Positions 1-64,000 of a stretch of 64,000 nucleotides of DNA are shown here, piece after piece (within the stretch, counting starts at the first letter, position 1; the number at the start of each line of letters is the position of its first letter). Under the pieces are notes generated by a model, which saw only the letters and a program-made list of their open reading frames with translations, was not told where the DNA came from and ran no database searches. The translations under genes and the position numbers were made by a program. Source of the stretch: Asterionellopsis glacialis. Taxonomy: Eukaryota > Bacillariophyta > Plagiogrammaphyceae > Rhaphoneidales > Asterionellopsidaceae. The stretch lies in the NCBI GenBank assembly GCA_014885115.2, contig WKLE02000110.1:8835-72834 (forward strand), in the 5' to 3' direction.

Positions 1-129
1 TTCAGCTACAAAGGCGAAGACTATTGCACAATCGCCGTTCAGAATTTTGCTATTGGCTTTATCCCTGCTTGGACACTTTGCTAAACTAAAAGACCTAGAT
101 TTCCTAGGAAAAATCCAAAACAAGAAAAC

Positions 130-1751
130 ATGACAGAAAAGTCAAACATTTCTGTTGCCTCCTCTGTGGAGCACGTCATGGAATTGGATGATGGCGGTGA
201 CCGATTGTACAATACTATTTCTGATACCGATAGCAACGAATCACAACCAATATCAAGAAGCGCTCGACGCCATGATTTTCTGAAGACATTGGCTGGAGTA
301 GTTGGAAATGCCTTTGAATGGTACGACTTCGCCATTTTTGGTTTCTTTAGCGATGTTATTGCAGATGTTTTCTTTCCAAAACAAGAGGGTAGCGCTGCCC
401 TAATTGAAAGTTTTGCAATTTTCGGTGGAGCTTTTTTCATGCGCCCGGGTGAGTTTCTCTTTGTATTTCACTATATTTGGATCATTATTAAAGGAGAAAG
501 CCGTACCGACTTGACTAACTCCTTCAATTGGCATTCTCTGTGACTGCCTTTTTCTCTGAACTGACCGTGTGCTCTCGTATAGTTGGTGGTGTTGCTATGG
601 GATATATCGGAGATAAATATGGTCGAAAGAAGGCTCTAGAAATTTCAATTTTTCTTATGGCTTTCCCGACGTTCTTTATGGGATGCTTGCCGTCCTATGC
701 TCAGGTTGGTTTGGTTTCACCCATTCTTTTGCTTGTAGTGCGGCTACTGCAAGGATTGTCGGTAGGTGGACAGCTCATGTCATCTCTAGTCTTTACTTTA
801 GAAGGTCACCCGCGAGGAAGGTGGGGTTATTATGGAGCTGTGGTAATGGCGTCAGCTGTTTCGGGTACCTCCTTAGGAAGCTTTGTTGGTACATTTACAA
901 GAGCTATGCTTACCGACGATGAATTGCACGCGTGGGGTTGGCGATTACCATTCTTATCTGGGATTTTTGTCAGTTTTTCAGGAGTATATCTTAAATATTA
1001 CTGCAAAGACGATGAAATTCACGTCCACGCACCGCCTGGAATGCCTGAAAATCCAATTCAACTTGCATTTTCAAAGGGCAATAGACGGTCTCTTATTTCT
1101 GCAAGTCTTGTCCCAGTGGTGTGGGCAGGAGGAACCTATCTTTGGTTTGTCTGGATGGCTGTTTTCATGAATGATTTAATTGACCCTCCAATCCCCCATG
1201 CATATGGGGTCAATGCTGCATCATACTTACTTAGTGTTGCTCTTATGCTTCCAGTTGCTGGTCACATGTCAGACAAGATCAATCGACAGAATATGATGAT
1301 TTCTGGGGCTGTTTCAACGGCAATTTTAAGTCCGTTAATGATTGCCTTGATCGGCAAGGGTGACTCCATCATGGCATTCTGTGCCCAGTGTGTCATGGGT
1401 GTCTGTTTGTGCCTCTGGGGCGGCCCCATGTGTGCGTGGCTTGTTGAGTCATTTCCTCCTGCCGCAAGGTTAACGAGTGTGTCCATTGGGTACAACATAG
1501 CGCAAGCTTTTTTTGGAGGTAGTATCCCTGCATTGGCGACATTCATGGTACAGAGATATGGCAAGGAAAGCCCAGGATACCTTTTAACCTTTTTAGCGGT
1601 GCTTTCTTTGATTGGACTTAAGATTGCCCCACCCATGCCCATACCTAACGATGTCTCTGTAGTACTACCTGAAGGTGATGAGGAAGAAAAAAGTTCCGGA
1701 GACACTAATCCCGAGCAAGAGGCGTTTATTGATGAACCAAAAATCGACTGA
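130..1751 (+). CDS. MFS transporter, metabolite:H+ symporter (MHS, ProP-like) family
   Basis: Two exons, 130-448 and 583-1751, with a 134-bp GT-AG intron at 449-582 (phase 1), give about 495 aa. Splicing joins the N-terminal motif GNAFEWYDF and FFMRP to VGGVAMGYIGDKYGRKK, reproducing the MHS signature and the MFS loop motif (GD-YGRKK) without a gap. About 12 hydrophobic segments follow, then an acidic hydrophilic tail (from about residue 465). The N-terminal 55 residues are acidic and cytosolic in type. Family members carry small metabolites such as proline, betaine or carboxylates with H+; the substrate here cannot be told. The family is mainly bacterial, so an old transfer is possible. The ATG at 130 is preceded by an A-rich stretch. 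Location is probably the plasma membrane (inference). Confidence 0.88.
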
Positions 1752-2204
1752 TTTGGAGTGTCGGAAGAAGTATTGCAATTCTCTATCAGTATTTGAAGCT
1801 GTAAATTTGAATGTTAAAATAGGATTTGTGCAAAGGGCTCAGCATGTCATAACACTCAGAACCTGGCAAAAAGATATCTATATTTTGTAATATGCAAACT
1901 AAGTAAGAATGCTAAAAAACTGCAGATGACATCTGTGCCGTGGTTAAAGTCAAAGTTGCTAGGGTTTTCTCCGAACTGATGTTCATACGAGGTCACTCAT
2001 GAGACAAAAGTTTGGTAACAACGACAACAACCATAGTTTCAAGCTCTATCATTACACAAATTCGTATGATATGTACCAGGTACTTTCTGTATGACAATTT
2101 GAAATTGCTATACTAGAAAGACTAGTTCACCGTAATCGTTGTTGAAAACTTTGCACCATTTTTAATTTATTGATTTTTTTTTCGGAGATGATGACACCGA
2201 TTGC

Positions 2205-2214
2205 TGGGGAGTGA
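2205..2214 (+). promoter_or_regulatory. Candidate upstream element TGGGGAGTGA, copy 1
   Basis: Exact 10-mer found four times in the window, each in intergenic DNA. This copy lies about 540 bp upstream of the SET-domain gene start. A regulatory role is inference from recurrence and position only. Confidence 0.25.
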
Positions 2215-2316
2215 GGTCCTAGATCTCGAGATAGTACAAGGGTACCAGGTACCTGCCGTATGAACCCTACCTGTAGAGGACCACCGGTAGTTCCTCGTCC
2301 TATTTATTAGGTAGAC

Positions 2317-2342
2317 TATGTCCTACCTACAGGTAGGACATA
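2317..2342. repeat. 26-bp inverted repeat, 12-bp arms with 2-nt centre
   Basis: The left arm TATGTCCTACCT (2317-2328) and right arm AGGTAGGACATA (2331-2342) are perfect reverse complements around AC. It sits in the AGGTCCT/GTAC-rich intergenic block and belongs to the same word family. Confidence 0.8.
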
Positions 2343-2755
2343 TGCCACTCCTAGCCTTACATAGGCTCGGTAGTTCCTAGCTCGAGGTCCTGTTGGACAC
2401 CATTTTTGGCTAAAAATTGTCCTTAGGACACCCTTTTTCCGGGTTCTTTGTCCTAAGTACACTTTTGTTTCCTGAGGACACTCGAAACGGAGCGGACTAT
2501 TATTAATACAACATAATTTGAAATTACCTCTCGACGTAGGACCTAGAGCTACTAGTAGGCCGTCTCTCTTGTTAGAGGTCCTCTCTAGAGAGTAGAGAGA
2601 TTCCTCTTGACCTTCATATTTCAATATTGTCTGTACACATCTAAATAAATTGATTCAGATCAAATCTCCATCGTCAGTAGATCTTCTTGACTTGTTCATC
2701 TTTTGCATCCATTGGATGCTTGTTGTCCGAAGTTGACTCAAAATAAGAAGCAGAG

Positions 2756-4696
2756 ATGGGCCGTCCTTCTAGGAAAAAAGGTCCCACGAGCAATAAGAAA
2801 CAGAAAAGACTTACATTGATAAAGGCTGTCGACATTGATACAGAAGATGAGCTTCGCGGAGGTGGAGAATGGTTTCCCGTCTTTGTTTCTGGGTTCGTCC
2901 TTGTAATAGCATTGTTAGTCCGTTTTTGGGTGACTTCAGGCGACGACAACAATAGCGTATCATCTCCCAACCAAGACCCAGCTGTTCATTCCTTCCTTAC
3001 AACATTTGTTTGCGATTCACCAAGAGGTTATTGTCACGATTCCTTGGAACCAACTCGCAGGACTCAACGTGCCACAAAAGATATTGAAGCCGGCGAACAT
3101 GTCTTGAGTGTCCCACGTGAATTACAAATTTGGGATTTGGATGCATTGCGTGATCCATTCATTTCGGAGAAGCTTAGTAAAACCATACGAAATTGGAGAA
3201 CTGGTCATCCAATTGATAGTGGTGCCTACCTTGCAGTGTACCTGGTACGACGACATCGAATAGCGAAACATGATAAAAATAAAACTTCAGTCGACCCGAT
3301 GCTGCCTTATCTAGATATTCTCCCTACCTTTGACGATTTACAGTCTACACACCCGCTTGCAAGTGAACGCGACAAAGAGACTGCTGAAAAATTTGGTGAA
3401 TATTCTTCTGCTTTTCTGACATTTCAGGGTTATCGAGCGATGATTGTCTCAGAGTATGAATCATTTGTATATTCGTTTGAAGACTTTAGTGAGTTTACAA
3501 GTGAGGTTTCGGAAGAGGAGTATGTGGCGATGCGTGTGAATGTTCTTAGTCGTAGTTTTGGGACCGGTCCGCTTGGACCCGAACAGTCCCAAAATTATAA
3601 GAATGACAAGGGTATGTCTATTGAGGAAGAAATCCAGCTTTATAAAGAAGAACGTGGGATCGATCTATCGTTGGGTTGTAAGGCCATGGTTCCTGTGCTA
3701 GACATGTATGATCATCACGCGAAACCGAACGTCGAATGGAGATTTCACTCAGAATCAGGTTCATTCGAAATTCACGCCGGGCCTGATGGGATTCAAGCTG
3801 GATATGAAGTTATGGATAGTTATGGAACATTCACTGATTCTCACCTTATAGCCAAGTTTGGATTTGTAAATGCGGATGGCAGCGACTATACCGAAGCTAA
3901 GCTTGCTGCACACAGATTGTACGATGCTGGCTTGAAACATCAATTTTCTTTTATACCAGTTAGTGGACCAACCGAGGAAATGCAAAAAGAACATTTAAAC
4001 GTGATGGTCGAGTACTTATTGCACGATGATGGGTATCGAGATTGTATCCAAGAAACAAAGAGCAACTTAGATACTATGCATTTGAAGCATCTCAAAATAA
4101 AGCATTTGTTAAAGATTGCAAATAAACGTGATCGGTGGATCATTACACTTCCTCCTCGTAATATAAATTCAAGACCTGGGAAGTCAACAGAAAATCCAAT
4201 AGTTCACGGAGGATTTCCAGTGGACAATGCAAATTTATCGCTTGACATTCGGAAACAATTGGCAACATGTCGTCTTATACAATTGCATGAAAATGACTTC
4301 AACGGCCAAGCGATTCGTATTTTGAGCGATGTGCTTGCGAATAATACGGCTGAAGATTTTTTTATTGAAGAGCTTAATCCAGCACATGAATATAGAAGTT
4401 ACAAATGTCTCGAACGCCTAGCTATGTACGGAGGCAATCGCCTTGGCAGTGGAGGGATAGGGCATGTCGTGAACGACCTTTTGAGTGTAGAAGATTTATA
4501 CAAAACTAAATATAGCGATTGGGCTGCTGCTCAAGTACGTTTGGGAGAGCTGCAAACACTTCATGCTTTCCAAAACAGCTGCAATAAAGCTGCAGCAAAT
4601 ATTATCGGTAAAGTTCCCAAAGAGGACCGGGAAAAGGAAGAATTTTTTGTACGGGAAACCCCCTGCCCGAAAGAATATTCATTATTCCTGCTGTAA
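2756..4696 (+). CDS. SET-domain protein methyltransferase (SETD3/Rubisco-LSMT class), membrane anchored
   Basis: Single exon, 646 aa, ATG at 2756. A basic N-terminus is followed by one hydrophobic helix (residues about 41-59), then a split SET domain. The C-terminal SET motifs are visible: VPVLDMYDHH at about 312-321, and GYEVMDSYG at 349-357, which matches the conserved G-E-V-x-x-SYG with its catalytic-site Tyr (Y356). A Rubisco-LSMT-like substrate-binding region follows (about 380-630). This class methylates Lys or His on non-histone proteins with S-adenosylmethionine. In most members the first motif carries Asn before His (NH); here it is Asp (D319), which may affect cofactor contacts. The membrane helix suggests attachment to the ER or another membrane. 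It converges with the gene at 5031-5720. Confidence 0.85.
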   Translation: MGRPSRKKGPTSNKKQKRLTLIKAVDIDTEDELRGGGEWFPVFVSGFVLVIALLVRFWVTSGDDNNSVSSPNQDPAVHSFLTTFVCDSPRGYCHDSLEPTRRTQRATKDIEAGEHVLSVPRELQIWDLDALRDPFISEKLSKTIRNWRTGHPIDSGAYLAVYLVRRHRIAKHDKNKTSVDPMLPYLDILPTFDDLQSTHPLASERDKETAEKFGEYSSAFLTFQGYRAMIVSEYESFVYSFEDFSEFTSEVSEEEYVAMRVNVLSRSFGTGPLGPEQSQNYKNDKGMSIEEEIQLYKEERGIDLSLGCKAMVPVLDMYDHHAKPNVEWRFHSESGSFEIHAGPDGIQAGYEVMDSYGTFTDSHLIAKFGFVNADGSDYTEAKLAAHRLYDAGLKHQFSFIPVSGPTEEMQKEHLNVMVEYLLHDDGYRDCIQETKSNLDTMHLKHLKIKHLLKIANKRDRWIITLPPRNINSRPGKSTENPIVHGGFPVDNANLSLDIRKQLATCRLIQLHENDFNGQAIRILSDVLANNTAEDFFIEELNPAHEYRSYKCLERLAMYGGNRLGSGGIGHVVNDLLSVEDLYKTKYSDWAAAQVRLGELQTLHAFQNSCNKAAANIIGKVPKEDREKEEFFVRETPCPKEYSLFLL

Positions 4697-5030
4697 AACT
4701 ATAAGAACGATTCGTCTAAGTGATGGTATCAGACAAAATATCTTGATGAAAAGGGACATGCGACCATGGCGACTAGAATTGCATGTTCGTGATAAGAACT
4801 TAAAATATTCTGATAATTAAAATTATGTTCATAAGATTTTGCGATTTTTATTCCCTTACACGGAAGTTATGCTATCCTTGCCTATTGGACTTCACTCTAG
4901 ACAGGTCGGTGATCAGTCTCTTGCTACCGAAATTTTTCTTTATTATTAATGTTCTGTACACCTAAATTTTTGAAGTCACCATATACCAGAAGGCCTTGCA
5001 AAGTGGGTCCGAATCAAGAAAAGCCAATTT
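4697..5030. other. Convergent intergenic region
   Basis: 334 bp between two convergent 3' ends. AT-rich, with TTATTATTAATG-like words. No gene or clear repeat seen. Confidence 0.6.
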
Positions 5031-5720
5031 TTAGCGTGCCGCCTCAAATTTCAAAAGTCGATCAGTCAATGCCTTGGCATTACCCTGAATTTCTAATCCA
5101 CGCTCTTTCAGCGCTTCCTTCATCTGAGCCGGTTTCATCTTCTTAATGGTAATTTTATCAAGTTTTGGAATATCACTTTTGGATTTCTTTTTCTTAGATT
5201 TCTTTTCATCACCACCATCTTCGCCAGATGCACCAGCTTCCTTGGCCATTTTCTTACGTTCCTCTTCGGCGGCCGCGGCGGCCTCCTTTTCAGCCTTGGC
5301 TTTTGCTTCAGCAGCCTCACGGCGCTTCCTTACTTCGGCAAGTTTGGCCATATCCTTCTTGTACTCTTCTGTCAATCCTGCCTCGTGTCGTTTACGATAC
5401 GCAGCAGCCTTTTCAGCCTTTTCACGTTCTTCTCTTTGTTTACGAGTCTCTACTTTTGGGCCATCGTCTTTTTTATCATCACCACTACTACTCACAGACA
5501 TTCCTGCAACACGTTTTCCGACCTCTTCAGCTGTGTCCTCGAATCCACCACCCTCACCTTCACCATCTTCATCCTCGTCTGCGGCTTCTGCACGATGCTT
5601 GGCACGCTGATCATCCAATTCTTCAAGACGGCGGTTTCTTTGTTCGATCTCTTCAGCACTAGTAGCAGCGAAACGCTTGCCACCATATCCACCGCGTTTA
5701 TTTCCCTTGCCACGTGCCAT
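5031..5720 (-). CDS. HASPP28/PDAP1-family phosphoprotein with C-terminal SAP domain
   Basis: 229 aa, Met at 5718-5720 (MARGKGNKRGGYGGKRF); the frame stays open upstream but without a better ATG. The basic Gly-rich N-terminus, then KQREEREKAEKAAAYRKRH, the phrase HEAGLTEEYKKDMAKLAEVRKRRE (about 125-148) and the Ala/Lys/Glu helix match the 28-kDa heat- and acid-stable phosphoprotein (PDGFA-associated protein) family. Residues about 192-227 form a SAP motif (MKPAQMKEALKERGL, then G-NAKALTDRLL), a helix-turn-helix that binds DNA or RNA. The middle is an acidic Glu/Asp/Gly stretch. Human PDAP1 is usually about 181 aa without a SAP motif, so the combination is notable. Function is probably RNA- or chromatin-associated (inference). 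It shares a 506-bp upstream region with the divergent gene at 6227. Confidence 0.8.
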   Translation of the reverse strand: MARGKGNKRGGYGGKRFAATSAEEIEQRNRRLEELDDQRAKHRAEAADEDEDGEGEGGGFEDTAEEVGKRVAGMSVSSSGDDKKDDGPKVETRKQREEREKAEKAAAYRKRHEAGLTEEYKKDMAKLAEVRKRREAAEAKAKAEKEAAAAAEEERKKMAKEAGASGEDGGDEKKSKKKKSKSDIPKLDKITIKKMKPAQMKEALKERGLEIQGNAKALTDRLLKFEAAR

Positions 5721-6226
5721 GATGTCTATGCGCCAATGTTCTTCTGTTGCATTCACTCCGTCGAAAGGATGCGGTATCGTGTTGTCAAAAGCACTATTCT
5801 TGGAAGCCCAAGAACACGCCGAATTGTGGACGCTGACGGACGCACCGCCCAATCACCAAGAACTATTCTATCTATGTATCGACGGATGACGGAATGACTC
5901 TGAAAATAAGTCATGCCATTGTTTCGAACCCAAGCATCCTTTTGTTTGTACAGGTATCCAACTTCCTAATACATCGTATAAGGAACTGAAGATATTTTAT
6001 ATACATGCCGATCTATGATGCGAAACTTTCCGACGAGCAACTACTGATGTCGAGATAATGAACAAACCGGCAAACACGACACAAATGAAAAATATCCAGA
6101 CAGTCAGTACCAGTAGGCAGTAGAACTAGTCGCAAGACCACGTGTCTTTCGAAAAATTGATGTTGTACTTGTTTATCATTATCATTCTCCAACTTTCTTT
6201 TTATATAAAGCAAAGGTCTAGAGACG
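5721..6226. promoter_or_regulatory. Divergent intergenic region (PDAP1-like / VSR-like genes)
   Basis: 506 bp between two divergent start codons. A TTATATAAAG word lies at 6200-6209, just before the ATG at 6227, which is closer than a normal TATA box. No repeat or RNA gene seen. Confidence 0.4.
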
Positions 6227-8011
6227 ATGAAGTCTGTGGATGAGAATGATGACAAACTTGTTGCCCCCGAAAACATGGATGATGATGTCAATAACGAGGA
6301 GGAAAAACAAGAAATTATCGAATCATCACAGGATGAAGAAGCTTTGACGTCCAACCCACGATCTGATGGCAATACTCGAGTTTCCATTGACCCTCCTGAA
6401 CAAAAAAACAAACAGGATTCAAAAGAAGACCCAAGCGCAACTGCTCGTCCTGGTGACTCCTCGTCTTTTGCAGGAAAGCAAAAACAAAAGAATGGTACAA
6501 GAGAAAATAAGAAAAAGACACAATGGTGGTGCGGTACCGTATCAGAAAATAAAGTCATAGCTTTTGCCTTGGTGCTTGTCATTATCCTCCTTGCTTTTAT
6601 TATAGCATCTCTGGGTATTATATTACGAGACGAAAAACAAAAAGACAGTAGTGATAATGCATCTACTAGTCCCGAATCATCTCCAACTGTTGCACCGACG
6701 ACACCAGCACCAACACCAACGGAAAACGTTTTTGCGTTGGATACCATTCAACATGTTCAAGTAATATCACCTAAAGGCTTGAGTAAACCTGATGGATACG
6801 AGTGGATCCCTGCATTGTTTGGCCCATCAAAATTGGATAATAATACAGCTATTCTTCAAGCAGATGTATACTACTCCGATTCAAACCTATGTGATCCAAA
6901 TCTTGATATTATGGAACAAGCATATCCGCTTGAACCTTTGATTGAATCTAATAACAATGAAAACAAACCACGCTCAAAACCCTTTATTCTAATGGGGAAT
7001 AGAGGTGGATGCACATTTGTAAAAAAGGTTAGAACTGCACAAATGGTAGGGGCATCTTTAGCCATCATTGCGGATAATAAATGTCTTTGTTCTGCCTCTC
7101 ATATTTGTGTAGACGACGATATAAACACATGTGAAACTTTGAATGCCATTATGGCAGATGATGGAAGTGGATCAGATATTATTATCCCTTCCTTTTTGTT
7201 GTCCAAACAAGATGCAGATCCTATTAAATTTGCATTGAAAGAAAAGAATCAATATGTTACAATGGAAGTAAGTTGGATACCCCAAGATGATGATGATGAC
7301 GAAGACAAAGACAAAGACGGCGACGATGATGTAGTCAAGTTTGATTTGTTTACAACACCAAGCGATACTATAGGCCGCAATTTTCTACGTGAATTTAAAG
7401 ATTATGCCCTTGCATTGAATGAAAACACCACACGAATGAAATTTACTCCGCACCTCTATATTTATAGTGGCACGAAGGCTGGCTGTGTATCCCCAGATGG
7501 AGAGAATATTTGTTACAATCTTTGTACGAATAATGGACGATATTGTGCTACTGATCCTGATAACGAGTTAGACTCTGGAATATCTGGTGCGGATGTTGTT
7601 CGTGAAAGTCTACGGCAATTATGTATATGGGAAATATATGGAGCAGCAGATGAAACTAATGGTGGTGTAGAGTGGTGGGAATATATCGATTTTTTCCATG
7701 AATTTTGTTCTGGTTCGGCAGAATTGTTTGCCAATGACTCCTGCTTTGGACGAGCCATGGTATATGCTAACATTTCTCCAGAGAAAGTAGGTGATTGTAT
7801 GGAATTTACATCTGGTGGTTTAGATGGTAATGTACAAAATGAATTTTTCGAAAGGGCTATAAAAGAGCAAGAAGATACTGCCATTATCACTATTCCAACC
7901 TTTTTTGTGAACGATAGCATTATTCTTGAGAACAATGCCCTTGGTGTGCTTCGTAAAATATGTGATGCTCTTGAATCTGCTCCGTTTCCTGATGTTTGCC
8001 GTTCCAATTGA
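6227..8011 (+). CDS. Vacuolar-sorting-receptor-like protein with PA domain, N-terminal membrane anchor
   Basis: Single exon, 594 aa. An acidic cytosolic N-terminus (1-100) and a basic patch precede one helix (about 109-133), then a Thr/Pro-rich linker. A protease-associated (PA) domain covers about 200-340, with the hallmark GNRGGCTFVKKVRTAQMVGA. An acidic Asp/Lys spacer follows. The C-terminal half (about 390-594) matches the lumenal cargo-binding and thioredoxin-like part of plant vacuolar sorting receptors: CTNNGRYCATDPDNE, GADVVRESLRQLC, WWEYIDFFHEFC, ITIPTFFVND. Plant receptors are type I, with the membrane helix and Tyr sorting signal at the C-terminus. This one has the helix at the N-terminus and ends at the lumenal domain, so it would be type II. 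It probably binds soluble cargo in the Golgi/endosome route (inference). Confidence 0.85.
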   Translation: MKSVDENDDKLVAPENMDDDVNNEEEKQEIIESSQDEEALTSNPRSDGNTRVSIDPPEQKNKQDSKEDPSATARPGDSSSFAGKQKQKNGTRENKKKTQWWCGTVSENKVIAFALVLVIILLAFIIASLGIILRDEKQKDSSDNASTSPESSPTVAPTTPAPTPTENVFALDTIQHVQVISPKGLSKPDGYEWIPALFGPSKLDNNTAILQADVYYSDSNLCDPNLDIMEQAYPLEPLIESNNNENKPRSKPFILMGNRGGCTFVKKVRTAQMVGASLAIIADNKCLCSASHICVDDDINTCETLNAIMADDGSGSDIIIPSFLLSKQDADPIKFALKEKNQYVTMEVSWIPQDDDDDEDKDKDGDDDVVKFDLFTTPSDTIGRNFLREFKDYALALNENTTRMKFTPHLYIYSGTKAGCVSPDGENICYNLCTNNGRYCATDPDNELDSGISGADVVRESLRQLCIWEIYGAADETNGGVEWWEYIDFFHEFCSGSAELFANDSCFGRAMVYANISPEKVGDCMEFTSGGLDGNVQNEFFERAIKEQEDTAIITIPTFFVNDSIILENNALGVLRKICDALESAPFPDVCRSN

Positions 8012-8704
8012 AATAATGCACAAACACTAATAAAAACGTATAAAGAATATTAAAGTAGGATGAACATTGTATTCTGTTTCTTTTTTTTTTGGGTCCATCC
8101 AGTACAGTGCACTGTATTGGTGTAACAGATGGCAATTGAAAAGCTGAACTATGTAAACATGTTGTTCAAATGTCAAATATTAGTCTCTAGTACCTGCATG
8201 CTTCTGTAAGGTAAGGTACAGGTATGTCTGTTCGGTGTTCTTTCTTCTGCCACCACTTACCAGTGCTCTGCCTCGACAAAAAGTTCCTTGTGTCTATTTA
8301 ACCTTAATACCCTTGTGCCCACGGGTACAAGTACCACATCTTGGTAGATCCCAAGGGGGATACCGTTACTCTTAAGCGCCCTAAAAGACTGTACTTTTAA
8401 CAGGCATGATTTCGAACTGGTCATAATTTTTTGTTACCGGTAGAAAGACCGAGTATATGTTGTGGCGGCCAAAAAATAAATTTCTCTACGGTACCCAGTG
8501 CAATACAAAGAGAGCTCGCGTTTTGAACAAAACATAATAATGCAACACCCACATAAAACCACGGTGTCGTATTACATTCAATTCAACTAAACAATAAAAA
8601 GACCAATCAACCGTTCTTTTCTCAAGTCACGTCTGGAGGTGGGTGAGACACGTGTATTCAGGGAGTGAGGGTCGGTTGGTGTATACTTCTATTTTTTTAA
8701 AAAA
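8012..8704. other. Intergenic region
   Basis: 693 bp. A poly-T run lies at 8080-8091 and short GTAC words around 8179-8240. Near the next start is CAGGGAGTGAGGG (8660-8672), a near-match to the TGGGGAGTGA element. No gene supported. Confidence 0.5.
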
Positions 8705-10717
8705 ATGGGTGGCGTAGCGTCAAGATTCGATGAAAATGATTGGACCAAGGCCAATGGTAAACTCCAAAGTAGAGAAGAAACAATTGATGGCGCTCCACCT
8801 ACAAGTGAATATGGTGTTTATTCTTTAGTGAAACGCAATAATTTAGGTGTTGGTGGACAACGAGAATTTGATTTTCTTGATTCAGATTCGAACCTGATAT
8901 ACACGGCTCGAGCAGTTGAAGGAACAATTGCATGGTTCGATGTCTTGGGACCAGGGATGGATGATTATCGAATACGAGTACAGGTTGATTTGACAAGACG
9001 ATTTTGGATTTTTTACGCATTCGGAAAACCTACCTTTGTGGGACAGCTACCTGACGGTCAGGCAACCAAGAAGGCATTCTCAGATACATCGAAAAAATCG
9101 TTGTATGATGGCGAACCCTTTTTATATCGAAAAGCATGCATGGCAGTTACATGGGCTAGATTTGAGGGTATAGTTTCTTATTATGGCCCACCACCGCATA
9201 AGAAGCTACAAAAAAACAATAATGAAAATAGTCTCCAAACAAATGCACCATCTTCGGAAGATTATCTACTGATTGGAAGTGACAACGATAACAACTACAA
9301 AAAAGATGAACACGAAACAACCACACGAATCGATAGCGTAGACACGGGAGGTGTTTGGTTGGAGGATCCACAACCAGAACTAGTACCAACATCACAATTA
9401 ATTGAAATGCTTGACACAACAACAATAACAAGTGAAAGTTCAGCAGGTGTTTTGGCTTCCACAATAAACTTTACAGACATTGCGAATGGTAGTACAAGTA
9501 CATTATTAGAACCATTCCCTAAAAATGGTGAAGACTCCTCATTGGCCACTGCTGGAAAAAGACTGGAAGACCCATTTTTTCTTCTAGGAGATAGCACGAG
9601 CACCCTTCTTGAACCATTTCCTAAAGTTGAAGATCAGACATTAATACTGAATGGCTCACATAGTTCTTCTGCTCCTGAGATGACTTCTTCTGTACTACCT
9701 TCAACTTCTATGGATGGGGCAGAAATACCTACTACACGAAGAGGATTATTTCGATCCTTTGGTAGTGTCTTGAAAAATAAAGCCAGTCTAACAAAGAAAA
9801 GTGATCCTACGGATGAATCCACCGATGTTGCTGCTGTCACTTCTACAGATGATAATACAATACCAAAGGAGGGAAAGGGCAGGCTGCGAAGTCGATTTAG
9901 TTATGAAAATTTACGAACGCTAGTACAAGATAAAGTTCAAGTCGAAGCATCGAATCCACAAGAGGGTGTGCTCATGTCACACATACCAATTTTAAAAGTA
10001 CAAGAAATTCAAAGTTTCACAGGAAAACATCAAACGTTATTGCCAACTCTGGAAGATTACCGACGAATGCAAAGACGAACGAAAATCGACAACAACAATA
10101 ACAATGCGACAAATAATGTGGAGAAGGATACCATCAATGGCAATGCCCGGGCTGAAACTGATACGATACCAATAGAAGACAAAAATATAGAACGTCCCCA
10201 GGGATCATTAGGTCAAAGTAAAGAAAAAATTGGTGGAAATACGATTGTTAGAGAATATAAAGAGGATGCGTCCACATCAGGGACTACCTCAAATGGTGAT
10301 GTTTCATTAGAACTTGCTACTCCCCCAACCGAAATGGCAGCATCTTCTATAAGTGGTCCTATGCTAATAGACTTCGTCGATGATACAAAACAATCTGAAA
10401 ACGCACCAGCCTCTATTGATGACCAAAGCACGGTTAGGAATGATGTGCATATTGACGGAACGAATGACCTAGATGAATCTTTGTTAAGAGGATGGCACCA
10501 TAGTAGCAAAGCAGAAGGCCATGAACTGCAACATAGCAACACTGAAGAGCATGCACAGCCTTTAGTTGGATTTTGGTCCTGGGAAAACACATTGGTTGTA
10601 CACAAAATGACGATGCATGTAGCGAAAGGGTCTGATCTCGCACTTCACGTTATTTTAGCAATTGTCACAAATCAACTGCGATACGAACGCAATGCCGCAA
10701 TAGCCACAAGCATGTAA
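8705..10717 (+). CDS. LURP-one / Tubby-C-like protein with long internal insertion, predicted N-myristoylated
   Basis: Single exon, 670 aa. The start MGGVAS fits the N-myristoylation consensus (Gly2, Ser6), suggesting membrane attachment. Residues about 35-165 look like a LURP-one/Tubby C-like beta-barrel: DFLDSDSNLIYTARAVEG, WFDVLGPGMDDYRIRVQ, RRFWIFYAFGKPTFVG, then YRKACMAVTWARFEG. The last 45 residues (MHVAKGSDLALHVILAIVTN) look like the closing central helix of the same fold. Between them lies a low-complexity stretch of about 430 residues rich in Ser, Thr, Asn, Asp. It contains a short internal repeat (STLLEPFPK occurs twice, at about 265-273 and 300-308). Related proteins include plant LOR proteins and phospholipid scramblases. 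The fold call is moderate; the role is unknown. Confidence 0.6.
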   Translation: MGGVASRFDENDWTKANGKLQSREETIDGAPPTSEYGVYSLVKRNNLGVGGQREFDFLDSDSNLIYTARAVEGTIAWFDVLGPGMDDYRIRVQVDLTRRFWIFYAFGKPTFVGQLPDGQATKKAFSDTSKKSLYDGEPFLYRKACMAVTWARFEGIVSYYGPPPHKKLQKNNNENSLQTNAPSSEDYLLIGSDNDNNYKKDEHETTTRIDSVDTGGVWLEDPQPELVPTSQLIEMLDTTTITSESSAGVLASTINFTDIANGSTSTLLEPFPKNGEDSSLATAGKRLEDPFFLLGDSTSTLLEPFPKVEDQTLILNGSHSSSAPEMTSSVLPSTSMDGAEIPTTRRGLFRSFGSVLKNKASLTKKSDPTDESTDVAAVTSTDDNTIPKEGKGRLRSRFSYENLRTLVQDKVQVEASNPQEGVLMSHIPILKVQEIQSFTGKHQTLLPTLEDYRRMQRRTKIDNNNNNATNNVEKDTINGNARAETDTIPIEDKNIERPQGSLGQSKEKIGGNTIVREYKEDASTSGTTSNGDVSLELATPPTEMAASSISGPMLIDFVDDTKQSENAPASIDDQSTVRNDVHIDGTNDLDESLLRGWHHSSKAEGHELQHSNTEEHAQPLVGFWSWENTLVVHKMTMHVAKGSDLALHVILAIVTNQLRYERNAAIATSM

Positions 10718-10860
10718 TCTACTATAACATTATACATCGCTGCAATACCATCAATTCAAAGAAACAGTTTTCCTCTATGTTATCGAATATACAAAATAAT
10801 ATAGATTTGGGGATTCTAACTCAAGCTTCCTTCAAATAAAATGTATTGAGACTGCTTGGT

Positions 10861-12063
10861 TTAATTGGCGGCGACTTCTTCACCCTTTCCAAGTTCCATC
10901 AGACTGTCATCAACTTGTTGCACAATCTCACTTGTACCGTATGCATCGACATCCTTTCCAGATTTGGCTTCTTCTTCAATTTGACTCTTGATCCAGAAGT
11001 AAGTCTTTTTGAGACCATCCTTGATCTTAATAGTTGGTGCCCATCCGAGTTTCTCTTGAATCAAAACATTGTTAGAGTTGCGTCCACGAACACCCATTGG
11101 TCCTTCAATGTGTTTGATAGGGAGTTTCTTTTCTTCAAAGGAAAGAGCAATATTGGCAAATTCAATCATATCAACCATTTCAGTAGATCCAAGATTGATA
11201 GGAACGTCGCAGTCGGAAAACATGAGCCTGAGAACACCCTCTACACAGTCATCAATGTAAGTGAAAGAACGAGTTTGTTTTCCATCCCCCCACATTTCTG
11301 TATTGCGCAAGAAACGGAAATTATTGTTAGATGCCAGAGGTGGGAAATATGTCTTGCGCTGATGTTTTGCAGTTTCGTGTAGCTTGTTATTTTTTCACTC
11401 ACCGAAATCGGTTGTGGCTGTGATAGCCTTACGACAAAAGGCAGCTGGAGCCTTTTCACGTCCTCCCTTCCATGTTCCTCGGGGACCGTAAATGTTGTGG
11501 AAACGAGCAATGCGGATGTTCATGTCGAAGTCACGGCCATAGGCTAGAGCCATCTCTTCGGAGTAAAGCTTTTCAAGTCCGTACATATCTTGAGGACGGG
11601 CAGGCCATGCATCAGCCTCGACAAGTCCAGGATTCTCGGGATCTTCTTGCTTGGCTTCGTTGTAGACGCAGGCAGAGGAAGAGTAGAAGAAATCCTTGAC
11701 GTTGTTACGACGAGCACCCTCCAGCATGTTCATGGAAATGGCAGTGTTGTTGAAGGAGAGCACTGATTCGTTGGAAACAATGAAACCCATACCTCCCATG
11801 TCGGCAGCAAGATTGTAGACTTGAGAACATCCCTCACAAGCCTTACAGGCAACATCCAACTTGCGGAGATCGTCCAAGATGAACTCATCGCAAAACTCGT
11901 CGTTCTCCATGAACTCATTCTTTTTCCAATCGACAACAGTCACGACGTAACCATTCTCTTTCAATCTCTTGGCAATGTGAGATCCAATGAAACCAGCGCC
12001 ACCACCGACGCAAACTTTCTTACCCTCACCAGGAGGGAGAGTGAACTCCTTGAACTCGGTCAT
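10861..12063 (-). CDS. GME: GDP-D-mannose 3,5-epimerase
   Basis: Two exons, 12063-11403 and 11297-10861, with a 105-bp GT-AG intron (11298-11402, phase 1), give 365 aa, close to plant GME (about 376). Splicing restores TTDFEMWGDGKQTRSF, a family signature. The N-terminus has the NAD-binding loop GGAGFIG (21-27); the short-chain dehydrogenase Tyr-Lys pair is Y161 and K165 in MYGLEK, with the SSSACVY segment before it. The C-terminus has EGVRGRNSNN and LGWAPTIKIKDGL. The enzyme turns GDP-D-mannose into GDP-L-galactose and GDP-L-gulose, feeding ascorbate and cell-wall sugar synthesis in the cytosol. No targeting peptide is seen. It converges with the gene ending at 10717 (143-bp gap). Confidence 0.96.
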
Positions 12064-12350
12064 CGTGTCGTCGTCTTGGTGTCAAAACTTTTGTAAATGA
12101 ACGTTTTTGTTACCTAACTTACTTCCAACCGTAGGATATCGCGGGTATATATCCTCTATAAAATTTCTTGTAGATGACCTGGGACGAAGCGGACACGAGC
12201 CATCCCCAATAACGTCTCGAATTTCTTCTTCTTCCTTCGTTCGAATCTTTTTCAAAAGTCTGGCGAAGCCGATAGTACCAAGTTCTACCTTGGTTCTACT
12301 GACATAAATAATTGATTCCCTAAGAACTACTGTAGTCAAGTTATGACGGC

Positions 12351-12360
12351 TGGGGAGTGA
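12351..12360 (+). promoter_or_regulatory. Candidate upstream element TGGGGAGTGA, copy 2
   Basis: Exact 10-mer, about 290 bp upstream of the GDP-mannose epimerase start (that gene is on the minus strand). Function not shown. Confidence 0.25.
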
Positions 12361-13216
12361 ATGTCAGTCCCCAAACGGATATTTTTTGATAACGGTAGCA
12401 TCATTATCATCAAGTTGAATCTTGATATCAAGTACCGGTCCCTGGTAGTACATGACTACGTGGTACCATATCAGGTAGAACCGAACGACCTGCTGGTAAA
12501 TGTTATTGTAGATGAGACGCAATGCGCAAAGACATGACAGACAAACAGACTTCGAAATGGATTCAGACAGATCGAATCGGCAGCATGCAGTACTAGCACC
12601 ATGCCTGGGTGTGACAAAATCCAAGAAAGAGGTACCTATACGTCTTTAAATGTATTTTCACGTCAATATCAGTACCTTGGTACCAAAAGACACATTTTGC
12701 TGGGTACTGAAAGATAGGAAAGAGATTCCGGAATATTTCAAATTTACACGGACACTACAAACACTTGCTCACAATGTGAGTGATGTACTTGCAACACTAT
12801 AATCAATCAATAGAGTATAAAGTAAATATTTTTAAATCCAAGTAGATTAAAAGTGATTTCATAGTCTGGCTAATTCAGACTGTCTGTTTTTTTGTTTTTG
12901 TTTTTTAAACGAATACACCAAAGCTTCCTCTGGGGTTTTGCAGCAATCATTTGATAAATAGAAAGGAGGTTGTTCCCTTATGAGGGAAGTTTAAATTTTG
13001 ATGGATCGGACGTGCCATACGACTTCATCTGATGGTCCCCCTAATCTAAATTCCCCGGGTAACGTCCTCAATCTAAAAATCTCTGTGATGGTACATTCAA
13101 AGGGTCGGTCCCCGACTCCTTTATCTCGCGAAAAAGAAATTTATGATCTGGCAATCAAATAGCGTGTTCCCTTTGATCAATGTTGGGGCCACTTTTCAGA
13201 TGATTGTTCAGAAACC

Positions 13217-13261
13217 NNNNNNNNNNNNNNNNNNNNNNNNNNNNNNNNNNNNNNNNNNNNN
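13217..13261. other. Assembly gap (45 N)
   Basis: Run of N. The true gap size is unknown. Sequence on each side is non-coding. Confidence 0.95.
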
Positions 13262-13612
13262 TTTGGATGGATCCAACCCTAAAGGAAGATAAAGACACCA
13301 TCGGGTGTTGGGATCATAACATTATATCTTCCAGAAGTTTTGGATCCCCATCCAAATCAAGCGTTTGTCTGTTTGTCACAAGTTTATGAAGTTTTTCTGA
13401 AATCTTCTGTCCTTCAACCAGGTCCCAGTTTTATTGTCATTATTTGAGAACGTTGTTCCAGAGCATACCACCAATGAAAAATAGTAAATAGTTCATATTA
13501 TTATCTCGTACCGGTAAATTATTACCAGGTATGATGTACACGTCGTTTTTCAACGATCTGAATGATATTTTTTAAATATATTTTCTTAAGCATTTTCAGC
13601 CGTTGGTTTTGG

Positions 13613-14089
13613 TTATTTTACAGATAGACTGACGATACCTAAGGTAGCTCGCCAATAATATATGGAGTACAGGTACACACCTCTATTGTACCTCGAACTC
13701 CACTTGTTCTTTGGACAGAATGTACAAGGTACTGTACTGCTTGATGTTGTTTCCGGTACTACCTGGTACCTGGTATTTAAATTTGGTACCTTACAACATG
13801 TTCCGTATATAGCAGAACCAGGTATTGCTTCATCTGGCTCCACAACGGCATACTCCCAACAGTCTTTCGTTGATTGTTCTAGGGTCACATTACAAACTAC
13901 CAGGTATTGTGTAGGATTGTCCGTACCTGTAATGCGGAGCTGGCGATCGGATGCAGGATTGTGACCTTGTACACATGGTTCTCCATAAGTAAGTTGAATC
14001 GCCAATAGGATTGAAACAATATTATTGGTACATGAGAATAAAAATATAACATACATTGCTGTATACATTTCAGATAGGGGTATCGCCAT
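13613..14089 (-). CDS. Possible small secreted or membrane protein, unrecognised
   Basis: 158 aa from the ATG at 14087-14089. A hydrophobic N-terminus (about residues 8-33) could be a signal anchor. The region after it has seven to eight Cys and reads like protein (SDRQLRITGTDNP, STKDCWEYAVVEPDEAIPG). The C-terminal third runs through a block of GTAC repeats, which weakens the case. Divergent from the gene at 14281 with 191 bp between. No family recognised; it may be chance. Confidence 0.3.
   Translation of the reverse strand: MAIPLSEMYTAMYVIFLFSCTNNIVSILLAIQLTYGEPCVQGHNPASDRQLRITGTDNPTQYLVVCNVTLEQSTKDCWEYAVVEPDEAIPGSAIYGTCCKVPNLNTRYQVVPETTSSSTVPCTFCPKNKWSSRYNRGVYLYSIYYWRATLGIVSLSVK
13722..13795. 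repeat. GTAC-core repeat cluster
   Basis: Dense run of GTACAAGGTACTGTAC, CGGTACTACCTGGTACC and TTTGGTACC words within about 75 bp, part of the window-wide family. Confidence 0.6.
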
Positions 14090-14280
14090 TTCTTTAGAGA
14101 ACAAGCGAATCCGTCTCCGTCGGTTCTCGACGACGCGACCGCCATCCTAAATATATTTTACAAGCACCTTCACTCGCAACCGGTTTCCTCACGCTATCGC
14201 CTTTTTCTCTCAAACAATCGGCGCTTTAAGTTTCGGTGGAGAGAGGAAAGCCCAAATAATAACTATTTGTGTCAACCAAG

Positions 14281-16144
14281 ATGAATGCTCGCTTATCAAC
14301 GCTAGTATCCGACCAAGCTATCGAGGTATGTGACAGTAAAGTTGACAAGCATCGATCTCAAACAACGAAAGTCCCATGGAAACAATCAAGAAGTCTTCTT
14401 GATAGCAACGAGGAGGAGGAGACCAGGGATGATTTGTCAAAGCAGTCAGTAGATATGGAAAGGATTGAATTGACAATCTCAGAGATTGACAGCTTTGAAG
14501 ATGAACCTCCAGTTGCAAATGATCTCATAGAATTTTCCAAGGATAATGTTTACAACACTACGAGTAAAAAAGAAAATGATCGAAGCAGCAATAGCACAAG
14601 GACGGCAAGCAATAGCGACGATTCAAGTACTAAGCCAGTTACTACTAGTGCAGCAGGAGAAACTCGCGGCTCCAGTAACACGTCTTTTGAATCATTCTTT
14701 AGCGTAGCTGAAGGTGTAATTGATGTTGTTTGTCAAGCTACTGCTTGCGATTCAACGTCTAATCAGATTGTAAATAGTTGTGGTGACTCATTGGGAGGCA
14801 GCAACTCAGCAATACAACATTCAAGACATGGAAAAATAACTCACATACGGTCTTCAAGTGAATCAGACTTGATACCTCTCTTTTTCACAAGTGCAGCCTG
14901 TGGTGGATCACGTCAAGGTGGATTATTAACGGGGTCAAATGGCGCCCCTCAAGATCCAGATGTACAAAAAAAGTCTGGGTATCAAAATAGGATTGCCTGT
15001 CGGACGCGTGGTACCAAGCATCTCGGGACAATGTACAAACAATGGCATACCGAGTTGACACCATATGTATCCACCCCGAAACGAAAAGCTATCCGGACAG
15101 ATATTAACGATGTCTCAAAATCGTGGGATGAATTTGCTGTAGAAGGAGAAAACTCTAGACTCAAACACAGGAGTACCACCAAGAAGACTGAGACTATCAC
15201 TTCTTTCTTCTTGCAACAACAGCCCGAGACCATCAACGAATGTTCCTCACTTTCAGCTGAGTTGTTTTATGACAGCGATCCAGAAACTATTCTTCATCGG
15301 TCAAAGACCGCACCGGCTAGAAGAAAGGTTGCTTACGAAGAAGATCCGCAGCAAGTGCAACAAGTACCAAGGTCGCGTTTGAATCTCCGCGATGACAAAC
15401 TCGTCAAAGAGTGCATTCAGGTACGAATTGGAAATCATTTAGCGGTGCTGTTATTATAATTTGTTAACCTTCTCTCAATTTCTGCGATGCCTGTGTTTAA
15501 CATGATTTTTTTTCGTTTGTATCTATTCTTGATCTTTACAGCAACTTAGACGAAGTTCACTAGATCTACTGTACCATCCACCACCACTAGAGAACGGAGC
15601 TTCGAGCACACCAGTGTCTGTTGTTGGATGGTTTGAAATGGGTTCGCGACTTTTAAACAAGCTTATTCAACCAAAATTCATGTGGAGACCCAAGTTCGAA
15701 CCTAATGCAAATCGAAGGCGGCTTGGAGGATACAGTCAATCCCCGCATCATGTTGATCTCCTTGGTCTTGTGAAAATTCTGAAACCAAAGGCAATCGACC
15801 GAACGCACTATCCTTTTGCTAGAACCAAGAGAACATTTACACTCTTGTCTCAAACAGATGATTGGTTTGTATTTGAAGCACGAAGCGAAGAAGAATGTGA
15901 CAAATTTGTTGATGGACTCAAATTGCTTGTTGCAAGGCTCGCTTCCATGGTAATTGTCGGAGATGAAGCTATTATTCGTGAGTTCTTTTCACCATGGTGC
16001 CATGCAGAAGACCTTGAAGTCGCTTCCAAAAGGATTGATCAGGAAGGTGATTCACAACAAGGGGATTCTATCATTGGATCAACATTCGTTTCTACCAACG
16101 AGCAACAACGAGAGGCACTTTGGGGACCTGCGACTTGGAACTAG
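14281..16144 (+). CDS. Unknown protein with C-terminal PH-like region
   Basis: Two exons, 14281-15420 and 15542-16144, with a 121-bp GT-AG intron (15421-15541, phase 0), give 580 aa. The frame is open 12 bases upstream but from GTG, so the ATG at 14281 is chosen. The first 380 residues are Ser/Thr/Asp-rich and probably disordered, with a stretch around 145-200 including FESFFSVAEGVIDVVCQA. After the intron a compact region (about 400-535) reads VDLLGLVKILKPKAID, then RTFTLLSQTDDWFVFEA and EECDKFVDGLKLLVARL. This resembles the last strands and C-terminal helix of a pleckstrin-homology fold. Lipid or protein binding at membranes is only a guess. Confidence 0.7.
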
Positions 16145-16642
16145 ATTTAACATTAAATTTTGTTCTACAATCATTCATGTAAAAGGGTATTTATTTTTTC
16201 GTATTCTTATAAAAGTGTAGTAAACGTGTGATCTATTACAGACACGATGAGTGAGAGCTCCACGATATATTTTATTTTTATGTTTGTTACCCTTTTTTTT
16301 CGTCTGTTTAAAAAACATAGATTTCGTGAATGAGAAAGGCATAATGCGGTCTATCAAACAGGGCCATTGCTCTGGGGAGTGATTTTTTTGCTGCCAGAAT
16401 TAACCTGCAGAAATAAAAAAGAAAAGAGAGACCCAAGACCGAACAACCATGGAAACATCCTCTTTGTCTGCATGGACAATACTCACAACACTTGTTTGAA
16501 GAGGATTTGTATTAACGATGGTACGGAAGTTATCAACTTTGAAAATAGATACCATCTCGAACAGAATTTTGATCGGGCTTGCATCGTCCTTTATGTTTCT
16601 TGGCTGCCTTCGAGCTACATGTTACGTTGAAAAACTTGAGAA
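16145..16642. other. Intergenic region
   Basis: 498 bp between two same-strand genes. It holds T-rich tracts and copy 3 of the TGGGGAGTGA 10-mer. An 87-codon open frame at 16367-16630 has no family resemblance and is not called. Confidence 0.5.
16373..16382 (+). promoter_or_regulatory. Candidate upstream element TGGGGAGTGA, copy 3
   Basis: Exact 10-mer, 261 bp upstream of the ATG at 16643 on the same strand. Function not shown. Confidence 0.25.
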
Positions 16643-18100
16643 ATGGAAAAGACAATCAAGGCGCACACCATGACAACTGTGAATTTCTCAGCCTCACGAT
16701 GGCTGTATACAGATGCGCATTCAATCATGGAAGCGATACATCAGAGGCGTCGGCGTAAACCTGATAATGATGATGCTCTTTTTTACGGTGAATCCGCAGA
16801 CTGTCCTATCGATATTGTTGTCGTCGTCATTGAGGTTTCGGTGGATACTGCATTCCAAACTGCTCAATTAGTTGTTACGGACTCTTCTCTATGCAGTTCA
16901 TCACGTTGTGCACGAATATGGCTTAAGGGTCAAAGTGCATTATCAGTCCAAACCAACTGCATTCGGACGGCAGATGTATTGCGGTTCAATCGTGTTGTGG
17001 TTTCAAATGACTACGGTACAGTATTGCCTTGCATTGATCCACCCAGAACAGATGATGTCGGGTATCATGAGACCACAATTGTTTGTGAATTTCAACAGTC
17101 GTGGAAACACCGAGAAGCAGGTGTTTCGTGGACAAGGCTTTGTTCCATCGTAGATGGTTCTGCTGTAAACCACAAAGATAACATCCCACAAAACTTGGCA
17201 ACGTCACGATCGCGAATAAAGGCTTTAGTGGACTGGTATGCAACACAATCGCATAATAAAGTATTTCTCCAACCACGCCTTCGTCAACGTGCACTAAGCG
17301 AGATATTATCAGCTGGTCTCATCAGCAACGTTGTGGTACGAGTAATGAACTTCGACAAGTCTAAAGTCTCAGCCAATCCATCACCTAGCAAAAGAAGGCG
17401 ATCGGACTCGACTACAAAGCCTGCTTACATAGCTGTATTATCAGATGGATCGGAACCCCCTGCTATAATGGCTTTACATGATTGTCAACGTTGGGAAAAA
17501 GACCTAAGAGAGGCTATGGCACAGCAGATATGGATCAAATTAACTCATTTGATTAGTAGATCTTCGCATTCATGTGATGCAATTTTCCTTTCACCAACGC
17601 CAAAAAGTCTTTCAGTGATGTTGGGGCAGCAATCTCAAATTTGTCAACAAACAAACGCAAGTCTTTGTTCAGAAAGCAATCCTCAATATTCAATTATCCC
17701 ACCACAACAGCAGGACTCGCTGTCGATTATTTCGCGAATACATGACATGTATGTGCCTGATGTCGATATTTCTCTGTGTAAAAAAACGTGGCTTGACCCG
17801 GAACAGCTATTTTCAGTTTTGATTGAAGTAGTTGGAAACTTTGAAGATGCAAAATATCGCTCTACGACCCTAACTCTTCAAAACGAAAATGGACTATTTA
17901 GCGTGACCGCAGACTCTGCTGCCGTTCAAATTCTCTGTGGTAGCATTGAAGCCATGACTGTTGTGAAACAAAAGTCGATACGTGATCGTGTCTTTCACCT
18001 CATAAAGGCACTCCTCACGGAGGACATTAATCTTGAATGGAAACTATTGAAGAACTTTGATTATGCAAGAGTGGATGAAGTTGTATTGACAAAGCTGTAA
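16643..18100 (+). CDS. Unknown protein, possible OB-fold (POT1-like) nucleic-acid-binding protein
   Basis: Single exon, 485 aa. Residues about 55-130 alternate hydrophobic strands and include TADVLRFNRVVVSNDYG, the kind of phrase seen in the first OB fold of telomere end-binding proteins (GD-V-R-HR-V). A second beta-rich stretch lies at 225-300 (SNVVVRVMNFD, IAVLSDGSEPPAIMAL). A basic RRRRKP at 36-41 and KRRRSD near 250 could help nucleic-acid binding or nuclear import. No catalytic motif seen. The POT1 idea rests on pattern likeness only. It converges with the receptor gene, 101 bp apart. Confidence 0.65.
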   Translation: MEKTIKAHTMTTVNFSASRWLYTDAHSIMEAIHQRRRRKPDNDDALFYGESADCPIDIVVVVIEVSVDTAFQTAQLVVTDSSLCSSSRCARIWLKGQSALSVQTNCIRTADVLRFNRVVVSNDYGTVLPCIDPPRTDDVGYHETTIVCEFQQSWKHREAGVSWTRLCSIVDGSAVNHKDNIPQNLATSRSRIKALVDWYATQSHNKVFLQPRLRQRALSEILSAGLISNVVVRVMNFDKSKVSANPSPSKRRRSDSTTKPAYIAVLSDGSEPPAIMALHDCQRWEKDLREAMAQQIWIKLTHLISRSSHSCDAIFLSPTPKSLSVMLGQQSQICQQTNASLCSESNPQYSIIPPQQQDSLSIISRIHDMYVPDVDISLCKKTWLDPEQLFSVLIEVVGNFEDAKYRSTTLTLQNENGLFSVTADSAAVQILCGSIEAMTVVKQKSIRDRVFHLIKALLTEDINLEWKLLKNFDYARVDEVVLTKL

Positions 18101-18201
18101 GATTGAAAGCTTGTACTATAATGTATAAATCAATATAATATTTCTATTTGTCTTTTAAAGTAAACCGGTGACAATTCTACGAGCGTCATTTGACATTTAT
18201 C

Positions 18202-21200
18202 TTATTCATTATCCTTGATTCCCTTGATCCAGTAAGTTTCCATTGTACCTTTACCTTTTATATCAACATTGCCTCGTAATTCTATATCAATTTCTGGAGC
18301 TATGTCTTTGAGAATTTTGGCGGTGACTTCCGTGCACTGGCAGCGATTTGGCTCACTTGTTGTCTCCATTCGTGAGGCAGTATTAACCGTGTCCCCGAAA
18401 AGAGTATATTTCGGGTGCTCCGAGCCACCAATGACAGTAGCAACAACCGAACCAGTAGCGATACCAAATCTTACTTGAACGTACCCTAAGTGAGGTTTGG
18501 ACGGGCAAATAAGTGTTCTGCGGGCACATTCAATTGCATCCAATGCAAACGTTGCAGCTTTCCTCGCATGGAAAGGATCCATGGTTGGAACGCCGGCCAC
18601 GCCAATAAAAGCATCGCCAATAATATCCAGCTTCTTCACGTTGTGTTGCCGACAAAGGGTGTCAAACTGAGATAGCAATCGTCCAATGAGGTCCCCAACT
18701 TCTTCTGCTGTTAGAACGGAGCTAATTTTGGTGAACTCTACAATATCAGAAAAGATCATAGAGGCATCCTCGTAAGGCACCGGTGGTACACTCTCTCCCC
18801 TGGCAAGTGTGTCCTGAACGTCACGAGGTAAAATGGTATCAAACATACTACCTCGACGCATTAATTGTTGCGCAACGGTCTCATTTGATACTACAGCATC
18901 TAATCTTTCCTCAATTTCATGCATGGTAGGTCGACGTTTGGGGTTCTATAAAAACAAGCAGATAATCCAACACAAATGCAAATACGATTAGAACCACACT
19001 TGGAAATACTTTGGATTTATGCGAGATAGTTGGAATTCTTACCTTATGCCAGCATTCAATACAGATGTCCCGAAGCACTTGAGGGGCGTCATCCGGTATA
19101 TCTGGACGAAAAGGAGGATCAAGAGTCAAATCTTTAACTTTTTCAATAATTTCCTCGCGGGTATACATTTCTCCACCGACAGTTCCAAGAAATTCGTAAC
19201 ATCCTTTGGATGACACATTCGAATTTCCAGCACTTGCGAGAGAATTGCGGCGGCGACTCTTTGAAGAATCATCTGGCTCCTTTTCACTCTCCTCGGAAGT
19301 CCTGCTCGAGAAAGATACTCTCCTTCCTGTTTTCCTTGTTACAGGATCCTCAGTAATTGGTATTTCCGCGATTTGTTGAATAGCTAGTGTTTCTTCTAGT
19401 TCAGGTTCATCTACGGCACTGGATTGAGAAATATCGAAATCAACCAAATCAAGGTCAGAGCCGTTCAATTCATTGTCGTTCTCCTTGCTACCATCTTTAC
19501 TACTATCCAAATGTTCACCGCCACTATGCATCGACCACGAAAATTCACGATCTCTAGTTCCTTGTTTATTTGAATAAGCCTTCACATTGTAAGGCCTGCC
19601 TCGTGTCATCAACTCGCAAAGGAACATGGCAAATGAATAAACATCAGAAGCGGGCGATGGTTGGTGTCCATGTAAGACTTCTGGGGCCATAAACAGAACA
19701 GAGCCCTTAGGAGTTTGGGACTTATTGAGCCAGCCCCACAAACCTTTCATTGTTTTACTCGCCAATCCAAAATCCGAAATATGAGCATTAAATGATCCAT
19801 CCACAAGCACATTAGAACTCTTGAGATCATTGTGCAGAAGTGGACCATAGGGTGCTGGAAAAGAATGAAGGAACGAGAGCCCTCGTGCAACTTGAAGTGC
19901 CCACTGAATTTCAACTGACATTATTGCTGTACCTGCCATGCCATCAGGGTTTTTGAGAACTTTTCGAATGGTATTGTGTTCCATGTATTCAAGAATAATA
20001 ATCATTTCGTTATTTATAATTGTCGCTCCAAGAGTCTCCACAACGTTTGGATGACGCAGTTGAATCAATGTTTGAAGCTCCTTACGCAAAGGGTGCGACT
20101 TCGAAGCATTCGACATGCCGGAGCCACTAAAGCGCGTGGTGTCCATTGTGGGATCGGCTTCAACTTCTTTGACATCTAAATCGGCGCTGTCTTCGATATG
20201 AGGCTTCTTAAGTGCTACAGCAGACCCACGGAGGAATCCTTTTGTAACGATACCAAACGATCCTTTTCCCAATACCTCTCCAGTGTCAATTATATCAGAT
20301 GGGTTGATATACCATGAATTCTCTTCTCTCTTTTTCCGATCCTGTAGCAAACATAAAATGAATTTCGTAAGAAAATGTTCAAGGAACAGAGAAGGTTGTG
20401 TATCATGTCAACTCAAAAGCAACTTACTTGGCGGATAATTAGGAAAGCAATGAAGATAGCTGAAAATACCACAGTACCAAACACTGTTACAGAGATTCCA
20501 GCGATAGCAGCCGAACCGAGATCTTTATCGTTGCCACCACGAGGAATTTCAGGTTCTGGCGGTGAGTAAACACCTCGAAGCTTTTGGTAGATTTCGAGAA
20601 GAGGCGTAGTTGTAGTATCTTTTGCATCATAATCAGAAATTGATTTTCTCCAAGACGAAGCAAGCTTTGCCGATATATCTCTTCGCAACTGTGCGCGTTC
20701 TTCTGCAGGGATAGGATTTTCGCTCACAATTGTATCCTGAAGGTACGTAAAGGTTTCTTCATCAAGTGAACCAAGAATTTCAGGTGCTGTTGGGAACCGA
20801 ATATCAGCGACAACATTTTCAGAACTGAGCTGCGATTGGATAGCATCAAGATAATTGCGGGTTGCATCTTCGGGGTAGTCACGATCTACCCATTTATTCA
20901 GCTGCAAAAGTGACTTTCGATACGGGTCCATTCCAGTTGGAATGACCTCTTGAGTCCGATCAGGTATTACATATTGGATTGCTTGAGTACTATCGGATGC
21001 AAAAGCTAAAAACTCTGCCGCAGCAATCCTGTGCTCGGGGGACACATTGTTTGAAACTGCTCCACTCCATCCAGCATATGCTGCGTATGGTGCCTGGTTG
21101 ACATACATAACATTTCCATCATCGTCCGTATGTTCAACAGCAAATGGGCAGGTTTCAAGTGTGCAATTCTCCAAATTCCCTGAAGTCCGATTTAAAATGT

Positions 21201-22194
21201 ATGGTGAACCGGGAGCATCTGCTACCCCTAGCTTTCCACGCACTACACTTCCATCGGCAACGTGCTCCGTAAAGCTGTTACCCCAATTATAGGTAATGGC
21301 ACATTCGCCACGATTCATGGCTTGCACATTGATTCCTACACACCCATCAAATTCATCAGATGTCCCCACCTTTGCCTGTTCTTCCAAGATACGAAGAGTC
21401 TCCTCCATGGCAGGCCCAAGGAGGGGTGAGAGATCTTTCGTGTCTAAAAGAGATCCTTTATCTGTGCCGCTATACTGTGTCATTGACGCAAGGATACTTT
21501 GTGCCCAGTAGGCTCCTCCACAACCAGGCGCACGTCCAATACATGAGCCAGCTAATGTACCATTTTGAATTTTTCCAGATGTAGCATTAAAGATTTCAGC
21601 TGGCATTCCATGGAAAAAATTTGCAACCTTAATGTACTCGTCCCAAGTTTTCGGAACAGAAATGTTATGTTGATCAAAAAGATCTTTGCGATAATAGAGA
21701 GAGAAAACGTCACCATCGAAAGGCATCAACAGAATTTTGCTGTCGTACGTACTGAGAATATCTCGATAAAATAAAAGCACATCCAACCAAAAACTCGGAT
21801 TCCCATCGTAGTTTTTGATAAATTCAGAGAGATCAAAAAGACCATCATTACTGGACAATTCGCCGGTAATAATGGGATTAATAATATACCCATCAAATTG
21901 CCTTTGCTTATTTTTTGCATCGAAGATAACTTCGTTCTGAAGTTCGGTGATGGAATCGACACCCTTCACAAGCACTTCCACGTCTTGACCTTTCACGCGA
22001 CGGTACTCAATAGCAACCCGATCTAACATTGATTTGAAATTAGCATAACCTAATTCAGGGACAAGTAATTTGATCTGTATCTTTTCTGGAGATGTCGTTT
22101 CATTGCAAACGCACGGTACAGGAGGTGGACAGACAAGCTCGTCGTCGAGACGACGTTTCTGAAAGGGCGACGTGCCTAAATTCCTACGAAGCAT
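18202..22194 (-). CDS. Solute-binding domain / protein kinase / class III nucleotide cyclase receptor
   Basis: Three exons (22194-20428, 20341-19043, 18945-18202; introns 86 and 97 bp, both phase 0) give 1269 aa. Residues about 35-545 resemble a bacterial extracellular sugar-binding protein (MPFDGDVFSLYYRKDLFDQH, PKTWDEYIKVANFF, GWSGAVSNNVSPEHRIAAAEF). A helix at about 562-587 spans the membrane. The kinase (about 608-1040) keeps GKGSFG (614-619), Lys634, HNDLKSSN with Asp761, DFG (779-781) and APE (808-810), so it looks catalytic. It carries a disordered insert of about 130 residues with RRVS and RRNS sites. After the linker LPRDVQDTLARGE comes the cyclase: metal Asp1089 and Asp1133, Asn1210 and Arg1214. 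The two base-selecting positions are Asp1129 and Thr1203, so cAMP or cGMP as product is unclear. No signal peptide follows the chosen Met; a stop lies just upstream, so a 5' exon may be missing. Confidence 0.9.
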
Positions 22195-24291
22195 GTTGGC
22201 AGCCTCCAATCAGTTATTAGACCTTCCTCACCGTTTTACCTTCCAAACGTCAAAATAAAACAAGATTTTGACTTTCAGTATTGAGTTTCAACAAACAGAA
22301 GAATGGAGTGGCAATGTTTGGTGGAGACTGTGTCCGATGTCCTTGCTGTGTTTCTGCTCAATTTCGGCAGTTGCGACACCCACAGTGAGCCCCAATGTGA
22401 GAGTACGTAGGTGATAACTTATTTTCTCCCGCGAACTGTCAAGATCGGGAGAGGTAAGGTTACCGTAGACAAGGAAACTAAGACCTTCAGTAGGTAGTTC
22501 TCTACCTAGGACCACTTACTAAAAGGTCTTTTAATCCCCAGAGAGGATACTGTATAGAGAAGAAAGGAAATCTGTGCAGGTAATGTTTTTTCTGGCAACT
22601 CTTCGCAGGGTTTCTGATTTGCGACTGCCACGATGCTCACAAACTTGGTCACTTACGCTGACATTACCTGTTACTGTGCATAGGGTACTGGTCCTACTTA
22701 TACGTACCCTGTGTACGTAAGATTCGTAGATAGCACATAATTAATACTACGATTATGTATCACGACTAAAAATTGAATGGTATCTAAAAAAATTCTAGAG
22801 GACTATTTACGAATGAGTAGAATGTGGCAAAGATATATAAGAAGAAGTTGAAGAAAAGATCCGGCAGCAACGTATTAGCAGCACGGTTTCTGTCATCACA
22901 AATAAAATAATGAAATTTGACCTGCACTAGAAGTGTACACAGTATGTACCTGGTACAACGGCGAAGTTGTTTTGTTCTGCCAGCATGCACTTGCTGCCGG
23001 GGAACAAAAAATATTGAATAGGAGTATCAAGTAGGTCCTACATGGTGTGAGATCCATACGGTAGGGCAACGATACTTGACGACGCCTATCAAAGCAAGGC
23101 ACAGGCAGTTCCCAATAATTACTGTACGGTAATGTATGATACCGGGTACTTGTCTTAGTCTTATTGGTGGATTCAAGCAGAAAGACATAATAGGGTAAGA
23201 ACTGAATTGTCAATATTGCATGCATCTAATGTTTCCGGGTCTTGCACATAATTATTTGATGCGACATCACAAGGCATATATTCGAGTAAGGCGTCATACA
23301 GGCATTTTGATGCGACATCTATCTCTACATCATGGAACCAAAAATGTAGTCCTACATTTTCTTATACCATTAAGGCTGTATAAAAAAGAAGAAAAACGAT
23401 ACTTCTGCTTACGTGAGAGAATTGGAAGAACTCAGTTTAAGTATTCTGAAATATAGGGTATTGTTCCTCCAAAATTACTGTATCTGTACCGGTACAAGGG
23501 TAGACTTAGTAGATCGTGGACGGTAATGTTCTTTCCGATTCTTCCGGAGTACTTCTTTGCTTACTCAATATCCTTATGTAATATTCAAACATCTGCCGTC
23601 ATCTTTAGAATAAAATTCTCTCATTATAAAGGAACTACTAACGCAACGAACACGAACGAATTGAGATAGGTCTGTTATATATTTTTTATTATGTATTATA
23701 TATAGATAATTACCTAGGAGTTCTCAAGGGAATGTTCTTTATCAGAAGTGCCAGTAGGATCTACCGACCCACACCTTCCTTCTACAATACAGGTAGTTGC
23801 TGTTAGCACACGGAATCCAGCTGACATACAGGTACATGGTACTGTTCGTACATACTATAGTAATTTGTGAATCACAGCCATGATGGCTCTTCGTAAGCCG
23901 TTTCACCACCCAAGGCCTCAAAGATTTTTTACTGGCATTGCTACAAACCATGCATACAATCTACAATTTACTGGAACGGACCTTTTTTCACTTTCTCAAG
24001 ATGTTTCTTTGGTGATTGATCGGGAGTGCCAGGTACTATTACATAAGTCCCTCCACCATATTTTTTTAGTATTACTCAGAAAAGAAAAAAAATTAGAATT
24101 TCAAATGAAAGTTCTCACACTGTATACTATGCAAAAATATGTTAAAAAAAGAAAGCAGTCCCAATTTCATGGTGTGTAGCGGTAAACCTTCTATCCACTT
24201 AGAGATCGAGGTCGAAACAGGACGCCGAGTTATGGTGATTAGTAATTAAATGTGGAAGATAACATTCATATATTATGATTAAATCTAATGC
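22195..24291. other. Upstream region of the receptor gene
   Basis: About 2.1 kb without a confident gene. It contains AGGTACC/GTACCTGG words (22945-22960, 23485-23495, 23828-23842) and AGAACTACC/CCTAGG-like words at 22490-22510. An ATG-started frame at 23880 (MALRKPFHHPRPQRFF) reads like an exon up to a CAG|GTACT site near 24031, but no downstream exon was found. It may be a relic. Confidence 0.4.
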
Positions 24292-27200
24292 CTAGTCTTC
24301 TTTAGACTCCGATTCAGTTCCAGGCTTCGAATCATCAGCGGGTGGACTGGTTTCTTCTACTGATGTAGTTTCTTGTGGCGGCGAAGGTGGAGTCCATTCA
24401 AAAGGTTCAGGTGCAGGTGCCTCACCTTCTGGCTCGAGAGATGGAGCCTTCACGGCTTCGAGTTCCTCCGCTTCTCCTGGAGTTGAGTCTGTCAGTATAA
24501 CAACTCCAAATGGTTTTTCTTCAGAGCGAATTGGCCTATACCGCTGTTCAAGATCAAATTCGCAAACCTCCTTCTGAGACTTTGTAATTCGAGACGGGTT
24601 CTGTATGCGGAAAGACTTTGGTTCTGGCTCTCTTTTTTTCTTCGGTTTCTTTTCTTCAGCAACCTCAATTTCCATACTTTCACCTTCTCCTTCCTTGGCA
24701 TCAGAAGACTCCTTTTCTTTACTAGCTTCAGCCTCCTCTTTATCAACTTCCATGTCAGTCGGACCGTGTTCACCCTCTTCTTTGGCTTTCTTTCTTGCAA
24801 GACGCGCCTTATTTTTGGCGGTAGTTGACAGAGTGACAGTTTCGACGCGCTTCTTCTTCTCTTCCTTCTTTTCTTCCAGCTTTTTTGGATAAGCAAACAC
24901 GCTAGGTTTGGAATTGCATTGGATTTCAAAATTCTTGGGGTATTTGAAGTCTTTATTGAGGCCAATCGTCAGTGTTGGAGTTAGTGCAAGACTTATCATA
25001 TGCATCATAGGATACCAATGCCAGTGCTGGAGCCAAAGAGCTAAACCGACAGCTGTTGTCATCTTTGTAAATCCGTTACGAGAACCCAATACAAGAGAAC
25101 AGTTTCGTCCACCAGCATCAATTAGGCCGGTAGAAAGAATTGCACCCATTTTGGTCAATGTACTTTGGTGCTTGTCACTAACAATTGTTGTCAACTTTTC
25201 TCGGAAGGAGCGGATCTTTCGCGAATTGCATGTATCACTCTGTTCCATGTAAATCATGGCTGTTCCAAGTAAAGCACCTTGGCGGACATAATCAGTCATA
25301 TCGTCCAGCATGGGCTCCAATAAGGCAACACTTTCGGAATCGCCAGACCCAGCCATGGCAATACCAACAGCCATACAACTGGCATATCGGACATGTGGGT
25401 TGAAACTTTCGAGTAGCAGCTTTACAAGCTCAGGTACACGCTCAGGTGTCTTGTATAAAACAAAGGCTAAGCCAATGACAGCAGCCATTCGAACGTCATC
25501 GCTAACATCACTAACGGCAGTGTGAAGCAAGATTCGAATCGCTTTGTTGGACCCAGTTCCACAGTAAGCAAGGGCCAATGCATACTGAGCACCGTATCTC
25601 AAAATCGGATCGCGGTCACTTCGCATTTCCTCAATGATTGCATCCGCATTCTCTTCTTGCCCGAAATTAATGAGGGCAATCCCCATAGCAATACCACGAA
25701 TGATCTTTTCGTGTTGCGTTTCCCTTGCGTAATTTTTGAGTTCTGACACCATCTCCATGATTTCTTCTTTGTCCTGTGGAGGGAGAGAGTTATGGACGTT
25801 TCCTGCGCCACTTCCCACGAGCACCATACCAATTGCCATGCCTGCCGCTTCTCCAGCCACAGCCGAATCCGTGTAAAGAAGTTCCTTCAATTCATTGATA
25901 ATGCTCAATTCGCATGACCCAAACGAGGTGAGACCGACTCCGAGTGCAGCACCGTGACTAATGACTTCGTTTGCATGGGACACCCTCAGATGGTTTCGAA
26001 TAAAGTCAGAGGTTTCTTTTCTCTTTTCGGAAGATGACCCAGCATGAGATCCATGAATGATGCCAAGCGCAAAAAGACTTCCTCCTTCGGCATAACCTCC
26101 CTGAGGTGAGACATTTGGGGGGGCTCCCCCATCTACCTCATTGCCTTCCACAGATGCTGGAAGGTAGGGTTGCAAGAGATTCATAGCTTCCGTAGTGTGC
26201 CCGGCATGAATCACACCAAGAGATGCTGTTGCTGAGAATTTAGCCCTTTCGAGAGTAGAAACAGAACAAATGTGAAGACTTAGTTTTAATTCGGGTGATA
26301 AAAGCACACAACATCTATTTTGAATTCTTACCAGTTGGATGCTTTCTTCATCCAGTCTAAATGATCCCTGAGAAAGGAATCGTTGGTAGTTCCAGCATGA
26401 AGATATGCATGCGTCATAACAGCTGCATTGTGAAGAACAGAATTACGAGATGATCCGCGTTGTTCTAAGGCCTTCTTGAGATTATCCATGATGAGGCGGT
26501 CTGAATGAGAGTTTTTATGCAAAAAAGATAGAGAAAGTTCTGATGAAAAGCCTCCTGTGAGGACTCGGCTCGCTTGATCCCAACGAGCTTTGATTTCGTC
26601 GGTCGCCTCCTCACCGAGGGAACCCATTAATCCTTCTGCCACGCGTTGAACAAAAGCCTGGTCACCACTGTCAACAAGATTGAAGATCAGCTGGTACCCT
26701 AAAAGCATATCTTCCTCGGATCCTTTTAAGAGGGAATCAAATACTTTGGCAACAGGCTCAGCATTTCCCAGAAGCTGCTGAACATGAACCAAATCAGCTG
26801 ATGCTGCCCTCTTTCCGTTTTCAAATTGTTCTGCAAGAAATTCTGCCATAACAGCGATTGCTTCCAACCTAAACGATTTTAGTGTAACTGTTGGAAGTGC
26901 ATTTAATGCGTAACGCAGGGTATCCGTGAGTGCCTCATCTCCCTTGCTTTTGGCTGAAGCTAGAATGTCTTTAACCTTGCCAGTTTCACGTGACTCTAGC
27001 GCAATACCAAGAGCATGTCCATATTTTTCCGTAACACAGCAATTCTCCAACATACGATAAACGAGGCCTTTGAGTTGATCTGTATTGAGCTCTGCACCGG
27101 GGGGTGCCTCCTCAGTGCTGGTGCCTTCTTCTTCGTCCTTTCGTGCCTGAATGTAAACATCGAGAGCCGCCTTGATGAGACGCTCTACGTACGGTGTGCT

Positions 27201-27518
27201 TCGGTCCAGGTGAAAGTGTGCCTCACCAGCTTCCAATGCCAATCTTAATGCTTGTGTAGGTTCCTCGAGGTGAAAGAATACACGAGAGGCAACAGCAGCC
27301 GCGGTCTGACGCATTTCCAAAGGAAGTTCCGTATCTTCCGCCAAGGCTTCGAGTGATGGAAGGGCTTCTGCCACTTCATGCCAAAGCGTATCAACACATG
27401 CTAGTAACTTTTTTAGGGCGTGTTGACGAAGAGCAATATCTGACTCTTCCAACAATGCCAAGTATCCCGACGCAGTTGCCGTCGGAATTCCCATTGGCGC
27501 CATGGTAGCTGTCGCCAT
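24292..27518 (-). CDS. RPN2: 26S proteasome regulatory subunit Rpn2 (PSMD1)
   Basis: Two exons, 27518-26332 and 26245-24292, with an 86-bp GT-AG intron (26246-26331, phase 2), give 1046 aa. The Met at 27518 (MATATMAPMG) is preferred; an in-frame ATG at 27575 would add 19 residues. Splicing restores ASNWAKFSATASLGVIHAGH, a hallmark of the family. Proteasome/cyclosome repeats are visible (GGYAEGGSLFALGIIHG, SHGAALGVGLTSFGS, ILRYGAQYALALAYCGTG, VRYASCMAVGIAMAGSG). A KEKE-type acidic/basic tract (about 825-910) follows, then the conserved SRITKSQKEVCEFD. Rpn2 is a scaffold of the 19S base that holds Rpn13 and Rpn1-Rpt subunits. The tail holds PEPFEW, like the Rpn13-binding tail, but about 35 residues from the end rather than terminal. 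Confidence 0.96.
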
Positions 27519-28086
27519 TTTTGCGTTTGTTACAATGTTATTATGGTTAGACTGATGGACAGATCGCAAAATCATAACTCCTTCTCGATTACATCCAGAG
27601 CGCCGACAACGTTCGGCTCAGTTCGACCGCCTTCGAACGATTTCCATGTACATTTCTGTAGAATACATACTGAAACACCTGTCAGACAGGATGACAAACA
27701 AACATTCGATTGGTCACTCTGCATCGTTTATTAGTACTCCTACAGAAGAGCTAAGTCGTGGGGAGTGACCAAAAGATTTGAAGTCGGTGTCGGTTGTCGC
27801 CCGGTTTTGAAAGCATCAAGTCAGCACGCACCAGCAGGCCCCAGCAAGCACCCACGACATTTCTTCCAACTTGAGCAACAACATTACAGCAGGTCCGTTA
27901 AGAACAGACACCGACACGACCTCATGTGTACAGGAAACTAGGACTACACCCATTCAATAATATAGGACCAAGTTTTGTTTTGTTTGTAAAACATACATTT
28001 GTTTGATACAAAAGTCTAAAGGTATATCGAAGCAGGTTCAAAAAGGAAGTCGAGATAGATTTTGGAATTTGAATTGGGGGAACATC
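27519..28086. promoter_or_regulatory. Divergent intergenic region (Rpn2 / Prp16)
   Basis: 568 bp between two divergent starts, holding copy 4 of the TGGGGAGTGA 10-mer (27759-27768), 241 bp from the Rpn2 start and 319 bp from the Prp16 start. CACCAGCAGGCCCCAGCAAGCACC-like short direct words lie near 27828. No gene. Confidence 0.4.
27759..27768 (+). promoter_or_regulatory. Candidate upstream element TGGGGAGTGA, copy 4
   Basis: Exact 10-mer midway in a divergent promoter region between two core housekeeping genes. Function not shown. Confidence 0.25.
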
Positions 28087-31000
28087 ATGTCGAATCGTAA
28101 TTCAAGTGATGATAATAATAATAAAAGTAGTAGTGGAGACACACAAAGAAAGGATGACAATCACACAAGATTAACATCCTTGCTTCCATCGTCAGGTGGA
28201 GGTCTCATGATGAAGAAGAAACCTTCCAGTACATCATCCAACAATAATAATAATAGTAATCAAGATGATGGAAGTCATTCCAACACTTCTACTGTTAAGA
28301 GTAGTCTTTTGGGATTAGATCGACTAGCTTCAGAGAAACGATCAAAAAAACAGCAGCAACAACAACAAAAGTCATCCAAACCACCACCAAAACGACAATA
28401 TCGTAGAATACAAGATGAAACACCATCTCATCCTGGAGGTATTAATCGAGATGCACAATATAGAGCACGAGAACGTGACAACCGTGATCGAAGACGACGT
28501 TCAAGTCATGATGATTATGACGATACAAGGGATTATCGTAAACGTGATCGATCACAAAGTGGTAGAAGTTACAATGATGATAATAACAATGGTAATGATG
28601 ATTATGATAATCGAAACAATCGTCATCAAAAAAGTCGAAGAAATTACAGAGATGATAATTATGATAACAACAAGGACAGAAATAGTAGAAGAGATGATAA
28701 TAGAAGAGGGAGAGGTGATTATTATCATGGCAATCACAGAAATCAACGAGACGAAGAAGATTATTATAATCGACGTAGTAGACCCTCATCAACATCAAAT
28801 CAAGATGGTCAAGATACCAGAAGAAGATTACATCCATCATCATCATCAAGTATGCCGCCACCATCACAACAACAACAGCGACAACAATATCAAAAAACAC
28901 AAAATGTTACACCATCCACATTTGCTTCCTCCCAACGTTCCGAACAAAGAGGTAGACCTTCCACTTTTCGATCCAACAATAGTGGTAGTAGTCTTACACG
29001 AGGAAGAGGAGGAGAATATGACAATGATGGCTCTTCTTCTATCAATGCACCAACACCTATGCGTGAACCACCACGAAACGAAAGGGGGAGAAATAGTGTG
29101 AATAACAATAATCGTCATCGCCTGTCTACCAGCAATAATTCTTCTTGGGAAGTAGAAACACCGCTATCCAATCATCCACGTGATAATGAAGATTCCATCT
29201 TACGTCGATCAAGTGCTGCTAGAAATAATGATGACAATGGTGATAATGATATGAATGATACAAAATTACCATCTTCAAGTGGTAATGACAACAATAACGA
29301 CGATGACGACGAATTTGATAGACAATTTTATCTTGCAGAAGATGTGGGTGGATATGTTGTAGATCAATCTGAAATGGCAGCCAATAATGATTTAGGACGG
29401 TTCTTGTATGAAAATGATAAGATCAAGGCACGAGAAGCTGAATTGGAAAAGAAACGTCAAGAAGCACCCATGGGACGATTCTCGACACGTAAAAATGCAT
29501 TGTTAGATGATCAAGAAGCATGGGAAGAAAACCGATTACTAAGTTCAGGTGCTGCCATCAAGGGTGAAGTATCACTTGATATTAGTAATGATGATGATAG
29601 TCGCGTCACATTGCTAGTACATCAAGTCAAACCACCATTTTTGGATGGACGTGCTTCCTTCTCCACCATACGCGAAGCTGTCCCTACCGTAAAGGATGCA
29701 ACATCTGACTTTGCACGAATGGCACGAGATGGATCTTCTACCTTGCGTCATTTACGTGAAACGAAAGAAAAAAATACCATGAGACAAAAGTTTTGGGAAC
29801 TAGGCGGTACTCGTATGGGAAAGGCTGTAGGTGTCACGGAGGGAGGAGAGAACGGAGAAAACAATAACAAAGATGGTGGTTCAGCAACAAAGAAAGAATC
29901 TTCTAGCGGAACTAAAGAAAGTTTACAAGCAGATGGTGAGATTGATTATAAAAAATCAAGTGGATTTGCATCCCATGTGAAAAAACAAAAGGCTACAGAT
30001 GGGCCTGTATCGGAATTTGCTAAGAAAAAATCAATTCGTCAACAACGTGAATATTTACCAGTCTATTCTGTCCGTGAGGAACTCCTCAATGTTGTTCGAG
30101 AAAATACAGTAGTTGTTATCGTGGGTGAAACAGGCAGTGGTAAGACAACACAATTGACTCAATACCTAATGGAAGAAGGTTATTGTGAATTTGGTATGGT
30201 AGGTTGTACTCAGCCAAGACGTGTTGCAGCCATGAGTGTTGCAAAAAGAGTTAGTGAAGAGGTTGCCGCAGGTGTGAAAGAAAAGGGTTTACCTCTCACT
30301 GAAAAGGAGGAATTGGGAGGTACAGTGGGATATGCAATCCGTTTTGAGGATCAAACATCTGAAAACACACTTATCAAGTATATGACAGATGGTGTTCTGT
30401 TGCGAGAATCTCTACGAGACCCTGACCTTAACAAATACAGTGCCATTGTTATGGATGAAGCTCATGAACGGAGTTTGAATACAGATGTTTTGTTTGGAGT
30501 TTTGCGTAAGGTCGTTGCGAGACGGTCAGATTTGAAATTGATTGTTACGAGTGCAACGTTAAGTGCTGATGTCTTCAGTAGCTTCTTTGGAGGTGTACCA
30601 GTGTTTCGGATTCCTGGAAGAACTTTCCCAGTAGAAACTTACTATGCAAAGTCTGTTCAAGAAGACTATGTTATGGCAGCCGTAAAGCAAACTCTGCAAA
30701 TTCATTTCAATAGCCCTCCAGGTGATATCTTGATTTTCATGACAGGTCAAGAAGATATTGAAGGAACTTGTTCTGTACTAGCAGAAAAGGTCGAGCAATT
30801 GGGAGACGACACCCCTCCATTGCTGGTGCTACCCATGTATTCGCAGCTTCCTGCTGATCTACAAGCTAAAATCTTTGAGGCAGCACCCAAGGGTGTCCGG
30901 AAATGTATCGTTTCAACGAATGTTGCGGAGACCAGTTTAACAGTGGATGGAATCAAGTATGTAATTGACTGTGGATTTTGTAAGCTTAAAGTCTACAATT

Positions 31001-32202
31001 CTAAGATTGGCATGGATGCTTTACTCGTTACACCTGTCAGTAAAGCAAATGCCAACCAACGTAGTGGTCGTGCTGGTCGTACAGGACCGGGATTTTGTTT
31101 CAGATTGTACACTGACCGTCAGTACCGTGATGAATTGATGGAAAGTTCTGTCCCCGAAATTCAACGAACAAATCTTGGTAATGTTGTTTTGTTGCTCAAG
31201 TCTCTTGGAGTTAAAAATCTGCTCGAATTTGACTTTATGGACCCACCTCCCCAAGACAATATTATGAATTCTCTCTATCAGCTTTGGATCCTTGGAGCAC
31301 TAGATAACATGGGTGACTTGACACCTATGGGACGGCACATGGTTGAGTTCCCACTTGATCCGCCATTAAGTAAGATGCTTTTGTTTGCGCATGAGAAGGG
31401 TGGATGTTCTGCTGAAGTATTGATAATTGTCAGCATGTTGAGTGTCCCCAGTGTCTTTTTCCGTCCAAAAGACCGCGAAGAAGAGAGCGATGCTGCTCGA
31501 GAAAAATTCTTTGTTCCGGAGAGTGATCACTTGACTCTACTGAATGTCTACTTGCGAGCCAAACAATATAAATTCGATCCCCAGTGGTGCACACGACATT
31601 TTATTCACTCCAAGGGTATTCGTAAGGCCCGCGAAGTACATGCGCAACTTGTCGATTTAATGAAGCAACAAAAACTCAACCCAAAAAGTTGTGGCGGATC
31701 TTGGGATATTGTTCGCAAATCTATCTGCTCTGCGTACTTCTACAACAGCTCCAAAATCAAAGGTATTGGTGAATATATCAACATGCTATCAGGTATACCA
31801 TCTGCGCTTCACCCGTCAAGTTCGTTGTTTGGACTAGGGTATACCCCTGACTATGTGTGCTACCACGAATTAATCAGCACATCCAAGGAGTACATGTCCT
31901 GTGTGACTGCAGTTGAAGGTGAGTGGCTAGCAGAATTGGGACCCATGTTCTTTAGTGTTAAGGAGTCCTTCGAAAGTACATTGCGTAGACGACAGAAGCA
32001 ACGAACTGATGCTGAAGAGCTAGAGAAGCAAATGGATGAGAAACGCCGACAAGAGAAAGAGGAGGAAAAACGTGAAAAAGAAAGACAGAGCACATTGGCT
32101 CGAACAGGATTGGGAAACCGAAGTGCCATTGCGACACCTGGAAGGATAGCAAACTCTACGCCAAAGTTCATGCCAAAGAAACGTGGACGCCTTGGTTTCT
32201 AA
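28087..32202 (+). CDS. PRP16: Pre-mRNA-splicing ATP-dependent DEAH RNA helicase Prp16 (DHX38)
   Basis: Single exon, 1371 aa from the first ATG (MSNRNSSDD); the frame is open a further 84 bases upstream without an ATG. Residues 1-390 are Asn/Asp/Arg/Ser-rich and disordered, with RD/RS-like runs. A Prp16-specific N-terminal block follows (about 414-490: [30 protein letters not shown]). The helicase core has GETGSGKT (about 680-687), DEAH near 790, SATL near 822, then [14 protein letters not shown] and [14 protein letters not shown]2 and OB domains complete it ([24 protein letters not shown]). A charged coiled coil (about 1310-1345) closes the protein. Prp16 remodels the spliceosome after the first step of splicing, in the nucleus. 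Lack of introns in a splicing factor gene is unremarkable here. Confidence 0.95.
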
Positions 32203-32398
32203 AATAATATTTATAGAAAAAGTAATCATGTAGATATTAGTGAATGCACGTTGGTCGGCAAGCTTTTCTTATGGATTTGCCTTGTCAAATTCCAGTGGTT
32301 GTCCAAGGTGATGCCTTAATGTCTCATGATGGGTATACATTTTTTCTTTTCCCATGACACTATAGGAAAAAGGCAGTGGATTTGAGTGTTTGTTACAC

Positions 32399-32959
32399 CT
32401 ACTCCTGTGCTAAAGGACGTTCGAATAGGAGCACAACTTGGTCTGTGCGACTTTCAACATTACTTGTCAAAGCTTCCACAACTTCTCCCCATTGAGAGGC
32501 TCTCATAACATCAAACATAGAACATTGCCATTGTAACCCTCCTGCAAAAGATGCTGCTGTTGTTACCAACCCATCTCCACGAGGAAGACCCATCGTCCAC
32601 TGAGATGTAAATCTAAGCACGTCTCCAACTCGTTCTCCTCCTGGACCGTCCTTGGTGCAAACAGCCATTCCATCCTTGGGTGCTACATCAAGACCAAAGG
32701 GTAAATCATAGCGAACTTCGATAATTTCACTAGGAACAGAAAGGATTGGTGCAATTCTCATTTGAGCTCGAAGGTCATTAGTTGATGGTGGCAAATTAAC
32801 AACTACCTCAAAGCTTTCTGGTGGTGATGAACTGCGTAAGGCTGAATTTACTCCACCGACATGTCGTGAAGATTTTGGTGCGACAACAAACGACTCTGCA
32901 CATTGCAAACAAAGAGTTGCCATCATGAGGGCAAGCGCTGAAGTGCGTTTTGACATCAT
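32399..32959 (-). CDS. Plastid-targeted protein of unknown function
   Basis: 186 aa from the ATG at 32957-32959 (a second Met follows directly). The N-terminus is a signal peptide (TSALALMMATLCLQC) ending in AESF|VVAPK, with Phe24 at the predicted cleavage point. This is the ASAFAP-like motif that marks diatom proteins sent through the ER into the four-membrane plastid. The mature part (about 45-186) has EVVVNLPPSTNDLRAQMRIAP, LPFGLDV, GDVLRFTSQWTMGLPRG and a C-terminal strand VVLLFERPL. It resembles small conserved plastid proteins but I do not recognise the family. Confidence 0.78.
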   Translation of the reverse strand: MMSKRTSALALMMATLCLQCAESFVVAPKSSRHVGGVNSALRSSSPPESFEVVVNLPPSTNDLRAQMRIAPILSVPSEIIEVRYDLPFGLDVAPKDGMAVCTKDGPGGERVGDVLRFTSQWTMGLPRGDGLVTTAASFAGGLQWQCSMFDVMRASQWGEVVEALTSNVESRTDQVVLLFERPLAQE

Positions 32960-33761
32960 TACTACGATCAAAGTTGGTTAAATTGACTTCTCAGTGAATT
33001 TGCTTTGTGCAACTGTTTTGGTCTACTCAGAGAATTAATATTAATAGCCAGGTACAAAATTGATTACTCATGTGACTCACAAGAGCAGACTCTGCGGATC
33101 TCGGCTTGTGTATGTTGTCCTTGACGTTTTCTGTAACAGATCAGTCAATCATCACAACAAAAAGCAATCCAACATGACATCACTGACGCAATGTAACTTA
33201 ACCACGCACGCGTACCTGGTGCGCTCATATGCGTTTTGGTTGCTTTGCGAGGTACCTTAGAGCAAGGAAGGGGGAGTGCTTACCTTTGACAGAAATCTCG
33301 CTCAGACAAGGGAAAGAGAGTCGAGAGTTAAGCACCCACGTCGACAGACAGTATAGCATGGTGACGCGACGGTTTTCAGTCTGACAGACATCCGCGCTGA
33401 CGAGACCGACCCGAAAAAATCTAAGGTTTTACGGGGAGGTTTACAATGGCAATTATTATATGTAGTCCTCTAACGTAGGTCCTCTAGTAGGACCTCTCTC
33501 TATAGGACCTCTACCTGTAGAGACTAGCGAATCGAGGCTAGACTAGAAAAATCCTAACGGACATCTCTCCCTCGGGAGATTTTTCTTCCCTGTCATGACC
33601 TCTGGTGTCATGCTTGTCAAGGTCACGCGCATAGCGTTAACAGTCGGAACATCTTTGGAGTTGAAACAGGACCTGAAAAAATAATCTTATTGTTGACAAG
33701 ATCGCTGTTTAAGAAACATCCAATCTCCTCATTCATTCATAAACTTTCCGTAACACACAAA
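32960..33761. other. Divergent intergenic region with AGGTCCT repeat block
   Basis: 802 bp. At 33464-33550 is a dense run of TAGTCCTCT, GTAGGTCCTCT, TAGGACCTC and CTACCTGTAGAG words, the same family as 2220-2620. GGGGGAGTGC at 33271-33280 is a near-match to the recurring 10-mer. No gene. Confidence 0.5.
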
Positions 33762-35187
33762 ATGACAAAGGAGCAGTTTGACTCGACGTCGACGGAAAAA
33801 CCGTCTTTGCTCGAAATCTCATTTGCAAAAGACCCAAGTGGAAGCATGGGTGCTCAGTTGAACAACTTGGATAAGGTGTGTACCAACTGTGCAACTGAAG
33901 GATTTTTTTCTGATAAGAAGAGCTACATTCTCCATTCTCCATCATCAACTCTATTTCGAAGGCTATATTGTACAACACAAAAAGCAGCTGTCTAACATAT
34001 TAACTTTCCGTGTTTCATTTGTTCCCTATGCTCCATGATGCTGTAAATTTGTCATCAAATTTTGTTCCAAACCTTCAGGGTACGACACCGGAAATGTTCA
34101 TTCCTGGATACGCTTCGGTTGGCCGACTTGTAGATGGAGAAACGGTAGCAAGAGCTTGCGGTGTACATGTCGGGGATTGTATTGTAGCAATTAATGGAGA
34201 AGGCTTTCGAAGATTCCCTCCTGATTTTGATGACAATGAATTGGATAAGCTTACAAAGGAAATGGAGGATGTCACTCTTGACGATGAAGCTAAAAAGCTC
34301 AAGGGCAAAGTTTTGGCAAACAAAACTGGAGAAAATTATCCTGCTCTTCTTAACAAGATCAAAGAGATTAAAAAGGCAGCAGATCCAGAAAATCCACTTG
34401 TCATTTCGTTGGAACGTTACGGCTGGGATGCACGAGTCAACTCTTGGGGACGATTCTTAGCTGCTCGGGACAGCAATGTACCTGATGCCATGCAAATGAT
34501 TCAAGACCATGAAAGCTGGAAAGAAAAAACATTCCCTATTGATCTATCGAGTTCGGGTCTTCAGGATATACTTAAGCTTAAGGCGGTATCAGAAGTGGAT
34601 GTAGCCAAGGAGGACTTGCCCCCTACCGTCTATGTCAATTATGCCAAACTACAGGGGCTCGAGGCTGATCACTCTCCAGATGATGTCGTAAAGGCATTTG
34701 TCATCTTTACGGAAATCATGCTTGCAACTGCCCCTGACCCAAGGCATCCAAAGGCTAGTCAGCTTATTGATTTGTCAGGAGTCAGCATTACGTCGGGATT
34801 TCGTGTTGACATCTTGAAAAAGATTTATGCCACGTTTGAACCAAACTATCCTGAAACGTTGTCCAAGATGGTTATGTACCCAGTATCGAAAGTGATGGTA
34901 AGTGCTTCATTTCCTTTTTGTGTGCTGTCTTTGTGCCTTTTGAACTAATTTGTCGATGAATAATTGTCTTATCGGATATTTTTTGTCAAATTATGTAGGC
35001 ATCAACATCATCGATGCTTCTCAGTTTCGTGAATGAACAGACACAAAAGAAATTCGTCATTACTGATAAACTTGAAAAGGTATGCGATGAATTGGGGTGG
35101 GACCAACAAGAAGTTGAAGCATGTGGGGGTGTTACAGAGTTTGTTGCAAAACATGAAAAGGCAGGAGATTCACTCATTTCTAGCTAG
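33762..35187 (+). CDS. PDZ-like plus CRAL-TRIO (SEC14) lipid-transfer-like protein
   Basis: Three exons (33762-33875, 34079-34897, 34999-35187; introns 203 and 101 bp, all phase 0) give 373 aa. Residues about 12-140 read as a PDZ-like module: SLLEISFAKDPSGSMGAQL, ASVGRLVDGETVARACGVHVGDCIVAINGE, with a charged helical insertion, then PLVISLER. The rest is a short CRAL-TRIO unit: LAARDSNVPDAMQMIQDHESWK, VKAFVIFTEIMLATA, LIDLSGVSITSGFRV, YPETLSKMVMYPVSK, and after the last intron LLSFVNEQTQKKFVITD. Such domains bind phosphoinositides or other lipids and move them between membranes. Fusion to a PDZ module suggests scaffolding to membrane proteins (inference). Confidence 0.83.
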
Positions 35188-36327
35188 AGAGGCATGTGCT
35201 ATGTCAAGTACAAAGCGTTGCTTCAAAGGCACACCCGACATTAATTATTAATTCTTTTATCTCACAATTATCAAAAGCATTCGTTACATATATTTCCAGA
35301 TTCATTTACTCCACAACGTTAAACATTTGCAGTGTACTCGAAGTTGTATTGACACTTTCTTTGTAATGACCTGCTATTACACCACTGATTACATATTTGA
35401 TGCAGAAATTTGGTTTGGGTACCAATTTCACAACAATTGCCACACATTGTAATACATGGATTTGGGGCGATGGTTATATTTAGTAAGAGAAGGAAAATCT
35501 TAAATATGTGTCAATTCGCGAAAGGGACTGCTTCCCTGTTGCAATAGTGAAATGCAACCTGAACAGACTTTTTGATCCAGATAACAAATTTGCTATTTTG
35601 CTGCAGTCTTCTCTTGCATTGTGTACGCAAAATCGTTGTTGTCGGCATTCAACACCAAAATAATTCTGATACCAGGGCGAATGAAACAGAAAAGACGCTA
35701 AAATCAACAAAGACATATATAATATGAAAAACTAAATACCATATTAAAAGAAATCTTTGCAAAAAGCTGTCTTGCCATGGGAGTTTACCTACCATAGATA
35801 GTGTTGTCGTAGTCGAAGTGCTATGAAAATAATTGCTAAACACAGTGCTGCAGAAATGACTTGCGTGTCCCTCCAAAGGACGTTAGAAGATGCTAAATCT
35901 CAATCTAAGTTTAGCAATGTTTGTAAGGACATTCAATTACAAGTGAAATGGAAATCCCCAAGCAAAAGGCTCAAATGGATCTATTTTATAAGTTGGAAAG
36001 GATGCAAATAGATTTAAATATGATCTACTGTTTACACTTATTGATACTAAAAAGAATAACAAAATTACTGTACAAAAAGTACCACGAATCTTTCATTTGA
36101 TAAAGGGCACTCCAAACGAGCAATAGACTTGCGAAAGTTCACAACAAGCAGTTCAACTAACTGTTTTTGCCAAAAAAGTTATTACAGAAGCATCAATGGA
36201 ACATTGCAATACCGCAATACTCATAAAGCGTGATCAAATTCACAACTCACGAACATGTCCGTATATACGTATTGTTTCAATTCATTGACGGCTTGGATGG
36301 TGAGCATGACAATCAGGCGACGCCCAC
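35188..36327. other. Gene-poor region with a possible coding relic
   Basis: AT-rich. A short open stretch at about 35927-36093 (+) reads SEMEIPKQKAQMDLFYKLERM, a coiled-coil-like phrase without a start codon, with another open frame just upstream (35823-35926). These may be fragments of a decayed gene. Nothing else is seen. Confidence 0.3.
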
Positions 36328-37161
36328 TTAGTTAAAGCACTGGTACCCGTCTTGAAGATCATCGATAAGGATTAGAGTACCAAGCTCTTCTTCGGGATTA
36401 CGACGGATCCAAGTTTCGAAGCCAGATGGACTTCGATGGTTCCAAAAACGCCTTGATAAAGCTATGGAAGCATGTCACACATTGCCAATATTGTGATTCG
36501 CAATCTATCTCGGGACAAGGATACCTGTGAAACTTATGATTGATTTATCCATGCAATTCTTGCTTCCATCTCTTATAAAGATCATACGACGAGATTGCAT
36601 ATCGTCCCAACTGCCACTCTGGTCGCTCGAGTCCTAGTAATCTACAAATTCTGCAAAGTGGCCCCAATTATCGCTGGATTGATCTTCAGATTCAACTAGC
36701 TTTACATTTGCCGGTGAGAGCACTGTATATTTTGAACTAATGTAGACTGGTACGTTCCCAGTACCATATTCTCCGCATTTCTTGCTATTGTTTTGCATTT
36801 GTTTTATATCTGATTGATTAGGGATTCCTCCTCCACTTCCAACATGATCAATCAGTACTAATTCAGATAAAGCGGGGAATAAGGAAAAAATATAATGCTC
36901 TGCGAAACATGCAACATTGTACAAAATATTTTCAAATCTGATTGTTAGGAACACAATAATTTCAGATATGTATTTTTCAAGTCCATACCACAATGATGGC
37001 TTCATGTTCGATGCGTCATAAATTTCCTTCCATTTTTTGCTAGAATCGCCAATTGAGTTTTTTGAGTAATCCACCGATGACATTTGTGATCCAGGTTTTA
37101 CCGTTGAGGGCTGAGTTTTGGTGGAAGTCGTCGAGCAAGAATTGTTCAAAAGCTTTGACAT
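36328..37161 (-). pseudogene. Unknown gene, apparently interrupted by in-frame stops
   Basis: The frame starts at the ATG at 37159-37161 and runs 175 codons to TAG (36634-36636). The same frame keeps protein-like sequence beyond this: SSDQSGSWDDMQSRRM, then after TAG (36505-36507) and TGA (36475-36477) comes ASIALSRRFWNHRSPSG and RRNPEEELGTLILIDDLQ, ending at TAA (36328-36330). A 63-nt GT-AG intron (36462-36524) would remove the last two stops in frame; the first TAG would remain. The N-terminal half has a moderately hydrophobic stretch (ISEIIVFLTIRF). No family recognised. It could be a pseudogene, a two-gene remnant or an unusually spliced gene. Confidence 0.4.
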
Positions 37162-37618
37162 CCGATTGAATAGGTTTATAGTGAATTCAGAAAAGTGATG
37201 CGGGTCTGCTGAAGTTTTGACCGGGATAGAAGTCGCAACGCAGGTTTATTTGTTCTGTGTAACAGAGAGCAGTGGTTGCTAGAAAAGGAGTCCATCCGTG
37301 ATACACATGTGCTGTGTAATTGGTCGGAACTTCATACCATTTAAAGGTACTGCAATTTCAGAGACGTAGACAGTAGTAAGTAAGGTATCTGGTACATGGT
37401 GACACCATCGATCCAATAAGTATGACAGTGTTGGAGGGAGTTCTCCCGAAATATGGTGTCATGATTTGACACTACTTTCACGAGTACCCGGTACCTCAAA
37501 CCATGTATACTTTACACACGAATTAATCGTACGTACTATATAGGTGCTACAGACAAATGATACATGTTACTATATCTTGTAATGCCACTATTTATGTCTG
37601 AATATGTTGAATAAGTTT

Positions 37619-37691
37619 ACAGGTACAGGTACCTGGTACAGTTGTACCAGGTACAAGAAGGTAGTGTACAGAACATACTATACAAGGTACT
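37619..37691. repeat. GTAC-core repeat cluster
   Basis: Overlapping palindromes around GTAC within about 70 bp, including the pair GTACCTGGTACA / TGTACCAGGTAC that can fold back on itself. Confidence 0.65.
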
Positions 37692-37970
37692 TTTCCACGT
37701 CTTCATCCGTTGAAAATTCCCTCGACAAGAATTGTATTGCATTCAAGTATTCGTTACTAATGGAAAATATACAGAAAATTCATTACACAGGTAGGTACAT
37801 TTGCAATAATTTTTAAGAGGAATTTTGACATTTTGGTAACCAAGACTTTGAAATTTTCAAAAGTACGGTTCCGTCAACCACAAATCTTTGCCCCTGTCTC
37901 TTCAGGCCCGTTTTTCACATCTTATTTCTATGATGTGCAGAACGGGTATTACAATACTGTTTAGAGGAAA

Positions 37971-38001
37971 NNNNNNNNNNNNNNNNNNNNNNNNNNNNNN
38001 N
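37971..38001. other. Assembly gap (31 N)
   Basis: Run of N inside the repeat-rich non-coding stretch. True size unknown. Confidence 0.95.
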
Positions 38002-38626
38002 CACATCCTGCTCTTCAAGGATCTGGTAGCGAATTGGAATGCTGCAAAATAATACATATCCCTAAATCCACTAGGACCTAGTCATCTGTGCATGTGAAGA
38101 AGAACAATAATTGTCTGTTCAACAGGTGCTATGAATATTAGAATGCACCGGCGACAAAATAAGACACTCTTCAACAAGTCTTTGGGTAAGCACCATCCGT
38201 CGTCGGATCGGAACTAGTCCTACGTAAAAGAGTAATGGGTGAACAACGGCACAAAGGTGTCGGCACCGGGCCTATTTGCAAGCTACTGCAGTCTCTCGCT
38301 GCTCTAGAGACTCTAGCTAGAGGGAAAAACTGGAAATTGTAGAGCACGTGTGCAATAAACATACAGTTTCATATATCATTTCTCCGTGCTAGCAGGACAA
38401 GTTCAGAAGGGGTTAATTTGTGCCGTACGTACGCATCTTGGCTGGTAAGTAGTCTTGATAAAACAATTATAATTTACAATATAGAATATGTAATATGTAG
38501 CTTTCCAGTTGATTATGAATACAATGATTAGCTTCAGAACAGAATCATGAAATTAAACTTGGTATATTTTGGCACCCCAACAAATCTTTTTCCCTTGTGA
38601 TAGAAGGCAAAGCTCCTACCGTAATC

Positions 38627-39010
38627 TTAATAGTCATGTTGTATCTTAACTTTAATTTCTTCTTGGACTTTTTCTGGGACCAAGCATGTTAGATTCTCAA
38701 CACATACCATACCCCATAATTCACAATCCCATGGATTGTCGGCAAAAGCATCACAACGCATTACACATTCAAGTTGACTTGGGTCGTGGTAGATTTCTTG
38801 GTCGTTGGTGTGTTCTTTGCCATCATCACCGCAATCAAGAAGTTCCGAACGACAAAAATCTTGAGCTTCAAGAACATCATATGAAGGATAACATATACTC
38901 CATGGGACACTAGGAACTTGTGCTTGAACTCCTATTGACATCCTTCCATTTGAAGAGAATGATAGCACCACCATGACGATTATTGTGTTGAGTACTGTTT
39001 TAGATAGCAT
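38627..39010 (-). CDS. Small secreted cysteine-rich protein, unknown
   Basis: 127 aa from the ATG at 39008-39010. A signal peptide (TVLNTIIVMVVLSFSSN, cleavage near AQA/VPS) precedes about 96 mature residues with eight Cys in pairs spaced for disulfides (WSICYPS, DFCRSELLDC, LECVMRC, WDCELWGMVC, LTC). The charge is acidic and the C-terminus is Lys/Glu-rich. No known family recognised. It is isolated within gene-poor DNA. Secretion is predicted from the sequence; role unknown. Confidence 0.65.
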   Translation of the reverse strand: MLSKTVLNTIIVMVVLSFSSNGRMSIGVQAQVPSVPWSICYPSYDVLEAQDFCRSELLDCGDDGKEHTNDQEIYHDPSQLECVMRCDAFADNPWDCELWGMVCVENLTCLVPEKVQEEIKVKIQHDY

Positions 39011-41635
39011 GTTCAATGTTTCAAGTAGCAAATAGATGACAGATGATGATTCTCGTTCGACGGTTATGCTTGTGTACAATGCAATGTGAACGTGTTTGAG
39101 GAATGTAAAAAGTGGTGAACAGCTCGATTCGCAGAAGGAAGAGGAATCGTGTGTGAGTTTGTGGAAGGAAAGATCCTACCGGGATCTTGTATTTCAGTGG
39201 ATACCATACCTGGTACTCACCAAAAATATCTTCAGAATATTCTACTGGTGACACACATATTTGGCACATTCAACGTGGCAATATCTGCCAATACATTATG
39301 TAAGCTTCCTCCAAAAGAATTCCATCTTCGGATTGGAACGGAAAAATAACACCAAATCTATGGTTGTCTTGAATACTTCTTTTTTCTTACAAATGGATTT
39401 GACCACCCAAAAAAGATATATCATATATATCACACAAGATTGCTTTCCCAACTCGTGACTATAGTAGTATGTGACGGAGTGACAATAGTTCGTTTGTCAA
39501 AGCTACGGGGCAAAACAATTTTATTATTTGCACTGCGCAAGCAGCTCCGCACCAATTATAGTACAATATGTGTTATATAAAATATGCAAATATATAAATA
39601 AAGGCTTTTTCTACTACAAGTCTACCAATGTACCTCATTGTTAAGTAATTACGTACCTTGTACAGGTACTTGACTGCGCACCTCGACCTGATGAAACCTC
39701 CCTCCGATACTTCGGAGGATAGATTTTCTTTTGCCGCACGCCCTCTCTCGAGATAGACAAGTCAATACTGGTAGTGTACCAAACCATATATTTATCTCCA
39801 GCATGAAAATGATATTTCTTTGAAACATATCTCCCGCCCACGAACCAGCCCATCAAACATACCTGGTACACATCGTAGCGGCTTGTACTTCTCAAAAAAA
39901 TCAAGATCAAGGACCACTGAAAAGAAGAAAAACATTATATATGCCACTCAAAACTTAAGTTACAGCACAGTATCTTGGATACTGTATCAGGTAATTGTAA
40001 ATGAACGCCCTGCTGTCATTAAGATTTTTTAAGAACTGATTTAACGACGCCTGTACTCGTCGATACTTCTAGTAGAAATTGTACAAGGTACCTTTTCAAC
40101 ATAGAGGTAGATTGGGCACTGGGTGATCCATTATAGTTCTTGTCAGAATTCTCTATACTGTGCCAGATGTCGAGTCCCGAAAGGATCAGTATATATAGTT
40201 CTGTACATTCGACGATAAGTTCCTGTAATAAAATGACTCCCTTATCAAAAAATAAAAACTATAGTCGTTATTAATACTGTGTAAAATTTGTTTAATCAAG
40301 GGGTATTGCAGTAGTTTCTGCTTACTGTTGGCGGGAAGATGTTTAATCAAGGGGTATTGCAGTAGTTTCTGCTGTTACTGTTGGCGGGAAGAGATTCTGA
40401 TTCAGAAATTTGAATATCTTCCAGAAACGGCTGTAGACTGAAATTTTTGATACAAGAAAACTTAAAGGAATGTATGTAGCTATTGATAATGTATTCCGTT
40501 TGAAAAATCTAGGAGCTGTTTGGAAATTGACATCTTTCTGGAAAATCACTGAAACCCTCCTTGAAGATGCGGCGTGTTAGATAACCCCCACGTTGTTCCA
40601 AATATTTGTACCTTACGCATGTCGATGTGTTAGTCTTCAAACCAATCAAAACACCGTTAATTCGTGAATACAACAGCCTACTTCAAAGACAGCAATGCGC
40701 CGACAAAATTGGCCTTTTAATCCTTCGTTTCACTTAAATAAAAATGTCCTTTTGCATTATCAAAATTGTGGAGTATTAACTTTTGGACTAGTCGTGATTG
40801 TACAGGTCAACGGATAATCATTGAATTCTCCGCTAAATAAGAGGGTGTGTAAGAGTGTACGGGCAGGCAAGTAATGTTAAAGAAGTCATTCTTCGCTTCT
40901 GAAATTTTCAAGAGACTTTACTTAAGGGATATATCCACGAAGAAGAAGTTTTTCCGGAGTTGATGACTGGCTGGCGGAGAGAGAAAAAATTGGAAAGTGC
41001 ATCTTGGTATTCTATTTAAGAAGCTCATGTACATATTAGTTTTTTATGTAAAACTGCTTAATTATTTACCTTGTACGACAAAAAATGTCTGAGAGATTTT
41101 TTGAATTGCAAGCCTGATTTCCAAAAACCAGTAAACTGCGGTAGTATGTAAGTTTGGGAAAAAGACCCATCATACTGTTTTTTTTCTAGTACCGGATACC
41201 GCCTTTTTTATTTTCACGGTGATGATCGATCTCTATGAGTTGTATTTAGTGCAGCTAGTATCAGTTATCAAGTCAAGTGTCCGACCTCGTACTTGATTGA
41301 GACTGTTCCTATACTTGCAAATTAGTTGTTGGAGTGACACTCCGAGAAACGGGGTATTGAAGGAGAAGGATTAATAAGTAGGAGTTTGCACAAGAATTAA
41401 AACATTGACAACAACTGAAAAGAACTCCGAAAAGAAGTACCGGTAGCGCAAGCTGCAAGCAGGTGAAGGAGTCATTATCTTTTCTCGGTTGCAATTCTGA
41501 GGTCGTTAGACCTACAGTCCCCATCATTGCACACCTTGCATCTATCAGCCGCGAAGCTCTACCGGGACTTCATCCATTCCACATACATCGATTGCAACAA
41601 GGCACACGCAAGCAATCTTTCCCACTACACATTCG
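39011..41635. other. Gene-poor region
   Basis: About 2.6 kb, AT-rich, without a supported gene. It has GTAC words at 39205-39215, 39653-39670 and 39858-39870, and a tandem duplication at 40290-40392. Several short open frames have no protein-like composition. Confidence 0.5.
40290..40392. repeat. Tandem duplication of a 51-bp unit
   Basis: Copy 1 spans 40290-40340 and copy 2 40341-40392, starting GTTTAATCAAGGGG. They differ mainly by a 3-nt insertion (GCTTACTG versus GCTGTTACTG). Near identity implies a recent event. Confidence 0.85.
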
Positions 41636-43306
41636 ATGGGAAAGCAAGTACGCAAGAGCAAGAGGAATCTTGCAACGACTTCGAGTCATCGACAATCAAG
41701 AATAAAATCTGACGCTCTCAAAATATCTGAGGACGATTCCACTTTTGTAGGATCACCTGGCTCTTCCGTAAGCACTGATCCTGTCTTGGAGAGAACCGCT
41801 CTTTGCAGTGCTGATTGCAGCATCTCGAAGCAACGAAACCCCATGAATCACCAGGAATCTCGAGGAAACGGAGGAGCACCCTCATCAACACTGATGTTGT
41901 CATCTTCCATGGCAGGTAGTCCATGTACATGTCAGAATATTCAAGGAAATGAACAAGAAATTGACCTATTTTTACCAAAGTGTCTTCCATGTATATGTCG
42001 ATTACATTTGCAAGCTTTGGAAGAAGGCAGGAGCAGTAACCCCAAGAAGGTTGCTTTGAAAAATATTGTCCGACCATGGCAAGCTGAATTCTTGGCTTCT
42101 GTAGGCATTGAACGTGTCTCTGAATTAGGTCGGGCCTACAAGAATCATAGCAAAGATCTTGCCAAGTGCTTGAGGAGATGGTGCCGTAAGAATAATGTCA
42201 CGTGTCAAACGAAAGAAGCCAGTATGTATGCCATACATATCTGGGCAAGAACATGTCGCAATGTCAAACAAATTGTGTCTGCTGAGAACTTTGCTGACAT
42301 GATTTCAAGTAATGATACCAATGACACTACCACAGTCACCAGGCCTGTCTCCTCCGAAAGCAAGCCTATCAGTCCACAAGATATTCCAGCTCTGTCCAAA
42401 CTTTCTCATAACTTTTTCAAGAATGCACAGAACCACCCATCTCCAACAGATGTCATGGATTTGAATCAAAATCATTTCGGATTCGAATCACCATCTGCTC
42501 CAGAAGGATTAAGTCCTGATGATGAGTGGTGGCAGATCCAACCTAAAATTGAACAACAATTAAGGGAACTTGAAGAATTTGAACAACGACGACAAAGACA
42601 ACTTGCCATGGAACAAGCTTTGACGTTTGAAAATACACGTTGGGAAGAATTGGCACATGAAGCACCTGAATTACACTCCAAAAGTCAAAGTGATTTAAAC
42701 TTTAGGTTAAGTCAAAGTGAACCACGTGGGAGTAGACGAGGTGCCTCCTTCCGTGGATTGTACAAAAAGGTTATTGATAACCTTGCAGAAGAGGAAACAA
42801 ATGCAGAAGAATATTCCATTTATAAAAAGATTTCTCCTACTGCTCAAGGAGAAAACAGTAGGAGCAATCGAAGTCTTTCCTTGAGTGATCACTTCCAAAG
42901 AACATCATCTAAAAACATGAATTTCGCCATGAATAAAGATACAATAAGTCAAAGCGGTCGATCAGAAAGTACCCGATCAACAGTCCTAACATCTTCAACT
43001 CAAATCACAGATAATAGTCTTCATAACAGTGACAGTCTGTTGGAGATCAAGGAAAATACCTTGATGGATGATTTCAATGAAATTGATGATGATAACAGTA
43101 CTGATTATGACTTTGCACTCATGGCCAATCAAGATCAAAAGTCACTCTTTACCAAGGGACGTCGCCGTGTTCACGAAGAATGGGAAGATCACAATGACGA
43201 AATTATTCAAGGCGAATTAGCTGAACCGTTGCAACTAGCTGAAAAAAGACGTATCCATCCTTGGGATTTTTCACAATCAAAACGCGTCTTGCAAGTTGAT
43301 GATTAG
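41636..43306 (+). CDS. Unknown protein with a conserved helical domain
   Basis: Single exon, 556 aa, ATG at 41636 followed by a basic MGKQVRKSKRN. A short Cys cluster (about 98-122: CTCQ, CLPCICRLH) precedes a compact helical domain (about 133-210): IVRPWQAEFLASVGIERVSEL, then LAKCLRRWCRKNN and SMYAIHIWARTC. Tryptophan and arginine spacing suggests a helix-hairpin type binding unit of the sort seen in diatom proteins of unknown role. The C-terminal 300 residues are Ser/Asn/Glu-rich with a charged coiled coil (about 300-335) and end HPWDFSQSKRVLQVDD. Long and clearly coding; function not known. Confidence 0.78.
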   Translation: MGKQVRKSKRNLATTSSHRQSRIKSDALKISEDDSTFVGSPGSSVSTDPVLERTALCSADCSISKQRNPMNHQESRGNGGAPSSTLMLSSSMAGSPCTCQNIQGNEQEIDLFLPKCLPCICRLHLQALEEGRSSNPKKVALKNIVRPWQAEFLASVGIERVSELGRAYKNHSKDLAKCLRRWCRKNNVTCQTKEASMYAIHIWARTCRNVKQIVSAENFADMISSNDTNDTTTVTRPVSSESKPISPQDIPALSKLSHNFFKNAQNHPSPTDVMDLNQNHFGFESPSAPEGLSPDDEWWQIQPKIEQQLRELEEFEQRRQRQLAMEQALTFENTRWEELAHEAPELHSKSQSDLNFRLSQSEPRGSRRGASFRGLYKKVIDNLAEEETNAEEYSIYKKISPTAQGENSRSNRSLSLSDHFQRTSSKNMNFAMNKDTISQSGRSESTRSTVLTSSTQITDNSLHNSDSLLEIKENTLMDDFNEIDDDNSTDYDFALMANQDQKSLFTKGRRRVHEEWEDHNDEIIQGELAEPLQLAEKRRIHPWDFSQSKRVLQVDD

Positions 43307-43981
43307 AAAAGAAACTATAGTATGAAACAATGAGAAAAAGAGAAAACAAAGAAGTAAAGCAAAAGAGAATATTTATAATTTATAGTAGTAAAATAAACCA
43401 AACAATTGACATGGAAAAACTATTATCGTTTATCAGATTCGGCCATTGATCTAACCTTATCCGCTGTTTTTGCATGCTCTCTTTGAATGCATGAGTACCA
43501 AATAAATATGGTACTCGGTTGGTGAGATTCGATAATGGCTATTGATTGTGAAAGCTCATATGATAAGTACATATCAAGTTGTTACTTTTACCATGATCAA
43601 ATTTATGATTCTTCTTTTTTAAACGTACTAGATTTGGACAATCGTGTTTATTATCTACATCATGTGCGAGAATATTCATGAATTCTGGATGTGATGTTCA
43701 CTTTTCTGAATTTACGTTTCAAGGAAAGATTATTTCCATGTAGATTCATATAACTCTATTTTAAATCTTTAGGAGCTATACTTTTTTTCTGCAATGACAC
43801 TCTAACTGAAGATCTGGTGAACTAAGTTTCAAGTCTTTACATATTCAATAATAGACTGCTCTAGAGATCCAATATATTTTCCATGTATGTACTTGGCCTC
43901 TGTGTTTTCATGGTGTAGTTTTTGAACAAGGTAAAATGTGTCAGTGTACATTCGTTCATACTGTAGATCAATAACAACTAT
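43307..43981. other. Intergenic region
   Basis: 675 bp, AT-rich, between the unknown gene and the HPP relic. No gene or repeat seen; the missing N-terminal half of the HPP gene was not found here. Confidence 0.5.
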
Positions 43982-44280
43982 TTGATCAAAGATCCTACGT
44001 GTATTTGTATATACATTGGTGTAGCCCCGTTGATGGAGGTGTGTACCTTTTTACCAGATTGGTTAGGTGTTCCGTTTGCAGTATCTCTTGTCATTGCCAC
44101 TATGAGTAAACTAGGTAATACTCAGCCTCCACCAGGAGCCAAGGCAGTGATATTTTCGACAATGGACGTTGACAACGGGTTGTCATTTTTCCTACTTTTA
44201 CTACTCTAGGGAATGCCGTAGTTATTTTGTGAGCAACGTTGGTAGATAATTTCAGTGAGATGCGTCCGTGCCCAATTTTG
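43982..44280 (+). pseudogene. HPP-family membrane protein relic
   Basis: Frame 1 (43982-44206) reads GVAPLMEVCTFLPDWLGVPFA, then SLVIATMSKLGNTQPPPGAKAVIF and LSFFLLLLL. This matches the core of HPP proteins, whose signature is a helix followed by HPPAGATAL; here it reads QPPPGAKAV. After the TAG at 44207-44209 a second frame continues the family pattern (TLGNAVVIL, TGA at 44230-44232, then ATLVDNFSEMRPCP), like the usual closing helix and NNL...R-YP end. There is no ATG and the first helices are missing. So this is a truncated, frameshifted copy. Intact plant and algal members act as chloroplast nitrite transporters. Confidence 0.55.
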
Positions 44281-44461
44281 AACCGATCTATCTAGTGATT
44301 CGATTAAAGAATGAATGGCATCTTGCAAGTTATAAAATAATTCTCTTAGTATATTTATGTATCATGATATTGTGTTGTCCTATATATTTTGTTCTTCTTA
44401 GTTCACAGATGTGGATCATGTAAGGTATTATCCATCTCTTTTTGACAATCAGGCGAATCTC

Positions 44462-46078
44462 CTAGTGAGGAATGCAGTCTTTTACTCGAAACATGTATGC
44501 ACTCCCGTTTTCAAAGTCTTTCCCTTCCCAGTCAAGGTAGAAGGCTCCTATGGCAAGTGTATTTCTATCAATTGCAACAGCAGCACCAAAGTGATCATTT
44601 TCGGCAGTATTGTGGCCCGTTAGCTTCGTAAGTTGTTCCCAGTGTTTGTCCGTTCGTTTGAAAACATAGACACTACCAGTATTCCAAAGTCCATTAATGT
44701 TACCCTTTGATGCACCTATGACTGCAACGTCACCATGTATTGAAACAGAATTTCCGAAATGGTCTCCACTTTGAGCATCTGTAGCAACCAGTTTGCTCTG
44801 TTCAATCCACTCTCCATTCGTTTCATGAGATCGTACAAAAACATAGACACTTCCTGCATCAGGTCCGCCACTATGGTCATCGTGTATAGCACCCACAACG
44901 ATAGTGTCGTCGTGAATTGTAACACTTGAACCGAATGCATCATTATAACTTGCATCACTAGAAGTAAGTTTTTGTTTCTCTAACCATACATCATCACTTG
45001 ATCGTGTAAATACATAGGCACATTCACCTTCCCTCCATGCTCCAATTACAATCGTATCTCCATGAATTGCCACTGATCTTCCAAATTCATCTTTGTACTC
45101 ACTATCATTTGGAACAAGCTTCGCCTGTTGTTTCCAAATGTCGTCGGACCGAACAAAGACATATGCACTTCCTCCATCTTCCAGTACAGTTTTACCTCCT
45201 GATACACTTGGATCAATAGCATGATCATCTCGGTAAGATCCAATTACAATGGTGTCACCATCAATTCCTACTGATGATCCAAAGTGATCATTCTCAAATG
45301 GGTCACTGGCAGTCAATAGTTGTTGCTTCACCCATTCTCCTTCTTCATCTTGATCAGTGTCAAAACGTTTCACAAAAACGTAAGCACTACCACTAAAAAC
45401 ACCATGCTGGTCGTCGGCAAATGCACCAACGACAATAGTTGCACCACTCATGGCAACAGCATTTCCAAAGAAATCACCAATCTTATTAGACATGATCTTG
45501 CTTTGTTGAAACCAAGCGTTGTTTATTGTATCACGCTGAAAGATGTAGACAATACCAGGTTCTGTTTCACCATCCCCTGGAGCACCAATAATTGCTGTAT
45601 TTGTTTCGTCATCGACCGCCACACTAAATCCAAATTCGTCATACGGGAAAGCTTCACTTCCCTCAAGGGTACTTTCTTCAACGATGATGGTTGCAGAATG
45701 ATGATCTTGATCGGGACACTCATCACCACTAGAAGTAGAGAAGCTGCTGAGATCATTTGAAGACGAGGAATCATGATTATCCTGAATAATCAATGTCGTT
45801 TTACCTTTCTGGTTTGAGTTCTTGTTATTATTACTCAATGCAACACTAAGAATTATCGACAAAGAGATAAGAAGAAGAACAATAAATGCGATAACTATTT
45901 TGCTTATCTTCTTTTTGTGGTGCAAGACTGAGTCCGTGGTAGTGGTATCGAACTCATCTGCAAACCTTTCAGGTGAAGAAAAAGAAGGCGGAGTTGGGGG
46001 AGGAATATCTTCTAATTCTTCTCCTACTGTAGTGTTCAAGACTGTGATGGAAGTTGACGATGGACTATTGGAAACCAT
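44462..46078 (-). CDS. Membrane-anchored FG-GAP seven-bladed beta-propeller protein
   Basis: Single exon, 538 aa. An N-terminal cytosolic segment with Pro run (IPPPTPPSF), a Lys cluster and one helix (about 59-80) give a type II protein. After a Ser-rich linker come seven repeats of about 50 residues, each of the form FG-SVAI-GDTIVIGA-...-GSAYVFVR (for example VAIHGDTIVIGAWREG and VSIHGDVAVIGASKG). Seven copies fit one closed propeller of the integrin-alpha FG-GAP kind. Asp-rich loops suggest Ca2+ or ligand binding. It probably faces the lumen or cell surface, in adhesion or cargo binding (inference). It shares an upstream region with the divergent gene at 46616. Confidence 0.88.
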   Translation of the reverse strand: MVSNSPSSTSITVLNTTVGEELEDIPPPTPPSFSSPERFADEFDTTTTDSVLHHKKKISKIVIAFIVLLLISLSIILSVALSNNNKNSNQKGKTTLIIQDNHDSSSSNDLSSFSTSSGDECPDQDHHSATIIVEESTLEGSEAFPYDEFGFSVAVDDETNTAIIGAPGDGETEPGIVYIFQRDTINNAWFQQSKIMSNKIGDFFGNAVAMSGATIVVGAFADDQHGVFSGSAYVFVKRFDTDQDEEGEWVKQQLLTASDPFENDHFGSSVGIDGDTIVIGSYRDDHAIDPSVSGGKTVLEDGGSAYVFVRSDDIWKQQAKLVPNDSEYKDEFGRSVAIHGDTIVIGAWREGECAYVFTRSSDDVWLEKQKLTSSDASYNDAFGSSVTIHDDTIVVGAIHDDHSGGPDAGSVYVFVRSHETNGEWIEQSKLVATDAQSGDHFGNSVSIHGDVAVIGASKGNINGLWNTGSVYVFKRTDKHWEQLTKLTGHNTAENDHFGAAVAIDRNTLAIGAFYLDWEGKDFENGSAYMFRVKDCIPH

Positions 46079-46615
46079 AATGAATTGTGCTGACCGTAAA
46101 ATGAATGATATCTCGTTTGTATGCGATGAATGTAATAAGAAAGAATATTATACTAGCAATCTGTTTGGAAGTACTTCAGGAGAGGGTCACTGGAGTTCTT
46201 TTTTGGCGAGATTGACTTTCAAATTTGAGAATGAGAATTCTTCTGGCAGGCGTCTATGCACAACACAAGATGATAAAGATACCTTTCGTACGCACCTTTA
46301 AACCGGAAGTACTGGTCCTACCTGTACCTTTCTACCTGGGATGGTGTCAGGTACGAACCAGTTCGATTTATGAATGTCCATCATCCATGAAGTCCATATT
46401 AGGTAGAATCCATGCACGAACGGTTTGCACTCGTTTGTAGGACATATTTGAGATAACTGCTGACGTAAACAAGGGGGATTATGTCAAGCAACGGAGGCAT
46501 CACGAACAAGAACACCAAAAGAATTGAAGATAGACAAAGCACCGCAGAACCCATGGTGGTAACTTGACAATGGCATAGTGTCATTCTACCTTTACGGAAA
46601 CAAAATATACGAAAA
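46079..46615. other. Divergent intergenic region
   Basis: 537 bp between divergent starts. Short TACCTGTACC words near 46320. No gene supported. Confidence 0.45.
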
Positions 46616-47749
46616 ATGAAGACGCTCCAAATTAAGGCAGCTTTGTCACTCTCTTTCTTGTGTCATGTTGCAATGGCTCCCGCACAGCTTGCTGCGATTC
46701 CTCCTGCAGAATGGACAACGTGTGGCGATTTACCGGAACAACTCAACCATACAGCTTGTCCATTAGCATCGGCTACATGCTGCAAACAAAAGTGGGTGCC
46801 TACAAAGGAATACTATGGATGTTGTCCTTACCCAAATGCTATTTGTTGTGGAGATTACACATGCTGTCCCGCAAATACGACATGTCAAAACTCTGGGAGC
46901 AAGGCATTCATGACGACATCATGTGTCACTTCCAACGGGACAGTTGTTGGACCAGGCGTAGATGGTGGTGGTCAAGAGGTTTGCAAAACTGGTGGACCAA
47001 TACCATTCTCAAAAGCACTTAAGAACATTGTTATTCTAGGCGACTCGGTCTCTATTGGGTATACGCCACATGTCGCTGACCACATGAAAGCAGAAGCACT
47101 AGTGCAGCATTCCCCGTGGGGAGGAGATGGTGGTGCAGAGGAAACTCACTTTGGTTGGAAATGTCTTGATTTTCTGCTTTCTGCACCAGATGGAACGCCG
47201 CAGCGTCCTGACGTTCTATTTTTCAAGTGAGTTTTGTGAACAGTTGTGACTTTAATTTTTTCCGTCCGAAGAAAATTCCTTATTCTTGCACCTTTCTTTG
47301 TCCTTTTTTCTGTGTATTGCAGTTTTGGGTTACACAATACAGATAATCGTACAATTCCTGGACAAGCTGGTCCAATCGCAGAATATGGTCCATATCTTGA
47401 TAAGATTGCAAACCGTCTTGCTAATCTTAGTGGAGTAAAGGTTCTATTTGGAATCACAACACCCAACATGTGTTCCAAAGATATTGACGACGTGATCATG
47501 TCGAACAATAAGATTGCAAGGACAATCATGTCAAAGTATGCGATCCCTACAGTCAATTTACATTCCGCTATTCGTGACCAATGTGGAAGCCCACCGCAAC
47601 AGAAATGTTTTGGACAGCGAGGATGTTACTGTCCCCATTGTAACGATGTTGGGTACGAGTGGCTAGCTGCCAATGTTATAGTGCCAGCCATTCAAAAAAT
47701 TCTTTACACGGCGCCATCCATATTTGAAGACGTCGCCAGTAGTGCGTAG
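46616..47749 (+). CDS. Secreted SGNH-type hydrolase with N-terminal granulin-like domain
   Basis: Two exons, 46616-47226 and 47323-47749, with a 96-bp GT-AG intron (47227-47322, phase 2), give 345 aa. A signal peptide covers about 1-25. Residues 48-90 have the paired-Cys granulin pattern: CPLASATCC, GCCPYPNAICCGDYTCCP. Then comes an SGNH/GDSL hydrolase: block I VILGDSVSIGY with Ser144, WGGDGG, and across the intron FFNFGLHNTDN (the block with Gly/Asn). Near the end is CPHCNDVGYEWLA, which supplies a likely catalytic His, but the usual Asp three residues before His is Tyr. Such enzymes cleave esters of sugars or lipids outside the cell. The granulin unit could bind substrate or partner. Confidence 0.82.
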
Positions 47750-47879
47750 AAATTAGTTTAGTAGATTATAGTGGAAGAAAATTATGACTATTTCATGGTA
47801 GCTTCGTACAAATGTTTTCTCCTGAAAGTAAGTCTCTTGTTGATGAAGCTTGACATTTCAACCTGTAATATTTTTTTTT

Positions 47880-49020
47880 CTAAGCAAATGATGTCTTCCA
47901 AACTTGTGGGGCTAACTTTTCTAACGCGGCAGCCACAGCAGTTTGAGATTCTTCAGTGGGTGTCAAAGCAAGCATAAGACCTCCACGGCCAGTACCACTC
48001 ATCTTGGCACCAATTGCTCCTGCTTCACGAGCAGCCAAGACAAGATCATCAAGTTCTTTACAACTGACTGTTAAATCCTGACACAATGCATGGTTCTCAT
48101 TGAGACATGCACCAAGTTGATCCAAATCACCACCATCGAGAGCAATTTCAGCCTTGCCTACTAATTCCACATACTTTTGAAGTAAACCATCAAACCACTG
48201 CAAAAAGAGAAACAAACGAAATCAAAAGAAATCACTTGAGCAGCATGTTGAATGTGACACCATTCATCTTCCATGCATTTTTTTGGCTCACCTCTGGATT
48301 TGCTTCCTTCTTGGCACGGACGTCCCCTACGACTTTGGTCGTACTGGCGGTGATACCAGTACTGGCATAAACGATTCGGATAGGTTCAGCAAGTTTCTTC
48401 TTAATAAAGATAGGTGCCCCATCAGTGCGTTGAAAGCGAAGAACACCACCAAAGGTAGCAGCAGTATTGTCGATTCCAGATGGAGTACCATGGTATCCCT
48501 TTTCACCTTCGTATCCTGCCGCATTCACTTCATCTTCTGTGAGTTCCTTGGGAAGAGCACCACCGATGGCTCTTGCAAGTGACACTACTTGAGCAGCACT
48601 AGCACCAATACCAGAAGCACAGGTAAGGTCTCCACCAAAGGTAAGTTTCATTCCTCTTTCGTTGGGGTCCAAATTGAAGTGTTTCAGAACAAGACCAATG
48701 GCATGGTCAGCTTCATCCTTCTTCTCCACCTTGTACCCCGGTACAGCTGGACGGTTATCAACAACTTCCAAGCCAGTTTTACCATCTTCCAAAAATTCAC
48801 ATTCACAATCGGTATAGGCTGCAACTGCCCCCACAAGTGCAGGAACCTTGTACACGACAAAATGTTCACCAAATAAAATTAATTTGCCAAATGCTCTTGT
48901 TCGTCGGAGGACACGTTCCCCAATACGTTCATGTTGAAGACGAAGTGATTCAGCTGTTGCCTTTTCATGAAGGTCCTTGGCTACTGCTTGTTCGTGGGCG
49001 TCGTCAACGTACTCGGACAT
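47880..49020 (-). CDS. MVK: Mevalonate kinase
   Basis: Two exons, 49020-48292 and 48197-47880, with a 94-bp GT-AG intron (48198-48291, phase 0), give 348 aa. GHMP-kinase motifs are in place: AFGKLILFGEHFVVYKVPAL (about 43-62), the ATP loop GIGASAAQVVSLA, GTPSGIDNTAA with the catalytic Asp region, and after the intron GAKMSGTGRGGLMLAL. The enzyme phosphorylates mevalonate in the cytosolic isoprenoid route that feeds sterol synthesis. No plastid signal is seen. Length is slightly under animal enzymes (about 396) and near archaeal ones. It converges with the hydrolase gene, 130 bp apart. Confidence 0.95.
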
Positions 49021-49561
49021 GGCAACGGGTTTGTGGTATGGGATATTAGTATTGTGGCAATCGATGCTAATACAACAGACGGGGTGCTACTGCAACAGAT
49101 TCGTGATACCTTGTTGCAAGTTGTCAAGCTTGAAGCCCTGTTTGGGATCTTTCTCAATCTTCCGTACAAAACTAAAAAGAGCGCATTGGCAGTTGGCAGG
49201 CACAGACAGTCACGGTGGAGGGAGGTTGGAGTGATTTGATATTAGCGCCGGGCGGTCAATGCTTAATTGAGTCTGTCTGCGTAGCTTCTCTACCAGAGAC
49301 AACAGGTAGACTATTTTTTACAGGATTTGTACGTTGTCAAGAGGGATTTTTTCCAAACACTTTTTCATCGGAAGAAGACTCTTCGCGGAGGGACAGGTGT
49401 TTGAGGATTGATGGGGGAGCTCAAGCAGCAGCGAAAACAAAAGACTTTTCTTCTTCCTTTTCAAAGTAAGGAGAGTGATAAAAAGTGTTGGCATTGTCTA
49501 GTGCAATCTATAACTCGATAACATTGACAAGTTGATTTAAAAAAACTCAATAAACGACAAT
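49021..49561. other. Divergent intergenic region
   Basis: 541 bp between mevalonate kinase and the isochorismatase-fold gene. No repeat or gene seen. Confidence 0.45.
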
Positions 49562-50549
49562 ATGGGGTCGACAACTGGTGAAGTAGAATTAAAGATGGAA
49601 CCGGTTACCCATTCTATCGACCTTTCGGAAACAGCACTCGTCAGTAAGTCCATTGTCGCAATATAGCAAAGGAAGCAAAATGGCGGTCCTTGTGTCGTAA
49701 TAACTTGTTCAACAATGTTGTCGTTTGTATTTCTCTCACCGTTCAAAAAACAACGTTGTTTTTTAGTGATTGATATGCAGGTAAGTCACACATTCGTAAT
49801 AATGCGAAAATGGTCAGTCAGCTAATGTCATGATCGATAGATAGTAACTTTATGCGAAACTGGAGAAGAAATAATGTTCGAATACACTTTTAATTAATCT
49901 TTTGTGGTTTGTTTGTTTGTTTTAAACTTAAAAGCGTGATTTTCTAGAACCTGGTGGATTTGGTGAGATGCTTGGGAATGATGTTAGTAAACTACAAAGA
50001 GCCGTAAAACCATGCGAAGACTTGTTAGAGGCGGCGAGGAAAGCTGGCATCTTTATCATTCATACACGAGAAGGACATCGACCGGATATGGCAGACGTAC
50101 ATCTGCATAAAAATATCAAAAAGAATGCGGATGGTACTTGGAAGCCCCCCACAATTGGTGAAATGGGACCAATGGGTCGGATCTTAATCCGTGGTGAAGT
50201 AGGACATGACATTATCCCATCTCTGTATCCTCGAGTCGGAGAGCCTATTATTGATAAACCTGGAAAGGGTTCATTTTATGGAACTGACCTTGATGTGATT
50301 TTAAAAGCTCAAAAGATACACAATTTACTTCTTTGTGGTGTTACAACTGAAGTATGTGTCCATACAACAGCTCGAGAGGCAAATGATAGAGGTTATCATT
50401 GCATCGTAGTAGGTGATGCATGTGCTTCCTTTTTTGATGAGTTTCATCGTGTAGCACTTGCCATGATTTCAGCACAAGGTGGCATATTCGGATCCGTTAC
50501 TGATTCACAGAGTGTAGTGACAGCTTTGAATAGTAATGCTGATGGATAG
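49562..50549 (+). CDS. Isochorismatase-fold cysteine hydrolase, biuret-amidohydrolase-like
   Basis: Three exons, 49562-49643, 49767-49780 and 49935-50549, give 236 aa. The second exon is only 14 nt (introns 123 and 154 bp). Splicing builds TALVMIDMQRDFLEPGGFGEML, which needs the tiny exon for the catalytic Asp30. The other triad members are Lys140 (DKPGKGSF) and Cys173 (GVTTEVCV). The phrases HTREGHRPDMADV, GPMGRILIRGEVGHDIIP and TAREANDRGYHC fit biuret or ureidoacrylate amidohydrolases better than nicotinamidases. The family hydrolyses C-N bonds of small amides, so a role in urea-type nitrogen recycling is plausible but not shown. No targeting peptide; probably cytosolic. Confidence 0.88.
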
Positions 50550-51017
50550 GTGTGCAATTCCTAGAAGCCTTTGAATTGGTTGCAACGTTTTTTGATAAAG
50601 GTGGAAACACTTAGTCATCGACTTTTTCTTTTAACTTTAGGAAATTTGTTTTGGAATATGCTCTTTATATTACATGTTACTGTAAAATCTGCTCTGCTGT
50701 TCAGAATTTTCCTTTGATGTCCAACATCCTTGAGGACATGCTACAGATTAAAAACAATACACAAACTATTGTAGTACTCTGCATTTCACATTGCACACCA
50801 CCGTTTTGCATTGATTCAAAGAGCTTTCATGAGGAGGATTCAGTCACTATTTTGGACTAAAAAGTAGAACACCTGACAATCAACCTACCCTTGTTTCAGT
50901 AGATTTGTGTTGGGAATCTCATAATTTTTCTCTGTTGTTGATTTCTGGCTGCCATGGTCACTTGTGCACATGTTTTACCATGTTTTCACTACACGTAGTT
51001 GTAAAACAACTACTGAC
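50550..51017. other. Intergenic region with a degenerate repeat copy
   Basis: No gene supported. 50873-50960 holds a weak direct copy of the 51018-51173 arm (TGACAATCAAC, then CAGTAGATTT and TGTTGATTTCTGGCTG). Confidence 0.45.
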
Positions 51018-51173
51018 AATCAACTTTCCATTGATTTGGTAGATTCTTTTTGTTACAATTATGTTCCATTTCTTTTCTGTGTTTTTTATATTGTTGATTT
51101 TTAGCTGTTGCTCCATCATCATGGTTGTCTTGTCACTATCTAGTGGTGTTGTTGCTAGCATGTGTGTTTTCCT
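51018..51173 (+). repeat. Left arm of an inverted repeat pair
   Basis: It contains AATCAACTTTCCATTGATT at its outer end, GCTCCATCATCATGGTTGT in the middle and GTGTGTTTTCC at its inner end. The reverse complement of 52183-52331 matches the same blocks in the same order, with gaps between. Confidence 0.7.
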
Positions 51174-51622
51174 AGGTTGTTGGCTGTTGTTAGCATGTGT
51201 GTTTTCTTGTGTTGTTGTTAGCGGTTACAAAAGGGATCAAAGGACAGAAATGGAATATCAAAAAATTGAACTGACTGATCTGGTTCAATTGAACAAAGAG
51301 TTGAACCAGTTCAACTCCTTACATGGAAGCTCTCCACAAAAAAATGAATGATAAGAACATTACCCAGGCAACTCAGGCTTCTATTCTTCTTTCCAAGTTA
51401 CCCCTCAAAGCAGGAGATTGCCTAGGTGATCCCTGCCCAACCAAAGATGACTGTGCTACTGCTGATCCAACTTTGAGCAAATCTCCCTATCAGGAAAAGT
51501 AAATGTTGCTAGTGCTCTCCTTCTCATTATAGGTATTGTGATATACTACCAATGGAAGATCTCCAATATTAACAAATTTGCCAAGAAGAAATTTTTCATC
51601 CTGTATGGCAAAAAGTACTCAT
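51061..51622 (+). pseudogene. Frame-broken membrane-protein segment upstream of the EF-hand frame
   Basis: Three open frames follow each other. Frame A (51061-51351) is hydrophobic, then has ELTDLVQLNKELNQFNSLHG. Frame B (51344-51502) gives LLSKLPLKAGDCLGDPCPTKDDC. Frame C (about 51496-51622) gives GKVNVASALLLIIGIVIYYQW, a membrane helix followed by a Lys-rich tail, and meets the EF-hand frame. The A/B change falls at a run of seven A (51338-51344) and the C/EF change at an A run near 51609-51613. This looks like one gene (Cys-rich outer part, helix, cytosolic EF-hands) broken by indels or by sequence errors. The first part of frame A lies inside the left repeat arm. Confidence 0.4.
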
Positions 51623-51919
51623 AATCTTGTCAGTAGTAATGACAGTACTGGTGATGCTCCTCAGAACCTGATTGATACCTTTAATCACATTGATTGCAGA
51701 GAAGACCATGGAGGAGATGGAGGAGATTATGGACTTATTTCCAAGGAGGAGTTATGGGCATATATCTCCTCCACCAAAGGTTACACATTCAAAAAGAACA
51801 ATAGTCAAATGACAAAGAAGGAATTTGATGTTCTCTTTGACAGTATGGACAAAGATCATAATAAGAAAATCAACTTTACTGAGTTTTGTTTCTTCATTGC
51901 CAAACTCAACAGGTCTTAA
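51605..51919 (+). CDS. EF-hand protein (or C-terminal part of a broken gene)
   Basis: 104 aa from the ATG at 51605. The second EF-hand is canonical: SMDKDHNKKINFTEF supplies D, D, N, a backbone position, N and the closing Glu. The first (HIDCREDHGGDGGDYGLISKEEL) has a stretched Gly/Asp loop and would bind Ca2+ weakly if at all. Frames upstream suggest it was once joined to a membrane anchor. The layout, membrane segment plus paired EF-hands, recalls diatom death-specific proteins, but that is only a resemblance in layout. The whole unit lies between inverted repeats. Confidence 0.6.
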   Translation: MAKSTHNLVSSNDSTGDAPQNLIDTFNHIDCREDHGGDGGDYGLISKEELWAYISSTKGYTFKKNNSQMTKKEFDVLFDSMDKDHNKKINFTEFCFFIAKLNRS

Positions 51920-52182
51920 ATCATCATTTGGCGTCATTGTTTTTTGGTGTCTTCTTTCCTGTGTTGGTTGATTAAAAATGGGATTTGACTGATCTGTCTT
52001 GACTCTGGGGTAAATGTTGTTGTGTTGGAGTGTACCTGTTTGTTTGAATGTAATCCAAGAAAAAAAGGACTCTTTCTGTAAAATGAAGAAGATTGATCTA
52101 ATATGAAAATTAAATGAAGAAAGAGTAAAGTAGTTAGTTTAAGTTTTAATAAAAATAATTAGGAATATTGGTTATTTGTCAG

Positions 52183-52331
52183 GGAAAACACACGTGCCAG
52201 CAACAACACCTCTAGTGACAACACAACCATGATGATGGAGCAATAACCAGCAATGAAAAACATAAAAAATAGATAAGGCATAGCACACTATTGTAAAATG
52301 AAAAGAGTATTGAATCAATGGAAAGTTGATT
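52183..52331 (-). repeat. Right arm of an inverted repeat pair
   Basis: Reverse complement of the 51018-51173 arm with about three-quarters of positions matching in the conserved blocks. The two arms enclose about 1.0 kb. Confidence 0.7.
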
Positions 52332-52388
52332 ATCTGTTGTTCTACTTCTTGAGTGAATGAAACACAACATAATATTCGTACAAGCGAC

Positions 52389-52440
52389 AACTATGAGCAT
52401 ACCCATCTTGCAGGAACTATGAGCATACCCATCTTGCAGG
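52389..52440. repeat. Perfect tandem duplication of 26 bp
   Basis: AACTATGAGCATACCCATCT plus TGCAGG occurs at 52389-52414 and again at 52415-52440 without mismatch. Confidence 0.9.
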
Positions 52441-52860
52441 AAAAAAGGCACAATTTTTCTTGTTGCCCAGTTATTCTACTTTCAAAACGAGGTAATCGAA
52501 ATTTTTATGGCATCGATATTATGTTCTGGTGTTTTCCCGTGTCATCTTCTGTTTTATGCTTTGTCCTTGCCTCGTTAGATGGAGATGGTCAAATTGGAAA
52601 TTGGAAATTACAGTTTGTATGTAAATAGCATCCTGCGTCGTACGAGTAGAGGGAGTTCGACTCGATCGAATCAAAATCGCATTTTTGAAATATTTTGGCG
52701 AGCATTCCTGGAAGCGAACACCAAACCCGCAGACAGTTTTCCGTTTTTTCTGTCTTTATAGAAGTAGCGTAGCTCTCTATCATCGGCCATCATATTTTTC
52801 ATTTTCTCGTTTCCCAAGGACGATCTCAACGCCCATCACCCATTTATTTATTCTCTCACG

Positions 52861-53631
52861 ATGAGCTCATACGTAGCACCGACGTCGGCAAATGCGGGGC
52901 TTGGCAGTGTATTGTCACCACAAAATGTTTCGGAGGCAGGAAATTTCGCAAAGCAAAGGGCAGCAGAATTTCGACAGAACCTAAATGAGGGTAGTTGGTC
53001 ACTTCGCGTTCTCGCCTTGCTTGGGGCAGTTGCCATGATGGCGGTATCTGTCATTGGTATTGCCGCAGATCTTGTCCGTCTTAATTGGATTTCCGCGATA
53101 TTCGAAGTGTACTGCTTCATTTTGGGTATTGTTATCATCATTCTTGAGTATGGACAACAACTGAGTTGCTTCGGTAGGATGGAATCCAGTCTATACAAAA
53201 ATGCACTTTTCCTCAAATACGTCTGGGGACGTGGACTTTTGTATTTCGTTGCAGGTACTCTTGAGCTTTCTCAGCGTACTTTCATTGATATTTGCATCGG
53301 TTTGTACGTTTGCTTTGTCGGTGTCACATTTATTTTGGTTGGTCGAAGTGCAGCTAGCAAAATGGCAGAAGCCAGAAGATCAACCGTGACATCGGAACAA
53401 ATGCAAGAAAAATTTGCTATTGCGGATGTTGATGGCAAAGGTGCTCTGACCAATGATCAATTTGCGTCCTTGACTAAGCAGCTAGGTTTGGATCTTACAC
53501 GTAGAGAAACTGAGTCAGCATTCATTCAGCTTGATTGTGACAGAAGTGGACGGGTTAGCTACGAGACTGTGATGTATTGGTGGAACAATGAAGCATCCGA
53601 AACTGATGACTTTCAAGTCGTTGTCATGTAA
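52861..53631 (+). CDS. COPI-associated / TVP15-like membrane protein with C-terminal EF-hand pair
   Basis: Single exon, 256 aa, ATG at 52861. Residues about 45-165 form four helices with the pattern of the COPI-associated family (yeast Tvp15): SLRVLALLGAVAMMAVSVIG, IFEVYCFILGIVIIILEYG, YVWGRGLLYFVAGTLELSQ, IGLYVCFVGVTFILVGRSA. The usual family protein ends about here. A further 75 residues give two EF-hand loops: DVDGKGALTNDQF and DCDRSGRVSYETV. Both keep the first Asp residues, but position 12 is Gln and Thr instead of Glu, so Ca2+ binding may be weak. It probably sits in Golgi membranes, with the EF-hands in the cytosol (inference). Confidence 0.85.
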   Translation: MSSYVAPTSANAGLGSVLSPQNVSEAGNFAKQRAAEFRQNLNEGSWSLRVLALLGAVAMMAVSVIGIAADLVRLNWISAIFEVYCFILGIVIIILEYGQQLSCFGRMESSLYKNALFLKYVWGRGLLYFVAGTLELSQRTFIDICIGLYVCFVGVTFILVGRSAASKMAEARRSTVTSEQMQEKFAIADVDGKGALTNDQFASLTKQLGLDLTRRETESAFIQLDCDRSGRVSYETVMYWWNNEASETDDFQVVVM

Positions 53632-53864
53632 AAATACGTTGTCGCAGCAGAGCATTCATGAGTAAATATTGTGTACAATTTTAGCGTTGGTGATTATGCG
53701 TTCTACATATTCAAGTAAATTAAAATAATCGAATATTACTGTGTTAGCGAGTCCATCTCTGAAGCTAACGTCCACCAAGCAGGCTTGATTTTTAGGTCTC
53801 CCTGTATAGATGCACAGACTGACAGCATTCAATTTGTCGTTATTACCATCAAAATTTAAATGAG

Positions 53865-54500
53865 TTATTTGATCATCTTCTTTAATAATTTGATCATAGC
53901 GATCAGGGCCTCATGCGTTGGAGGTTCCCATTTTCCACCTGACTGTTTATAATGAGCAACAGCGAGGTCCTTGGAGTTCTTATTCGCGTAATCTCTCAGC
54001 TTTTTACGAGTTTTTGAACATCCATTTCTGTTCTCCTTTTGTCGTTCAAAGTACCCCTTTGTTGGTTCAAGGAGGTCCATGTATCTAATGATAGCATCGA
54101 TGGACGATTGCATCACATCAGGCATCGGTATATCTACGCCTTCCACTTGCTTTTCCGTTCTTCTTTGTTTCTTGGTCTCATGTTTTCTTGCTACCGGTAC
54201 TTCGTCGTCGTCTTCGTCATCCTTAATTTCGATTACAGGTACTTCCACTTCTTCTTTGGTCTTGCGTTTTTTCTTTTGCATCCAGTGTAATCTACCTTTT
54301 TCTTCCTCTCTTGTAAGATTAAACCACCCATGGGTGCCATCATCAAAAATAATGTTATGCATTTCGGTTTCTTGACCTGTCACTTGGTCTCGCTGCATAT
54401 TTATTTTATGAATTTTTCCCGTAAGATAGTCCGGTAGTCCTCCTTTCAAGCTCAATTTGAGCTCGACACGTTCACCGACTACCTCCTTTTTGTATACCAT
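53865..54500 (-). CDS. Unknown protein with Tudor-like N-terminus, tandem paralog A
   Basis: 211 aa, ATG at 54498-54500. The N-terminal 75 residues form a small beta-rich unit: VVGERVELKLSLKGGLPDYLTG, then HNIIFDDGTHGWFNLTREEEKG, like Tudor/chromo-type barrels, and end in RLHW. An acidic/basic spacer follows. The C-terminal domain (about 125-211) has SSIDAIIRYMDLLEPTKGYFER, NRNGCSKTRKKLRDYA and HEALIAMIKLLKKMIK. The same two domains occur in the neighbour at 55070-55888. Nucleic-acid or histone binding is possible. No exact family recognised. Confidence 0.75.
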   Translation of the reverse strand: MVYKKEVVGERVELKLSLKGGLPDYLTGKIHKINMQRDQVTGQETEMHNIIFDDGTHGWFNLTREEEKGRLHWMQKKKRKTKEEVEVPVIEIKDDEDDDEVPVARKHETKKQRRTEKQVEGVDIPMPDVMQSSIDAIIRYMDLLEPTKGYFERQKENRNGCSKTRKKLRDYANKNSKDLAVAHYKQSGGKWEPPTHEALIAMIKLLKKMIK

Positions 54501-55031
54501 TATTGTCAGATAAATATAATTTTGAGAGGAATTCCAAAACTGAAAATTGGGTGTTGAGCTCTTATATCCATTACGCTATGCATGTTCGAAAAACGAAAGA
54601 AAAGAATTCTTCGTTTGCATGTGTTTCAAAGAACAAGAAGAAAGCAGTAGAAAAAGACACACAATTTTGCTGATTTTTTGTTGTCTCTTCCGTTTGGTGT
54701 CAACATTCTCTGCCAGCCACGCTTATTGCTGCCCGCCGGCGGCATTATCTATCATTTTTGTTTTTCAAGTGTAAGGTACATGTAATTCGACCTGCTTGAA
54801 GTATCTTACCTCTATGGGTAGCGTGCACCCTCTACTATTATTTAATATAGTCTCTGGTCCTTTAGAGGACAACATGCATAGCCCTAATATCTTCATAAAG
54901 ATGTTTGGCTAGTCATACTGTACAGCTGTAGTCGTCTCGTAGGAGACAAAAATCACAAACCTTCTCCGTATGAAAGGGTTGTGAGCATCGACCAGGCATG
55001 TGATGTTTCAACATTGAAGCACGCTTACTAA
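54501..55031. other. Intergenic region between the tandem paralogs
   Basis: 531 bp. It has CCTTTAGAGGACAAC- and TCGTCTCGTAGGAGAC-type words like other intergenic blocks. No gene. Confidence 0.45.
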
Positions 55032-55069
55032 TTACTTGATTGGTGTCTTTATAAGCTCAATCAGGGCTC

Positions 55070-55888
55070 TCAAAACCTCGTGGTTACCTCCCATTTATTT
55101 TTCTTGCACCAATGAGCAGTGGCGGGATCATCAGGATTCTTTCTTGCGTAAGCTCGTAACTTTCCACGTGTTTTAGAACATTCGTTGCGGTTATCTTTTT
55201 GACGGTCGAAGTAACGTTTTGATGGTTCAAGGTGGTCCATATACTTTATGATAGCTGTGATACTGGTGGGCATCACATCAGGATCAGGTATATCCTCCTC
55301 GGTAGAAGAAAATTCTTCCTCTGTACTTTCATCATAACAACTGTAATTCTGCGCACTATCCTCTTCGACTACACTTTCATCATGACAACCATGTATCTGC
55401 TGCGCACTTTCTTTATTGATTGGTTCCATTTTCACGTACTTGGCGTTCCTTTGTTTTCTGGTAGCCTGGTGCTTCTTTTTACTAAGTTCGTCTTGTTCCG
55501 TTTTCACCTTCATTTTCCACTTCTTTTTAGCCTGGTCCTTGCATTCAAGTCTATGATGTCGATCCTTTTTAACCGGCATTCTTCGTGAAGCATTTTTCCT
55601 GTTGGGTAATGCTCCTTGTTCAGACTTAACTTTTGTGCTCCTCGTGGTTTCATCTATCCATTTTAATCTACCCTTTGTTTCTTCCTTTGTAAGATCAAAC
55701 CATTCTGATTCACTGTTATCAAACTTGATATAATGCGTTGCGATAATTTGACTACAATTTTCTTCATCTGATAGCTTCAATTTCATCTCATGAATAGTCC
55801 CTATTAAATACGCTGGAAGTCCACCTCCTCCTTGCATGCCGTTAACGGACAGCTCCACGCGTTTGCCAAGTACTTCATCATTGTACAT
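55070..55888 (-). CDS. Unknown protein with Tudor-like N-terminus, tandem paralog B, C-terminus frameshifted
   Basis: 272 aa from the ATG at 55886-55888 (MYNDEVLGKRVEL), which aligns with the start of paralog A. The frame is open upstream without an ATG. The N-terminal unit (GLPAYLIGTIHEM, FDNSESEWFDLTKEETKGRLKW) and C-terminal domain (TSITAIIKYMDHLEPSKRYFDR, NRNECSKTRGKLRAYARKN) match paralog A at about 60 percent by eye, with a longer charged spacer. It ends KWEVTTRF. In another frame from 55084 to 55032 the DNA reads GNHEVLRALIELIKTPIK then stop, which matches paralog A's own tail. So a 1- or 2-nt indel cuts off the last 17 or so residues. Confidence 0.75.
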   Translation of the reverse strand: MYNDEVLGKRVELSVNGMQGGGGLPAYLIGTIHEMKLKLSDEENCSQIIATHYIKFDNSESEWFDLTKEETKGRLKWIDETTRSTKVKSEQGALPNRKNASRRMPVKKDRHHRLECKDQAKKKWKMKVKTEQDELSKKKHQATRKQRNAKYVKMEPINKESAQQIHGCHDESVVEEDSAQNYSCYDESTEEEFSSTEEDIPDPDVMPTSITAIIKYMDHLEPSKRYFDRQKDNRNECSKTRGKLRAYARKNPDDPATAHWCKKNKWEVTTRF

Positions 55889-56488
55889 CCTTTGCAGCCT
55901 GCAGCTATACTTTTTCTTTTCTTCCGTCGTTTCAAGATAAGTGTGAGCTTTCAAAGGCAACGTGTGCAAGCTTTCTTTGTTTGGGACAAATGAAGATAAA
56001 TCTGTGATGCGCTACTTGTTCTTTATTGGGTTGCGAAGACAAAATCTATCAACTATCAAGATACTTTCTCTTGCTGGCGGTTTTCCTGTGTCAGATCTGC
56101 TTTGTTTGTGTTCTTTTGGGGAATCAAACGAGTTCCAGACTCCCCCCGACAACAGAGAAAAACACTCTAGTAGGTATTAATACTGACTTCACAAGTTGGC
56201 GGCTCCAAGCATGCACGCCGCGCCAGATGAAGCGGCGCGGCGGCATCCTCACCAAAAAAACTGCTCCCAGGGTTTTTGTTCAGGCTGTCTCCCAAAGGTA
56301 CATTTCTCGAAAAGGAGTGGGCGCGCCAAATCTTGCTTCATTGTTTTTTTCCTTCTGTTCGTTGGTCTTTGTCCTGCTCTTGACATCCATCCTTCTGGAA
56401 GAGTTATTGCTGCATTGGACTTTTCATCAATAATCGATCCTTAACGTCTTCTCCAAAGCATCCTTTCAACAAGTTAGCAGTTGACTGT
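55889..56488. other. Divergent intergenic region
   Basis: 600 bp. GC-rich near 56210-56240 (GCACGCCGCGCCAGATGAAG). Two open frames here (56026-56433) are not protein-like. No gene called. Confidence 0.45.
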
Positions 56489-57364
56489 ATGCAAGCGCAT
56501 CTTGTTCTCATCTTACTATTAAGTATTGTATCATCATTTGCTTTCAGTATGAAACCATCATCGCCCTACACCTTTGAATCCCTCCACGAACAGGCAGCTT
56601 TGCTCCTCGAGGAAAAGCCATCCGATCCTCGTACGCAAGTTCTTCATCTAGGAGGACTTGTGGGTCAGTTATGCTCGTCCTTTATGAAAAATGCTCCTAT
56701 GGACCCCAAACGAGAAAAACTACCTCCAGGTGTGGAAGATAATGAACATTTCCCTCCAACGCTAGAAGATGATGAGTTTTGGTCAAAATCCTCCACTGCA
56801 AAGGATGAAATAGCCGATGCATGTTCATCCTTAATGTTTGGGCTGACCGTTGCTTCGACTGTATGCGGTATTGATATTCATGCCTCTATCCTGAAAAAGA
56901 TGGAACTTAACGGAAGGAAGTACCCAGTTGAACTTTGCAAGGGTAAAAGTGGGAAGTACACAGCCTATTCCAACGAAACTGGTATCACCAAAACGAAGGG
57001 GCAGTCCACAGTCGATTCCCCCACCAAAGCCAAGAGTGACGATGAACACTTGAATACTCGTACCTTTCAGGGTATGATGAAACATATTCGTCATTTTGCA
57101 ATGGAGCGAAAATGGTCCAGATACCATACGCCACGGAACATTTTACTTGCTCTTATGGGTGAACTGGGAGAACTTGCAGAATTGTTCCAATGGCATGGAG
57201 ATACTGTTGAGGCTGAATTGAATGGTTGGACAGATGAAGAACGAGACCACGTTGAACAAGAATTTGCTGATGTATCGATTTATCTATTGAGGTTATGCGA
57301 TGTTTGTAACGTCGATGTTGGACAATTGGCATTGTCTCAAGCCAAGAAAGAACTGTCTTCGTAA
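56489..57364 (+). CDS. Plastid-targeted two-domain dCTP pyrophosphatase (MazG/DCTPP1-like)
   Basis: Single exon, 291 aa. The signal peptide LVLILLLSIVSS|FAFSMKPS ends in an ASAFAP-like junction (Phe17), pointing to the plastid. Two all-alpha NTP-pyrophosphatase units follow. Unit 1 (about 28-165) keeps the C-terminal signature KKMELNGRKYP but its metal helix reads LGGLVGQLCSSF instead of the E-x-x-E pattern. Unit 2 (about 193-290) is close to DCTPP1: ERKWSRYHTPRNILLALMGE, GELGELAELFQW, then EQEFADVSIYLLRL, with the acidic metal ligands present; it lacks the C-terminal KYP motif. So each half keeps what the other lost. The enzyme removes dCTP and damaged nucleotides, here probably guarding plastid DNA. 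Confidence 0.85.
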   Translation: MQAHLVLILLLSIVSSFAFSMKPSSPYTFESLHEQAALLLEEKPSDPRTQVLHLGGLVGQLCSSFMKNAPMDPKREKLPPGVEDNEHFPPTLEDDEFWSKSSTAKDEIADACSSLMFGLTVASTVCGIDIHASILKKMELNGRKYPVELCKGKSGKYTAYSNETGITKTKGQSTVDSPTKAKSDDEHLNTRTFQGMMKHIRHFAMERKWSRYHTPRNILLALMGELGELAELFQWHGDTVEAELNGWTDEERDHVEQEFADVSIYLLRLCDVCNVDVGQLALSQAKKELSS

Positions 57365-57613
57365 GTCGGTGATTCGTTAAAATTAATATGTATTTTTTAA
57401 GAAGAGGTGTTTAAGATAAAAATATTTTGAAGGGTACATTATAATGTAGTCCAAAACATCCCTTCTGATCGCTTTCATTTCCTTGTACAGACGGTACATG
57501 AATTTCGAGTCCTATGCAATGCTGACAGTATTTTGTATTTTCGTGACCTTTCGTTCCCTACATTCAAGCACAACTACATCAAAGACGATCTTGTTTTGTT
57601 ACAGAGCAGCTTT

Positions 57614-59756
57614 TTACTCTTCCTTTTCATGAATATCAACTGCGCCTTGGTTGTTCATGAGAACTTCAACCTCATCTTCCACCTTCTCCACTGGATGTTG
57701 GAACATGGGCAAATTTTCAATTGTCTTGCCAACTTGGAATTCATCGACATGTACTATCTCATCAGAAGAAGGTGCTGCTTCTGGGGTGGGTGTGACATCA
57801 TGTGATTCAACGTCAACGATATCAGAATGATGCCTCATTTGGCGTTTGAGAGCCTCGTGGTCACCGGTTCGGTGTAATCGACCGTGACTCTTCGTAGCAA
57901 TATTGGTTAGCAATACTTGCTTATTGGCTTGTTCAAAACGATGGCAGATTCCCTGAATGGCAGCCACAGCGGAATGGTCAATGATGAGTGCATCCTTGAA
58001 ATCCACAACAACCATATCAGGGTCGTTGCCTACATTAAACATATTGACAAATTTACGTGTCGAAGAGAAAAAGATAGCACCCTTCATGTGAACATATTTT
58101 ACGCCACTGTGCTCCTCATCATTGATGACCAAATCCTTGTAGATAATGTCAGCCTCGACATGTGCTCCAGAATCCCAAGCATGAACCAGTGCACTGAAGA
58201 CAATTCCCACACCGATTGCAACGGCCAAGTTGAAGAATACCGCAATGAGTGTCACCAAAAGAATGGCCACAGAATCACTTAGTCGTCCATAACGAAGAAT
58301 CACAAATGTCTTCCACTGGAAGGTTGAGAGAACCACCATGAACAAGACTCCCGTCAATGTCGAAACGGGTAATAAGTTGATGAAGGAACTGAGACCGACA
58401 ATAAAGAGCAACATGAAGATACCTGACATACTGGAACTGATTCGATGACGAGCACCATTCATAATGTTGATCGTAGATTGTCCAATCATGGCATCACCAC
58501 CCATGGCAGAGAAAAGTCCACAAACCAAGTTGGCCAATCCTTGAGCAAAGAGTTCTTGATTGGAATCCGAGATTTCTGGTACAGTATCAGTAATTTCATT
58601 ACACGCTTGCAAAGTCAAGACAGACTCGACACCTCCAATGATGGCAAGCGTGATTGCAAATTCGAACATGGTGCTTACAGTTGTTGAATCGGATGGGATA
58701 GCAGGCCAATCAAATTTGGGAAGATTACCCTTAATTGGTGCTGTTTCTTCGACCGTACGGGTCGCCACATTAAATGCTTCCCGGAAGAGGGTGTGTTCCA
58801 ATAAAGTACCAACCAACAATCCCATGAGCGAAGCTGGAATCCACTTTCCAAACTTTGGAACCTTGGGCCAAAATTTCATAATGGCCATACAAAGAGCCAC
58901 ATGGATTAAACTTAGGATGACTTGCCAAAAATGATCTTGGAATGTCAACCATTTACGTTGTTCCAAGGTACACTCAATGAACAGTGGCTGCTCGTCACAG
59001 TATTGAAAAGCTGGAAGTTGTGCCATAAAAATAATGATTGCCAACCCATTCATAAATCCGATGAGTCCAGTTTCAGGAATCAAACGAACCACTTTGGCTA
59101 AACGCAACCATGCCATACCAATCTGCATCAATCCACAAACAAACATGGTCATATACAAAACATTTAGACGTTCTTTGGTTGAAAGATGCTTGATGGGACC
59201 ATCGTCTGAAGTCAAATCCGCTACGACTACTGCCAAAGCTCCAGCAGCACCTGAAAATAACAGAATAAATGGGTGAGAAGGAGTATTTTGAAAGAAAAAA
59301 TCAGACTGTGCTTTAATGAAACGTACCGGAAATCATTCCTGGTTTTCCACCAGTAATTCCTGTGATGAGCGCCATCCAGAATGTGGCTTGAAGACCACTC
59401 AGAGGTGGTACTCCAGCAACGAAACTGAATGCAATCGATTCTGGAACTTGCATAATGGCAACCGTAAACCCACTAATGATTTCACTAAAGAGAACTCTTG
59501 GATTCTCCCGGTAATACGTGTAGGTCTCAGCCATGAAATTCATGCTCCATGAGGGAAATCCAAGAATGCCCTGCGTGGCGACTTTGGCTTCTCCAGCAAC
59601 CACACCTCCAGCCCATCGTCCAACTTGTGGAATAAATGCTAAAAAGGGATCACGTTGTACAGTGGGCAATTTGCTGTCGCTGTCCTCCGTTGAATCGTAT
59701 TCCGAAGAATTCTTTCTCGGTTCGACAGCCCCCGGAGATTCTGTAGATGTCTCCAT
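57614..59756 (-). CDS. SulP/SLC26 family anion transporter with STAS domain
   Basis: Two exons, 59756-59327 and 59250-57614, with a 76-bp GT-AG intron (59251-59326, phase 1), give 688 aa. The hydrophilic N-terminus (1-60) is followed by about 11-12 membrane segments, starting FSEIISGFTVAIMQVPESIAFSF and PLSGLQATFWMALITGITGGKPG. The family motif continues after the splice (MISGAAGALAVVVADL). Other markers are PETGLIGFMNGLAIIIFMAQ and LFSAMGGDAMIGQSTINIMNG. A C-terminal STAS domain (about 535-625) includes MKGAIFFSSTRKF and VVVDFKDALIIDHSAVAAI. Members carry sulfate, bicarbonate or other anions, often with Na+ or H+. The substrate cannot be told. The tail is acidic. Confidence 0.93.
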
Positions 59757-61927
59757 GATGCTCTGTTTAACTTTTCACACTATGAAAGGCGATGAAACAC
59801 AACAACTAAAAAGGAAAAAGAGGAAAGAGAATGAATTGTACTGTTCTATTGTTGCTCTGGTGTACGAGCCTGTAAACTTCTCCGTCATACAATGACCTAC
59901 GAGCTGTGGGAAAGAGGCTTGCTTGCTATCAGGACCTGCCTCGGCGTACAGCTAGTACTAAGAGCAACAGTAACTGTAGATGTAGTATTGTGTATCGTAG
60001 ACCTATTGTGGCAGATAAAATTACGTACGTTCTCGTCATCAACCACAGAACTTCTCTAAAAACAACAATGAAAACTTTTTTGAAAATCTCGTTAAGTAAT
60101 GATGGCGTATTTTTTTCCTCTTTTTTTGATAAAGAATTTGGGACCTACTGTACCAGGTACCAAGTCACGAACAAAGAGCGAGTGGAAAGCACCCATTGCT
60201 ATTATTATATATCATTCATGTCCATTCATTTTTTGCTTACAGAGTAATAATATATATATTATAAGAGCTGCTTTTCAACATTTTGCTTTTTAACTCATCT
60301 GAGATTCTTAGTAAACTCGCCAAAAAATAAAAATTTTTATAAATACTGTACACACTACATCAAAGATATGGACCATGATGTACCATTATGTAAAGTATGT
60401 AGTATTTGGAACTTGTAACCAAGACTCTTTATTTTTTAATCACTGGCTGTCGAGCTGACTATCAATATTATGTATCTCTCTGTCTGTCAACTCTACGAAA
60501 ATAATAAGCAGAGCAATCGTTCATTCTGGCCGCTATCATACATCCTACGGTACCCTGTCTTGCATGCCGTTCTTAGCTTGCCCAGTCTTGGAATCGAAGA
60601 CACATGGCGAGCGAGCAAGCAGGCAAAGGGTTGTGAAGGTTCGGCGCCGTGCCTTGTGCTACGAATGGACAGGGATACTAACTAGGCCTACAGGTACTGT
60701 ACCTAGTACAGGTAGGTACCCAGGTACCTGATACGATACCCGAACAGGTTCTTATTCATACTTTCTGTCTGTTTGCTACTTGTTGATAGGTTATCCTCGG
60801 GAGTCTCTTTGACCCCACCAGACAGGCAGAAGCTTTTGATGGGTAGAAAACAAATACTCCGTATAATTGAAGTAAGTCCTACCGTTACTGGGCTTTTACA
60901 CGTAGTCGTGCCTGGGTATCAGCAGGTACTGTACTTACAAGAGGAATTGTGACGTGTAACTTGCGTTATCTAAAAAACCGTAGGACTACTCGTACCAGGT
61001 ACTGGTAGATACTATGATCTATCCAGAGACTACCAGGTACAGTACACCGGTTGGACACGGTGGCCAACATAAGATTTTTCACTATGGGCTTATTAAAGTA
61101 AATGATGATGACGTTCCAACTTCACTTTTTGCTGTCGAAACAGAAATTATTGGTTTTCGCGAACGTTTTTGGAATGGATTATTCCGATTTTCTTAATTAT
61201 AGGAATAATGGGGTTAGAAATTCGGGTCTCAAAGTTTCTAAAAACGCTATATTAAAAAAAGAGATGATCATGTGTGACGTACTTCATCTTGTACATGTAT
61301 ATGTTCGTTACAAAACTTACGCAGAAGTACAATATGGAGAAGCAAAATAATGGGTTCCATGACCCATTATAACCTCTCTTTCGAAGGAGTGAAACAACTC
61401 TTTTGATCATCGGCGGCGACCGTCTCACCTCTCATCTCCCTTGACAACACCCTTGATTTTGATTTCATCCCCTCCTCAAACAAGAAGTGAGAGCTTTGCT
61501 ATCCAACTCCCTAGACTTGGTTCGAAATGAATAAGAGATAATAACCTCATTTAGAAGAATCCTCCAGTAGAAGGAAAGTCAAAGAAGAAAGAGTTCGCAA
61601 CTAAAAATTCTGGTGTGGTAATCTATATTTCGGTGTCTATGTTAAAAACTAAGTATGATCTCTAGATTCTAATAAAAACAGTACCTTAAGATTATAGTTT
61701 TAGCAGGTCTTTTCATCACTTATTTTAATATGTTATAGCTTTCTCATTGCTGCACTAATTTCTAGCTCGTTCGTTTCTGTGCGCTGGCGATTGGAAGCGA
61801 AGCCTTCATTTTGATTCGGGGTTCGTCCTTTTCGGTTGGATTGTTCCTTCCCTTTCATCGTATGTTTCGGCCCTCTGTCAAGTCTCAACTTACTTTGTAG
61901 ATTTGAAGAAGTCAAAACTTGCTGAGG
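59757..61927. repeat. Repeat-rich intergenic region
   Basis: About 2.2 kb without a supported gene. GTAC-core clusters lie at 60146-60165, 60688-60735 (AGGTACTGTACCTAGTACAG, then GGTACCCAGGTACC), 60989-61007 and 61032-61047. A hairpin with 9-bp arms (ATAATGGGT / ACCCATTAT, 6-nt loop) is at 61347-61370. The rest is AT-rich. Confidence 0.5.
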
Positions 61928-62317
61928 TCATACATCCATATCAAAAATATCCCCATATTCAGATGAGTCCGAACCGTACATAGGTTTTAGTTTACAGGCA
62001 TCGTTATTTGAGCTGTGAAAACCCCCGGTTGAACCTTTATTCTTGCAGAGATATTTGAAGGTCGGTTGATGTGAAACATGCCCAGTCGTTACTGGTGCTT
62101 TCAAAGCCCGCGCTGCTGTTATTCTTTGGTACATATTCCATGTCAGTGAGTCATATCGTTGACAGTCATAATCTTCAGAGTGATGGCAATGTGTATCAGT
62201 CTTAGGAACGGGTATACTCATGGAAACTTTTCGTTTTGTCTCTGTACTTGCTTGATATTTATTGGCTTGTGGAAAATGCATCTTGCCTGTTGGTTTGATG
62301 TTGTATTGATGTAACAT
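61928..62317 (-). CDS. Small diatom-type protein of unknown function
   Basis: 129 aa, ATG at 62315-62317. The middle has YDSLTWNMYQRITAAR, resembling the (A/S)TWRMY-RI-AR phrase found in many small diatom proteins of unknown role. The C-terminus EYGDIFDMDV (acidic with a closing hydrophobic pair) also fits that group. Cys and His in the middle (THCHHSEDYDC) could bind metal, but this is a guess. No signal peptide. The family likeness is from memory of the pattern, not a search. Confidence 0.55.
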   Translation of the reverse strand: MLHQYNIKPTGKMHFPQANKYQASTETKRKVSMSIPVPKTDTHCHHSEDYDCQRYDSLTWNMYQRITAARALKAPVTTGHVSHQPTFKYLCKNKGSTGGFHSSNNDACKLKPMYGSDSSEYGDIFDMDV

Positions 62318-63183
62318 GATGATTCTCTCTGACTCTCTGGGTTTTGAGAATGTATTTCTCTGATGTGTGTTTCAGTCAAGCTTTCTCACCTCTCACTTGT
62401 TGCTCCCTTTTTAGACTCATGACACATGGGTTCCACCGTGTGGTGATGACAAAGAGACTCCGTCGTACTACGGTACAGACAGAAAGCATACATTTCGAAA
62501 GAGCCGCCGGCGGATATTTTCAAACAAGTTTTTAATTTCGGGTAACAGCAAGACTGATTGCAGACAGCTGACTTCATCAAATCAGAATAAAGGCTAGATT
62601 TTATATAACGATTTATAAAACACTTCATAATTGTATATACTATATTCATGATTTTTAATTGTCTTCCACGTCAGCTTATTGGAATCTTCCAATGACACGC
62701 TTTTCATGATTACCAGGTACCTGTACAACTGTATTACTAGGGTCCTACGGTATGACCTACGCTATTGTAGTCCTATGATAGTCCTACCAGGTATGGTCTA
62801 GAGCCACAGACAGTACCAGGTAGGTCATACATAGAAAATACAGGTACTGCCCAAACTGTCTTTTCTAATCCTGTAAAAAACTGTCTGGATTGGATGGCTC
62901 CCAGCGACCGGAATCAGATGCATGATTCTTCGCAAGATTCGGTGTCCGGCGGGTTCAACAACGGACATTTTTGGAACTGTGGCCAAAAAATATTAATAAT
63001 AATAATTGATAGTAGGAGTAGTAGAAGGCAATCATACTGAAATCACGGACTCTCGTCAAATGTTCCAGGTAAAAGGTACCTGTATGAACACAACCGTTGG
63101 TCGTTTTACCTACAGTACCAGTACTGAATATTTTACCTACACCGATTCCCAATATTATACTCCTATATCTTTACCAGGTAGTA

Positions 63184-63354
63184 CAGTATTATGAATTATA
63201 CATAATTCCCATGGAGAATTAGTGTCGGATGCATCTGGAAGATTATTGAATGTTTTACCTTTGCTGTACCGATTCGGTATGTACCGGTAAACCTTTATTC
63301 AGTATTAGGAATTATACATAATTGCCATGGAGAATTAGATGCATCTGGAAGATT
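63184..63354. repeat. Direct repeat pair of 55-61 bp
   Basis: Copies at 63184-63244 and 63300-63354 share GAATTATACATAATT, CCATGGAGAATTAG and ATGCATCTGGAAGATT and differ by a few substitutions and a 5-6-nt gap. Confidence 0.85.
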
Positions 63355-63529
63355 CTCTTCCCTTAATTAAAAAGCAGTACTCTTTGCACTATATATGTCG
63401 AAGTAACTTGTGTACCACGTACAAAATCAAATACCGAGAATGACTAACATATAACGCGGAATGTGTTGTACTACGACGAACAGAGTTCCTTTCGAATATC
63501 ATGTCGCCTATTTTATACGTTTGTCATAT

Positions 63530-63584
63530 ATTGTACAGTATTGACAATATTGTACAGTATTGACAATATTGTACAGTATTGACA
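63530..63584. repeat. Tandem repeat, 19-bp unit, about three copies
   Basis: Unit ATTGTACAGTATTGACAAT starts at 63530, 63549 and 63568; the third copy loses its last bases. The unit contains TGTACA, tying it to the GTAC-rich family. Confidence 0.9.
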
Positions 63585-64000
63585 TAGAGAATGAGATTCA
63601 CCTCGAAGGATTCTCTTCCCTAATACTGTACATGTAAGAATGTGGTTCGTACTACCTTGTACTTTTTGGAGGATTTTGCTCGGAGTAATCTCTGCTTCCG
63701 CTGGAAGAGAATCCTTGTTCCTGATACAACTTTTTACTACTTGAATCCGTATTGACTAATAAGTACAACACAACAATAAATATTATAGTTGATCATTATT
63801 CGCGAGCCAGATTCATCAAAATCAGAATCGTTTTCTGAACCCCTTTTTGACCATTGATTCGATTACTTAGGGATTCGAATTATATTTTGAAGATGTAATG
63901 TCAATACCTTGAGCCAATCAATGATTAGACCAGAATCGAGCATTAAATCCTTCGTACGTCAGTGACGTCTGCAATTCAACTTTTGAAGAGAAACCGGTTG

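What the first reader, a model, noticed from the sequence alone, without database searches (positions are those of the whole stretch)
18202..22194. Receptor joining a bacterial-type solute-binding domain to an intact kinase and a nucleotide cyclase
The spliced frame places a sugar-binding-protein-like ectodomain, one membrane helix, a kinase with Lys634, Asp761 and DFG, and a class III cyclase in one chain. Animal receptor guanylate cyclases use a different ligand domain and a dead kinase. Here the kinase keeps its catalytic residues, so nutrient sensing could drive both phosphorylation and cyclic-nucleotide output. Function is inference.
Basis: partly seen in the sequence, partly recalled or inferred. 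Interest (0 to 1): 0.78.

Follow-up and report, generated by a model that had tools for sequence, protein, structure and literature searches.

The report
Diatom sugar-sensor-type receptor kinase–cyclase
A diatom gene joins a bacterial-type sugar-capture domain on one side of a membrane to a kinase with intact catalytic residues and a cyclic-nucleotide-making enzyme on the other, a receptor design that resembles animal hormone receptors but carries a different sensor and a kinase that looks active.

The parts
18202..22194 (-). Whole gene (start codon to stop), 1269 aa, three exons
   Evidence: near-identical intron-free protein P0001
20428..22194 (-). Exon 1: N-terminus, ectodomain, membrane helix (residues 1–589)
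20342..20427 (-). Intron 1, 86 nt, GTAAGT…TACAG
   Evidence: skipped in P0001
19043..20341 (-). Exon 2: most of the kinase with its long insert
18946..19042 (-). Intron 2, 97 nt, GTAAGA…TATAG
   Evidence: skipped in P0001
18202..18945 (-). Exon 3: end of the kinase and the class III cyclase
20596..22083 (-). Type II solute-binding ectodomain, residues 38–533
20434..20511 (-). Membrane helix, residues about 562–587, followed by RQDRKKR
   Evidence: hydropathy
18892..20287 (-). TKL-type protein kinase, residues 608 to about 1040, broken by intron 2; K634 20207–20209, D761 19826–19828, DFG Asp779 19772–19774
19154..19567 (-). Ser/charged insert inside the kinase C-lobe, residues about 848–985 (ends set by eye), poorly conserved among relatives
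   Evidence: alignment A1; coordinates
18220..18780 (-). Class III nucleotide cyclase, residues 1078–1264; metal Asp1089 and Asp1133, Asn1210, Arg1214; purine-selecting positions D1129 and T1203; E1092 in the metal loop
   Evidence: catalytic roles of the residues recalled

Best explanation
A single-pass diatom receptor. A type II, ABC-sugar-type solute-binding domain captured from bacteria faces the outside (or a lumen) and closes on a small solute, most likely a sugar or sugar-like compound. Closure changes how two chains pack across the membrane. That lets a TKL-type Ser/Thr kinase, with all catalytic residues kept, phosphorylate itself (probably in its Ser-rich insert) or partners, and aligns the paired cyclase domains to make a cyclic nucleotide, more likely cGMP than cAMP. 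Shown here: the chain, the domain families, the ectodomain fold (as a model), conservation of the catalytic residues, the bacterial kinship of the sensor. Inferred: topology, dimerisation, ligand, both activities and their coupling.
Against: No signal peptide in the gene model. Cyclase positions D1129/T1203 differ from the E/C of natriuretic peptide receptor 1, and E1092 stands where 11 of the 15 relatives with a readable motif have Gly (P0001, the same gene, set aside; the pattern did not match 2 further rows); its two nearest relatives, P0006 and P0002, also lack the Gly, so cyclase activity may be weakened in this sub-branch. The kinase loop is HND rather than HRD. No ligand was tested. The ectodomain model has moderate confidence (pLDDT 71.8, pTM 0.70).
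Confidence: 0.55

Rival explanations
1. Animal-like receptor cyclase: the kinase works mainly as an ATP-sensing regulatory scaffold, and the cyclase gives the only output.
For: Same order of parts as animal receptor cyclases; the cyclase's best PDB hits are natriuretic peptide receptor 1 (E 1.4e-36); the HRD Arg is absent (HND).
Against: Animal-type rows lack the catalytic Asp (0 of 10 keep it); this family keeps K, E, D, DFG and APE at about 50% identity. Neither tree places the family firmly with animal receptor cyclases, nor rejects it (kinase 42/78; cyclase p-AU 0.134).
Confidence: 0.2
2. Receptor kinase first: the cyclase of this sub-branch is weakened or dead, and ligand binding drives phosphorylation only.
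For: E1092 in the DIVxFT metal loop, with Q and S in the two nearest relatives; D/T at purine positions.
Against: Both metal Asp, Asn1210 and Arg1214 are kept, and the domain scores 8.8e-46; P0024, another kinase–cyclase, shares D/T, and P0018 and P0026 also lack the loop Gly.
Confidence: 0.15
3. Intracellular sensor: without a signal peptide the SBP domain stays in the cytosol or an organelle and senses an internal metabolite.
For: No hydrophobic start (best 19-residue mean 0.13 for windows starting at residues 1–25); P0003 also starts without one, by eye.
Against: The same domain sits N-terminal of 7tm_3 receptors; invariant Cys; 7 N-glycosylation sequons against 3.6 expected by shuffling, though 6% of shuffles reach that. 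A first exon upstream could be missing.
Confidence: 0.08
4. Two or three separate genes run together in the reading.
For: Introns were inferred by eye from GT…AG sites.
Against: P0001 reads through all parts with 2 differences in 1269 residues; P0002–P0005 have the same order.
Confidence: 0.02

Closest known systems
Animal receptor guanylate cyclases (natriuretic peptide receptor 1, GC-C, nematode GCYs)
   Same: Ligand domain, one membrane helix, kinase-like domain, class III cyclase in one chain (PMC1435932, passages).
   Different: ANF (type I) ectodomain there, ABC-sugar-type (type II) here; kinase Asp lost there, kept here; E/C (E/T in two nematode rows) at purine positions there, D/T here.
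Phosphonate-bd (PF12974) and FG-GAP kinase–cyclases of diatoms and the choanoflagellate Salpingoeca rosetta
   Same: Ectodomain–TKL kinase–cyclase order, kinase Asp kept; nearest group in both the kinase (94/93) and cyclase (94/91) trees.
   Different: Another ectodomain family; of the 11 rows of that group, purine positions are E/C in 5, E/T in 4, E/S in 1, D/T in 1; the SBP group is a separate clade (100/100 in each tree).
SBP–7TM class C-like receptors (PF13416/PF01547 + PF00003; gut-fungal and diatom class C GPCRs)
   Same: Type II sugar-type SBP as receptor ectodomain; the SBP–7TM rows found here share this ectodomain clade. Type II SBP on gut-fungal class C GPCRs (PMC5168858, passages) and periplasmic-binding domains on diatom class C GPCRs (PMC3727952, passages) are published.
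   Different: Seven-helix output instead of kinase and cyclase.
Diatom 'receptor-type guanylate cyclases' (Seminavis robusta)
   Same: Membrane cyclases in diatoms that respond to bacterial exudates, acyl-homoserine lactones or pheromone (PMC6688387, PMC7296067, PMC8027222; passages).
   Different: The GC/PDE topology described there has a phosphodiesterase; the passages seen mention no SBP ectodomain or active kinase, but they do not give the domains of each of the 45 receptor-type genes.
Bacterial ABC sugar-binding proteins (SBP_bac_1; Arad_9887, MalE3, trehalose/maltose-binding protein)
   Same: Fold and sequence family of the ectodomain.
   Different: Free-standing proteins, mostly encoded beside transporter genes, not fused receptors.

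Membership tests
Animal receptor guanylate cyclase | ANF_receptor (PF01094) ectodomain | tested here: not met
   Pfam finds SBP_bac_1/8 instead
Animal receptor guanylate cyclase | Kinase-like domain without the catalytic Asp | tested here: not met
   D761 present; 0 of 10 animal-type rows have it
Animal receptor guanylate cyclase | Glu/Cys guanine-selecting pair in the cyclase | tested here: not met
   D1129/T1203; role of the pair recalled; three animal rows themselves have E/T
Animal receptor guanylate cyclase | Order: ectodomain, one membrane helix, kinase, cyclase | tested here: met
Animal receptor guanylate cyclase | Common ancestry of the kinase–cyclase pair | tested here: inconclusive
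   Kinase grouping 42/78; cyclase p-AU 0.134
SBP_bac_1 / type II sugar-binding protein (as a domain) | Profile match over curated cut-off | tested here: met
   40.1 against 26 bits
SBP_bac_1 / type II sugar-binding protein (as a domain) | Type II SBP fold over the whole domain | tested here: met
SBP_bac_1 / type II sugar-binding protein (as a domain) | Binds a carbohydrate | not testable with these tools
   No binding data; NCBIfam gave only hits far below cut-off for 3 of 4 bacterial relatives and none for the fourth
ABC-transporter solute-binding protein | Free-standing subunit encoded beside permease/ATPase | tested here: not met
   Fused to kinase and cyclase; contrast 72 of 80 bacterial loci
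TKL-type protein kinase, catalytically competent | Gly loop, Lys, αC Glu, catalytic Asp, DFG, APE | tested here: met
   best PDB hits TAK1, then BRI1 (60 of 738 shown)
TKL-type protein kinase, catalytically competent | Phosphotransfer activity | not testable with these tools
   Needs purified protein
Class III nucleotide cyclase | Two metal Asp, transition-state Asn/Arg | tested here: met
   D1089, D1133, N1210, R1214; roles recalled
Class III nucleotide cyclase | Usual Gly in the first metal loop (DIVGFT) | tested here: not met
   E1092; not invariant among relatives either, 11 of 15
Guanylate (not adenylate) cyclase | GTP as substrate | tested here: inconclusive
   D/T fits neither E/C nor the adenylate Lys/Asp pair seen in bacterial rows
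Type I membrane receptor | N-terminal signal peptide | tested here: inconclusive
   None in the model; an upstream exon is possible

The most novel reading that the evidence does not exclude
Diatoms captured one bacterial ABC-sugar-binding protein and plugged it into two unlike signalling bodies, a seven-helix receptor and a kinase–cyclase. The latter is a true two-output nutrient receptor whose working kinase and cyclase respond to one ligand, and which shows the live-kinase design that animal receptor guanylate cyclases have lost.
Probability: 0.4. Interest if true: 0.78.

Novelty: new variant of a known kind. Interest (0 to 1): 0.6.

Why it matters
Receptor-type guanylate cyclases have been proposed to act in diatom–bacteria recognition (PMC6688387, passage); what such receptors sense is, as far as I know, open. 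This ectodomain belongs to a well-studied class of binding proteins, so ligand screening is straightforward. Protist kinase–cyclases with the catalytic Asp bear on a standing puzzle, why animal receptor cyclases carry a dead kinase. The shared ectodomain on 7TM and kinase–cyclase receptors is a case of a bacterial uptake module becoming a eukaryotic sensor.

Tried and rejected
Upstream signal-peptide exon: a three-frame reading of about 1 kb upstream, judged by eye, showed no ATG-led hydrophobic stretch; one frame has a short hydrophobic stretch without a Met, for which I found no plausible splice; left open. 'A kinase retained only here': rejected. 'Sister of animal receptor cyclases': neither shown nor rejected. 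Bacterial SBP–PBP1/LacI proteins (P0015, P0154, P0155) as source: dropped, since lone SBPs score far better. NCBIfam gave no usable ligand name. A paper describing this combination was not seen in the listings, but those listings are cut and the library holds open-licence papers only. The second structure job was not used.

Full report
The gene. The minus strand 22194–18202 carries three exons with GT…AG introns of 86 and 97 nt. Joined, they give 3810 nt, 1269 residues and a stop. A database protein from a JGI contig of 4181 bases, P0001, differs at two residues only (327 and 699) and skips both introns. Neither intron is a multiple of three, so a simple read-through could not give that protein; the contig is probably a transcript, though its type was not shown. 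P0002, P0003, P0004 and P0005 (Thalassiosira exigua, ACHAWF_011875) have the same order of parts at 47–57% ectodomain identity, and P0006 and P0011 are shorter entries that lack the N-terminal part. The genome is 40.3 Mb in 1503 contigs and unnamed; it has a silicon transporter gene (PF03842, E 7.3e-82, over the cut-off; 0 of 14 control genomes over the cut-off), and named relatives of this gene and its paralogues include diatoms, so I take it for a diatom.

Where the sensor came from. The window's ectodomain is 27–35% identical to the 26 of these 80 loci that I compared. A Cys-containing insert beginning PGS and holding (L/F/Y/W)(D/N)R and two Cys is found by a simple pattern in 13 of 34 bacterial rows and 17 of 19 eukaryotic rows of that clade; the own-genome C569 protein lacks it. 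By similarity to eight query proteins, 72 of 80 loci carry ABC permease or ATPase genes in the fetched flanks (3 of them also a signal-protein gene); 4, the four cyanobacterial loci of the list, carry signal-protein genes (HAMP, histidine kinase, SpoIIE type) and no permease; 4 showed neither, and in these the sequence ends within 300 bases downstream of the SBP frame. In a tree of 54 ectodomains 19 eukaryotic rows form one clade (100/100); its place next to the 28 nearest bacterial rows has 93/83, below the program's star. Seven rows form the kinase–cyclase clade (100/99): five full receptors and two SBP-plus-helix entries without a kinase (P0129, P0131) that I took for exon 1 of such genes. 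It groups with two SBP–7TM and two SBP–helix rows (99/94), apart from eight other SBP–7TM rows (root drawn at midpoint, four long branches flagged, the C569 protein among them). The simplest reading is one capture from bacteria and later swapping between receptor bodies.

The kinase. Residues 608 to about 1040 match TKL-type kinases: of 738 PDB sequences matched, the best 60 shown start with TAK1 and BRI1 and include BIK1, MLK4, IRAK4, CTR1 and also MET. K634, E677, D761, DFG and APE are present; the loop reads HND in this branch and HAD in the branch of P0004/P0005. Of the 43 rows aligned, 23 of 25 kinase–cyclase rows without an animal name or ANF domain keep the Asp, while 0 of 10 animal-type rows do (HGN, HGK or HGR). 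That kinase-like domains between ANF and cyclase domains lack this Asp in animals is in print (PMC2754085, passages). A poorly conserved insert of about 138 residues splits the C-lobe; its role as a phosphorylation site is a guess.

The cyclase. D1089, D1133, N1210 and R1214 are present and invariant in seven rows. The two purine-selecting positions are D1129 and T1203, where aligned natriuretic peptide receptor 1 has E and C. In the 11 rows of the neighbouring Phosphonate-bd/FG-GAP group the pair is E/C in 5, E/T in 4, E/S in 1 and D/T in 1 (P0024); bacterial cyclase rows have K/D. GTP is the more likely substrate because Asp resembles Glu more than the Lys of adenylate cyclases (recalled), but this is not settled. 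E1092 replaces the usual Gly of DIVGFT; P0006 has Gln, P0002 Ser, P0018 Asp and P0026 Asn there, and the other 11 of 15 readable relatives have Gly.

Setting. The same genome holds two more kinase–cyclases with a Phosphonate-bd ectodomain (C398, C542), an SBP–7TM gene (C603), and an SBP–cyclase frame without a kinase (C569) whose SBP falls, on a long branch, outside the eukaryotic clade. Elsewhere kinase–cyclases carry PF12974 (including Salpingoeca rosetta), FG-GAP/VCBS repeats (P0018; P0026, whose CCRYP tag I take for Cyclotella cryptica, recalled) or NMT1 (P0035) ectodomains (120 of 377 hits listed). The kinase and cyclase trees place the SBP clade (100/100 in each) next to these forms (94/93 and 94/91) and leave the link to animal receptor cyclases open.

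Verdict. The architecture is real, conserved and made of mostly intact-looking parts. It is a new variant within a wider protist class of receptor kinase–cyclases, distinguished by its captured sugar-type sensor. What it binds, and whether both enzymes work, needs the bench.

Noticed in passing
L047:1317-3104 (own genome C543): A 596-aa frame joins an ethylene-receptor-type N-terminal domain (ETR1_N, 1.6e-15) to a class III cyclase.
   Followed up: no
L054:1228-3939 (own genome C569): SBP_bac_1 plus cyclase in one frame of 904 aa without a kinase; its SBP lies, on a long branch, outside the clade of the window's ectodomain.
   Followed up: partly
L043 (own genome C603:36312-37629): SBP ectodomain 48% identical to the window's (residues 122–382); the next frame carries the rest of the SBP and a 7tm_3 domain.
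   Followed up: partly
L045:2642-6385 (own genome C542): Phosphonate-bd kinase–cyclase whose cyclase aligns Gln in place of the first metal Asp, possibly a dead cyclase beside a kept kinase.
   Followed up: no
L058, L071, L082, L087: In four cyanobacterial loci the homologous SBP genes (in tandem in three) sit beside HAMP, histidine-kinase or SpoIIE-type genes, and no ABC permease was seen in the locus.
   Followed up: partly
window 44462-46147 (-): 561-aa frame with seven FG-GAP_2 repeats (5.1e-101); FG-GAP-type repeats also occur with kinase–cyclases in P0018 and P0026.
   Followed up: no
window 24292-27617 (-) and 27961-32202 (+): 26S proteasome subunit RPN2 in two frames, and a DEAD/DEAH-type helicase; ordinary housekeeping neighbours.
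   Followed up: no
L052:1961-5779 (own genome C980): Frame of 1273 aa with several PAS domains running into the start of a class III cyclase.
   Followed up: no
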